Source of the DNA: Collimonas sp. OK607
GTDB lineage: Bacteria; Pseudomonadota; Gammaproteobacteria; Burkholderiales; Burkholderiaceae_D
Direction: 5' to 3'
Length of the DNA stretch: 44,143 nucleotides
Assembly: GCF_900111995.1 (NCBI RefSeq)
Contig: NZ_FOKF01000039.1
Coordinates: 1-44,143, forward strand
Positions 1 to 44,143 of this stretch are shown here, piece after piece (the first letter of the stretch is position 1; the number at the start of each line of letters is the position of its first letter). Below the pieces are notes generated by a model that made no database searches, was not told the DNA's origin, and saw nothing but the letters and a program-made list of their open reading frames with translations. The translations under genes and the position numbers were made by a program.

Positions 1-206
1 AACTTCCTATTGCCCAGTAGGCGATCGCAGCGTTTGATACGATGACGTATCGGTGTGGCACTGTCCAAATGCCGGCTCAAGCCCATCAAACTTAACCCAC
101 CTTGTAGCGCTGCCTGAACCAACGCAGCCACGCTTTGTGCCCGTTTGGCGTGAACACCAGGACACCTTTCTTCCAACAATTTCTGTATGATTCTTCTTGC
201 ATGCAT
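1..206 (-). CDS. IS4-type transposase, N-terminal part, runs off the left edge
   Basis: Read on the minus strand from an ATG at 206, the frame stays open to base 1 and gives about 68 residues beginning MHARRIIQKLLEERCPGVHA and ending CDRLLGNRK at the edge. This resembles the helical N-terminus of IS4-family (DDE) transposases, which cut and paste their own insertion sequence; the catalytic DDE residues would lie outside the window. A TAG closes the frame about 40 bases upstream of the ATG, and a purine-rich GAGAAAGAG precedes it, so this start is favoured. The longer frame at 7-267 is a shadow. Inverted-repeat ends cannot be placed. The family call rests on remembered similarity of the N-terminus only. 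Confidence 0.6.
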   Translation of the reverse strand, partial: MHARRIIQKLLEERCPGVHAKRAQSVAALVQAALQGGLSLMGLSRHLDSATPIRHRIKRCDRLLGNRK

Positions 207-330
207 GAGTGCTCTTTCTCTGTCGCAGTTTGGTCGCTACGTAGGAGAAAGTTAACAGCTCATGCATGCAACTGACAATTCAAAATCATTAGCCCTTTGA
301 TTTTTATCGATTATTTGAGGGGAAGGGTCA

Positions 331-380
331 GGGTCAGAGTAATTTACGACGATGAGACTATCGTAAAAAAACTCTGACCC
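331..380. repeat. Hairpin repeat with GGGTCAGAGT ends
   Basis: The arms gggtcagagt (331-340) and actctgaccc (371-380) are perfect inverted repeats. A second nested stem, tttacga (343-349) with tcgtaaa (361-367), continues the same hairpin. The unit sits just past the stop of trpS. GGGTCAGAGT-type ends occur around small palindromic repeats linked to REP-associated tyrosine transposases in proteobacteria (remembered, not searched). No transposase of that kind is in the window, so this would be a non-autonomous copy. It may also act as a weak terminator for trpS. Confidence 0.6.
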
Positions 381-392
381 CAAATGACCACA

Positions 393-1427
393 TTAGAAGT
401 AGCTTAGGCCTAGGGCTGCTTTGACTTCGTCGGCGGTTTTAGCCGCCACTTCACGCGCCTTGGCGGTGCCGTCTTTCAGGATCTGCATGACATACCCCTT
501 GTCCTTGGCCAACTCCTCGCGACGAGCGCGAATCGGCGCCAGCAAATCCTGCAAGCAGGCTTCCAAACGCACCTTCACCAAGCTATCGCCCAAACCACCG
601 CGCACGTAGTGCGCCTTCATCTCCGCCAACCCGTCCTTATCAAGATCAAACGCATCCAGATAAAGGAAAGCCACATTACCCTCCAGATGCCCAGGATCCT
701 GCACCCGCAAATGCAAAGGATCGGTATACACCTGCTTGACCGCCGCCCGAATCTCATCCGCTGTAGCGCCAAGGTTGATCGTATTGCCCAACGATTTACT
801 CATCTTGGCCTTGCCATCAATACCCGGCAAACGCCCAATCTCCGGCACCAAAGCCTTAGCCTCAACCAGCACATCCCGCCCGACAGTACGATTAAACCGC
901 CGCACAATCTCATTGGTTTGCTCAATCATAGGAATCTGATCCTCACCCACCGGCACCAGCGCCGCCTTGAACGCCGTGATATCAGCCGCCTGGCTAGCCG
1001 GATAAGTCAGGAAACCCGCCGGAATATCCCGCTCAAACCCCCGCAACCGGATTTCTTCCTTAACCGTAGGATTACGCTCCAGCCGCGCCACGGTAACCAG
1101 GTTCAGGTAATAGAAAGTCAACTCCGCCAGCTCAGGAATCTGCGACTGAATCAAGATCGTCGACAAAGACGGATCGATACCGACCGCCAGGTAATCCAGC
1201 GCAACCTCCACCACATTCCGGTGCACCTTGTTGGTGTCCTCCATATTGTCAGTCAGCGCCTGAGCATCGGCCAGCATGATAAATTGCCGATAAGTGTGCT
1301 GATAAGCAACCCGATTCCGCAAGCTGCCGACGAAATGGCCCAGATGCAACGGACCAGTCGGACGGTCGCCGGTCAAAATCACGGCGGAATCCGGGGCTGT
1401 CGTTGACAAACTCGTTGGCAAACTCAT
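393..1427 (-). CDS. trpS: Tryptophanyl-tRNA synthetase
   Basis: TrpS charges tRNA-Trp with tryptophan using ATP, in the cytoplasm. The 344-residue product has class I signatures: [18 protein letters not shown] near residues 19-36 holds the HIGH-like HLGH (28-31), and KMSKS lies at about 208-212. Length fits the bacterial family. The frame is open further upstream to 1487, but an AAGGA six bases before the ATG at 1427 (MSLPTSL) supports this start. It lies downstream of the Tim44-like gene on the same strand, with a strong terminator between them, so it probably has its own promoter in the roughly 60 bases before the start. Only a hairpin repeat and the IS fragment follow. Confidence 0.96.
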
Positions 1428-1489
1428 TAACATTCCTTTAGCAATATCCTGAAAACCCCGTATTGTGCCATTAGTCGTACGAACCAAAA

Positions 1490-1525
1490 GAAAAAGCCGC
1501 CGGCAATTTCTTGCCGGCGGCTTTT
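1490..1525 (-). terminator. Rho-independent terminator of the Tim44-like gene
   Basis: An 11-bp perfect stem (1496-1506 with 1511-1521, gccgccggcaa) with a 4-base loop is followed on the minus strand by TTTTTCTTTT. It lies about 40 bases past the stop of the Tim44-like gene and before the trpS start. Confidence 0.9.
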
Positions 1526-1563
1526 AAACACCATCCTGAGTTACAACTGCCCAAAGGCTAGAT

Positions 1564-2526
1564 TCAGGCGTTTTGTTCCACTTGCTCGATCCCTGCCAGT
1601 ATCCAGCCGCCCTGTCCCGCGGTTGGCTTGGACAAGTTCCAGATCTCGGCAAACGGCGCAGCAGCAGAAGCGTCGTCTTCCTTGATCATGCCGGTGAACT
1701 TCACGCTGGCCAGATAGTCGGCATCGACAGTCTCGATTCCCAGCAATTCAGCGTCCAGCGTCACGACATCGGTATGGTTATCCGATGCGCCGCGCTCTTG
1801 CAACTGCATACGCAACTCGGCAAACATCTCCGGCGTGGTGAATTCGCGGATATCGTTGCTATCGGCCTTGTCCCACGCCGCTTGCAGGCGCAGGAAGTAA
1901 GTCTTGGAATGACGCAAGAAACCGACAGTATCAAAGTCCGCAGGCACGCCCCAGCCACCAACGCCAGCTGCACCAGCTCCGGCACCCATCGCCGCCGCTG
2001 CAGGTGCCGCGTCAAAGGCCGTACGTTGCATAGGCTGAAAAGCTTGCTCAACACGCGAAGCGATTTCCGGCGTGAAGCTCGAAGGCGCCGATGTAGCAAA
2101 CGCAGGACGCATGCCGTTGTTGCCAGCGGCACCGTTGCCCATCTTGCGGCGTACCAGCTTGTAAATGAACATGGCGGCAAACGCGAACAAGGCGATCATG
2201 ATCATGTTGCTGATCATGCCAGCCATCGCACCGCCCAGGCCCATGCTGGACAACAACGCGCCCAGGCCCAAGCCCAGCAAAGCGCCGCCCAACATGCCTT
2301 TCCACATGCTAGGTTTGGCGGCTGCAGCAGCGGCCGGTGCGGCAGCCGCCGCGGCTGGCTTGGCGGCATTTGTGGCCTGATTCTGCGCCGGCGCCGCCTG
2401 GCGATTCATGCCTTGTGATTTTTTACCGAAGGAACTGCCGCCGCCCATGCGCTTGGCTTCAACGGTCGACATACCAGCTGACAACGTCATGGCTACGACG
2501 ATCAGCGCCACGAATAATTTCTTCAT
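1564..2526 (-). CDS. Exported/membrane Tim44-like domain protein
   Basis: A 320-residue protein. It has a signal peptide (MKKLFVALIVVAMTLSAG, likely cut after the VEA at about 24), a Ser/Gly/Ala-rich linker, a Gly/Met-rich hydrophobic stretch of one or two membrane segments (about residues 80-125, from GGALLGLGLGALL to FAAMFIYKLV), and a C-terminal Tim44-like/MBA1-type domain from about residue 195 (DFDTVGFLRHSKTYFLRLQA) to the end. In bacteria such proteins are uncharacterised; in mitochondria the domain binds membranes and translocase parts. The start at 2526 is chosen because AGGAG precedes it and a signal peptide follows. The gene stands alone, with a terminator after it and a palindromic site before it. 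No specific role is assigned. Confidence 0.85.
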   Translation of the reverse strand: MKKLFVALIVVAMTLSAGMSTVEAKRMGGGSSFGKKSQGMNRQAAPAQNQATNAAKPAAAAAAPAAAAAAKPSMWKGMLGGALLGLGLGALLSSMGLGGAMAGMISNMIMIALFAFAAMFIYKLVRRKMGNGAAGNNGMRPAFATSAPSSFTPEIASRVEQAFQPMQRTAFDAAPAAAAMGAGAGAAGVGGWGVPADFDTVGFLRHSKTYFLRLQAAWDKADSNDIREFTTPEMFAELRMQLQERGASDNHTDVVTLDAELLGIETVDADYLASVKFTGMIKEDDASAAAPFAEIWNLSKPTAGQGGWILAGIEQVEQNA

Positions 2527-2552
2527 ACTTTCTCCTGAGATTTGATGCAATC

Positions 2553-2580
2553 ACGGTCATGCATGACCGTATGAGGTCAT
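2553..2580. promoter_or_regulatory. Candidate operator: palindrome with a third half-site
   Basis: acggtcatgcatgaccgt (2553-2570) is an 18-bp perfect palindrome, 27 bases before the Tim44-like ATG. A third copy of the half-site ggtcat follows at 2575-2580, so GGTCAT appears three times in alternating orientation. The position fits a repressor or activator site for the minus-strand gene. No regulator is identified. The roughly 200 bases from here to 2780 hold no gene I can support. Confidence 0.4.
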
Positions 2581-2780
2581 ATGCACCGCCGAGTTTTTAA
2601 ACTTCGTTTGAAACTTCGCAGCCATGCCATGACGCTAAACGGCCCGGAATTAAGACCCGATGCAAGACGCGCATCAGTCTGCCGATCAGCATCGTGGATG
2701 ATTGGAATCGCCGGGAGCTTACCCGGCAGATAGGAAGGCGCCTGCCGCCAGCTGCAATAGCAACGGCGACGTAAAGGCGC

Positions 2781-3143
2781 TTAGGCTCTAGGCGGAGGTC
2801 CGACCGGAGGTAAAAACGGAGGTTGGCGCGCTTTGTCGTTACTTAGCGCCGGTGTTGAAGCAATTGCCGCAGCGGCAAATATAAGGGGAAAAGCAGGTAC
2901 CGTCTCATCGCCAAGATCGACATGCATCTCGATGTCGTCCACAACGCTATCCTGTGAGCTGCAATCGATGTCAGCCTTACAGACCGGCGCACCTTTTCGA
3001 GCGTCCTGATGATCATCTTGCTGAACCGCGTATGCCAGCGTCGCCACTACGTTTGCCTGAGGGTTTGCTTTAAATTCAGTCATGCCTGCAAAGACTTGCA
3101 TAGGCAGCAGAAACATCAGCAAAAGAATCAGTAAGCGTCGCAT
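2781..3143 (-). CDS. Small exported protein, CzcI-like in layout
   Basis: A 120-residue product with a clear signal peptide (MRRLLILLLMFLLPMQVFAG), then a polar, acidic middle with two cysteines (VCKADIDCSSQ) and a proline-rich tail (PPFLPPVGPPPRA). The MRR...LLP.Q start and Pro-rich end recall small periplasmic CzcI-type proteins linked to metal resistance loci, but the His-rich stretch of that group is missing, so function is left open. The start at 3143 is used because the signal peptide begins there; the frame extends to 3182. It is divergent from the response regulator across 150 bases, so the two may share a control region. Confidence 0.6.
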   Translation of the reverse strand: MRRLLILLLMFLLPMQVFAGMTEFKANPQANVVATLAYAVQQDDHQDARKGAPVCKADIDCSSQDSVVDDIEMHVDLGDETVPAFPLIFAAAAIASTPALSNDKARQPPFLPPVGPPPRA

Positions 3144-3294
3144 CAAAGTGGGAAAGCGGATCCGGGTCAGATTAGGTGGCAATGATTATACCAAACAGAA
3201 GCGGTAATTTTGCTGTCGACCTTGCTGCAAAGAATGAAACGCCATAGACTACAAGCAGTACCTTCCACCCACCGTACACGGAAACACCACCAAC

Positions 3295-4029
3295 ATGCGC
3301 ATTTTGCTTGCCGAAGACGACAGTGTTTTAGCCGATGGACTGACGCGTTCGCTGCGCCAGTCGGGTTATGCCACCGACTGCGTGATGAACGGGATGGAAG
3401 CGGATTCAGCCTTGTCGACCCAGGATTTCGATTTGCTGATCCTCGACCTGGGGCTGCCCAAAATGACCGGCCTCGAGGTGCTGCGCCGTCTGCGCGCCCG
3501 CAATTCACGGCTACCGGTGCTGATCCTGACTGCCGCCGATTCGCTCGAGCAACGGGTAAAAGGGCTCGACCTGGGCGCCGACGACTACATGGCCAAGCCG
3601 TTTGAGCTGTCCGAACTGGAAGCGCGGGTACGTGCGCTGACCCGGCGTGGCGCCGGCGGCGGCCCCACCGTCATCAAGCACGGCCCGCTAAGTTACGATC
3701 AGGTCGGACGGATCGCCTATATCAACGAACAGATGCTCGACCTCTCGGCACGTGAACTCGGCTTGCTGGAAGTGTTGCTGCAGCGCACCGGTCGCCTGGT
3801 CTCCAAGGAGCAACTGGTCGATCACCTGTGCGAATGGGGCGAAGAAGTCAGCAATAACGCCATCGAAGTGTATGTCCATCGTTTGCGCAAGAAAATCGAA
3901 ATCGGCGGCGTGCGGATTGCCACAGTGCGCGGTCTCGGCTACTGCCTGGAAAAAATCAGCGAACCGCAAGTCAGTTCCGCAATTTCCGCCGCACCGCTGT
4001 CCCCGGTGGATTCGTCCAGCCGCCGCTAA
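3295..4029 (+). CDS. OmpR-family response regulator (TctD-like)
   Basis: A 244-residue two-component regulator. The receiver domain (1-120) has the acidic pair at D8/D9, the phospho-acceptor D51 (LILDLGLP), T79 and K101 (AKPFELSE). The DNA-binding winged helix follows (about 128-225, with LSARELGLLEVLLQRTGRLV and NAIEVYVHRLRKKI). The tail is Ser/Pro-rich. It is followed closely by the sensor kinase, nine bases from stop to the chosen ATG, and then by a sodium:solute symporter pair. The system therefore probably controls uptake of a small organic acid, as TctD/TctE does for tricarboxylates. The actual signal is unknown. The Shine-Dalgarno is weak (ACGGAAAC). Confidence 0.93.
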   Translation: MRILLAEDDSVLADGLTRSLRQSGYATDCVMNGMEADSALSTQDFDLLILDLGLPKMTGLEVLRRLRARNSRLPVLILTAADSLEQRVKGLDLGADDYMAKPFELSELEARVRALTRRGAGGGPTVIKHGPLSYDQVGRIAYINEQMLDLSARELGLLEVLLQRTGRLVSKEQLVDHLCEWGEEVSNNAIEVYVHRLRKKIEIGGVRIATVRGLGYCLEKISEPQVSSAISAAPLSPVDSSSRR

Positions 4030-4038
4030 TACTTGCCC

Positions 4039-5586
4039 ATGCGCGACACTCAATCCCTGGCCGCGCAGCCAAGCCCGACCAACCCATCTGCCAATCACAC
4101 TGAAGAGCGGGTACAACGCTCCCTGTTCGGCGAGATCCTGGACTGGATGCTGGTGCCGCTGTTGCTGCTATGGCCGATCAGCATCGCGATTACCTATGTC
4201 GTCGCAAAGTCGATTGCCAACCAGCCCTTCGACCAGGCGCTGGACGATAGCGTCACGGTATTGTCGCAGCAGGTCAGCGAAGTCAACGGCAAGGTCGTGA
4301 CGCGCCTGACCAATCCGTCCCGTGATTTCCTGCGCGCCGACGATGTCGATAATGTCTATTACCTGATCACCGGTCCGCATGGCGAATATATCGACGGCGA
4401 CCGCGACATGCATTTGCCGGTGACCGAAGAAGATCCCTTACATCCGGGCACGGTCCGGTTTTTGGATAGCTCCGTGCACGGCAACGATGTGCGGATCGCC
4501 TACACCTATGTCGATCTGCGCAGTGCGATCGACGCCAATGACGCTGCCGGCAAGAAAGAACCGCCACGGCTAGCGCTGGTGCAAGTAGGAGAAACGCTGG
4601 AAAAGCGCGCCCGGCTGGCGAACGAAATCATCAAGGGCGTGATCCTGCCGCAATTCCTGATCCTGCCGATTGCGCTGGCGCTGATCTGGTTTGCCTTGTC
4701 GCGCGGCCTGTCGCCATTGTCCGAATTGCAGCAGCGGATCCGGGCCCGGCGACCGGACGACCTGAGCCCGATCGATTCAGGCCAGGTGCCGGAAGAAATC
4801 TCGCCGCTGGTGCGTTCACTCAACGATATGCTGTCGCGCCTTTCACTTTCGATTCAAACCCAGAAACGTTTCATTGCCGATGCTGCACACCAGATGAAAA
4901 CACCGCTGGCCGGCATGCGCATGCAGTCCGAACTGGCATTGCGGCAGACCAGCCACCACGATATTCATCGGTCACTAGAACAATTGGCAAAGAGTTCCGA
5001 GTCGGCGACCCGGCTGGTCAATCAATTGTTGTCACTGGCGCGGGCGGAAAACCAGTCGCAGGAGAGTGCGCCGTTTGTGCAAGTCGATTTATCCGAATTC
5101 GCGCGTGCGGTGGTGCAGGACTGGGTCCAGGCTTCGTTCACCCAGCGTATCGATTTTGGTTTTGAACAGGCCGAACAGGCATTGCCGATCTTGTGTAACC
5201 CGCTCATGTTGCGCGAACTGCTTGGCAACCTGATCGACAATGCTTTGCACTACACGCCTGTCGAAGGCAGCGTTACCGTCCGTGTTCGCGGCGAGTCGGC
5301 AACAGGAATGGCGATACTAGAAGTCGAGGATACCGGCGCCGGCATTCCGCCAGCCGAGCGTGACCACGTGTTCCAACGCTTCTACCGTATCCTCGGCAGC
5401 GGCGGCGGCAATGGCAGCGGCCTGGGGCTGGCGATCGTGCGCGAAATCGCCCAGCAACATGATGCCGAAGTGACGATTTCCTACAATCCGCGCAGCACCG
5501 ATCCGGAATTGCCTGGCAGCCTGTTCCGCGTCAGCTTTCGCTTGTTGGAAAACCCGGTTTCAGAATCCAATACGGATTTCCATTAA
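4039..5586 (+). CDS. Sensor histidine kinase (TctE-like)
   Basis: A 515-residue inner-membrane kinase partnering the regulator just upstream. A first membrane segment (about 35-55, MLVPLLLLWPISIAITYVV) and a second (about 200-220) bracket a periplasmic sensor region of the 2CSK_N/TctE type. A HAMP-like linker and HisKA domain follow, with phospho-acceptor H284 in FIADAAHQMKTPLAGM. The ATPase domain has N box NLIDNALHYTP, G1 box DTGAGIPPAERD and G2 box GSGLGLAIV. A TTG at 4033 in frame is an alternative start; the ATG at 4039 is preferred by codon type. The gene is followed after 33 bases by the symporter small subunit, so the four genes look like one operon. Confidence 0.93.
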   Translation: MRDTQSLAAQPSPTNPSANHTEERVQRSLFGEILDWMLVPLLLLWPISIAITYVVAKSIANQPFDQALDDSVTVLSQQVSEVNGKVVTRLTNPSRDFLRADDVDNVYYLITGPHGEYIDGDRDMHLPVTEEDPLHPGTVRFLDSSVHGNDVRIAYTYVDLRSAIDANDAAGKKEPPRLALVQVGETLEKRARLANEIIKGVILPQFLILPIALALIWFALSRGLSPLSELQQRIRARRPDDLSPIDSGQVPEEISPLVRSLNDMLSRLSLSIQTQKRFIADAAHQMKTPLAGMRMQSELALRQTSHHDIHRSLEQLAKSSESATRLVNQLLSLARAENQSQESAPFVQVDLSEFARAVVQDWVQASFTQRIDFGFEQAEQALPILCNPLMLRELLGNLIDNALHYTPVEGSVTVRVRGESATGMAILEVEDTGAGIPPAERDHVFQRFYRILGSGGGNGSGLGLAIVREIAQQHDAEVTISYNPRSTDPELPGSLFRVSFRLLENPVSESNTDFH

Positions 5587-5619
5587 CAACAACCACTAGC
5601 CATCAGACCAGACATACGT

Positions 5620-5886
5620 ATGTTGAAACTCCGCCCGCGCCATCCCGCCAGTCACTGGCAAAGCACCAGACGACTGACGTCGGGGCTGTTGCTGATCTGG
5701 TTTGTACTGACCTTCTCCGTCATCTTCTTTGCCCGTGAGCTGTCGAACATAAGTCTGTTCGGCTGGCCGTTGTCGTTTTATATGGCGGCGCAGGGACTGG
5801 CGCTGATCTACCTGCTGATCGTCGCGGTATATACCTGGCAAATGAAAAAAGCAGATCAACGCCAGCCGGACCGCGAGCAGCAATGA
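5620..5886 (+). CDS. DUF4212 protein, small subunit of a sodium:solute symporter
   Basis: An 88-residue protein with two membrane helices (about 22-42, LLLIWFVLTFSVIFFAREL, and 50-72, SFYMAAQGLALIYLLIVAV) and a charged C-terminal tail. This layout and the stop-start overlap (ATGA, 5883-5886) with a large SSS-family symporter match the DUF4212 / 'solute:sodium symporter small subunit' family, always paired with the VC_2705 subfamily. It is thought to be an accessory subunit needed for assembly or transport; direct evidence in this organism is absent. Confidence 0.9.
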   Translation: MLKLRPRHPASHWQSTRRLTSGLLLIWFVLTFSVIFFARELSNISLFGWPLSFYMAAQGLALIYLLIVAVYTWQMKKADQRQPDREQQ

Positions 5887-7919
5887 ACGATAAATCTTTC
5901 TTCTGGCGGCTGGTACGCTATTACGGTTGGTATACCGGCGGCTTCATCCTCTTGCTGGTGGTATTGGCGATCCTGGAAAAAGAGGGCTTGCCGCGCACCT
6001 GGATCGGCTACCTGTTCATGTTTGCCACCATCGTCCTGTATGCCGGCATCGGCATCGTCAGCCGCACGTCGGATGTATCGGAATACTATGTGGCAGGACG
6101 GCGCGTGCCGGGGCTGTTCAACGGCATGGCAACCGCTGCCGACTGGATCTCTGCCGCCACTTTCATCAGCCTGGCCGGCGGTCTCTACTTGCAAGGCTTC
6201 GATGGCCTGGCTTACGTCATCGGCTGGACCGGCGGCTATTGCCTGGTTGCCTTGATGATCGCCCCGTATCTGCGCAAGTTCGGCCAATACACGATCCCGG
6301 ATTTCCTCGCCGCACGCTATCGTGGCCACACCAACAGCAATCCCGTACGAATAGTTGCGGTGGCGGCTACAGTAGTGATTTCCTTCATTTACGTAGTGGC
6401 GCAAATCTACGGCGTAGGCCTGATCACCTCTCGCTTTACCGGCGTTGACTTTTCGGTCGGCATTTTCCTCGGCCTGGCCAGTATCCTGGTCTGTTCTTTC
6501 CTGGGCGGCATGCGGGCGATTACCTGGACCCAGGTGGCGCAGTACATCATTATTCTATTTGCCTATTTGATTCCGGTCATCTGGCTATCGACAGTACATA
6601 CGCACAACCCGGTAGCGCCATTTTCCTACGGCTCGGTGCTGTCGCAAATCGACACCATCGAAAAGAAACTGGATAAAGATCCGAAGGAGATCGAAGTACG
6701 GGCGATGTTCAAAGCCAACGCCGATGACTTCGATACGCGCCTGCGCAATATACCGAAATCCTGGGAACAGGGGCGCATAGATGCACAGCAGCATCTCGAA
6801 CTACTCAAGCGCAACAACAGTTCCCTGATCGAGATCCGAGCCGCGAATCGCGCCTTGAACAACTATCCGAAGACACCAGAGGAAGCCGAGCGCAAATGGC
6901 AGCAGGACAAAGCCGCCAACCTGGCGCGCGCCGAGCCACCGCTACCGCAGGCAACGCCCTATCCCGGCGCGACCAAGGAAGCATCGGATATCAAACGGAA
7001 TAATTTCCTGGCGCTGGTGTTTTGCCTGATGCTGGGCACGGCTTCCTTGCCGCACATCCTGATGCGCTACTACACCACGCCGTCAGTGCAGGAAACCCGC
7101 AAGTCGGTATTCTGGACGCTGTTTTTCATCGTGCTGATCTACCTCACAGTGCCGGCGCTGGCGGTGCTGGTGAAATACACCATCTACACCTCGCTGGTCG
7201 GCTCCCAGTATGCGCACCTGCCGGAATGGGTATCGTACTGGGCTAATATCGACAAGAGCAATCCCCTGGTCAGTATTGTCGATCTTAACCACGACGGCAT
7301 TGTGCAGCTGTCGGAAATCAATCTGGACGGCGATATGATCATGTTGGCGACGCCAGAGATCGCCGGCCTGCCCTATTACATTTCCGGACTGGTCGCGGCG
7401 GGTGGACTGGCGGCAGCGCTATCGACCGCCGACGGCTTGCTGCTGACGATTTCCAACGCCTTGTCGCACGATGTCTATTACAAGATGATCGATCCGCATG
7501 CTTCCAACGCCAAGCGTGTCACCGTATCCAAGTTGCTGTTGCTGGTAGTGGCGTTGCTGGCGGCGTACACCGCATCATTGAAACCGGGCGATATCCTGTC
7601 GATGGTAGGCGCGGCATTTTCGCTGGCGGCCTCGACCTTGTTCCCGGTGCTGGCGCTGGGGGTGTTCTGGAAACGCGGCAACCAGCAAGGGGCGATTGCC
7701 GCCATCGTAGTCGGGTTCAGCACCTGCATCTATTACATGCTGCACACCTATCCGGCGCTCGGCGGTTCAGTCAGCGGCCAATGGTTCCACATCGCGCCGA
7801 TGGCTGCCGGTGTTTTTGGCGTGCCGGCGAGTTTGCTGACGCTGATTGTGGTGAGCTTGCTGACACCGCCGCCGGATCCGCGTGCGGTTGCGTTGCTGCA
7901 TCAGATTCGGGCGCCTTAA
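5883..7919 (+). CDS. Sodium:solute symporter, VC_2705 subfamily
   Basis: A 678-residue SSS-family transporter, probably for acetate or another short organic acid with Na+, in the inner membrane. Visible SSS features are SEYYVAGRRVPGLFNGMATAA near 65-85, YTIPDFLAARY, and AALSTADGLLLTISNALSHD near 510. Two insertions stand out. A charged, mostly helical loop of about 120 residues (250-370) interrupts the membrane core. A second loop carries D467-LNHDGIVQLSE, a canonical 12-residue EF-hand calcium loop pattern. The gene overlaps the small subunit by four bases and ends 13 bases from the convergent transglutaminase gene, with no clear terminator between them. Substrate is inferred only from family and the TctD/TctE-like regulators. 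Confidence 0.9.
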   Translation: MNDKSFFWRLVRYYGWYTGGFILLLVVLAILEKEGLPRTWIGYLFMFATIVLYAGIGIVSRTSDVSEYYVAGRRVPGLFNGMATAADWISAATFISLAGGLYLQGFDGLAYVIGWTGGYCLVALMIAPYLRKFGQYTIPDFLAARYRGHTNSNPVRIVAVAATVVISFIYVVAQIYGVGLITSRFTGVDFSVGIFLGLASILVCSFLGGMRAITWTQVAQYIIILFAYLIPVIWLSTVHTHNPVAPFSYGSVLSQIDTIEKKLDKDPKEIEVRAMFKANADDFDTRLRNIPKSWEQGRIDAQQHLELLKRNNSSLIEIRAANRALNNYPKTPEEAERKWQQDKAANLARAEPPLPQATPYPGATKEASDIKRNNFLALVFCLMLGTASLPHILMRYYTTPSVQETRKSVFWTLFFIVLIYLTVPALAVLVKYTIYTSLVGSQYAHLPEWVSYWANIDKSNPLVSIVDLNHDGIVQLSEINLDGDMIMLATPEIAGLPYYISGLVAAGGLAAALSTADGLLLTISNALSHDVYYKMIDPHASNAKRVTVSKLLLLVVALLAAYTASLKPGDILSMVGAAFSLAASTLFPVLALGVFWKRGNQQGAIAAIVVGFSTCIYYMLHTYPALGGSVSGQWFHIAPMAAGVFGVPASLLTLIVVSLLTPPPDPRAVALLHQIRAP

Positions 7920-7932
7920 AAAAGCTGCCGCC

Positions 7933-8877
7933 TCACACCGCGAAACCAAACCCCGGCGCCTCATGTGCCGGCAATACCGTCACTGCCACATCCATGGTTT
8001 GCTGCCCGCCGCCAATCAGCACGCCGCGCAAGGGCGAGACGTCGAGAAAATCGCGGCCCCAGCCGAGCGTGATGTGGCTGGTGTCCGGAAAGATGCCATT
8101 GGTCGGATCGGCATCTATCCAACTGCTGGGCTGGCCATCGAGGCTCGGGCAATATATCGATACCCAGGCATGCGAAGCGTCGGCGCCGATCAAGCGCGGC
8201 TGTCCCGGCGGTGGTTCGGTCAGCAGATAACCGCTGACATAGCGCGCCGCCAAACCCATTGAGCGCAGGCAGGAAAGCATGAAGTGCGCAAAATCCTGGC
8301 ATACACCGCGTCGGGTAGCAAATACCTCGGTGACCGGCGTTGATACCGTGGTGGCCAACGGGTCAAAGGTAAATTCCTGGAAAATCCGCGTCATCAAGGC
8401 TTCTATCCCTGCCAGTAACGGCAATCCGGGCGTAAACGACTCTGCGGCGTAAGCCAGAAGCTCGCGCTTGATCCGCACGTGCGCCGATTCAAACAGGTAG
8501 CGCGTGGCTTCCAGATCGTCGGGTAATAAATATTGGCCGGCGTGATACGAAAGCGCGGCACGTGCCTGCTCCCAGGTCGGCGTGACCGAAGGTAATTGGC
8601 GCGGCGTCAGCGTGACCCAGGATTCGGCCAGCGCGCGCAGATCGGTATGGTCGCTTTCCAACGAAAACGATTGCATCGGATTACCGAAACTATCCAGCAG
8701 CAATCGCAGGTTTTGCGGTTCGGGCGTAATGCTGATACCGTGCGAAGTGCAGGTTTGCCATGGCAGCGAACGCGGCGTCAGGCGCAGCATCTGGTGCGAC
8801 AAGCGCACTGCTTGCGAATACGCATAGTGCGTATCGTGACGAATGTGATAAGTGTAAGAAGGGTGCTCGCTCATCAT
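7933..8877 (-). CDS. Transglutaminase-like cysteine peptidase, cluster A
   Basis: A 314-residue protein with the bacterial transglutaminase N-terminal beta domain (about 9-95) and the transglutaminase-like core. The catalytic triad is visible: C193 in RRGVCQDFAHF, H236 in DASHAWVS and D257 in IDADPTNG. Members act as proteases or amide-bond hydrolases or transferases; there is no signal peptide, so it is cytoplasmic. The ATG at 8877 overlaps the TGA of the ATP-grasp/alpha-E gene (ATGA), showing translational coupling. The plus-strand set has its own copy (20482-21303), so this is a paralogue within one island. The substrate is unknown; a peptide made by the coupled ATP-grasp enzyme is the obvious candidate. 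Confidence 0.93.
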   Translation of the reverse strand: MMSEHPSYTYHIRHDTHYAYSQAVRLSHQMLRLTPRSLPWQTCTSHGISITPEPQNLRLLLDSFGNPMQSFSLESDHTDLRALAESWVTLTPRQLPSVTPTWEQARAALSYHAGQYLLPDDLEATRYLFESAHVRIKRELLAYAAESFTPGLPLLAGIEALMTRIFQEFTFDPLATTVSTPVTEVFATRRGVCQDFAHFMLSCLRSMGLAARYVSGYLLTEPPPGQPRLIGADASHAWVSIYCPSLDGQPSSWIDADPTNGIFPDTSHITLGWGRDFLDVSPLRGVLIGGGQQTMDVAVTVLPAHEAPGFGFAV

Positions 8878-11420
8878 GACACTCCCTGGCTCACCGGTGC
8901 ATTCAGGGGAGTAAAGAAATGCCGGGCCAATTCATCGGACAAGGAAAAAGCGCCGGTGATCGCATCGCGCATCAGTTGCACCAGACGCGCATGTGCATCT
9001 GCCACAAACAAGGAATCGTGGCTTAAGTCCTGTAATTCAAATTCACGCAGCAAGGCTGATAAATGCGCCGGCGTATCCATGTTGAGGGTGCCGAGTTGTT
9101 CAGCGATATCGCTCAGATAGCGCTCCAGCATATGGAACTGGAATGCGATGCCATGCGGATTACTGACGTCGAACACCAGCAGATGCAACACCGGCAGCCA
9201 TTCCGGCGCCCGTCGATAGCGCACGCGATAAGTGACTACGCTGTTGGCTGACTCCAGCAGCCACGGCAAGGTCTTGTTCTGGCGCTCTGCCGGCAACTGC
9301 AGGAACTGGCCGAACAAGGTCGCCAGATGCGTCATGCGTTCTATGTGCCGGCCCAGCATCAGGAAATGCCAGCCTTCGTCGCGCGTCATGTCGTCTAGCG
9401 CGTGTCCGGCCAGGCCCACGCACGCCTGGATCACGTTGTTCAGTATGGTCAATGCGCCGCTAGGTGTCGCACCGGTGTGAGCGCCGCTGTCTGCCGTCAG
9501 GCCTGGCATGCGATTAAGCGCTTGCCAGTTATCCAGCGAGAGGTGTTCGCGCACTTGGTAACCGCAATGATGCAAATGACGCAGATTGGCGGCGATGCTG
9601 ACGCTCGCGGTGGGATCGACGATGGCAGCAATCAGGCCTAGCTGCATGGCGTTGACGGTTGGCCGCCCTGCTGTCGTGGCGCTCGGCAGAGTAATCCCGA
9701 GGCCTCGGCAGATTTCACAGAGCTGGTAAAAAGTCTCGCGCGCTTCACCCTGCAGATCGGTGCTGCGTTGCAGGGTCGCCCTGAGCAGATGCGCCAGGTT
9801 GTCGCAGCGCTCGGCGTAGCGCCCCATCCAGAACAGGTTTTCGCCGGCATGCGATGAAATATCGACGGTGCTGTAAATCGTATCCAGTGCGCGCTGCCGC
9901 GCATCGATGGCTTCCAGCGGCGCTGCCAATGGTGCGGTCGCTTCACTCACTTCCGGCCGCACCTGACTCAACACCCACACATCTTTACTGGCGCCGCCCT
10001 GCTGCATCGATACCACATCCTTGCGCTGGCGCGGTGCGACCCGCGTCAGGCCGCCCGGCATCACATGGTAGCTGCCGTCGGCAGCGGCGACCACGAATAC
10101 CCGCAAGCTCACCGCGCGGCTCATCAAGCGATATTCGCCGCTGCGCGATAATACCGGCGCCTGCGACAAACGCACCCATTCCTGCGCCACATAGGCATGC
10201 GGCTGGGCCAGCAAACTATCGATCACGCGTTGGCGCGATTGTGCGTTCAGACTGTGGCCATAGACCGGTTGCATGCGCATCGATGGGAACGCCGGCATGA
10301 TCACCAGCTGCTCCAGATTGGCCAAGGTGTAATCCAACGCAGGCTTTTCGCCGCACCACCACGACGCCACCGCCGGCAAGGCCAGCGGCTGGCCCAGCAA
10401 GCGTTCGCAAATGGCCGGCAGAAAGCCGTGCAAGGCGCCGGATTCGAGCACGCCGCTGCCGAGTGAGTTGGCGATCAGCACATTGCCGAGGCGCGCTGCC
10501 TGCACCAGGCCGGGAATCCCGAGGGCTGAGTCGGCGCGCAATTCGAGCGGATCGCAATAATCGTCATCCAGCCGCCGCAGGATCGCATGGACGCGCCGCA
10601 AACCGCTCAGCGTCTTCAGGTACACCATGTCGCCGCGCACCATCAGATCTGCCCCTTCGACCAGCGGAAAGCCCAGGGTATGCGCCAGGAATGCGTGCTC
10701 GGAGTACGTTTCGTTATACGGTCCCGGCGTCAGCAACACCACCAGCGGCGGTTCACCGCCGGCCGGCGCCAGCGTGTTCAGACTATCGTGCAGTGTGTGG
10801 AAAAATTTCAGCAGGGATTGGACATGCATGTCGCGCACCGTATCCGGTAATGCGCGCGACATGATCTGCCGGTTCTGCAAGGCGTAACCGGCACCCGAAG
10901 GTCCCTGGGTACGATCCGACATGACCCACCAATGGCCATCAGGTGAACGCGCCAGGTCGATCGCATACAGGTGCAAATGTATGCCAGCCGGCGGTTCTAT
11001 GCCGCGGCAGGGCCAAAGGTAGCCATGCTGGCCGAATACCAATGCCGGTGGCAGCAACCCTTCCGAAAGCAGTGTTTGGGGGCCGTACAGATCGGCCAGG
11101 ACCGCGTTGAGCAGGCGCGCACGCTGGGTTACTGCTGCGGACAAAGTCTGCCATTCATCGGCGGAGATGATCTGCGGCAACAGATCCAGTTCCCAGGGGC
11201 GGTTGGCGCCTTGCGGATCGGCGTACACATTGTAGGTAACGCCTTCTGCAGCAATCGCTTCGCGCACCTCGCGCGCGCGGCGCCGCAAAATCTCTGGCGA
11301 CAAGCCTTCCAGCTGATCGATCAGCGTACGCCAATGCGGCCGCAGGCGACCGCCGGCTTCAAGCATTTCGTCGTAACGATCCGCTTCTGCGGGGTAACTC
11401 TCAAGTAAGCGCTGGTACAT
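8874..11420 (-). CDS. Circularly permuted ATP-grasp fused to alpha-E domain
   Basis: An 848-residue fusion. Residues about 1-510 form a circularly permuted ATP-grasp domain (DUF404/DUF407 type; note SDRTQGPSGAGYALQNR and LRRLDDDYCDPLELR). From about 518 (SSHAGENLFWMGRYAERCDN) to near the end is an all-helical alpha-E domain. In cluster B the same two units are separate genes. ATP-grasp enzymes ligate a carboxylate to an amine. Where the free copy has VKEVHGAGGYGM, this one has VIMPAFPSMRM, so the Lys and Gly-rich loop are missing and ATP use is doubtful. The ATG at 11420 is chosen over an upstream GTG at 11471; AGGA lies close to it. The gene is translationally coupled to the transglutaminase. 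Confidence 0.9.
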   Translation of the reverse strand: MYQRLLESYPAEADRYDEMLEAGGRLRPHWRTLIDQLEGLSPEILRRRAREVREAIAAEGVTYNVYADPQGANRPWELDLLPQIISADEWQTLSAAVTQRARLLNAVLADLYGPQTLLSEGLLPPALVFGQHGYLWPCRGIEPPAGIHLHLYAIDLARSPDGHWWVMSDRTQGPSGAGYALQNRQIMSRALPDTVRDMHVQSLLKFFHTLHDSLNTLAPAGGEPPLVVLLTPGPYNETYSEHAFLAHTLGFPLVEGADLMVRGDMVYLKTLSGLRRVHAILRRLDDDYCDPLELRADSALGIPGLVQAARLGNVLIANSLGSGVLESGALHGFLPAICERLLGQPLALPAVASWWCGEKPALDYTLANLEQLVIMPAFPSMRMQPVYGHSLNAQSRQRVIDSLLAQPHAYVAQEWVRLSQAPVLSRSGEYRLMSRAVSLRVFVVAAADGSYHVMPGGLTRVAPRQRKDVVSMQQGGASKDVWVLSQVRPEVSEATAPLAAPLEAIDARQRALDTIYSTVDISSHAGENLFWMGRYAERCDNLAHLLRATLQRSTDLQGEARETFYQLCEICRGLGITLPSATTAGRPTVNAMQLGLIAAIVDPTASVSIAANLRHLHHCGYQVREHLSLDNWQALNRMPGLTADSGAHTGATPSGALTILNNVIQACVGLAGHALDDMTRDEGWHFLMLGRHIERMTHLATLFGQFLQLPAERQNKTLPWLLESANSVVTYRVRYRRAPEWLPVLHLLVFDVSNPHGIAFQFHMLERYLSDIAEQLGTLNMDTPAHLSALLREFELQDLSHDSLFVADAHARLVQLMRDAITGAFSLSDELARHFFTPLNAPVSQGVS

Positions 11421-11718
11421 AGTCCTAGAGACGGCAGTAGAACGCGCCCGAGTGCGCTTTTGCCGGTGCACGTGGCAAGGCGCGACGACGCGGCAGGGCT
11501 TTCCCTGCTAGGAGGAGCAACGCAGCCAGGTGCGCCGACAAAAGTGCAATCGGGTGCGTAACGTTGCCACCCTGTGGGTGAATCGACAAGGTCCTCATAT
11601 TCACAATGCCCAGACGTCTATCCAAGTACAAACTAGTGGTCTACTGCCGTTTCTAGGACAATCGATCGCTTGCGTCACCTGGAACAGTTTAAATGCAAGA
11701 TCAGCCGCCAGCGCGTCC

Positions 11719-11762
11719 AAAAGCTGTAGCGCAACCAGGAAATAGTTGCGTTACAGCTTTTT
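11719..11762 (-). terminator. Long hairpin terminator of the DUF2126 gene
   Basis: A 17-bp stem with one G-U (aaaagctgtagcgcaac at 11719-11735 with 11745-11761) and a 9-base loop, flanked by A and T runs on both sides. It lies 23 bases past the stop of the minus-strand transglutaminase/DUF2126 gene. The rest of the 364-base gap (11421-11784) shows no gene I can support; it probably also holds the promoter of the ATP-grasp/alpha-E operon. Confidence 0.85.
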
Positions 11763-11784
11763 CGACCATGCCTGCCGAGCTTGA

Positions 11785-14700
11785 TCAGAAGTGACGTAAG
11801 TCTAACGTAAATGGGAGCTCGATGGATGCTATCGGCATAGTTACCTGCATCTGCCCCGGGGTGTGATTGAGACGGAAATAACGCGCGAGACGCCGGCTTT
11901 CCGCTTCGAAAGCATTGACCGGGAACGTCTCGTAGCTACGCCCGCCCGGATGCACCACGTGATATTGGCAACCGCCCAGGCTGCGACCGTTCCAGGTATC
12001 CACCAGATCGAAGGTCAAGGGCGAATCGATGCCGATGGTCGGATGCAGGGCTGACGGCGGTTGCCAGGCGCGGTACCGCACGCCGCTGACAAACTCGCCG
12101 ACGCGCCCTGTCGGCTGCAAAGGCACGGGCACGCCGTTGCAGGTCAGCACATAGCGATCGGGCGCCATGCCACTGACTTTCACCTGCAACCGTTCGAGCG
12201 AGGAGTCGACGTAACGGGCGTTGCCGCCGGAGCGGCTTTCCTCGCCCAGTACATGCCATGGTTCCAGCGCCGTGCGCAGTTCGAGGGCGATGCCATTGAC
12301 GGCAAAATCGCCGATCTTTGGAAAGCGGAACTCGAAGTGCGGCGCAAACCATTCCGGCTTGAGCGCATACCCGGCCTGCTGCATGTCATCCATCACGTCG
12401 CAGAAATCCTGCCAGATGAAATGCGGCAGCAGGAAACGATCATGCAACTCGGTGCCCCAGCGCACCAGGCGTGGCGGCTTGTATGGCGTTTTCCAAAAGC
12501 GCGCTACCAGCGCCCGCAGCAGCAATTGCTGGGTCAGGCTCATGCGCGCATGCGGCGGCATTTCAAACGCGCGCAATTCCAGCAAACCAAGACGGCCGGT
12601 GCTGCTGTCGGGTGAATACAGTTTGTCGATGCAAAACTCGGCGCGGTGCGTGTTGCCGGTCACGTCGATCAACAGATTGCGCAGCAACCGGTCCACCAGC
12701 CATGGTGCGCAACCGTCAGCGGCGAGTTGCTTATCCATCTCTGTGAACGCCAGTTCCAGCTCGACCACGGCGTCGTTGCGCGCTTCGTCCACGCGCGGCG
12801 CTTGCGAAGTGGGGCCGATGAACATGCCGGAAAACAGATAAGACAACGACGGATGGTTGTGCCAATAACTGATCAGGCTACGCAACAGATCCGGACGCCG
12901 CAGGAATGGCGAGTCGCTGGTGGTGGCGCCGCCCAGCACCAGGTGATTGCCGCCACCGGTGCCGGAGTGATGACCGTCGAGCATGAATTTCTCGGTGGTC
13001 AAACGGGTCTCGCGTGCGACGTCATACAGATAGGTAGTGTTGGCAACCAACTCGCTCCAGCTATGCATGGGCTGGATATTTACTTCGATCACACCAGGGT
13101 CGGGAGTGACGCTGAATTTACCCAGCCGCGGGTCGTTGGGCGGCTCATAACCTTCCATCAACAACGGCTGCTTCAAAGCCTGGGCTGTGGCTTCGATCGC
13201 TGCTACCAACTCCAGATAGTCTTCCAGCCGGGCCAGCGGTGGCATGAACAGATACAGCACACCTTGCCGTACTTCCGCACACAAGGCAGTGCGGGCAATC
13301 TCATCGGCCGACTCGAATGGCGCCGGCGCCGCTTGTGCTTCACTGGCGAAAGCCGAACTATATTTCGGCGCATCTGCAGCGGCTGCCTTATCCTTGCCGG
13401 CGGTAGCAGCCGGCGTCGCAAGCCGATGACGGATTTGCTGTGCAATCGGCAATGGCTGGAAGGCCTGCGTAGGATCGGGCTGATGCACGTAAGGGTAATC
13501 ATCAGTCTTGACCCATGGCTGCGAATCGAGCGGCAGTCGGTAGCCTAACGGCGAATCGCCGGGTAGCAGATAGCAGAACTCACCGCGCAAATACCAGCTA
13601 CCGCTTTTCCACTCGCGTTCATCGTCGCTGCGGGCCAGCGGCAATACGTAGCCGGCAACTTTGCGCAAGCCTTGCGAAAAGACGCGTGCCAGCCTGGCGC
13701 GTTCCTGCTTGTCATCCAGCCGCGCGTCGGACGGATCGACGTTAATCGCCAGACGGCGCTCGCGCCACAAGTAGTAGTAAATATCCTCATAGGCAGCAAA
13801 CACGTGTTGGCGATCCAGCGACAGGCGCGCGGCAACGCCTTGTAAAAAACGTTCTGCGACATTGTCATCGCCGGCTTTCACCTGCGCCCGGGTTTCATCT
13901 GCAATCAATGCTGGCGTGGTCCAGATCGGTTCGCCGTCGCGACGCCAGTAACAATTGAGCGACCAGCGCGGCAACTGTTCGCCCGGGTACCATTTTCCCT
14001 GGCCGAAATGCGGCAAGCCTTGCGCCGCATATTGCTGCCGCAGCCGATGATAGAGTTCAGCCGCCAGCGGTTTCTTGGTAGGGCCCATCGCAGCCGTGTT
14101 CCATTCCTCGCCATCCGGATGATCGAGCGCGACAAAAGTCGGTTCACCGCCCATCGTCAGACGCACATCTAGCGTATCCAGGTCATCGTCGATGGCGTGG
14201 CCCAGTTCTTCAATCTCTTCCCATTGCTGCTCGCTATACGGCTTGGTGACGCGCGGCGATTCCCAGATGCGACGTACGCTCATGGCGTGTTCGAATTCTA
14301 CTTCGCATGGCTCGACCATGCCGCTGACCGGTGCTGCCGACGACGGCTCCGGCGTGCACGACAGCGGGATGTGCCCCTCCCCTGCGAACAAACCGGAGGT
14401 TGGATCGAGACCGATCCATCCGGCGCCGGGCAGGTACACTTCGCACCAGGCGTGCAGGTCGGTGAAATCGGTTTGCGGTCCGGATGGGCCATCCAGCGAT
14501 TTCTGGTCGGCCGTCAGCTGGATCAGGTAACCCGATACGAAACGCGCCGCCAAACCCAGGTAGCGCAGTATCTGCACCAGCAGCCACGACGAATCGCGAC
14601 AGGAACCTGAACCAAGGTCGAGAGTCTGCTCCGGCGTCTGCACTCCCGGTTCCATGCGAATGGTATAGCTGATCATTTGCGCCAGCTGCTGGTTCAGACT

Positions 14701-15138
14701 GACCAGGAAATCCTCTGTGCGTATTCTTTCACGCGGTACCTGATCCAGAAATTTTTGCAGCAACGGCGTCAGCGGCAATTTCTTGCGGTACGGCTCCAGC
14801 TCGTTCTGTAATTCCGGCGCGTAGGAAAACGGCACTTTCTCGGCATACGGTTCAAGAAAAAAATCGAAGGGATTGAGCACCGACATCTCGGCTACCAGAT
14901 CGACTTCGATGCGGAATTCACTGGCCTTTTCCGGAAACACCAGCCGCGCCAGATAGTTGGCCTGTGGGTCTTGCTGCCAGTTGATAAAATGCGGTTCCGG
15001 CAATATCCGCAGCGAATAACTCAGGATCCGGGTGCGGCAATGCGGCGCCGGCCGCAAGCGGATGATTTGGGGTCCCAGGCTGATCGGACGTTCGTAACGA
15101 TAAGTGGTGAGATGATTGAGTGCTACGTGAATTGACAT
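11785..15138 (-). CDS. Transglutaminase fused to DUF2126 (putative amidoligase)
   Basis: A 1117-residue protein. The N-terminal 280 residues are a transglutaminase-like domain (SIHVALNHLTTYRYERPI start) with a triad at C180 (GSGSCRDSSWL), H229 (DLHAWCEVY) and D245 (GLDPTSGL). The remaining roughly 820 residues, from the TKPYSEQQWEEIEELGHAID region, match DUF2126 in layout, with TMGGEPTFVALD, DGHHSGTGGGNHLVLGG and ELRAFEMPPHARM. DUF2126 has been proposed to be a glutamine-synthetase-like amide ligase; that is prediction, not biochemistry. AGAGGAT before the ATG at 15138 supports this start over 15156. It has its own terminator and belongs with the transglutaminase and ATP-grasp/alpha-E genes downstream. 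Confidence 0.9.
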   Translation of the reverse strand: MSIHVALNHLTTYRYERPISLGPQIIRLRPAPHCRTRILSYSLRILPEPHFINWQQDPQANYLARLVFPEKASEFRIEVDLVAEMSVLNPFDFFLEPYAEKVPFSYAPELQNELEPYRKKLPLTPLLQKFLDQVPRERIRTEDFLVSLNQQLAQMISYTIRMEPGVQTPEQTLDLGSGSCRDSSWLLVQILRYLGLAARFVSGYLIQLTADQKSLDGPSGPQTDFTDLHAWCEVYLPGAGWIGLDPTSGLFAGEGHIPLSCTPEPSSAAPVSGMVEPCEVEFEHAMSVRRIWESPRVTKPYSEQQWEEIEELGHAIDDDLDTLDVRLTMGGEPTFVALDHPDGEEWNTAAMGPTKKPLAAELYHRLRQQYAAQGLPHFGQGKWYPGEQLPRWSLNCYWRRDGEPIWTTPALIADETRAQVKAGDDNVAERFLQGVAARLSLDRQHVFAAYEDIYYYLWRERRLAINVDPSDARLDDKQERARLARVFSQGLRKVAGYVLPLARSDDEREWKSGSWYLRGEFCYLLPGDSPLGYRLPLDSQPWVKTDDYPYVHQPDPTQAFQPLPIAQQIRHRLATPAATAGKDKAAAADAPKYSSAFASEAQAAPAPFESADEIARTALCAEVRQGVLYLFMPPLARLEDYLELVAAIEATAQALKQPLLMEGYEPPNDPRLGKFSVTPDPGVIEVNIQPMHSWSELVANTTYLYDVARETRLTTEKFMLDGHHSGTGGGNHLVLGGATTSDSPFLRRPDLLRSLISYWHNHPSLSYLFSGMFIGPTSQAPRVDEARNDAVVELELAFTEMDKQLAADGCAPWLVDRLLRNLLIDVTGNTHRAEFCIDKLYSPDSSTGRLGLLELRAFEMPPHARMSLTQQLLLRALVARFWKTPYKPPRLVRWGTELHDRFLLPHFIWQDFCDVMDDMQQAGYALKPEWFAPHFEFRFPKIGDFAVNGIALELRTALEPWHVLGEESRSGGNARYVDSSLERLQVKVSGMAPDRYVLTCNGVPVPLQPTGRVGEFVSGVRYRAWQPPSALHPTIGIDSPLTFDLVDTWNGRSLGGCQYHVVHPGGRSYETFPVNAFEAESRRLARYFRLNHTPGQMQVTMPIASIELPFTLDLRHF

Positions 15139-15170
15139 GGATATCCTCTGTGGCAATCAATAATTTTTTC

Positions 15171-15296
15171 GTAGGGCGGGCACGCCTTTGTGCCCACGCG
15201 TGAATTCACATCACGTACACGCCTGTTGAGGCACCGCATGGGCGTGCACTCCGGTTATCACGGTCACGCGTGGGCACAAAGGCGTGCCCACCCTAC
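15171..15296. repeat. Palindromic GTAGGG repeat, copy 1 (long form)
   Basis: 33-base inverted arms (15171-15203 and 15264-15296; one mismatch) begin gtagggcgggcacgcc and enclose a 60-base centre. Copy 2 at 22333-22459 has the same arms and a related centre (both contain ctccggttatc), and copy 3 at 42104-42135 is a minimal form. There is no coding potential, so this looks like a non-autonomous mobile repeat. Its right end overlaps the last bases and stop codon of the PHA depolymerase gene, and it may act as terminator for that gene. Confidence 0.9.
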
Positions 15297-16516
15297 TGGT
15301 GGCTGTAAATAAATTCGCGCAAGCGCGGATAGATTTCCTTGTCCCAGCGGTGGCCATTGAATACGCCATAGTGGCCGACACCGGTTTGCACATGATGCGT
15401 CTTCATGTAGGGCCGTATGCCGCTGCACATGTCCTGCGCCGCCACGGTCTGGCCTACTGCGCAGATATCATCCTTCTCCCCCTCTACGGTAAACAATGCG
15501 GTGCGGCGAATCGCCGCCGGTTCTATCGTACGCCCTAATGCCTTCATTTCGCCAAGTGGTAATGCGTGATCCTGGAAAACGCTTTGTACCGTTTCCAGAT
15601 AAAACTCTGCCGCCAGATCCGACATGGCGAAATACTCGGCATAGAAAGTCTTGATGACGTTGGCTTTATCGTCTTCGCCTTCCACCAGATAGTTGTACAG
15701 GTTTTGAAAAGCCTTGAGGTGGCGTTCCAGGTTCATGCTCATGAATGCATTCAGCTGCAGGAAACCGGGATAGACCTGGCGCTGGCTACCGGCGAAACGG
15801 CCGGGAACGGTGCTGACCAGATTGTCTTCGAACCAGGTGATAGGTTTGCTTTTCGCCAGGTGATTGACTGCTGTCGGATTGATGCGGGTATCGATGGGGC
15901 CGGCCATCAAGGTCATGCTGGATGGTTGCGCCGGATGTCGTTCGGCAGCCATCAGCGCTACCGCCGCCAGCGCCGCTACAGTCGGCTGGCAGACCGCCAG
16001 CAGATGCGTGCCGGGGCCGATTTTTTCGATGAAACGGATCAGGTGCGCGACATATTCGTCGAAGCCGAAACGGCCGTCGCTCAAGGCCACGTCGCGCGCA
16101 TTGTGCCAGTCGGTGATATATACGTCATGATCGCGCAGGAGCGTGCTCACGGTGCCGCGCAGCAAGGTGGCGAAATGTCCCGACATCGGTGCCACCACGA
16201 GTACACGCGGCTGCACTACCTTGCTGTCCTTGCGGAAACGCAACAAAGTACAGAATGGTGTCTGTTCGGCCACTTCTTCATGCACCGAAACCGTGCAGCC
16301 ATTCTCCTCCACGCTGTTTATCCCGAATGCGGGGCGCTGATGCGTCAACCGGGTGCAGGAAAACACTTCGCAAGCTGCAGCCAGCTTTCGCAGCGCCAGA
16401 CTGTCGGGCCATCCTTGCCACTTGTAGCCCAACACCGGTGCGGCCATGCCAGCCCACGCGCGCATCGGATCGCTAAGATCCGAATAGCCCTGATATGCCT
16501 GGTAAATTTTAGTCAT
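15293..16516 (-). CDS. phaZ: Intracellular polyhydroxyalkanoate depolymerase
   Basis: A 407-residue alpha/beta hydrolase of the intracellular PHB depolymerase family, which breaks down stored native PHA granules to hydroxyacids. The nucleophile is a cysteine, C176 in LLAVCQPTVAAL (the family uses Cys instead of Ser); the expected Asp and His are seen at D349/D350 (VEGEKDD) and H382 (GVGHYGVFNG). The PHB_depo_C region follows the nucleophile. The TAG stop lies within the terminal GTAGGG of repeat copy 1, so the repeat supplies the stop. The gene is divergent from the GST-like gene across 141 bases. Placement between two transglutaminase/ATP-grasp sets may be coincidence. Confidence 0.93.
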   Translation of the reverse strand: MTKIYQAYQGYSDLSDPMRAWAGMAAPVLGYKWQGWPDSLALRKLAAACEVFSCTRLTHQRPAFGINSVEENGCTVSVHEEVAEQTPFCTLLRFRKDSKVVQPRVLVVAPMSGHFATLLRGTVSTLLRDHDVYITDWHNARDVALSDGRFGFDEYVAHLIRFIEKIGPGTHLLAVCQPTVAALAAVALMAAERHPAQPSSMTLMAGPIDTRINPTAVNHLAKSKPITWFEDNLVSTVPGRFAGSQRQVYPGFLQLNAFMSMNLERHLKAFQNLYNYLVEGEDDKANVIKTFYAEYFAMSDLAAEFYLETVQSVFQDHALPLGEMKALGRTIEPAAIRRTALFTVEGEKDDICAVGQTVAAQDMCSGIRPYMKTHHVQTGVGHYGVFNGHRWDKEIYPRLREFIYSHQ

Positions 16517-16657
16517 GGGACTACCCTGTTATTGGAATGCCGGCAAACACCTCGTCTGCAATATCCATGCCCATATCTCTGGCACGGCCTTTGCTCAGTA
16601 GTTGTCAAACGGTTTGCCAATCACGTCACTTTCGACCCAATACGGAAGAATATTGCC

Positions 16658-17311
16658 ATGCCTAAGACCACATTGAGCATTACCAGTAAAAATTATTCGT
16701 CGTGGTCGTTGCGCGGCTGGCTGATGACGCGGTTTTCCGGCCTTGAATTCCAGGAAAACCCGATCTCGCCGGACGATCCGGATGCACGCGCCGAAATCCT
16801 GCTGCTGTCGTCGTCGATCCTGGTGCCTTGCCTGTATCACGGCAATATCGTGGTGTGGGATACCTTGGCTATCGGTGAATATCTGCACGAGATCCGGCCC
16901 AAGGCCGGGCTGCTGCCGGCGGACCGCGCCGCGCGCGCCCACTGCCGTTCGATCTGCGGCGAAATGCATTCCGGCTTCAGCGCCTTGCGTTCGGCGCTGC
17001 CGATGAACATCAAAGCGCATTTTCCCGACTTCAAGGTGTGGTCACGTGCCGAAGCCGACATCAAACGTATCACCACCATCTGGAAACAATGCCTGGCGAC
17101 CTATGGCGGACCATTCCTGTTTGGCGAACGCTCGATAGCCGATGCCATGTATGCACCGGTGGCGACCCGGTTTTTGACGTACGATGTAAAACTGGATTCC
17201 GTCTGCAGCGCCTATTGCAAACGCATTATTGCAATGCCGGAAATGCAGGAATGGATCAAGGCCGCCAAGCTTGAACCGGACGACATCAATGAACTGGATG
17301 TAGAGTTTTGA
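16658..17311 (+). CDS. Glutathione S-transferase-like protein
   Basis: A 217-residue protein with a thioredoxin-fold N-terminal half (SITSKNYSSWSLRGWL, with the Ser pair typical of the glutathione site, then the SSSILVPCLYHGNIVVWDT region) and an all-helical C-terminal half (GGPFLFGERSIADAMYAPVA, the conserved N-capping motif). GSTs conjugate glutathione or isomerise or reduce substrates; the exact class is not clear. The frame is open for 1 kb upstream opposite phaZ, but the real start is the ATG at 16658, preceded by GGAAGAA. The cupin gene follows after 15 bases, so the two are probably co-transcribed. Confidence 0.88.
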   Translation: MPKTTLSITSKNYSSWSLRGWLMTRFSGLEFQENPISPDDPDARAEILLLSSSILVPCLYHGNIVVWDTLAIGEYLHEIRPKAGLLPADRAARAHCRSICGEMHSGFSALRSALPMNIKAHFPDFKVWSRAEADIKRITTIWKQCLATYGGPFLFGERSIADAMYAPVATRFLTYDVKLDSVCSAYCKRIIAMPEMQEWIKAAKLEPDDINELDVEF

Positions 17312-17326
17312 GAAAGGATAGCTGCG

Positions 17327-17791
17327 ATGGATACAAGCACAGGTACAACTGCCAGCCCGGCTGTGTCGTCGGCCGAATCGTCGGCCACCTCGTTCTCGCA
17401 TGTCCGCGAGGGCGATACTGAATTCGAATCGGGCGGCCTGCGTGATTTTTTCCTGTATCGCGATCTCGGGATTGCCGCCGCCACCGGCGGCCAGGTGGTG
17501 GCGCATCTGGTGAAAGCCAACATGGCGCCCGAAGTAGGTACCGGCTGGCACCGGCACGAAGCTAATTTCCATATTGTCTACATGCTCAAGGGCTGGGCTC
17601 GTTTCATGTACGGCGATAAGGAAACGCTGGTCAAGGCCGGCGACTGCGTGCATCAACGCCCAGGCATAGTGCATTTTTTATTCGACTACTCGGAAGACAT
17701 GGAGTATCTTGAAATCGTCAGCCCGGCGGCATTCACTTCAATCGACATGCCGGCACCGTGCGCCGTCCCGGCGCCGACGCCGTGGACCTGA
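17327..17791 (+). CDS. Single-domain cupin protein
   Basis: A 154-residue protein with a low-complexity Ser/Thr/Ala start (1-22) and one cupin barrel. Metal-binding positions are visible: H75, H77 and H82 in WHRHEANFH, and H116 in PGIVHFLF. Cupins of this size include dioxygenases, isomerases and small-molecule sensors; the sequence does not decide between these. AAAGGA precedes the ATG by nine bases. It follows the GST-like gene. Between its stop and the ATP-grasp gene at 18049 are 257 bases with no supported gene; they probably hold the promoter of the Anbu-linked operon. Confidence 0.82.
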   Translation: MDTSTGTTASPAVSSAESSATSFSHVREGDTEFESGGLRDFFLYRDLGIAAATGGQVVAHLVKANMAPEVGTGWHRHEANFHIVYMLKGWARFMYGDKETLVKAGDCVHQRPGIVHFLFDYSEDMEYLEIVSPAAFTSIDMPAPCAVPAPTPWT

Positions 17792-18048
17792 TCGCGTTGA
17801 GCGGCATTGGACACCAGGTTTTTGCAATCAAAACAACATGGAGGACGCCACCCAGATTACGCAAAATTTGCTAAGAGCTGACCCGGCATTGTCTAAAATA
17901 AAGCCTGTTCAAATTACAACATCACATGTTAATTTTTGAATAATCTTTTACACGAGCCAAAGCTTAAACGTCAGCCAGCAGCGTGCAACAGGCACGCTTC
18001 TTGATAGCTACTTGATAGTTTCCGATCAAACCACAGCAAAGCAAGATC

Positions 18049-19464
18049 ATGGCAAATTTTTTCGATGAAATGTACTCCGATGGCAAATCGTCCGTGCGCC
18101 CGCACTATGACGAATTTTCCAATTGGCTCAACGCTCAGACCGCTGAAACCATCGCCCGCAAGCGCGCCGAAGCCGACCTGATTTTCCGTCGCGTCGGTAT
18201 TACCTTTGCGGTCTATGGCAACGATGCCGGCACCGAACGTCTGATCCCCTTCGACATCATCCCGCGCATCATCCATGCGCAGGAGTGGGCTACACTCGAA
18301 GCCGGCCTGATACAGCGCGTCAAGGCGCTCAACATGTTCATCCATGATATCTATCATGGCCAGAACATCGTCAAGGCTGGCGTGATCCCCGCTGAACAGA
18401 TTTTCCGCAATGCCCAGTATCGCCCGGAAATGCAGGGCATCTCGGTTGCCTCGGATATCTATGCGCATATTGCGGGGGTCGATATCGTACGTGCCGGCCA
18501 GGGTGAATTTTACGTGCTGGAAGATAATCTGCGGGTACCTTCCGGCGTGTCCTACATGCTGGAAAACCGCAAGATGATGATGCGGCTGTTCCCCGAATTA
18601 TTCTTGCGCCACAAGATTGCGCCGGTCGATCACTATCCTGACATGCTGCTGGATAACCTGCGTTCGGTGGCGCCGGTTGGCGTTACCGATCCAACCGTGG
18701 TGGTGATGACACCTGGGATGTATAACTCGGCCTACTTCGAACATGCTTTCCTGGCGCAGCAAATGGGTGTGGAACTGGTTGAAGGCCAGGATCTGTTCGT
18801 CAACGATAACGCGGTCTACATGCGCACCACGCGCGGCCCGAAACGGGTCGACGTGATCTATCGCCGGATCGACGACGATTATCTCGATCCGCTCGCCTTC
18901 CGTCCCGATTCGTCGCTCGGGGTGCCCGGCCTGCTGTCAGTATACCGCGCCGGTAATGTCACGCTGGCCAATGCCATCGGAACCGGTGTCGCCGATGACA
19001 AATCGGTCTATCCGTTCGTACCCGACATGATCCAGTTTTATTTGTCGGAGAAGCCGATCCTGAACAATGTCCCGACTTACCAGTGCCGCAAAAAAGACGA
19101 TTTGCAGTACACCCTGGATAACCTGAAGGACCTGGTCGTCAAGGAAGTGCACGGCGCCGGCGGTTACGGCATGCTGGTCGGACCAGCTTCAACCAAGCAG
19201 GAAATCGAAGATTTCCGCCAGCGCGTGATCGCCAAGCCGGACGGTTATATTTCCCAGCCGACCCTGGCTTTATCGGCTTGCCCGACCTATGTCGAATCCG
19301 GCATCGCGCCGCGCCACCTCGACTTGCGGCCGTTTGTGCTGTCCGGGAAAAAAGTCTCCCTGGTGCGTGGCGGCCTGACCCGCGTCGCCCTCAAGGAAGG
19401 TTCGCTGGTGGTTAATTCTTCCCAAGGCGGCGGCACCAAAGACACCTGGATTCTGGAGAAATAA
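18049..19464 (+). CDS. Circularly permuted ATP-grasp protein (Anbu-linked), cluster B
   Basis: A 471-residue protein of the circularly permuted ATP-grasp type 2 / DUF404-DUF407 family, predicted to join a carboxylate to an amine using ATP. Visible blocks are LEDNLRVPSGVSYMLENR, YRRIDDDYLDPLAFRPDSS and VKEVHGAGGYGMLVGP, with K365 and a Gly-rich loop intact, so it looks active. The C-terminus has LVRGGLTRVA and SSQGGGTKDTW. It is followed after one base by the alpha-E gene, then transglutaminase and Anbu, a conserved neighbourhood in proteobacteria. It is probably the catalytic ligase of this set. The substrate is unknown. Its paralogue at 8874-11420 is fused to alpha-E. Confidence 0.93.
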   Translation: MANFFDEMYSDGKSSVRPHYDEFSNWLNAQTAETIARKRAEADLIFRRVGITFAVYGNDAGTERLIPFDIIPRIIHAQEWATLEAGLIQRVKALNMFIHDIYHGQNIVKAGVIPAEQIFRNAQYRPEMQGISVASDIYAHIAGVDIVRAGQGEFYVLEDNLRVPSGVSYMLENRKMMMRLFPELFLRHKIAPVDHYPDMLLDNLRSVAPVGVTDPTVVVMTPGMYNSAYFEHAFLAQQMGVELVEGQDLFVNDNAVYMRTTRGPKRVDVIYRRIDDDYLDPLAFRPDSSLGVPGLLSVYRAGNVTLANAIGTGVADDKSVYPFVPDMIQFYLSEKPILNNVPTYQCRKKDDLQYTLDNLKDLVVKEVHGAGGYGMLVGPASTKQEIEDFRQRVIAKPDGYISQPTLALSACPTYVESGIAPRHLDLRPFVLSGKKVSLVRGGLTRVALKEGSLVVNSSQGGGTKDTWILEK

Positions 19465-19465
19465 C

Positions 19466-20482
19466 ATGCTCAGTCGCACCGCCGATCATTTATTCTGGAT
19501 GTCCCGCTACACCGAGCGGGCAGAAAACACCGCACGCATGCTGGACGTGCACGTGCAAACCGGGCTGTTGCCGCAATCGGTTGAAGATGCGGAAATAGGC
19601 TGGCGCGCAATCCTTGGCATTTCCGAACTGCAGCAGGCTTTCGATAAAAAATATAGCGTGCTAACGCAAAAAGACGTGATTGATTTCATGGTGCGCGATC
19701 CGAGCAATTCTTCCTCGATCGCATCCTGCCTGAAACAAGCGCGCGAGAACGCCCGCGCGGTGCGCGGCGCGCTGACTACCGAAGCCTGGGAAATCCAGAA
19801 CGCCACCTGGATCAAGATGCAAGGTTACTTGCAGACCGATGCGCTGGAGCGGAATCCGAGCGAATTTTTTGAATGGGTAAAACACCGGTCGCATCTGTCG
19901 CGCGGGGTGACCATCGGCACCATGCTCAAAGACGAAGCGTTTCACTTCGTCCGCCTTGGCACCTTCCTGGAGCGCGCTGACAATACCGCGCGCATCATCG
20001 ATGTCAAATTCCACGGAGCGAAAAAAGGCCAGTACAAGAAAAATCATCAAAACGGCCAGCAACAAAGCACCGAACAGCGGCATGCTGAGGAGCGCAAGGA
20101 TGCGATCGCCGAACCGCAGGTGGATTTCTACTACTGGGCGGCGATTCTGCGTTCGGTGTCCGGTTTTGAAATCTACCGCAAGGTGTACCGCGACGTGATC
20201 ACCCCGGCCCGCGTGGCTGATTTGCTGATCCTGCGGCCGGACATGCCGCGCTCATTGCTGGCCTGCATGACGCAAGTGGTCGGCAATCTGAAACATGTGC
20301 AAAACGACATTTCTGCCGACACCGAGCGTTTTGCCGGAAAGCTGCATGCCGATCTCAAGTTCAGCAGTCTCGACGAGATCCTGGACGCCGGCCTGCATGA
20401 TTACCTGACGCAGTTCTTCGAGCGTATTTTCGAACTCGGCAATCGCATCAGCCGCGATTTCCTGGTGCCTCTCAACACCTGA
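19466..20482 (+). CDS. Alpha-E domain protein
   Basis: A 338-residue all-helical alpha-E (DUF403) protein. The start MLSRTADHLFWMSRYTERAE is the family hallmark and repeats the block inside the fused paralogue (ENLFWMGRYAERCDN). Its biochemical role is not established; it always travels with the ATP-grasp partner and is sometimes fused to it, which implies one complex. Residues about 183-215 are a low-complexity insertion rich in Lys, Gln, Asn and His (KKNHQNGQQQSTEQRHAEE) that splits the domain; the fused paralogue has none at this point. The TGA overlaps the next ATG by one base (TGATG at 20480-20484). Confidence 0.92.
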   Translation: MLSRTADHLFWMSRYTERAENTARMLDVHVQTGLLPQSVEDAEIGWRAILGISELQQAFDKKYSVLTQKDVIDFMVRDPSNSSSIASCLKQARENARAVRGALTTEAWEIQNATWIKMQGYLQTDALERNPSEFFEWVKHRSHLSRGVTIGTMLKDEAFHFVRLGTFLERADNTARIIDVKFHGAKKGQYKKNHQNGQQQSTEQRHAEERKDAIAEPQVDFYYWAAILRSVSGFEIYRKVYRDVITPARVADLLILRPDMPRSLLACMTQVVGNLKHVQNDISADTERFAGKLHADLKFSSLDEILDAGLHDYLTQFFERIFELGNRISRDFLVPLNT

Positions 20483-21303
20483 TGCCTGACATGCTACTGA
20501 CTATCCGGCATGAAACGGTTTATCACTACACCGCAGCGCTGACCTACACGATTCAGCAGCTGCGGCTGACGCCGCGCGCGGAAGTGCAGCAGCGTACCCT
20601 GGCCTGGAATATCCGGAGTTCGGGTACGCGTCATCCTTTCACCGATGCCTTCGGCAATCCAAGCCACACGCTGACCATTACCAGACCGCACCACGAAGTG
20701 CGCATCGTCGCCGAAGGTACGGTCGCGATCGCTCCCTTGCATCTGGGCCGTCTGCCGCAACCGGGCGAATTTTCGCCATTGGTATTTACGGTGCCGACGC
20801 AACTGACGCAGCCCACCGTAGCCGTGATGGATTTTGCGCATCGGCACCTGCAGTCTGGCGCCGGCAACACGCAGCTACTGGACCTGGCGCAAGCCATCTG
20901 TGCGGCCGTGGCCTACCAGAGCGGATCGACTGCAGTGACCACCAGCGCCGACGATGCGCTGGCCCTGGGACAAGGCGTCTGCCAGGATCACGCCCACCTG
21001 TTCCTGGCTTGCTGCCACACGGCAGGCATCCCGGCGCGCTACGTGTCGGGCTATATCGACCCCGGCAACACCAGTCATGCGGAAAGCCATGCCTGGGTGG
21101 ACGTATGGGTAGAGGAACATGACTTTTCCGGCTGGATCAGTATCGATGTGACCCATGCGTGCTTTGCCAGCAATAACTATTGCAGACTGGCAATTGGACG
21201 GGATTACGATTCGGCTGCGCCGGTACGCGGGGTACGGCGCGGTGGCGGCGAGGAAACGTTGACCGTGCAGGTTAATGTTTCTGCGCTGCCATCAGATCAA
21301 TGA
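20482..21303 (+). CDS. Transglutaminase-like cysteine peptidase, cluster B
   Basis: A 273-residue protein with the bacterial transglutaminase N-terminal beta region (about 4-90, LLTIRHETVYHYTAALTYTI) and core. The triad is C167 in GQGVCQDHAHLF, H203 in ESHAWVDVW and D222 in WISIDVTHA; the last differs from the usual DPTNG. There is no signal peptide. It is coupled to alpha-E through a one-base overlap; M4 is an alternative start. It precedes Anbu by 126 bases. It is shorter than and diverged from the copy at 7933-8877, so the two are not a recent duplication. Likely a peptide amidase or protease acting with the ATP-grasp ligase. Confidence 0.93.
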   Translation: MPDMLLTIRHETVYHYTAALTYTIQQLRLTPRAEVQQRTLAWNIRSSGTRHPFTDAFGNPSHTLTITRPHHEVRIVAEGTVAIAPLHLGRLPQPGEFSPLVFTVPTQLTQPTVAVMDFAHRHLQSGAGNTQLLDLAQAICAAVAYQSGSTAVTTSADDALALGQGVCQDHAHLFLACCHTAGIPARYVSGYIDPGNTSHAESHAWVDVWVEEHDFSGWISIDVTHACFASNNYCRLAIGRDYDSAAPVRGVRRGGGEETLTVQVNVSALPSDQ

Positions 21304-21336
21304 GTCAGGGGCTTTAATTCAGGATTAATTCGTGAA

Positions 21337-21360
21337 AGTTTGTTACATGACTAACAAACT
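21337..21360. promoter_or_regulatory. Inverted repeat before the Anbu gene
   Basis: agtttgtta (21337-21345) and taacaaact (21352-21360) form a perfect 9-bp inverted repeat around catgac. It lies 70 bases before the Anbu ATG and 33 bases after the transglutaminase stop. There is no T-run after it, so an operator is more likely than a terminator. This suggests Anbu is controlled separately from the three genes upstream. Confidence 0.4.
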
Positions 21361-21429
21361 GTGGCAATCTGACCAGGATACGGATTTGGCTTACTGTAAA
21401 ATCTCGACTTTGTATTTTTCTCACACATC

Positions 21430-22302
21430 ATGACTTACTGCGTAGCCCTGCGCCTCGATTCCGGCCTGGTTTTTCTTTCCGACTCACGCACCAATGCGGG
21501 AGTCGACCACGTCGCCGTCGCGCGCAAGATGAGCGTGTTCGAAAACCCGGGCGAACGCCTGATGGTCTTCATGACTGCCGGCAACCTGTCTATTTCACAG
21601 TCGATCAAGGAAATCATCGGTGAGCGCGTGAACGCCGCCGGCAAGACCATCTGGACCGCCGACTCGATGTACGAGGCTGCGCAAATTGTCGGCGAGGTAA
21701 TCCGCACCGTGCATGACCGCGAAGCGGCGGCACTGGAAAAATTCGGCATCGATTTCAACGTCAGCATTATCTTCGGCGGCCAGATCAAAGGCGAGCGTTG
21801 CCGCCTGTTCCAGATTTATTCGGCCGGCAATTTCATCGAATCGCACAACGAAAATACCTACTTCCAGATCGGCGAATCCAAATACGGCAAGCCGATACTT
21901 GACCGCGTCATCACGCCTTCCTCATCGCTTGACGAGGCGGCAAAATGTGCGCTGATTTCGATGGACTCGACCCTGCGCTCCAACGTCTCGGTGGGCTTGC
22001 CGCTGGATATGCTGCTGTATGAAAACGATACGCTGGCAGTCACCCGCTTTGTGACGATCGGCGAAAAGAACCAGTACTTCCAGATGATCCGGGAAAACTG
22101 GGGCAAACAACTCAAAAGCGTATTCGACGGCATCGCCGATCCGGTCTGGAATGCCAATCCGGAAACCACCTCCAATGTGCTGTCGGCACAAGGCTCGCGC
22201 AGCGAACCGCTGGTGGTGATGGCGCCGCAAGAACTGAGCACCGAGAGCCCGCCGCCGCCGCTGCAAACGCTGGCACAGGGAGCCAACGGCAAGCAGCATT
22301 AA
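21430..22302 (+). CDS. Anbu, proteasome-like peptidase
   Basis: A 290-residue Ntn-hydrolase of the Anbu (ancestral beta subunit) group, related to HslV and proteasome beta subunits. Removing the initiator Met exposes Thr as residue 1 (TYCVALRLDSGLVFLSD). With Thr as 1, D17 (LSDSRTNAG) and K32 (ARKM) fit the catalytic set. GGQIKGERCRLFQIYSAGNF and STLRSNVSVGLPLDML are further family-like blocks. The last 50 or so residues are Pro/Ser-rich and probably disordered. Anbu is found next to ATP-grasp, alpha-E and transglutaminase genes, as here; its natural substrate is not known to me. It has its own 126-base upstream region with an inverted repeat. The copy-2 repeat lies just after its stop. Confidence 0.92.
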   Translation: MTYCVALRLDSGLVFLSDSRTNAGVDHVAVARKMSVFENPGERLMVFMTAGNLSISQSIKEIIGERVNAAGKTIWTADSMYEAAQIVGEVIRTVHDREAAALEKFGIDFNVSIIFGGQIKGERCRLFQIYSAGNFIESHNENTYFQIGESKYGKPILDRVITPSSSLDEAAKCALISMDSTLRSNVSVGLPLDMLLYENDTLAVTRFVTIGEKNQYFQMIRENWGKQLKSVFDGIADPVWNANPETTSNVLSAQGSRSEPLVVMAPQELSTESPPPPLQTLAQGANGKQH

Positions 22303-22332
22303 TTTCACGCTGCCTGTCAGGTGGAAAAAGAA

Positions 22333-22459
22333 GTAGGGTGGGCACGCTTTTGTGCCCACGCGTGAACTCACTCCACGCACATGCCTATTTCCGTGCCACT
22401 TGGGTCCGTACTCCGGTTATCGCGGTCACGCGTGGGCACAAAAGCGTGCCCACCCTACG
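22333..22459. repeat. Palindromic GTAGGG repeat, copy 2 (long form)
   Basis: Perfect 33-base inverted arms (22333-22365 and 22427-22459) start gtagggtgggcacgc and enclose a 61-base centre. It sits between the convergent ends of the Anbu and panB genes and could terminate both. The arms match copy 1 at 15171-15296 almost base for base, and the centre is partly alike. Confidence 0.92.
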
Positions 22460-22469
22460 AATAAAAAAC

Positions 22470-23324
22470 TCAGAAGCAATGTTCAGGCGCCGGAAACGAC
22501 TTGTCCTTCACCGCGCTGACATACGCCAACACGGCCGCATCGATGCTGGTCTGACCGTGCATGAAGTCTTTCACGAAACGGGCTTTATGGCCGGGAAAAA
22601 CACCTAGCAGATCGTGCATCACCAGTACCTGGCCGGAGCAATCCGGGCCGGCGCCGATGCCGATGGTCGGGATGCTCAGCAGGTCGCTGACTTCCTTGCC
22701 CAGCGCTGCCGGAATCGCTTCCAGCACCAGCAAACTGGCGCCCGCTGCCTGTAACGCCAGAGCGTCTGCCTTCAACTGTTCGGCTGCCGCGGTCGATTTG
22801 CCTTGTACCTTGTAGCCCCCCATCTGATGCACCGATTGCGGCGTCAGGCCGAGATGGCAGCAGACAGGAATCGCGCGTTCGGTGAGGAAACGCACGGTGG
22901 GCGCCAGCCAGGCACCGCCCTCGATCTTGACCATTTGCGCGCCAGCCTGGATCACCGGCACCGCGTTCTCGAATGCGCTTTCCGGCGTGGCGTAAGTGCC
23001 GAACGGCAGATCGGCCAGCACCAACGCGGTACGATTGCCGCGCGCCACACTGGCGGTGTGATACACGATCTCTTGTATGGTTACCGGCAAGGTCGAGTTG
23101 TGGCCTTGGCAAACCATGCCGAGCGAATCGCCGATCAGCAAGGTTTCAACGCCGCAACGATCCATCAAGGCGGCGAAGCTGGCATCGTAGCAAGTCAGCA
23201 TGGTGATTTTTTCACCCTTTTCGCGCAAGGCTTGCAGGGCCGGGATGGTGATCGATTTGCTGCGGGTAGCTGATTTCGCTGCCGGATCGCTAGCTGGGTC
23301 GGTGCCTTGTATATATCCTGCCAT
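22470..23324 (-). CDS. panB: Ketopantoate hydroxymethyltransferase
   Basis: PanB adds a hydroxymethyl group from methylene-tetrahydrofolate to ketoisovalerate, the first committed step to pantothenate and CoA. The 284-residue product has [36 protein letters not shown] (Mg-binding Asp), VKIEGGAW and the catalytic Glu region LLVLEAIP. Two ATGs compete. At 23330 an ATGA overlaps the kinase stop, but GGAG would be only two bases away; at 23324 (MAGYIQG) the same GGAG is seven bases away, so 23324 is preferred. The N-terminal 25 residues are extra to the usual family start. It follows the deoxynucleoside kinase gene in the folK-led run. Confidence 0.95.
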
Positions 23325-23326
23325 TG

Positions 23327-23974
23327 TCATTCTCCACGATTGAAAAATTCACGCTTGCCGCGCATGCCGTCGATGCGGGCCAGCAATAAGCTGAAATCGG
23401 CTTCATTGCCGGCCAGGTCCAGATGTTCGTTATTGACGATCAGCAGCGGCGCATCGTCGTAGTGATAAAAGAAGCGGCTGTAGCTTTCGCACAGGCGCGC
23501 CAGGTATTCATGCGAAATGCCGGCTTCCATTTCGATGCCGCGTTTTTTGATGCGCTCCACCAAGGTTTCCGGCTCTGCTTGCAGGTAAATCACCAGGTCC
23601 GGCGTCGCCACCTGCGGCCGCAAATGTTCATACATTTGCTGGTAGAGCTTGAGTTCTTCGTCAGCCAGCGTCAGGCTGGCGAAAATCGGATCCTTGGCCA
23701 GCATGAAATCGGCGACCAGGTGGCTGGGGCTGTCGAACAAGTCATTCTGTGCCGATTCGCGCAGCTGGTTGATGCGCTGGAACAGGAAGAACATTTGTGT
23801 CGACAGCGCGTAACGCGGGGCGTCACGGTAGAATTTTTCCAGGAAGGGGTTGGCTTGCGGTTGCTCCAGCAAGACTTTACCGCCCAGGTGCATGGCGATC
23901 TTGTTCACCAGCGTGGTCTTGCCGACCCCGATCGGGCCTTCTACGACGATGTACTTGTAGCTATCTAAATTCAT
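23327..23974 (-). CDS. Deoxynucleoside kinase family protein
   Basis: A 215-residue P-loop kinase of the dNK type, which phosphorylates deoxyribonucleosides for salvage. The Walker [10 protein letters not shown] is at about residues 13-21; [14 protein letters not shown] is the lid-like region, and [12 protein letters not shown] is typical of the family. The specific substrate (dA, dG or other) cannot be told. The start at 23974 ([13 protein letters not shown]) is chosen because the P-loop follows directly; the frame is open to 24055 but those residues are unlike the family. It is coupled to panB by the stop and lies 106 bases after folK, with a perfect hairpin between. Confidence 0.88.
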
Positions 23975-24008
23975 CTGTCTAAATTCGCGTTTGAGAGTGG
24001 AGTGCAGC

Positions 24009-24056
24009 ATGCGTGAAGAGATGCGTGAAGAGGACAGTGTGCCAGAAGCTGGCACA
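24009..24056. repeat. Tandem 12-mer and perfect hairpin between folK and the kinase gene
   Basis: atgcgtgaagag is exactly repeated in tandem at 24009-24032. Right after it, tgtgccag (24038-24045) pairs with ctggcaca (24049-24056) around a 3-base loop. On the minus strand the hairpin follows the folK stop by about 25 bases. No T-run follows, so it is more likely an RNA-processing or attenuation element than a full terminator. Confidence 0.5.
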
Positions 24057-24080
24057 TCCGGCAGGCGACCATACGGATTC

Positions 24081-24590
24081 TTATACTTTACGGATAGCCT
24101 GATCCGCTACCAGCGGGGCAAACTGATGTGCCGGGCCGTGCTTGGGAATGACGATGAAGGGATCGATCTGCAATAACGGAATCAAGACGAAGGCACGTTG
24201 TGTCATGCGCGGGTGCGGTACCGTCAGCACCTCGTCCGCGATGATCGACTGGCCGTAGAGCAGCAGATCCAGGTCCAACGTGCGCGGGGCGTTCGGATAT
24301 GGACGCTGGCGGCCGAAATCCTGCTCAATCTGCTGCAATCCCTGTAGCAAGGCATGCGCACTCAGGCGGGTTTTGACACGCGCCACAGCGTTGATGTAAT
24401 CGTCGCCGCCGGCGTCCAGCGGCGCTGTGCAAAACAAACTGGATTGTGTGTCGAGGCTGGTGTCGGGCAGCTTGCCGAGTTGCAGGATGGCGCGCTGGAC
24501 CTGGGCGCTGGCATCGCCCAGATTGGCGCCTATGCCGATATAAGCGGTGATCAGTTCAGCAGACAAGGTAGCGGAAGCCATCGCTGTCAT
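24081..24590 (-). CDS. folK: HPPK, 6-hydroxymethyl-dihydropterin pyrophosphokinase
   Basis: FolK transfers pyrophosphate from ATP to hydroxymethyl-dihydropterin in folate synthesis. The 169-residue product has the family blocks AYIGIGANLGD, FCTAPL, GRQRPYPNAPRTLDLDLLLYG (Mg-binding DLD) and VPHPRMTQRAFVLIPL. Its ATG overlaps the pcnB stop (ATGA, 24587-24590), a common pcnB-folK arrangement in betaproteobacteria. It supplies the pathway that also feeds PanB with methylene-tetrahydrofolate. Confidence 0.96.
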   Translation of the reverse strand: MTAMASATLSAELITAYIGIGANLGDASAQVQRAILQLGKLPDTSLDTQSSLFCTAPLDAGGDDYINAVARVKTRLSAHALLQGLQQIEQDFGRQRPYPNAPRTLDLDLLLYGQSIIADEVLTVPHPRMTQRAFVLIPLLQIDPFIVIPKHGPAHQFAPLVADQAIRKV

Positions 24591-25966
24591 TGACCACCCT
24601 GATCGTCACTGCTGCGGCCGCCCGGATTGGCGGTCTTGGCACCGCTGCGCGATCCACGCCGGCGCGGACGTTTTTTAGGCGGCGCAGCTTCGGCCGCTAC
24701 TTTCGGTTTTTGCGCCAGCAGCACTTCGCGCTCAGCGCTGTCGCCCTCCATGAAAGCGGTCCACCATTCGCCGATTTCGCTATCGATCTCGCCCGAGGCG
24801 CAGCGCAACAGCAGGAAATCGTAGCCGGCGCGCAGGCGCAGATGCTCCAGCAGCTTGTATGGGGCCTTGCCGGTGCGACGTTCAAAGCGCGGCTGCATGG
24901 CCCAGATGTCACGCATGTCGGAAGCTATCTTGCGTTGCAGGGCCAGCTTGTCGGTTTGCGCTTCCAGGACATCGTCTGCTGCCAGATGTAGCGCCGGAAT
25001 AGGGAATTCGCCGGCTGCCTTGTACGCAGTCCACTTTTCCAGCACCTGGTGCCACAGCAACGAGGCGAACAGGAAGCCGGGAGAAACCGGCTTGCCTTGT
25101 TGCACGCGGACGTCGGTATTCGCCAGCGCCAGCGTTACGAACTTTTCGCCCAGCGGCTGCTCCAGCACCACGTCGAGCAACGGCAGTAAACCGTGATGCA
25201 GCCCTTCCTTGCGCAATTGTTGCAAGCAAGCCAGCGCATGGCCGCTCATCAGCAGCTTCAGCATTTCATCGAATACCCGCGCCGCAGGGACGTTATCGAT
25301 CAACGCCGCCATCACCGGTATCGGCGCCCGGGTGGCCGGATCGATCGTAAATTTCAGCTTGGCGGCGAAGCGCACAATACGCAGCATGCGCACCGGATCT
25401 TCCCGGAAACGGGCTTCCGGATCGCCGATGATGCGCAAGGTCTTGGCGCGGATATCATCGATGCCGCCGTGGTAATCGAGCACGCTCTCGGTGGCCGGAT
25501 CGTAATACATCGCATTGATCGTGAAATCGCGCCGCACCGCATCTTCATGCTGCTCGCCGAAGGTATTGTCGCGCAAGACACGGCCGTGCTCGTCTTTCGG
25601 CGAGCCGTCGGATGAAGCGCCGCGGAAAGTGGTGACTTCAAGCAGATCCTGGCCAAACATCACATGCACGATCTGAAACCGCTTGCCGATGATGAAAGCG
25701 CGCCGGAACAAACGCTTGACCTGTTCCGGCGTGGCGTTGGTGGCAACGTCGAAATCCTTCGGTTTCACACCCAGCAACAGATCGCGCACCGCACCGCCGA
25801 CGATGAAGGCTTTATAGCCGGCATCCTGCAGCGTCTTGGTGACGCGAATCGCATTGGAGGAAACCAGTTTCGGATCGATGCCGTGCTGTTTCGGGCCGAG
25901 TATCAACGGTTTGGTGGGATCTTTTTTCTTTTTCCCAAGGATGGAGCGAATCAGCTTCTTGATCAT
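24587..25966 (-). CDS. pcnB: Poly(A) polymerase I
   Basis: PcnB adds poly(A) tails to RNA 3' ends, promoting decay by exonucleases. The 459-residue protein has the nucleotidyltransferase core: FIVGGAVRDLLLG (55-67), D71 and D73 in KPKDFDVATNA, and RRDFTINAMYYD. The RNA-binding arm follows, and a basic, probably disordered tail ends the protein (PPKKRPRRRGSRSGAK). The N-terminal basic amphipathic stretch MIKKLIRSILGKKKK could aid membrane or RNA contact. Start and stop overlap the neighbouring genes by four bases each, so it belongs to one tightly coupled operon from hda to folK. Confidence 0.96.
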   Translation of the reverse strand: MIKKLIRSILGKKKKDPTKPLILGPKQHGIDPKLVSSNAIRVTKTLQDAGYKAFIVGGAVRDLLLGVKPKDFDVATNATPEQVKRLFRRAFIIGKRFQIVHVMFGQDLLEVTTFRGASSDGSPKDEHGRVLRDNTFGEQHEDAVRRDFTINAMYYDPATESVLDYHGGIDDIRAKTLRIIGDPEARFREDPVRMLRIVRFAAKLKFTIDPATRAPIPVMAALIDNVPAARVFDEMLKLLMSGHALACLQQLRKEGLHHGLLPLLDVVLEQPLGEKFVTLALANTDVRVQQGKPVSPGFLFASLLWHQVLEKWTAYKAAGEFPIPALHLAADDVLEAQTDKLALQRKIASDMRDIWAMQPRFERRTGKAPYKLLEHLRLRAGYDFLLLRCASGEIDSEIGEWWTAFMEGDSAEREVLLAQKPKVAAEAAPPKKRPRRRGSRSGAKTANPGGRSSDDQGGQ

Positions 25967-26643
25967 TGCGCGTCGAATAAATTCAGGATTGGCCAGCCGT
26001 TCGCGCTTGCGTGCGCTTTCAACAAGGCGTTGGGGTTGGTGGCAACAGGGTCGGTGACCAGCAGCATCAACGGCAGGTCGTTGTGCGAATCGCTATAGAA
26101 ATAACTGCGCGGGAAGCTGGCCAGCGTCATGTCCATGGTGGCCAGCCAGGCATGGGTATGGGTGACTTTGCCGGGACCGTAAGTCGGCGTGTCTGCCAGC
26201 TTGCCGGTAATCTCGCCGTCACCGGTGGTTTCCGGGTCCGAGGCGATCAGGAAATCGACACCCAGCGCCTTGGCGATCGGCTCGGTCACGAAGCTGTTGG
26301 TGGCCGTTACTATCGCTACCAGGTCGCCGGCATCCTGATGTTTTTGCAGCAAGGCGCGCGCAGCCGGGGTAATTTGCGGCTCGATCACTTGCTTCATGAA
26401 TTGTTCATGCCAGGCATCGAGCTGCTTGCGTGGAAATTTCGACAATGTGCCGAACGCGAATTCCAGGTATTTGACCGGATCCAGCGTACCTGCCTGGTAT
26501 TGGGCAAACCACTCGGCATTGCTCTTTTCAAAAGCGTCCGGATCTACCGCGCCGATGCGTACCAGGAACTGCCCCCATTCATAGTCGGAGTCAACGGGCA
26601 GCAGCGTGTGGTCAAGGTCAAATAGAGCCAGGTTCATGGTCAT
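25963..26643 (-). CDS. HAD-IB family phosphatase
   Basis: A 226-residue HAD-superfamily hydrolase of the IB (SerB-like) branch. Motif I is LALFDLDHTLLP (nucleophile Asp), motif II VTATNSF, and motif IV YSDSHNDLPLM. The helical cap sits between motifs I and II. Substrate is not clear; related proteins dephosphorylate phosphoserine or lipid/glycerol phosphates. Overlap ATGA with hda upstream and with pcnB downstream shows coupling. A second ATG (M3) is possible. Confidence 0.9.
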   Translation of the reverse strand: MTMNLALFDLDHTLLPVDSDYEWGQFLVRIGAVDPDAFEKSNAEWFAQYQAGTLDPVKYLEFAFGTLSKFPRKQLDAWHEQFMKQVIEPQITPAARALLQKHQDAGDLVAIVTATNSFVTEPIAKALGVDFLIASDPETTGDGEITGKLADTPTYGPGKVTHTHAWLATMDMTLASFPRSYFYSDSHNDLPLMLLVTDPVATNPNALLKAHASANGWPILNLFDAQ

Positions 26644-27335
26644 TGTTTATCTTCGGATTCGAGTTGCAACAAGCTGCGTAGCAAAGGCAGCGTTATGGGG
26701 CGCTGGGTCTCCAGCGAATAGCGGTCCAGCTCGTCCAGCATGGCCGATAAAGACCGCATATCGCGCCGGAAATGCGTAATCAGGTAGGGTAACACGCCGC
26801 TCGACAGATGCAGGCCGCGCACCTGCGCCGCATGCGTCAGGGCGGCGATTTTTTCTTGATCGCTCAAACCGTGTAACTGATAGATCAGGCCCCAGCCGAG
26901 GCGCGTCCGCAGGTCTTCGCGTACGCTCAGTTCGGACGGCGGCAGCTCGCCGCTGGTGATCAGCCAGCCGCCATGCTCGCGAATCTGGTTGAACAGGTTA
27001 AAAGCTTCGATCTGGTCGTCGGCCGATAATTTATCGCAGTCGTCAATCAGGTAACCTGGTACATCCGGCGAGAAATTGAACGCCTCGGCGTCGTCGTTGG
27101 GACCGTGGATCAAGCGTGCATTGGTGCTGCTGGCCAGTGCCTGCAGCACATGGCTTTTGCCAGCGCCGGCCTGGCCCCAAAGGTATACAAAACGGTCGCC
27201 TGGTGCGGTGAGGGATTTTGTCGAAGGCGCGACCAGACGCTGCAAGAACTGTAAGGCTTCTTGGTTCTGCCCGACCACGAAAGTGGCCAGGGTCTGCGGC
27301 TCATCCGCAGTAATGTCCAGCGTTAGCTGCCTCAT
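26640..27335 (-). CDS. hda: DnaA regulatory inactivator Hda
   Basis: Hda, bound to the DNA sliding clamp, stimulates ATP hydrolysis by DnaA after initiation and so prevents re-initiation. The 231-residue protein starts MRQLTLDI, matching the QL[SP]L-type clamp-binding motif of Hda. Walker A is GQAGAGKS (K60), the Walker B-like stretch is YLIDDCDKL, and DLRTRLGWGLIYQL is the sensor/box VII region. It is a DnaA-like AAA+ without domain IV, so not DnaA. It heads the hda-HAD-pcnB-folK run, 115 bases after the AI-2E permease gene. That gap has a short palindrome, ggagcaatgttgctcc, at 27373-27388. Confidence 0.93.
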   Translation of the reverse strand: MRQLTLDITADEPQTLATFVVGQNQEALQFLQRLVAPSTKSLTAPGDRFVYLWGQAGAGKSHVLQALASSTNARLIHGPNDDAEAFNFSPDVPGYLIDDCDKLSADDQIEAFNLFNQIREHGGWLITSGELPPSELSVREDLRTRLGWGLIYQLHGLSDQEKIAALTHAAQVRGLHLSSGVLPYLITHFRRDMRSLSAMLDELDRYSLETQRPITLPLLRSLLQLESEDKQ

Positions 27336-27450
27336 TCTTGTTTCTTCACTATTACTATTACTTAATCAATTGGGGAGCAATGTTGCTCCAGATTTCTTGT
27401 TTCTTTAGCCGGTTACTGGCGGGGCAAGGAGCAACCGCTACTTATCTATT

Positions 27451-28533
27451 CTATGTATTATAAAAACTGCTTTTCAAGTAATGCGCGCGGACATGTTTGA
27501 CCACCACCGACATGATCGCTGAACATGGCAGCGCCAGCAGTATCCCGACGAAGCCGAATAACTGGCCAAAGGCCATCAACGCGAAAATCACGACCAGTGG
27601 ATGCAGGCCGATGCGCTCGCCTACCAGGCGCGGCGTCAGGATAAAACTTTCGAGTACCTGGCCGATGCCATAAACGATAGCGACCGCAATCAATCCATGC
27701 CAGCCACTAAACTGCAACATCGCGGCGATCAACGCCAGCGCCAATCCAAGGCCGAAACCGACATAGGGGATGAATACCAGCAAACCGGTAATAATGCCCA
27801 CCGGCAACGCCACATCGAACCCGGCAATTGCCAGCCCGGTCGAATAATAAATCGCCAGAACCAACATTACCAGCAATTGGCCGCGTAAATACTGCGCCAG
27901 CAGGCTATCTACCTCTTGCGTCATGTTGCCGGTCTTGCCTTGCCAGCGGCGCGGCACCAGCCGGCTCGCGCGCGCGACGATCGAATGCCAGTCCTGCAGC
28001 AGGTAAAACAGTACCACCGGCACCAGCAGCAGCGTGGCCAGCCAGCCCAGCACCGCCGTGCCGCCAACCTTGACCGAGGCTAGTACCGAAGTCCAGATTT
28101 CATCGCCGCTGGTCGACAGCTGCTTGGTCAGCATCTCTTTGATGCCGGTGCCGTCCAGCCGTACATTGATGCCGAAATCCTGCAAATGCGGGCCGATGAA
28201 ACCATCCAGCTTGTTGAGGAAGTTCGGAATCTGGTCTTGCAGCAAAGGAAATTCTTTGCGCAAAACCGGAATCACGATCAGGATCACCGCCAGGATCGCG
28301 AACACCAGCAGCAGTATCACGATCAGCACCGCCAGTGCGCGCGGAAACGGATATTTGCCGATGCGTCTGCGCGACAGCCAGTCGACCCCCGGATTAAGTG
28401 CATAGGCGAGGATGGCGGAGGCGATGAAAGGCGTCAGGATCGGCCCCAACGCGACCATTAATGCCACAATCAGTAGCCCAATTCCTAGCCACAAAGCCGT
28501 TTGTTTTTGTTCGTCGGTAAAAGAAAATGGCAT
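27451..28533 (-). CDS. AI-2E/PerM family inner-membrane protein
   Basis: A 360-residue membrane protein with about eight helices in the AI-2E family pattern: a pair near 15-45, one near 68-92, a soluble segment (95-155), then further helices, with LESFILTPRLVGERIGLHPL near the C-terminus. Family members are proposed exporters or permeases; TqsA affects AI-2, but most have unknown substrates. It lies upstream of hda in the order purM (divergent) - perM-like - hda typical of betaproteobacteria. No Shine-Dalgarno is evident before the ATG at 28533. Confidence 0.88.
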   Translation of the reverse strand: MPFSFTDEQKQTALWLGIGLLIVALMVALGPILTPFIASAILAYALNPGVDWLSRRRIGKYPFPRALAVLIVILLLVFAILAVILIVIPVLRKEFPLLQDQIPNFLNKLDGFIGPHLQDFGINVRLDGTGIKEMLTKQLSTSGDEIWTSVLASVKVGGTAVLGWLATLLLVPVVLFYLLQDWHSIVARASRLVPRRWQGKTGNMTQEVDSLLAQYLRGQLLVMLVLAIYYSTGLAIAGFDVALPVGIITGLLVFIPYVGFGLGLALALIAAMLQFSGWHGLIAVAIVYGIGQVLESFILTPRLVGERIGLHPLVVIFALMAFGQLFGFVGILLALPCSAIMSVVVKHVRAHYLKSSFYNT

Positions 28534-28621
28534 GGAATCGAAAGTTTGATGGATCGGTTTGATAAAATACCGCTTTTACCGCGCAATAACCTGGCCGAAA
28601 CCAAGCGATTGATAAGCTAAA

Positions 28622-28676
28622 AAACAAGACAAAACCCTGGGAAAAGCTGTATTTCCCGCTGTTTTACCTCTTGTTT
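28622..28676. promoter_or_regulatory. Nested three-part hairpin in the purM / permease divergent region
   Basis: Three stacked arm pairs share one axis: aaacaaga (28622-28629) with tcttgttt (28669-28676), aaaac (28631-28635) with gtttt (28661-28665), and gggaaa (28639-28644) with tttccc (28652-28657). The 264-base gap (28534-28797) holds divergent promoters for the permease and purM. In RNA from either strand this would fold strongly, as a leader or attenuator. No known riboswitch is recognised. Confidence 0.45.
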
Positions 28677-28797
28677 GGCTGTTTTTGGCCGGTTATTTGA
28701 TCTGATTTACAACACTTGGTACAACTAAGTACAGTGATGCAAATCCGATGCGTGGCCGAATTTCTCCTATTTTACCGCCTCTGCCGCCAATCACATC

Positions 28798-29850
28798 ATG
28801 ACTTCCACTTCAAACGTTTCCAACGTGCCACTCTCTTATCGTGACGCCGGTGTCGATATCGACGCTGGCGACGCCCTGGTCGAGGCAATCAAGCCGTTCG
28901 CCAAACGCACCATGCGTGAGGGCGTGATGGGCGGCATCGGCGGTTTCGGCGCCTTGTTCGAGATCAGCAAGAAATTCAAGGAGCCGGTACTGGTCTCCGG
29001 TACCGACGGCGTCGGCACCAAGCTGAAGCTGGCATTCCTCCTCAAACGCCACGACACGGTCGGCATCGACCTGGTTGCAATGAGCGTCAACGACATCCTG
29101 GTGCAAGGCGCCGAGCCGTTGTTTTTCCTCGATTACTTCGCTTGCGGCAAACTCGATGTACCGAGCGCCACCGATGTCATCAAGGGCATCGCCAAAGGTT
29201 GCGAGCTGGCAGGTTGCGCACTGATCGGCGGCGAAACCGCTGAAATGCCGAGCATGTATCCGGATGGCGAATACGACCTGGCCGGGTTCGCGGTCGGTGC
29301 GGTTGAGAAATCCAAGCTGATCGACGGCACCAAGATCGTGCCGGGCGATGTAGTGCTGGGCCTGGCATCGTCGGGCGCGCATTCCAACGGCTATTCGCTG
29401 GTGCGCAAGATCATTGAAGTTGCCAAGCCTGACCTGGATGCCGATTTCCACGGCCGCAAGCTGGCCGACGTGCTGATGGAACCTACCCGCATTTACGTCA
29501 AGCCATTGCTGGCGCTGATGGCGTCGATGGAGGTCAAGGGCATGGTGCATATTACCGGCGGCGGCCTGGTGGAAAACATTCCACGCGTGCTGCAAGACAA
29601 CCTGACTGCAGTATTGGACAGCACCAGCTGGACCATGCCACCACTGTTCACCTGGCTGCAACAGCACGGCCAGGTTGCCGACGCGGAAATGCATCGGGTC
29701 TTCAACTGCGGCATCGGCATGACAGTCATCGTCGCCAAGGAAAACGCCGACGCCGCGATGGCGCAATTGCAAGCTGCAGGGGAAACTGTTAGCCGGATTG
29801 GTGAGATTCGTGCGCGTGCCGAGGGTGAGGCGCAGACTATCGTAGTCTGA
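28798..29850 (+). CDS. purM: Phosphoribosylformylglycinamidine cyclo-ligase (AIR synthetase)
   Basis: PurM closes the imidazole ring in purine synthesis using ATP. The 350-residue protein has the family blocks [76 protein letters not shown] and [10 protein letters not shown]. Length matches the family. The ATG at 28798 lacks a clear Shine-Dalgarno. It is divergent from the AI-2E family gene and ends with a strong terminator. No PurR-like operator is evident upstream. Confidence 0.97.
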
Positions 29851-29891
29851 TCTTTGCCCGACATCCACCATAGCGTGGAATAAAAAAGACG

Positions 29892-29930
29892 AAAAAAAGA
29901 CGACCAATTTACCGGTCGTCTTTTTTTTTG
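29892..29930 (+). terminator. Terminator after purM, also facing the carbonic anhydrase gene
   Basis: agacgacc (29898-29905) pairs with ggtcgtct (29914-29921), extended by A/T pairing, and is followed by T9. The A-run before the stem makes it usable on the minus strand too, where the carbonic anhydrase gene ends at 29963. Confidence 0.92.
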
Positions 29931-29962
29931 CTTAATGATTGCAGGTGATTGCAGTGAAGATT

Positions 29963-30631
29963 TTAATCTTCGTAACGCTTCAGACTTGCCGCCATGCCCT
30001 TGTCCAGGTCGGACATACAGCTGACAGTGACTTCCAGATCGCGTAACAAGCCGTCCCGCACGCTATACACCCAGCTATGAATGGTCAGGGGCTGGCCGCG
30101 GTCCCAGGCATCCTGGACGATTGTGGTGCGGCAGATGTTGGCGACCTGTTCCATGGAGTTGAGCTCGCACAGACGATCATGGCGTACGCTTTCCGGCAAC
30201 ACGTCACCGAGATAGCGCTCATGCTTCTGATGCACGTCCTCGACATAACGCAGCCAGTTATCGGCCAGTCCGACGCGGCGCTTGGTCAGTGCCGCATGCA
30301 CGCCGGAGCAGCCGTAATGGCCAACCACGAATACGTGTTTTACCTTCAGTACATCCACCGCAAACTGCAATACCGACAAACAGTTCAAATCGCTATGCGC
30401 AACCACGTTGGCGATATTGCGGTGAACGAATAACTCACCCGGCAGCAAGCCCAGCAATTCATTTGCCGGCACCCTGCTGTCGGAACACCCAATCCAGAAA
30501 TACTCTGGCGCCTGCTGTGACGCCAGTACTTTAAAAAAATCCGGATCGCGGGCGGTCATACCAGCCGCCCACTCACGGTTTCTCTGGAAAAGATCTTCTC
30601 GGGTCAGGGATTGCTTGTTGTTTGCTGTCAT
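29963..30631 (-). CDS. can: Beta-carbonic anhydrase
   Basis: A 222-residue beta-class enzyme interconverting CO2 and bicarbonate in the cytoplasm. Zinc ligands C49, H105 and C108 are visible in GCSDSRVPAN and VGHYGCSG, with D51 and R53 as the conserved dyad. The layout matches E. coli Can. It stands alone between purM (convergent, terminator between) and the chalcone-isomerase-like gene upstream on the same strand. Confidence 0.95.
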   Translation of the reverse strand: MTANNKQSLTREDLFQRNREWAAGMTARDPDFFKVLASQQAPEYFWIGCSDSRVPANELLGLLPGELFVHRNIANVVAHSDLNCLSVLQFAVDVLKVKHVFVVGHYGCSGVHAALTKRRVGLADNWLRYVEDVHQKHERYLGDVLPESVRHDRLCELNSMEQVANICRTTIVQDAWDRGQPLTIHSWVYSVRDGLLRDLEVTVSCMSDLDKGMAASLKRYED

Positions 30632-30776
30632 CGGTTTCTATTCAATAAAGTTCCATCTACATGTTATTTGTACAATACATGCAAGACATCCTAGGCCTTA
30701 TTTTATAGAAACTTGGCAAATCCCATCGGCTTTTATCCTCTTTTTGGCCGATAGTCGCTATTCCCTTCGGCCTTAC

Positions 30777-31376
30777 CTATCCCGGCTGACCTAACAAGGA
30801 GAGTTTCAATTTGCTGTCGGCAGGCTTTTCACCCAGCCAGATTTTCAGTAAAGAATTATAAAAAATCTGATCTGGCAAAGTCTCGGACACCGGTTTGCCG
30901 TTGAAGTGAATTTGCGTACCGACTCCTGGAATCCAGTCGGTCGTCAACACGTCTCCCTTTTTCAGCTCTGGGATCGAAGCAAACAATTCACCAAATTTCA
31001 GCAACTGGTTGATGATCTTCGATTTGTCTGCTTTATCCACATTGTTTTGGATGCCCGCCATGAAAGCGCGACTGAAGTCTTCACTGCTGACATCGCGCAA
31101 CATGACCAGCTCGATACGCCGTGCTCCAGGGGCAGCCAGCACGTCCGGCACAGTGGTTTTTTTATCAGCTAAATACAATGCGGCGGTATAGACTTTAAAG
31201 ATGACTTTATAGCGGATCCCGGCGCCGTTGAGCTTCAAGTCCTGATTGCCGACTTTGGCTGTTTCGTCGATCTTGACGCCGCCTACATCCAGCGCAAATG
31301 CGCTCTGCGCCAACACCAGTGCGGAAAATACGCAGGCACAAGCCCCTGCACGCTTCAAACGAGCAACTACTTTCAT
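30777..31376 (-). CDS. Exported chalcone-isomerase-like protein
   Basis: A 199-residue protein with a signal peptide (MKVVARLKRAGACACVFSAL, cut near SAFA) and a chalcone-isomerase-like domain (LNGAGIRYKVIFKVYTAALYL, IELVMLRDVSSEDFSRAF, GVGTQIHFNGK). In bacteria this domain is found in periplasmic proteins of unknown role; true chalcone isomerase activity is not implied. The start at 31376 is fixed by GGGGGAG just before it and by the signal peptide; the frame runs further to 31514. It lies 145 bases before the carbonic anhydrase gene. Confidence 0.88.
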   Translation of the reverse strand: MKVVARLKRAGACACVFSALVLAQSAFALDVGGVKIDETAKVGNQDLKLNGAGIRYKVIFKVYTAALYLADKKTTVPDVLAAPGARRIELVMLRDVSSEDFSRAFMAGIQNNVDKADKSKIINQLLKFGELFASIPELKKGDVLTTDWIPGVGTQIHFNGKPVSETLPDQIFYNSLLKIWLGEKPADSKLKLSLLGQPG

Positions 31377-31549
31377 GTCTCCCCCTATGGTTTGTATATG
31401 GTGGGTTTGTGCTGATCGCAAATAAAAGAACGATCGTTTTATTATTGCACTATACAGAATAGAGAGCAGAACAAAATTATGCAACAAGGAATTTGTTAAC
31501 CGTTGCCAGAGCATCGGCTAAAGCAACGAAGGCAATGAAGGCAAAATGC

Positions 31550-31587
31550 AAAAAAAAAGCCGCCAACCTTACGCGGTTGGCGGCTTT
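31550..31587 (-). terminator. Terminator after dnaJ
   Basis: A 13-bp perfect stem, aaagccgccaacc (31556-31568) with ggttggcggcttt (31575-31587), with loop ttacgc, is followed on the minus strand by a run of T. It lies 24 bases past the dnaJ stop. Confidence 0.93.
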
Positions 31588-31610
31588 CATGCGGTTCAGA
31601 GCAGGCGTAT

Positions 31611-32738
31611 TTACTCGAAGAACTCTTTTACCTTGTCTTTCCAGGATTTGCTCTGCGGGCTGTGTTTGGCGCCGCCTTCGCTGGTCAGTTGTTCGAACTC
31701 TTGCAGCAATTCTTTCTGCCTGTCGCTCAGCTTGACCGGCGTTTCCACCACGACGTGGCAGAACAAATCGCCGGCATAGCCAGAGCGTACGCCCTTGATG
31801 CCTTTGCTGCGCAGACGGAAGGTCTTGCCTGACTGAGTGCCGTCTGGAATCGTGAAGGACGCTTTACCGTTCAATGTCGGTACTTCGATTTCACCGCCCA
31901 AGGCAGCTTTGGCAAACGAGATCGGCATTTCGCAATGGAGATCGTCGCCTTCGCGCTGGAATACCGCGTGCGGCTTGATGTGGATTTCCACATACAGGTC
32001 GCCGGTCGGGCCGCCGTTCATGCCTGGCTCGCCGTTGCCGGAAGAGCGTATCCGCATGCCGTCGTCGATACCGGAAGGGATCTTCACTTCCAGTGTCTTG
32101 TTGCGCTTGATACGGCCGGCGCCGGCGCAGGATGTGCATGGCTCAGGAATGATCTTGCCGTTGCCGTGGCATTTCGGGCAAGTCTGCTGGATGCTGAAAA
32201 AGCCTTGCTGCATCCTGACCTGGCCGTGACCGCCGCAAGTCGGGCAGGTGATCGGTTCCGTACCGGGTTTGGCTCCGCTGCCGTGGCAGGGTTCGCACTC
32301 ATCCCAGCTAGGCACGCGGATCGTGGTGTCGAAGCCGTGTGCCGCTTGTTCCAGCGTAATTTCGAGGTTATAGCGCAAATCGGCGCCGCGATACACTTGC
32401 GGGCCAGCGCCACGACCGCCGCGGCCACCGCCGCCGCCGAAAATATCGCCGAAGATATCGCCAAATGCATCGGCGAAACCGCCGCCACCGCCACCGCCGC
32501 CACCCATGTTAGGGTCGACGCCGGCATGGCCATAGCGATCATAGGCTTCGCGCTTTTGCGGATCGGTCAGCATCTCGTAGGCTTCTTTCGCCTCTTTGAA
32601 TTTGTCTTCCGCACCTTTGCTATCCGGATTACGGTCCGGATGATGTTTCATTGCGAGTTTGCGATATGCCTTCTTGATTTCATCATCAGAAGCATTTTTT
32701 GCAACACCCAGAATTTCGTAAAAATCACGCTTCGCCAT
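31611..32738 (-). CDS. dnaJ: Chaperone DnaJ (Hsp40)
   Basis: DnaJ delivers unfolded proteins to DnaK and stimulates its ATPase. The 375-residue protein has a J domain (1-70, with [10 protein letters not shown]), a Gly-rich segment with two Gly runs around [14 protein letters not shown], and four zinc repeats ([32 protein letters not shown]). Then come the C-terminal substrate-binding domains. The start at 32738 ([12 protein letters not shown]) is the family start; the frame extends 25 codons further. It lies 132 bases after dnaK, with a stable hairpin in the gap. Confidence 0.98.
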
Positions 32739-32812
32739 CTTTTCTATACCCTGTTGTTTAAGCGAAAACGCCGAACAGTGCTGCAACAGCATCTGCCCGG
32801 CGATTCCTCGCA

Positions 32813-32856
32813 CTGGTTTACCGATTCAAATTGCAAATTGAAGACCGGCAAACCAG
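32813..32856 (-). ncRNA. Intercistronic hairpin between dnaK and dnaJ
   Basis: On the minus strand ctggtttgccggt pairs with atcggtaaaccag: 13 bp with two G-U pairs, around an AT-rich loop of about 18 bases. It begins about 15 bases past the dnaK stop. There is no T-run, so it would not be a full terminator. It may stabilise the dnaK message or reduce read-through to dnaJ. Confidence 0.45.
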
Positions 32857-32870
32857 CGCTGACGAAGATC

Positions 32871-34805
32871 TTACTTGTCTTTCACTTCCTTGAAGTCGGC
32901 GTCAACTACGTCGTCCTCTTTCGGCTTGGCTTCTGCACCGGCAGCACCGGCTTCGGTACCACCTGCTGCAGCTTGCTGCGCCTGCATGTCGGCATACATC
33001 TTTTCACCGAGCTTTTGCGCGGCAGTGGTCAGGGCGGCTGTCTTATTATCGATGGCGGCCTTGTCGCTGCCCTTCAATGCTTCTTCCAGTTCCTTGATCG
33101 CCGCTTCGATGCTTGCCTTCTCGCCGGCTTCCAGCTTGTCGCCGTATTCGGTCAGCGATTTCTTGGTCGAATGGACCAGTGCATCGCCTTGGTTATGCGC
33201 TTCAGCCAATCCCTTCAGGCGCTTGTCTTCTTCGGCATTCGCCTCGGCGTCGCGCACCATTTTCTGGATTTCTTCTTCGGTCAGGCCGGAGTTAGCCTTG
33301 ATCGTGATCTTGTTTTCCTTGCCGGTTGCCTTATCCTTGGCGCCCACGTGCAAAATGCCGTTGGCGTCGATGTCGAAGGTAACTTCGATCTGCGGCGTGC
33401 CGCGCGATGCTGGCGGGATCCCTTCCAGATTGAATTCGCCCAAGCCCTTGTTGCCGGCAGCCATCTCACGCTCACCTTGGAAAACCTTGATGGTCACGGC
33501 CGGCTGATTATCGTCGGCGGTCGAGAACACCTGGCTGAACTTGGTCGGGATAGTAGTGTTCTTTTGAATCATCTTGGTCATCACGCCGCCCATGGTTTCA
33601 ATACCCAGGGACAATGGAGTCACGTCCAGCAGCAGCAAGTCCTTGCGGTCGCCCGACAAGACCGAACCCTGGATCGCAGCGCCAGCAGCGACGGCTTCAT
33701 CCGGATTAACGTCCTTGCGTGGATCCTTGCCGAAGAATTCCTTAACCTTTTCCTGCACCTTAGGCATACGGGTCATGCCGCCGACCAGGATGATGTCGTG
33801 GATGTCGGAAATCTTGACGCCGGCATCCTTGATCGCGATACGGCAAGGCTCGATAGTCTTGGCAATCAGTTCTTCCACCAGCGATTCCAGCTTGGCGCGG
33901 GTCATCTTCAGGTTCAGATGGACCGGTGCGCCGTTCGCCATGGCGATGTACGGTTCGTTGATTTCGGTCTGTTGCGAGGACGACAATTCGATCTTGGCGC
34001 GCTCAGCCGATGCCTTGATGCGTTGCAGCGCAATCGCGTCCTTGCCGAGGTCGATACCGTTGATCTTCTTGAACTCGTCCAGGATGTAATCGATGATGCG
34101 TTGGTCGAAGTCTTCGCCGCCGAGGAAAGTGTCGCCGTTAGTGGACAGCACTTCAAATTGCTTTTCGCCATCGACATCGGCGATTTCAATGATCGAAACG
34201 TCGAAAGTACCGCCGCCCAGGTCATACACGGCAATCTTGCGATCGCCTTTTTCTGCCTTGTCCAGACCGAATGCCAACGCAGCCGCTGTCGGCTCGTTGA
34301 TGATGCGCTTGACGTCCAGACCGGCGATACGGCCGGCGTCCTTGGTTGCCTGGCGTTGTGCGTCGTTAAAGTAAGCAGGCACGGTGATCACGGCTTCGGT
34401 GACTTCTTCGCCGAGGTAGTCTTCTGCCGTCTTCTTCATCTTGCGCAGCACTTCCGCAGCGATTTGCGGCGGCGCCAGTTTTTGATCGCGTACGGCAACC
34501 CATGCATCGCCGTTGTCGGCTTTGATGATCTTGTAAGGCATCAGCGCGATGTCTTTTTGTACTTCTTTTTCGTCGAACTTACGGCCGATCAGACGCTTGG
34601 TTGCGTACAGCGTGTTGGTCGGGTTAGTGACAGCCTGGCGCTTGGCTGGAGCGCCAACCAGGATTTCGCCATCTTCTTGATAAGCGATGATGGAAGGCGT
34701 GGTACGTGCGCCTTCCGAGTTTTCGATCACTTTCGGTTGACCGTTTTCGATAACCGAAACGCAAGAATTGGTGGTACCCAAATCAATGCCGATAATTTTA
34801 CCCAT
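32871..34805 (-). CDS. dnaK: Chaperone DnaK (Hsp70)
   Basis: DnaK is the ATP-driven main cytosolic folding chaperone. The 644-residue protein begins [18 protein letters not shown] and has the Hsp70 signatures [18 protein letters not shown] and [13 protein letters not shown], then the substrate domain. The tail is Ala/Gly/Glu-rich and ends [13 protein letters not shown], as is usual. It is preceded by its own sigma-32-like promoter (34853-34880) and lies 96 bases after grpE. It works with GrpE upstream and DnaJ downstream. A very long open frame on the opposite strand is a shadow. Confidence 0.99.
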
Positions 34806-34852
34806 GGTGTATGTCCTTTACTGAATATTTGATTAATGTTTTGATGGTCTGA

Positions 34853-34880
34853 ATATAGGGAGCAAAGCAGCGCTTTCAAG
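34853..34880 (-). promoter_or_regulatory. Sigma-32-like heat-shock promoter of dnaK
   Basis: On the minus strand CTTGAAA (34880-34874), a 13-base spacer and CCCTATAT (34860-34853) match the heat-shock consensus CTTGAAA-N13-15-CCCCATNT closely. It is about 48 bases before the dnaK ATG, between grpE and dnaK, so dnaK can be transcribed without grpE. Confidence 0.75.
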
Positions 34881-34901
34881 CACTAAAATGCGCACATTTT
34901 T

Positions 34902-35441
34902 TTATTTTGCTTGGGCCACCACGACCAGTGCAGGCCGCAACAGGCGGTCGGCAATGGTGTATCCCTTTTGCAGTACCGTCACCACGGTATTGGCATCTTG
35001 CTCAGCAGGCACGGTTGAAATTGCCTGGTGTTTCATCGGATCGAGCTTTTCACCTACTTGCGGCGAGATTTCCAGCAAACGATTTCTTTCGAAAGCTGAA
35101 GACAGCTGCTTGAGCGTCATTTCCACGCCTTCCTTGATCGACTCAATCGACGGTGTTTCGATTTTCAGGGCCATTTCAAGGTTGTCCTTGACCGGCACCA
35201 GCGCTTCGGCAAATCCCTCGATCGCAAATTTATGCGCACGTGCAATATCTTCTTGAGCGCGGCGACGAGTATTTTCTGCTTCGGCTTTGGCGCGCAAGAA
35301 CGCATCTTGCATTTCCGCGATCTTGGCTTGCGCTTCCGACAACTGGATTTCCAGCGTGGATTCAGGAATTACCGTTGCATCTTCGGCAACAGGATTTTTT
35401 TCCGTTTGCGCCTGTTCGTTCTGATTTTCCATGTGTTCCAT
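34902..35441 (-). CDS. grpE: Nucleotide exchange factor GrpE
   Basis: GrpE releases ADP from DnaK. The 179-residue protein has an acidic, Gln/Glu-rich N-terminal tail (1-30), a long coiled helix (about 30-90, with [20 protein letters not shown]) and a beta domain ending [24 protein letters not shown], the GrpE signature. GGAG eight bases before the ATG at 35441 favours that start over M4. A sigma-32-like promoter precedes it. Confidence 0.97.
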
Positions 35442-35485
35442 TCAAAAATCTCCAACAATCAATAATTTACTAAGTATAGGAAGCC

Positions 35486-35514
35486 AAATGAGGCTATACC
35501 CCTATTTTTTCAAG
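35486..35514 (-). promoter_or_regulatory. Sigma-32-like heat-shock promoter of grpE
   Basis: On the minus strand CTTGAAA (35514-35508), a 14-base spacer and CCTCATTT (35493-35486) fit the sigma-32 consensus. The grpE ATG is 45 bases downstream. No CIRCE inverted repeat is seen here. Confidence 0.75.
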
Positions 35515-35642
35515 GGTTAAATCAGGGGATAAAAACGCGCACCCGATTTTGTCCTGAGCTTCGTCCCAACCCTAATGAATAAAGGATGGCGGCAGGATCA
35601 ACGTCCGGCAACAAATTGAAACAAAATTTACCTGCCAAAGGT

Positions 35643-35671
35643 TTGCTGCAACGCGACATTGGAACTATGCT
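35643..35671 (+). promoter_or_regulatory. Possible sigma-70 promoter of the smORF
   Basis: TTGCTG (35643-35648), a 17-base spacer and TATGCT (35666-35671) give a moderate match to the -35 and -10 boxes, 60 bases before the smORF start. The surrounding 520-base gap between grpE and hemH otherwise shows no gene I can support. Confidence 0.35.
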
Positions 35672-35730
35672 GAAGGTGTGGACTCAAACAGAAAAAATTA
35701 ACCCGCAGCAACTAAAAAAAGGGGAATATC

Positions 35731-35823
35731 ATGAAACTATCGCTAATATCCGCGCTTCTGGTCGTTTATATTTTGCTGGCAGCAAGCTGGATCAGCTATT
35801 CGCAACTGGTCGCATTGTATTGA
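35731..35823 (+). CDS. 30-residue single-pass membrane microprotein
   Basis: A small frame of 30 codons with ATG start and TGA stop, preceded by AAAGGGGA seven bases from the ATG, the clearest ribosome site in this part of the window. The product starts MKLSLISALLVVYILLAASW and ends SQLVALY: one hydrophobic helix, two or three polar residues at each side, no charged tail. It could be a small inner-membrane protein or an uncleaved signal-like peptide. It is divergent from grpE and convergent with hemH. Function unknown. The longer frame at 35586-36002 crosses it in another phase and lacks such a site. Confidence 0.55.
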   Translation: MKLSLISALLVVYILLAASWISYSQLVALY

Positions 35824-35963
35824 CTATAGCTAATTGGTTCTGCACTTGCCAATTGCAAGATGAGCAACAATCCTTCATGCGCACCCGACATTGGGCGCTC
35901 ATTATAATTGCGCCTTGTCGGAGCGGCGCACATCCACTCAAAATTTCTGCAGCAAACCAGGGT

Positions 35964-37070
35964 TTATTGGCTTGCGCCCAGGCGCACAGCTTGCTGCCGT
36001 GAGGCTTCCGCCTGTTGTTTCGAGGCCTCCCGTTCGCTCTCTGTCAGATGCGTAGGCCAGCCGATCAGATGTTCCTCTACCACACTGGCCATGGCTGAAA
36101 TCCAGGCCGGCGACTGGTTCAGGCAAGCGATGAAATGAAACTCCTTGCCGCCCGCCTTGAGGAAATCCTGTTTCGCCTCTATCGCGATTTCCTCCAGTGT
36201 TTCCAGGCAATCGCTGGTAAAACCGGGACACATCACGTCGACACGGCCGACACCTTGTTTTGCCAGCTTCTGCAAAGTCGGCGCGGTATATGGCTGCAGC
36301 CACTCCGCCTTGCCAAAGCGCGACTGGAAGGTCAGTTGATATTGTTCAGGCCCCAGCCCCAGCTCTTGCGCCAGCAAGCGCGCGGTTTTTTGACATTCGC
36401 AATGATAGGGATCGCCCAGTAACAAAGTGCGCTTCGGCACGCCATGAAAACTCATGATCAGCTTGTCCGGCGTGCCGTGCATGGCCCAATAGGCCAGCAC
36501 CGACTCTTTCAACGCCTGGATATAAGCCTCGTGATCGTGATAATGCTTGATAAAACGTAATTCAGGCACATTGCGCACTTGCGCATAATGCGCAAATACC
36601 GCGTCGTAAATCGACGCCGTGGTGGTGGCCGAATATTGCGGATACGCCGGCAAGACCAGGATCCGCTCGCAACCGTCTGCTTTCAACTGGTCCAGCACTT
36701 CCGCTATAGGCGGTGCGCCGTAGCGCATGGCATAAGCCACTTGTACCTGATGCCCGCGCTGGCCCAGATACCCGCGCAACAAGATCGCCTGCTTGCTGGT
36801 GTGAACTTTGAGCGGCGAACCCTCATTGCTCCAGATAGAGGCGTATTTGTGCGCCGACTTGCCGGAACGGAACGGCAGGATCACGCAATGCAAAATCCAC
36901 CACCAGATCGCCCGCGGAATTTCCACTACCCGGGGATCGGACAGGAATTGCTTCAGATAAGAACGCACCGCCTTGGTAGTCGGTGCATCCGGCGTACCCA
37001 GATTGACCAGCAGCACTGCGGTTTTACCGGTCTTGCCATGCGTGAAAGGAGGTTCTTTACGAAATGCCAT
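35964..37070 (-). CDS. hemH: Ferrochelatase
   Basis: HemH inserts ferrous iron into protoporphyrin IX, the last step of protoheme synthesis. The 368-residue protein has [34 protein letters not shown], the catalytic-His block [11 protein letters not shown] and [20 protein letters not shown]. The last 20 or so residues are a Gln/Ala/Glu-rich tail ([19 protein letters not shown]). It lies 59 bases downstream of recN on the same strand and is convergent with the smORF. Confidence 0.97.
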
Positions 37071-37129
37071 GCGGGGATACCCGAAAAATGAGAGCCGATT
37101 TAGAGTGCCGGTATCTAGAGCACGAATAT

Positions 37130-38800
37130 CTAGAGTGCCAACAATTCACGCGCATGCTTGCGCGTGGTTGCGGTGATTTCCAGGCCACCCAGCATGCGGG
37201 CGATTTCTTCAATCCGGTTCTTGGCATCGAGGCCATCAATCGCCGACACCGTCTTGTTGCCCAGGCTTTGTTTGCTGACCTGGAAATGCTGATTGGCCTG
37301 GCTGGCAACCTGCGGCAAATGGGTCACGCACAATACCTGGCGATCCTGGCCCAGGCGCTTCAACAAACGCCCGACCACTTCCGCCACGCCGCCGCCGATG
37401 CCGCTGTCGACTTCATCGAATATCAAGGTCGGCGTCGCTGTGGCGCTGGAGGTAATCACTGAAATCGCCAGCGCGATCCGTGCCAGTTCGCCGCCCGAAG
37501 CCACTTTAGCTAAAGGCCGAGGCGCCACGCCGGCATGACCGGCAACCAGGAACTCGACTTGCTCGACGCCATAGCTAGCCGCTTCGCAGGGATTCAATGC
37601 AATCGCGAAACGGCCGCCGCTCATGCTCAAATCCTGCATCGCCGCAGTGACTGCCGTGCCCAGCGCCTGGGCCGCCTTGGCGCGCGCTTTCGACATTTTT
37701 TGCGCCAACGCCAGATACGCGGCTTTCAACTTTTCTTCTTGCGCCCGCATGGCGTCGAGATCGCTGGCATCCGCCAGTTGACGCAGTTGCGCTGACAGCG
37801 TCTCCAGCTCTTGCGGCAGTTCGTCCGGCGCCAGGCGGAATTTGCGGCCTGCCGAATGGATCGCTTCCATCCGGTCTTCAACCTGATGCAGCCGCGCCGG
37901 ATCAAGCTCGACCCTGCTCAAATAATCGTTCAGCGCATAGACCGCTTCCTGCAACTGGATACGGGCTGGCTCCAGCGCTTCCAGCACTGGCTTGAGGCTG
38001 CTGTCGACATCGACCAGCTTGCCGATTTTCTGATTCAACGCCGACAATTGCGACAACATCGGCGGTGTATCGTTGGCATCATTTTCGGAAATCACGTTGA
38101 GTGCTTCCTGCGCTCCTTCGATCAGGCTGGCGGCATGCGACAAGCGGCTGTGTTCATTAGTGATTTCATCCCATTCGCCTGGTTTGACCGCCAGTTTTTC
38201 CAGCTCGCCAACCTGCCACTCCAACCGCTCGCGTTCCAGCAATACATTCTTTGCATTGGTTTCAAACTCTTCGCGTTGGCGCGCCAGCGAACGCCAGCTT
38301 TTAAAGGCGCCCGCCAGCGTGAGCAAATCGTCCTGCAGTCCAGCTTGCCCATCCAGCAAGAGGCGTTGCGCATCGCTCTTCAACAGAGACTGATGCGCAT
38401 GCTGACCGTGAATATCGACCAGCATTTCACCCAACTCACGCAGTTGCGCGGCGGTTGCCGCAACGCCGTTGATAAAGGCTTTGGAGCGGCCAGCATTGTC
38501 GATCACGCGCCGCATCAGGATCACGCCTTCCTCGCTGGCAAACTCGTTTTGCTCCAGCCAGTCGCCAACCTCGCCGTCAGCCGCGCCGGCCAGTGTGAAT
38601 TCCGCCGTCACATCGGCCTTGGCCGCGCCTTCGCGTACCACGCTGGCGTCGCCGCGGCCACCCAGCGCCAAAGCCAGGGCATCGATCAGGATCGACTTGC
38701 CGGCGCCGGTTTCGCCGGTGAAAACGGTAAAGCCGGCGGCGAACTCAAGTTCTATGGCGTCGACGATGACAAAATCGCGTATGGAAAGTGTGCGCAACAT
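37130..38800 (-). CDS. recN: DNA repair protein RecN
   Basis: RecN is an SMC-like ATPase acting early at double-strand breaks. The 556-residue protein has an N-terminal ATPase half with Walker [11 protein letters not shown] (27-36), a central coiled-coil region (about 150-360) and a C-terminal half with the ABC signature [14 protein letters not shown] and Walker [13 protein letters not shown]. Length matches the family. No clear LexA box is seen in the short gap to nadK. It follows nadK by 81 bases on the same strand and precedes hemH. Confidence 0.97.
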
Positions 38801-38881
38801 GAGAATGTGGAAGTGGCTTAAAAATGGGTGTAAAAATAGCGTTGAAAAATGACTTGCGAATGAATTACAAATACAAATGAT

Positions 38882-39766
38882 TTACTTCAGTTGCCCTTCC
38901 GCCGACGGATATTCGTTCCAGTGTAACTTTTGCCGCAAGGTGTCGTAATAACTCCAGCCGGCCGGGTGCAAGAAGGTGATAGTGTGTTCGGAACGCCGTA
39001 TCAGTATGCGGTCGCCATGCTGCAGGCTGGCCAGCGACTGCATGTCGAAATTGGCGCTCATGTCGCGACCGTTCACAATTTCAATCACGATTTCACTGCT
39101 GTCCGGAATCACGATCGGCCGGTTCGACAGCGCATGCGGCGCAATCGGCACCAGCACGATGCCGCCCAGCGAAGGATGCAACAAAGGCCCGCCTGCAGAC
39201 AAGGCATAAGCGGTGGAACCGGTCGGCGTCGCCACGATCAAACCATCGGAACGCTGGTTATACATGAAGCGGCCATCGACCTCGACCATCAGTTCCGCCA
39301 TGCCGGAAGCCGCGCCACGCGACACCACTACATCGTTGAATGCCAGGGCGCTGAAGATTTGCTTGCCGTCGCGCATGACCGCCCCTTGCAACAGGCTGCG
39401 GCGCTCCGATTCGACATTCCCATCCAGCATTTCACCCAGCACCGGCAGCATCCGCTCCAGCGAAATATCGGTAATAAACCCGAGCCGTCCCTGGTTGATG
39501 CCAATCAAAGGTACGTTATACGGCGCTAGCTGACGGGCGATCCCGAGCATGGTGCCGTCGCCGCCGACAATAATCGCGGCGTCAGCCTGTTCGCCTATCT
39601 CGGCCGGGGTCATGGCGGCAATGCCGGCCATCGCGACATTCTGCGCGGTCTCGGCTTCGAGCACCACGTGGTGACCGCGATCTTGCAGGAAATCGACGAT
39701 TTCGGTCAGCGATTCGGAGATGCCGACTGCAAAATATTTGCCGACGATAGCAATGGTTTTCGGCAT
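38882..39766 (-). CDS. nadK: NAD kinase
   Basis: NadK makes NADP from NAD and ATP. The 294-residue protein has the GGDGTML motif (68-74), FNDVVVSRG, and the Gly-rich ATP/NAD block [20 protein letters not shown]. The start at 39766 ([12 protein letters not shown]) is the family start; no good Shine-Dalgarno precedes it, and the frame is open for another 96 codons, which show no family character. It is divergent from the HAD gene at 39858, with 91 bases between for both promoters. Confidence 0.96.
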
Positions 39767-39857
39767 GGAGGTTGATGATCCGGGTTGAGAAGATGATTTT
39801 ATAGGCCGCATGCTGCCGATTAGACCATAATTTAGGCTTGCAATGAAGGATACGCAC

Positions 39858-40622
39858 ATGGCGCCTGCTAATAATCTTATGAGTAATTCAACCATCTTCC
39901 CACCATCCCGGCCCGGCAAACCGCTTGCCATCAAGGCCGTGCTGTTCGACCTCGACGATACGCTGTGGCCGATCGTGCCGGTGATTGCACGCGCCGAACA
40001 ATTGCTGTTTGACTGGATGCGCGAGCATGCCCCTGCAGTTACCCGCCAATTCACGATAGAAAGCCTGCGTCAGCAACGCCTGGATCTGGCGGCGACCAAC
40101 CCGGTCTTCAAATTCGATCTTTGGAGATTGCGCCACGCGGCGCTGACCGCCAGCTTCAACAGCGTCGGCGAAGACGCCCGCAAAGTGGATGCGGCGATGG
40201 CGGTATTTTCCGAGGCGCGGCATGCCGTGACGCTGTTCGACGACGTCGAACCGGTATTGGCCCGCCTGCAGCTACGCCACCGCCTGCTGCTGGGCACGGT
40301 CTCGAATGGCTTTGCCGATCTTGACAAAATCGGCCTGGCCCGGCATTTCCAGACATCGATCGCAGCGCATAGCTTTGGCTGCGCCAAACCCGACCCAAGC
40401 ATTTTCCACGCAGCTTGCGCAGCCTTGAATGTGACGCCGGAAGAAACCGTATATGCCGGCGATGATCCGTTGCTGGACGTGGTCGGCGCCCAACAAGCGG
40501 GCTTGCGGGCGGTCTGGATCAACCGTTTTGACCGCGTACTGCCGGCCGGCGTCAGCGCTCAAGCCTGTTGCACCAGCTTGCATGAGCTGGAAGCATGGCT
40601 GGAACAAACTGCAATTGGCTGA
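39858..40622 (+). CDS. HAD-IA family hydrolase
   Basis: A 254-residue HAD phosphatase. Motif I is [11 protein letters not shown], motif II GTVSNGF, motif III the Lys of [10 protein letters not shown], and motif [19 protein letters not shown]; a four-helix cap follows motif I. Substrate unknown; haloacid dehalogenase-like and phosphoglycolate-like members share this build. The ATG at 39858 is chosen because GAAGGA lies seven bases before it; ATGs at 39843 and 39879 are alternatives. hrcA follows after 79 bases. Confidence 0.9.
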
Positions 40623-40701
40623 CAAAAACAGTGTATAAGTGCATTAAGTGCGTTCATAAGCGGCTGGCATACAAGCCCCGCGCTCGTTAAAATAGACCCA
40701 T

Positions 40702-41724
40702 ATGCAACTAGATAATCGCGCTCAAACCCTGCTAAAAGCTCTGGTCGAACGGTACATCGCCGACGGCCAGCCGGTTGGCTCGCGCGCCCTGTCCAAGATT
40801 TCCGGCCTGGAACTGTCGCCGGCGACGATCCGCAACATCATGGCGGATCTGGAAGAAATGGGTTTCGTCGCCAGCCCCCACACTTCCGCCGGCCGGGTGC
40901 CGACGCCGCGCGGCTACCGCATGTTCGTCGATACCTTGCTGACGGTTGAACCGATTGACGAAAGCGCGCTGGAGTCCAAAATGCAGGCCCGCCTGCAGCC
41001 AAATTCGCAACAAAAGATCATTGCCAATGCGGCACAAGTATTGTCATCTCTCTCACATTTTGCCGGGGTAGTGCTATCGCCGCGGCGCGAATCGATCTTC
41101 CAGCAAATCGAATTCCTGCGGCTCTCGGAAAAACGCATCCTGCTGGTGATCGTCAGCCCCAACGGCGACGTCCAGAACCGGCTGCTGCTGACCGATGTCG
41201 ATTACAGTCCAGCCAAGCTGGTGCAAGCCGCCAACTACATCAACCAGCATTACGGCGGCCTCAGCCTGGACGACGTCCGCATGCGCCTGCAAGGCGAGTT
41301 GCGTAAGCTGCGCGACGACATGACCTGGCTGATGCAGGCGGCAGTAGAAGCCGGCAGCGACGCCATGACCGACAATAGCGACGAAGTGGTGATTTCGGGC
41401 GAGCGCAACCTGCTCAGCGTTACCGACCTGTCGTCCAATATGGATTCCTTGCGCAAGCTGTTCGACATGTTCGAACACAAAACCAGCTTGATGCAATTGC
41501 TCGACATCTCGGGCAAGGCGACCGGCGTCCAGATTTTCATCGGCGGCGAATCGCAACTGGTGCCGATGGATGAAATGAGCGTAGTGACCGCGCCGTATGA
41601 AGTCAACGGCAAGATCGTCGGCACGCTGGGGGTGATCGGTCCTACCCGGATGGCCTATGAGCGGGTGATTCCGATTGTGAATATCACCGCCAAATTGCTG
41701 TCGAATGCGTTGAGCCACAGCTGA
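40702..41724 (+). CDS. hrcA: Heat-inducible transcription repressor HrcA
   Basis: HrcA represses heat-shock genes by binding CIRCE elements. The 340-residue protein starts with the winged-helix domain ([57 protein letters not shown]) followed by the HrcA ligand-like domain ([47 protein letters not shown]). No CIRCE (TTAGCACTC-N9-GAGTGCTAA) was seen before dnaK, grpE or hrcA, so its target is probably groESL elsewhere. A TAAAAT before the start may be a -10 box. Confidence 0.97.
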
Positions 41725-41741
41725 TTACGGTTGCCGGCAAC

Positions 41742-42107
41742 GTGTCCAAAAACGACGCAATCATCGACTATATCCGCGAGCTGCTGGCGTCGCTTGGCGC
41801 TATTAGCGCCCGCAGGATGTTTGGCGGCCATGGCATTTACTACGATAGCGTGATGATCGCTCTGGTTGCCGATGGCGCCCTGTTTCTCAAGACTGATGAG
41901 GAAACCCGGCCGCAATTCGCGGCTGCCGGTTGCCGGCCTTTCGTCACCGAAAGCAGAGGGAAGTCGATTGAAACGAGCTATTGGTCGGCGCCTGAAGACG
42001 CCATGGATGCCGCAGCTGCGATGACGCCGTGGGCGCGGCTTGCTTATGCGGCTGCGGTGCGTAAGGCCAACGCCAAGCTGGCGCCTAAACCCCGCAAACG
42101 CTCGTAG
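41742..42107 (+). CDS. TfoX N-terminal domain protein
   Basis: A 121-residue single-domain protein (about 10-100: IRELLASLGAISARRMFGGH, ALVADGALFLKTDEE, SYWSAPEDAMD). The domain is shared with the competence regulator TfoX/Sxy, but the C-terminal Sxy half is absent, so a role in competence is not implied. The start is GTG, 17 bases after hrcA. The TAG stop is formed by the GTAGGG end of repeat copy 3, so the native C-terminus (PKPRKRS) may have been cut or altered. Confidence 0.87.
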   Translation: MSKNDAIIDYIRELLASLGAISARRMFGGHGIYYDSVMIALVADGALFLKTDEETRPQFAAAGCRPFVTESRGKSIETSYWSAPEDAMDAAAAMTPWARLAYAAAVRKANAKLAPKPRKRS

Positions 42108-42135
42108 GGTGGGCACGCCTTTGTGCCCACCCTAC
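42104..42135. repeat. Palindromic GTAGGG repeat, copy 3 (short form)
   Basis: gtagggtgggcac (42104-42116) and gtgcccaccctac (42123-42135) form a perfect 13-bp inverted repeat around gccttt. It corresponds to the outer arms of copies 1 and 2 without the centre. It lies between the convergent TfoX-domain and fur genes and provides the former's stop codon. Confidence 0.9.
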
Positions 42136-42148
42136 CGTTAAATTACGG

Positions 42149-42574
42149 TCACCCTTTTTTCTTACGGCAATCCCGGCAATGGCCGTATAAAGCCAGCGCA
42201 TGGTCGGCGATTTCAAAGCCATGTTCCTTGGCAACGACTTTCTGACGTTTTTCAATTTCTTCGTCATAAAATTCCTCAACCAGGCCACAATCCAGGCAAA
42301 CCAGATGGTCGTGATGCGAGCCTTCGTTGAGTTCAAACACGGCCTTGCCGGTTTCAAAGTGGTTGCGTTGCAACAGTCCCGCCTGTTCGAATTGCGTCAG
42401 GACACGGTACACAGTTGCCAGACCGACATCTAGATTGTCGCTTAGCAAAATTTTATAGACGTCTTCGGCACTCAGGTGACGCACGTCGCTATTCTGGAAA
42501 ATTTCCAGGATTTTCAGGCGTGGCAAGGTGGCTTTGAGGCCGCTGGCTTTTAGTTCGGATGGATTGTTCGGCAT
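42149..42574 (-). CDS. fur: Ferric uptake regulator Fur
   Basis: Fur represses iron-uptake genes when bound to Fe(II). The 141-residue protein has the winged helix ([37 protein letters not shown]), the metal/dimer region [16 protein letters not shown] and a C-terminal CRDC pair, so both structural zinc cysteine pairs are present. The frame is complete. Only about 20 bases of non-intron sequence lie between its ATG and the 3' end of a group II intron fragment, and no Shine-Dalgarno or promoter is visible there. Its native control region appears to be displaced. Confidence 0.96.
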
Positions 42575-42594
42575 GTTTTGGTCACAAATGGATG

Positions 42595-42669
42595 GAGGGT
42601 AGGAAGGACCCGTTACCGGAATCCCTCCCCCCTAAGAACCGTGCGTGCGACTTTCATCGCACACGGCTC
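42595..42669 (-). ncRNA. Group II intron domains V and VI (3' end)
   Basis: On the minus strand GAGCCGTGTGCG, the GAAA tetraloop segment and CGCACGCACGGTTC (42669-42636) form the 34-base domain V hairpin of bacterial group II introns, including the AGC catalytic triad. A G-rich/C-rich stem (about 42634-42597) follows as domain VI, and the intron 3' end is near 42595-42600. It lies directly downstream of the maturase fragment, as in a normal intron. Domains I-III are missing, so self-splicing in cis is not expected. Confidence 0.85.
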
Positions 42670-42686
42670 AAGCAGAACAAAAGTTC

Positions 42687-43703
42687 CTATACAGGAACCG
42701 GTTTTACAACTTTCAAAGCAAGGCTATGCACCTGCGCATGGCAATTCGGGTGCAGCAGAACGCGATTTCCCAGAACATCGGAGCCACCATTCACACGATA
42801 TTCTATGTGGTGGTTGTGCCAACCGGTGTCAAGGTCCATCTCGGTCCCGCATATCGCACACAAGCCTCGTTGATCAACATAGAGTTTAACCCACTCTTTT
42901 CGGTATCGCATGGATTTCACCATACGCTCCTGACGAAGGGTCTCGCCGTACATTTCACACTCCGGGTCATAGGGGTTGTATTCCCCTTTGATTTTCTTGC
43001 AATAGACGATGGGAGTACTCGCAAGCGAATACAATTCCATGACATCCTTCCTGCCATCTTTGTTAGTGACATCCGTAGCAAACACCCAACCCCGATTGCC
43101 GACTGACCGCCAATATTTCTGGCGAATCCAGTTTCCGCTCTTCATTGGATGACGACGTTTCGCCCACCGCATCAATCGCCAGAACAGCAACGATTCCATG
43201 CGTGAGAACGCTTCTTTAGCAACCACGGGGCTGTGATACTGCGACCAGCCTCGTAGCATGGGGTTCAACAGCCGAATCAGATCTTCCTGCTTGGCACCCA
43301 GATTGTCGTTGATGATATTTCTGAGCTTTTCATAAAACGCCTTCACGTTTTTCTTACTAGGCTTAATCAGTAGTATCTCGGATTTCTTGCGAGCATATTT
43401 CCGAAAATTCCACCCCAGAAAATCGAAACCTTCAGTGATGTGTATGACTTTGGTTTTAGCCGCAGACAGTCGCAGTCCTCGTGTTGCCAGGAATGATTCT
43501 ATCCACGGCTTGATTTCTGTTTCCAGCAACTCTTGTGAAGCGCCGGTCACAACAAAATCGTCCGCGTACCTTACGACAGCAACCTTCAGTTTCAGGGCTT
43601 TGGTGATACCAAATTTCTTTCCAAGATACTGGTGAAGTTCAGTTTCCAAGCCATTCAGCGTCCAATTTGCTAATGCAGGGCTGATTACGCCGCTTACAAT
43701 GTT
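42687..43703 (-). pseudogene. Group II intron reverse transcriptase/maturase, 5'-truncated
   Basis: An open frame of about 338 residues holds the C-terminal part of an intron-encoded protein: SGVISPALANW (RT block 4-5 region, broken at its start), YADD in VVRYADDFVVTG (RT active site), FLGWNF, then the maturase X domain (LLNPMLRGWSQYHSPVV) and an HNH endonuclease (CAICGTEMDL, HHIEYRVNGG, HPNCHAQVHS). The first RT blocks are absent: a TAA lies in frame just upstream and the sequence there belongs to a serine recombinase. The intron is therefore 5'-truncated and reverse transcription is unlikely to work. The TTG at 43649 is not a real start. Confidence 0.85.
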
Positions 43704-44143
43704 GCATACTTTTTACTCCATCGTTTGATTCATTCGAATTTTCGCTGGCGTGCGCCCCCGGCTGCGGGTCGATCCTGAACACAACGACGATTTCATCCTT
43801 ATGGATTTCGACGCGCTTGACCAGACCCAACACGATCCTGCGCTTCGTTTCAAGATCAATCGTATCAAGTTTTTCGGTCACGGCGCCCGCAAATTCCTCG
43901 AGTCGACTTATGACCAGAAACAGCTCGCTTTGCACCGCCCCTTGCTGCCTGGACTCAAAGATCTGCTGGTCAATCTGCTCAAGCCGATTCTTCAACTGCT
44001 GCATCTTCGGTTCGAAGTCGGTCTTATCGATGATACCGTCTGCATAGCTGTCGATCAGCCGGGATTTACCTTTTTCCAACTGCAGCCGCTGCTTTTCAAG
44101 GTTGCTCGTGTCAAAGCCACGCTTCTCATTGCGCTCCATCATA
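43639..44143 (-). pseudogene. Large serine recombinase, C-terminal part fused to intron sequence
   Basis: The frame is open from the right edge to a TGA at 43639. The part from 44143 to about 43700 reads as the C-terminal coil of a large serine recombinase: NLEKQRLQLEKGKSRLIDSY, LKNRLEQIDQQIFESRQQGA and RRIVLGLVKRVEIHKDEIVV, followed by FRIDPQPG. After about 43700 the bases match the intron RT in another phase, so the last 18 or so residues (from KRRNQPCISK) are out-of-frame intron sequence. Such recombinases integrate phages or conjugative elements; the catalytic domain would lie beyond the window. Confidence 0.75.

Follow-up and report, generated by a model that had tools for sequence, protein, structure and literature searches.

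The window, the 44,143-nucleotide stretch of DNA from Collimonas sp. OK607 that was analysed, contains six genes of three families and a gene for Anbu, arranged in two opposed units (the Pfam calls for the genes of these families and for phaZ were above the cut-off). Set A lies on the reverse strand. Its first family gene encodes a fusion of a transglutaminase-like (TGase) domain to DUF2126 (11785..15156; PF09899, 1352 bits), for which an internal ATG at 15138 was judged by eye to be the likely start. The second encodes a protein of 865 residues containing CP_ATPgrasp_2 and Alpha-E Pfam domains in a single frame (8874..11471), and the third a transglutaminase-like papain-fold protein of 314 residues (7933..8877; PF08379 and PF01841). 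Set A therefore has two TGase domains, one in a stand-alone gene and one fused to DUF2126. The unit is opened by a gene for a phaZ-type polyhydroxyalkanoate depolymerase (15293..16516; TIGR01849, 519 bits, and PF06850). The set-B unit, on the forward strand, is opened by a gene for a glutathione S-transferase-like protein (GST; 16658..17311; PF13409) followed by a gene for a cupin-domain protein (17327..17791; PF07883). It continues with genes for a stand-alone circularly permuted ATP-grasp (18049..19464; Pfam CP_ATPgrasp, 783 bits to PDB 3n6x), a stand-alone Alpha-E (19466..20482; PF04168, 326 bits), a transglutaminase-like protein identified by Pfam (20482..21303), and Anbu, a proteasome-like Ntn hydrolase identified by PDB Anbu sequences (21430..22302). 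PDB chain 3n6x, the closest to the set-B ATP-grasp, is named putative glutathionylspermidine synthase. The Anbu gene product matched five PDB sequences whose names are Anbu, designed Anbu, or peptidase (E 2.7e-89 to 2.3e-64), and scored just 24 bits against the general Proteasome Pfam model. The genome had two alpha-E matches, both at this locus. No NCBIfam match was obtained for the seven family proteins, and no PHROGs match for the five of them that were submitted. The Pfam and PDB matches bear out the description given in an earlier note on this DNA, namely six genes of three families in two arrangements, divergent around phaZ, GST, and cupin, plus Anbu. The Pfam frames likewise agree with its assignment of an ATP-grasp/alpha-E fusion and a TGase-DUF2126 fusion to one set, and of separate genes and Anbu to the other.

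The locus had also been called an island. Read as a mobile element, this was dropped since there is no tRNA gene in the window, no marked step in G+C content (0.556-0.608 across the sets vs 0.499-0.608 across the window), ordinary chromosomal genes on both flanks (two-component system, symporter, panB, HPPK, polyA polymerase, and Hda), and identical gene order over a 19.9-kb stretch of a same-genus genome (locus L006). An opposed pair of REP-like repeats is located between TGase-DUF2126 and phaZ (15171..15296). The repeat is present in 68 copies in the genome at up to two mismatches, the reversed-pattern control yielding none. This pair might uncouple phaZ from TGase-DUF2126.

The 141-bp gap between the starts of phaZ and GST (16517-16657), the genes that with cupin separate set A from set B, contains back-to-back sigma54-type promoters detected by pattern search. 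On the forward strand, a site with the exact consensus, TGGCACGGCCTTTGCT (16580..16595), is found 62 bp before the GST start of the set-B unit. On the reverse strand, a sigma54-like site with two mismatches and intact GG and GC, GGGCATGGATATTGCA (16557..16572), is located 40 bp before phaZ and points towards set A. Exact sites number 12 in the 5.37-Mb genome vs 2 for the reversed pattern; several of the others precede genes that, by eye, resemble pilin, nitrate transport, and prpB genes. Counts of sigma54-like sites over the whole window were those expected by chance (1 vs 1.69 expected at up to one mismatch, and 19 vs 18.98 at up to two), and the weight given to the window promoters rests not on these counts but on the exact match, where it sits, how well it is conserved, and the survey described below. 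Both promoter sequences are unchanged in L006, in which the gap is longer and the forward site lies 327 bp before GST. A divergent pair is also present in Herbaspirillum frisingense (L063): GST is preceded at 145 bp by an exact site, and phaZ at 54 bp by one with a single mismatch. In the window, no sigma54 site was found directly before TGase-DUF2126 or ATP-grasp (up to two mismatches, 170 bp upstream). A sigma54-like site before ATP-grasp at 17990, AGGCACGcttcTTGAT, was excluded from this count because the -12 GC is missing. Since the sites of the window precede phaZ and GST rather than the family genes, polycistronic messages are assumed. Two NtrC-like palindromes are located inside phaZ, one with a single mismatch to TGCACCN5GGTGCA (16281..16297), the sole palindrome of the window with at most one mismatch, and one with two mismatches (16341..16357), among five at that threshold. 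Both lie on the downstream side of the set-A promoter, at 220 to 300 bp from that of set B.

The promoter survey was extended to 141 annotated loci, consisting of the window, 60 stretches from an order sample of genomes, and 80 named contigs. The 60 stretches comprised 48 around DUF2126 matches (excluding the window and a weak match in genome G136) and 12 around Anbu matches, taken from the other Anbu places. The 80 contigs were the best 80 of at least 592 DUF2126 matches. A sigma54 site with at most two mismatches within 170 bp upstream of the unit was found before 46 of the 67 units beginning with ATP-grasp and before 61 of the 85 beginning with TGase-DUF2126, the latter figure being inflated by 15 identical sites from Pseudomonas contigs (43 and 39 distinct site sequences, respectively). 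The control, other genes of at least 250 codons in the same loci, gave 19 of 724. Sites were lacking before 24 of the 85 and 21 of the 67 units, and were found before 2 of 16 Anbu-first units and 3 of 11 fusion-first units. Among the 30 loci with both units separate, sites preceded both units in 15, one in 9, and neither in 6. The window belongs to the last group, as do L006 and L063; in these three the sites are one or two genes further upstream. NtrC-like palindromes (up to two mismatches, within 250 bp upstream) accompanied 24 of 107 sigma54 sites vs 112 of 4230 random places.

Published expression data on relatives for the most part agree with nitrogen control. In Burkholderia cenocepacia H111, genes I35_5080-5083, encoding ATP-grasp, alpha-E, TGase, and a large TGase, are reported as shared targets of NtrC and sigma54, with expression 6.0 to 9.4-fold lower in an ntrC mutant (PMC5491218). 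In Pseudomonas putida, PP_2685 and PP_2688 are reported to be up on nitrate relative to ammonium (log2 of 4.44 and 3.99, or ~22- and ~16-fold; PMC8050072), and PP2685-2687 to increase under nitrogen limitation (PMC3325844). A further report gives an 11 to 15-fold induction of PP_2686-2688 in the wild type, with a change of only 1.12-fold for PP_2685, the Anbu gene; in conflict with sigma54 control, it describes PP_2686-2688 as still induced 14 to 20-fold in an rpoN mutant, in which urtA was likewise still induced (11-fold; PMC7801951). A sigma54 survey from 2025 lists COG3484, proteasome-type protease, among sigma54-linked proteobacterial families (PMC12316311), and a correlation of these domains with urea metabolism is reported from marine metagenomes. 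Together, the promoter pairs, the enrichment of sigma54 and NtrC sites in the survey, and the published expression of relatives suggest that the two sets belong to one nitrogen-starvation regulon. Already known are the protein families, the Anbu operon, and part of the nitrogen induction; that each operon type is under nitrogen control is partly known as well. No description of the back-to-back promoter pair serving the two sets turned up in the open-licence literature searched.

The two ATP-grasps of the window are 36% identical. In a comparison of 99 fused and 72 stand-alone homologues, the E-x-N motif (E158 and N160) was present in all 72 stand-alone and none of the 99 fused forms, 98 of which have Arg at the N160 position. 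R162, the Gly-rich loop GGYG (whose positions are kept in 71 or 72 of the 72 stand-alone forms), H423, D425, and N456 are also lost in the fused form. We take these residues, including E-x-N, to have roles in metal and ATP binding by analogy with glutathionylspermidine synthetase. A Lys beside the loop is found in 76 of the 99 fused homologues and is absent from the fused protein of the window. The conserved E-x-N and Gly-rich loop residues are present in the stand-alone ATP-grasp of set B. From these alignments, the fused ATP-grasp is probably a pseudoenzyme. Among 105 polar or Gly positions at least 90% conserved in the 72 stand-alone homologues, 29 are largely lost from the fused forms (retention below 10%) and 46 are largely preserved there (above 90%). 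The retention of so many other residues makes it probable that the fused protein still folds and is subject to selection. A literature search for inactive ATP-grasps returned nothing relevant, and neither the predicted dead paralogue nor the exchange of TGase-DUF2126 into Anbu operons described below was found in the open-licence literature searched; papers on retropepsin and on inactive transglutaminases were set aside as concerning another family.

In a midpoint-rooted tree, whose root is thus assumed, the 99 fused forms were recovered as one clade with a support of 1.0, and the 72 stand-alone forms grouped with low support (0.325); the types of TGase did not separate cleanly. On the fused clade and the 36% identity, a recent duplication of one set was rejected. 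With match score and frame length used to separate fused from stand-alone alpha-E in tables read by eye, all 26 order-sample genomes with a fused frame also had stand-alone alpha-E and DUF2126, a count that omits G144, in which the frame is cut and there is no DUF2126 match. Among the matches listed for the phylum sample, stand-alone alpha-E was present in 37 of 37 fused-frame genomes and DUF2126 in 36. Long, high-scoring alpha-E frames in G102, G027, G206, G311, and G183 were considered as extra fusions and rejected, since each of the five has its ATP-grasp in an overlapping frame apart from alpha-E. The earlier note had described the sets as parallel. We find this term misleading: the presumed metal-binding motifs, kept by the stand-alone forms, are gone from the fused ATP-grasp; the two TGase domains of set A also depart from it.

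The other catalytic residues are mostly conserved. All three TGase proteins of the window carry Cys, His, and Asp. This triad was present in 96 of 96 homologues of the set-A TGase and in 124 of 125 homologues of the DUF2126-fused TGase, the exception being one gap; in 20 TGases of the set-B type, Cys was found in 16, His in 18, and Asp in 19. The Anbu of the window has an N-terminal Thr after Met and the catalytic Asp and Lys, as do all 48 homologues compared. The AlphaFold2 model of set-B Alpha-E is all-helical (pLDDT 91.8), and Foldseek found no PDB match to it at an E value of 0.001 or better. For the DUF2126 model (pLDDT 72.7), glutamine synthetase (GS) or YbdK-type ligases made up 35 of the 50 Foldseek matches listed (best E 0.089), all matches being above E 0.001; the model is consistent with the amidoligase prediction in the Pfam name of the family, and is not proof of it.

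Taken together, the apparent joint nitrogen-starvation switch and the dead-looking state of one of the supposedly parallel enzymes indicate that the two sets are probably one interlocking system, not two copies of the same thing. We propose, with about an even chance of being right, that they form one NtrC-induced, two-promoter nitrogen-starvation module that makes and breaks amide bonds for nitrogen salvage, with the fused ATP-grasp as a pseudoenzyme partner. When nitrogen is scarce, NtrC and sigma54 RNA polymerase would fire the back-to-back phaZ and GST promoters, as suggested by the sites, their conservation, and the expression of relatives. One message would encode phaZ, TGase-DUF2126, ATP-grasp/alpha-E, and TGase, and the opposite one GST, cupin, ATP-grasp, alpha-E, TGase, and Anbu. 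The stand-alone ATP-grasp and alpha-E would be the working core, the former activating a carboxylate with ATP and joining it to an amine, and the latter presenting the substrate. On weak fold support, DUF2126 may provide a second ligase, resembling glutamine synthetase, with the attached TGase domain as its own thiol amidase. Since the fused ATP-grasp/alpha-E is found only where the stand-alone form is present in the genomes examined, the pseudoenzyme likely scaffolds or regulates the active pair. The TGases and Anbu would be the bond-breaking side, and the net effect would be conjugation and subsequent breakage of amine- or peptide-linked compounds with recovery of nitrogen. Points against this module include the frequent separate occurrence of Anbu and DUF2126, the small number of fusion loci with Anbu in view, the units that lack a sigma54 site, the 327-bp distance in L006, the chance-level site counts over the window, the NtrC-like sites inside phaZ, the REP-like pair between phaZ and TGase-DUF2126, the conflicting rpoN-mutant data, the nearly unchanged expression of Anbu in P. 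putida, the negative activity and binding results reported for Yersinia Anbu, and the weak fold matches of DUF2126.

Co-occurrence was analyzed in the order sample (150 genomes) and in a phylum sample (200 genomes), some genomes being common to both and draft assemblies being scored as misses. DUF2126 was found in 50 genomes of the order sample, Anbu in 76, alpha-E in 81, and DUF2126 with Anbu in 45; the corresponding numbers for the phylum sample were 63, 69, 112, and 35. Anbu occurred without DUF2126 in 31 of 76 (order) and 34 of 69 (phylum) genomes, and DUF2126 without Anbu in 5 of 50 and 28 of 63. DUF2126 was never found without alpha-E (0 of 50 and 0 of 63), and Anbu was so found in one genome of each sample (1 of 76 and 1 of 69). 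From this pattern, ATP-grasp/alpha-E looks like a core and DUF2126 and Anbu look like add-ons. Over all genomes, DUF2126 and Anbu were associated (Fisher p 2e-12 and 5e-5 for order and phylum, statistics that ignore kinship). By the earlier note, independence of the sets in most genomes, together with no shared product or substrate in strains lacking them, would tell against one system. The survey outcome is mixed. Among genomes having either gene, joint occurrence (45 of 81) sides with one system in the order sample; the phylum sample (35 of 97) does not, nor does the absence of a positive DUF2126-Anbu association among alpha-E genomes (p 0.40 and 0.24). The latter result favors two independent pathways acting on different substrates and having in common merely nitrogen control and, here, a promoter region.

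This reading also draws on the 42 of 141 loci in which only TGase-DUF2126, the fusion, and TGase were in view. The loci were chosen for carrying these genes, and all such counts describe arrangements, not natural frequencies. Against two pathways, Anbu operons can carry TGase-DUF2126, in line, where the plain TGase would otherwise stand: a stand-alone ATP-grasp shared one strand with alpha-E, Anbu, and TGase-DUF2126 in 18 loci (16 with inter-frame gaps below 140 bp), and the four genes were consecutive in 14. Two further loci had these genes in other orientations, and the fusion was not in view in any of the 20. The stand-alone alpha-E accompanying every fused frame of the order sample likewise tells against separate pathways, which we regard as rather unlikely. 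The earlier claim that the sets form one system can accordingly be kept as far as coupling is concerned, given the divergent sigma54 region, the sigma54 and NtrC signals elsewhere, and the 18 in-line loci, and is given up as to the sets being parallel.

Other layouts were also observed. ATP-grasp, alpha-E, TGase-DUF2126, fusion, and TGase were found in 13 of the 141 loci. Eleven loci were divergent like the window, but with neither Anbu nor the set-B TGase in view. The full divergent form including Anbu was restricted to the window and L006; L063 has the divergent form with Anbu and without the set-B TGase. In the 97 loci with the fusion, stand-alone ATP-grasp was in view in 44 and Anbu in 12. 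By tblastn against the loci set, phaZ, GST, and cupin all accompanied the families, besides the window (L148 in this set), in L006, L028, L063, and L114 only, L023 having a partial phaZ; since few loci have all three, they are weak candidates for general partners of the families. RidA adjoins the set-A TGase in 11 loci (11 of the 14 RidA matches across loci), and all nine Peptidase_Mx matches are within 300 bp of a family gene, four on the same strand. These neighbors fit amine and peptide catabolism but are present in few loci.

The module proposed above can be compared with an older idea, credited to Iyer 2009 as cited by others and put forward in the earlier note as ligation and removal of a peptide tag or metabolite. 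Here, a peptide or amino-acid tag would be put on proteins or metabolites by the ligases and taken off by the TGases and Anbu, much as by deubiquitinating enzymes. Joint occurrence of ligases and hydrolases is in keeping with tagging, as is the phosphate release from ATP reported for the ATP-grasp of the Yersinia operon. On the other hand, Anbu is missing from almost half of the DUF2126 genomes of the phylum sample (28 of 63, as above), and the published account of Yersinia Anbu reports no peptidase activity, no specific binding to operon partners, and no specific interaction among the operon proteins. We consider tagging unlikely. Protein turnover under nitrogen starvation, with Anbu as the protease and the ligases only marking or processing its products, agrees with the degradation role favored by Fuchs et al., who report an inhibitor bound at Thr1, and with the nitrogen induction of Anbu operon genes in P. 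putida (PMC8050072; PMC3325844), yet is improbable given that neither peptidase nor amidase activity is reported for the Anbu proteins assayed and that Anbu is in view at so few of the fusion loci (12 of 97).

If the single nitrogen-salvage module is correct, nitrogen starvation is the growth condition in which to seek the product of the Anbu operon and DUF2126. The predicted dead ATP-grasp would tell which set carries the ATP-grasp chemistry, so that deletion and metabolite work can be aimed. Alpha-E, to which Foldseek matched no PDB structure at that same threshold of E 0.001, is suggested as a subject for structural study of the putative live/dead pair.

Several known systems resemble the locus. 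Locus L102 (Burkholderia sp. TSV86), whose layout we take to equal that of the I35_5080-5083 cluster, carries the two sets in a single orientation, with Anbu not in view, whereas the window has two divergent units and Anbu. In B. cenocepacia H111, ATP-grasp, alpha-E, TGase, and large TGase are likewise reported to be under NtrC and sigma54 (PMC5491218). Set B matches the Anbu operon known from Pseudomonas, Yersinia, and other bacteria in gene content and order (ATP-grasp, alpha-E, TGase, and Anbu); unlike that operon, it is preceded by GST and cupin, and its putative sigma54 promoter is back-to-back with that of a second set. Glutathionylspermidine synthetase/amidase similarly pairs a related circularly permuted ATP-grasp with a thiol amidase. 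To our knowledge, alpha-E, DUF2126, and Anbu have no counterpart in that system. The Pup-proteasome system of actinobacteria (PMC3511204) combines a glutamine-synthetase-like ligase with a proteasome-like hydrolase. The window likewise encodes a proteasome-like hydrolase and, in DUF2126, what may be a GS-like ligase. Anbu and DUF2126 often occur apart, and among the neighbor clusters that were identified there was no Pup-like protein or AAA unfoldase. It is a long shot that the locus is a proteobacterial counterpart of pupylation for nitrogen famine, in which the DUF2126 ligase and a live/dead ATP-grasp/alpha-E complex would attach an amino-acid or peptide mark, the TGase domains would edit it, and Anbu, where present, would dismantle the marked material, all under NtrC.

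The alpha-E protein of the Anbu-containing set (window 19466-20482) was predicted with high confidence to adopt an all-helical structure, and a Foldseek search of the PDB with this model returned no relative at E ≤0.001. A 581-residue open frame (15566-17311, plus strand) runs antisense across phaZ and shares its 3' end with the GST frame; GST proper starts within it, at position 16658.

REP-like palindromic elements were detected as a pair between phaZ and the transglutaminase-DUF2126 gene (15171-15296), as a second pair 3' of Anbu (22333-22458), and at 42104-42133. The Collimonas sp. OK607 genome harbors 68 copies with at most two mismatches. The elements frequently form opposed pairs with a spacing of about 95 bp.

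Two Anbu matches were found in eight of the 76 Anbu-bearing genomes sampled from the order (G023, G060, G090, G114, G115, G128, G131, and G144). Among the annotated loci selected for these gene families, the second Anbu match lies close to the first operon in L019, L028, and L030. An open frame encoding a protein of about 414 residues, for which no Pfam match was obtained, adjoins these families in five loci (L026, 11324-12565; L003; L019; L032; and L054). A putative zinc metallopeptidase, Peptidase_Mx (PF15887), adjoins the cluster in nine loci (e.g. L091, 5643-6737), its gene occurring in either orientation. Finally, a RidA-family gene is located immediately 3' of the transglutaminase gene of the DUF2126-containing set, on the same strand, in 11 loci (e.g. 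L134, 16260-16733). In P. putida, PP2689, of the endoribonuclease type, appears to adjoin the Anbu operon, judging by its locus number (PMC3325844).
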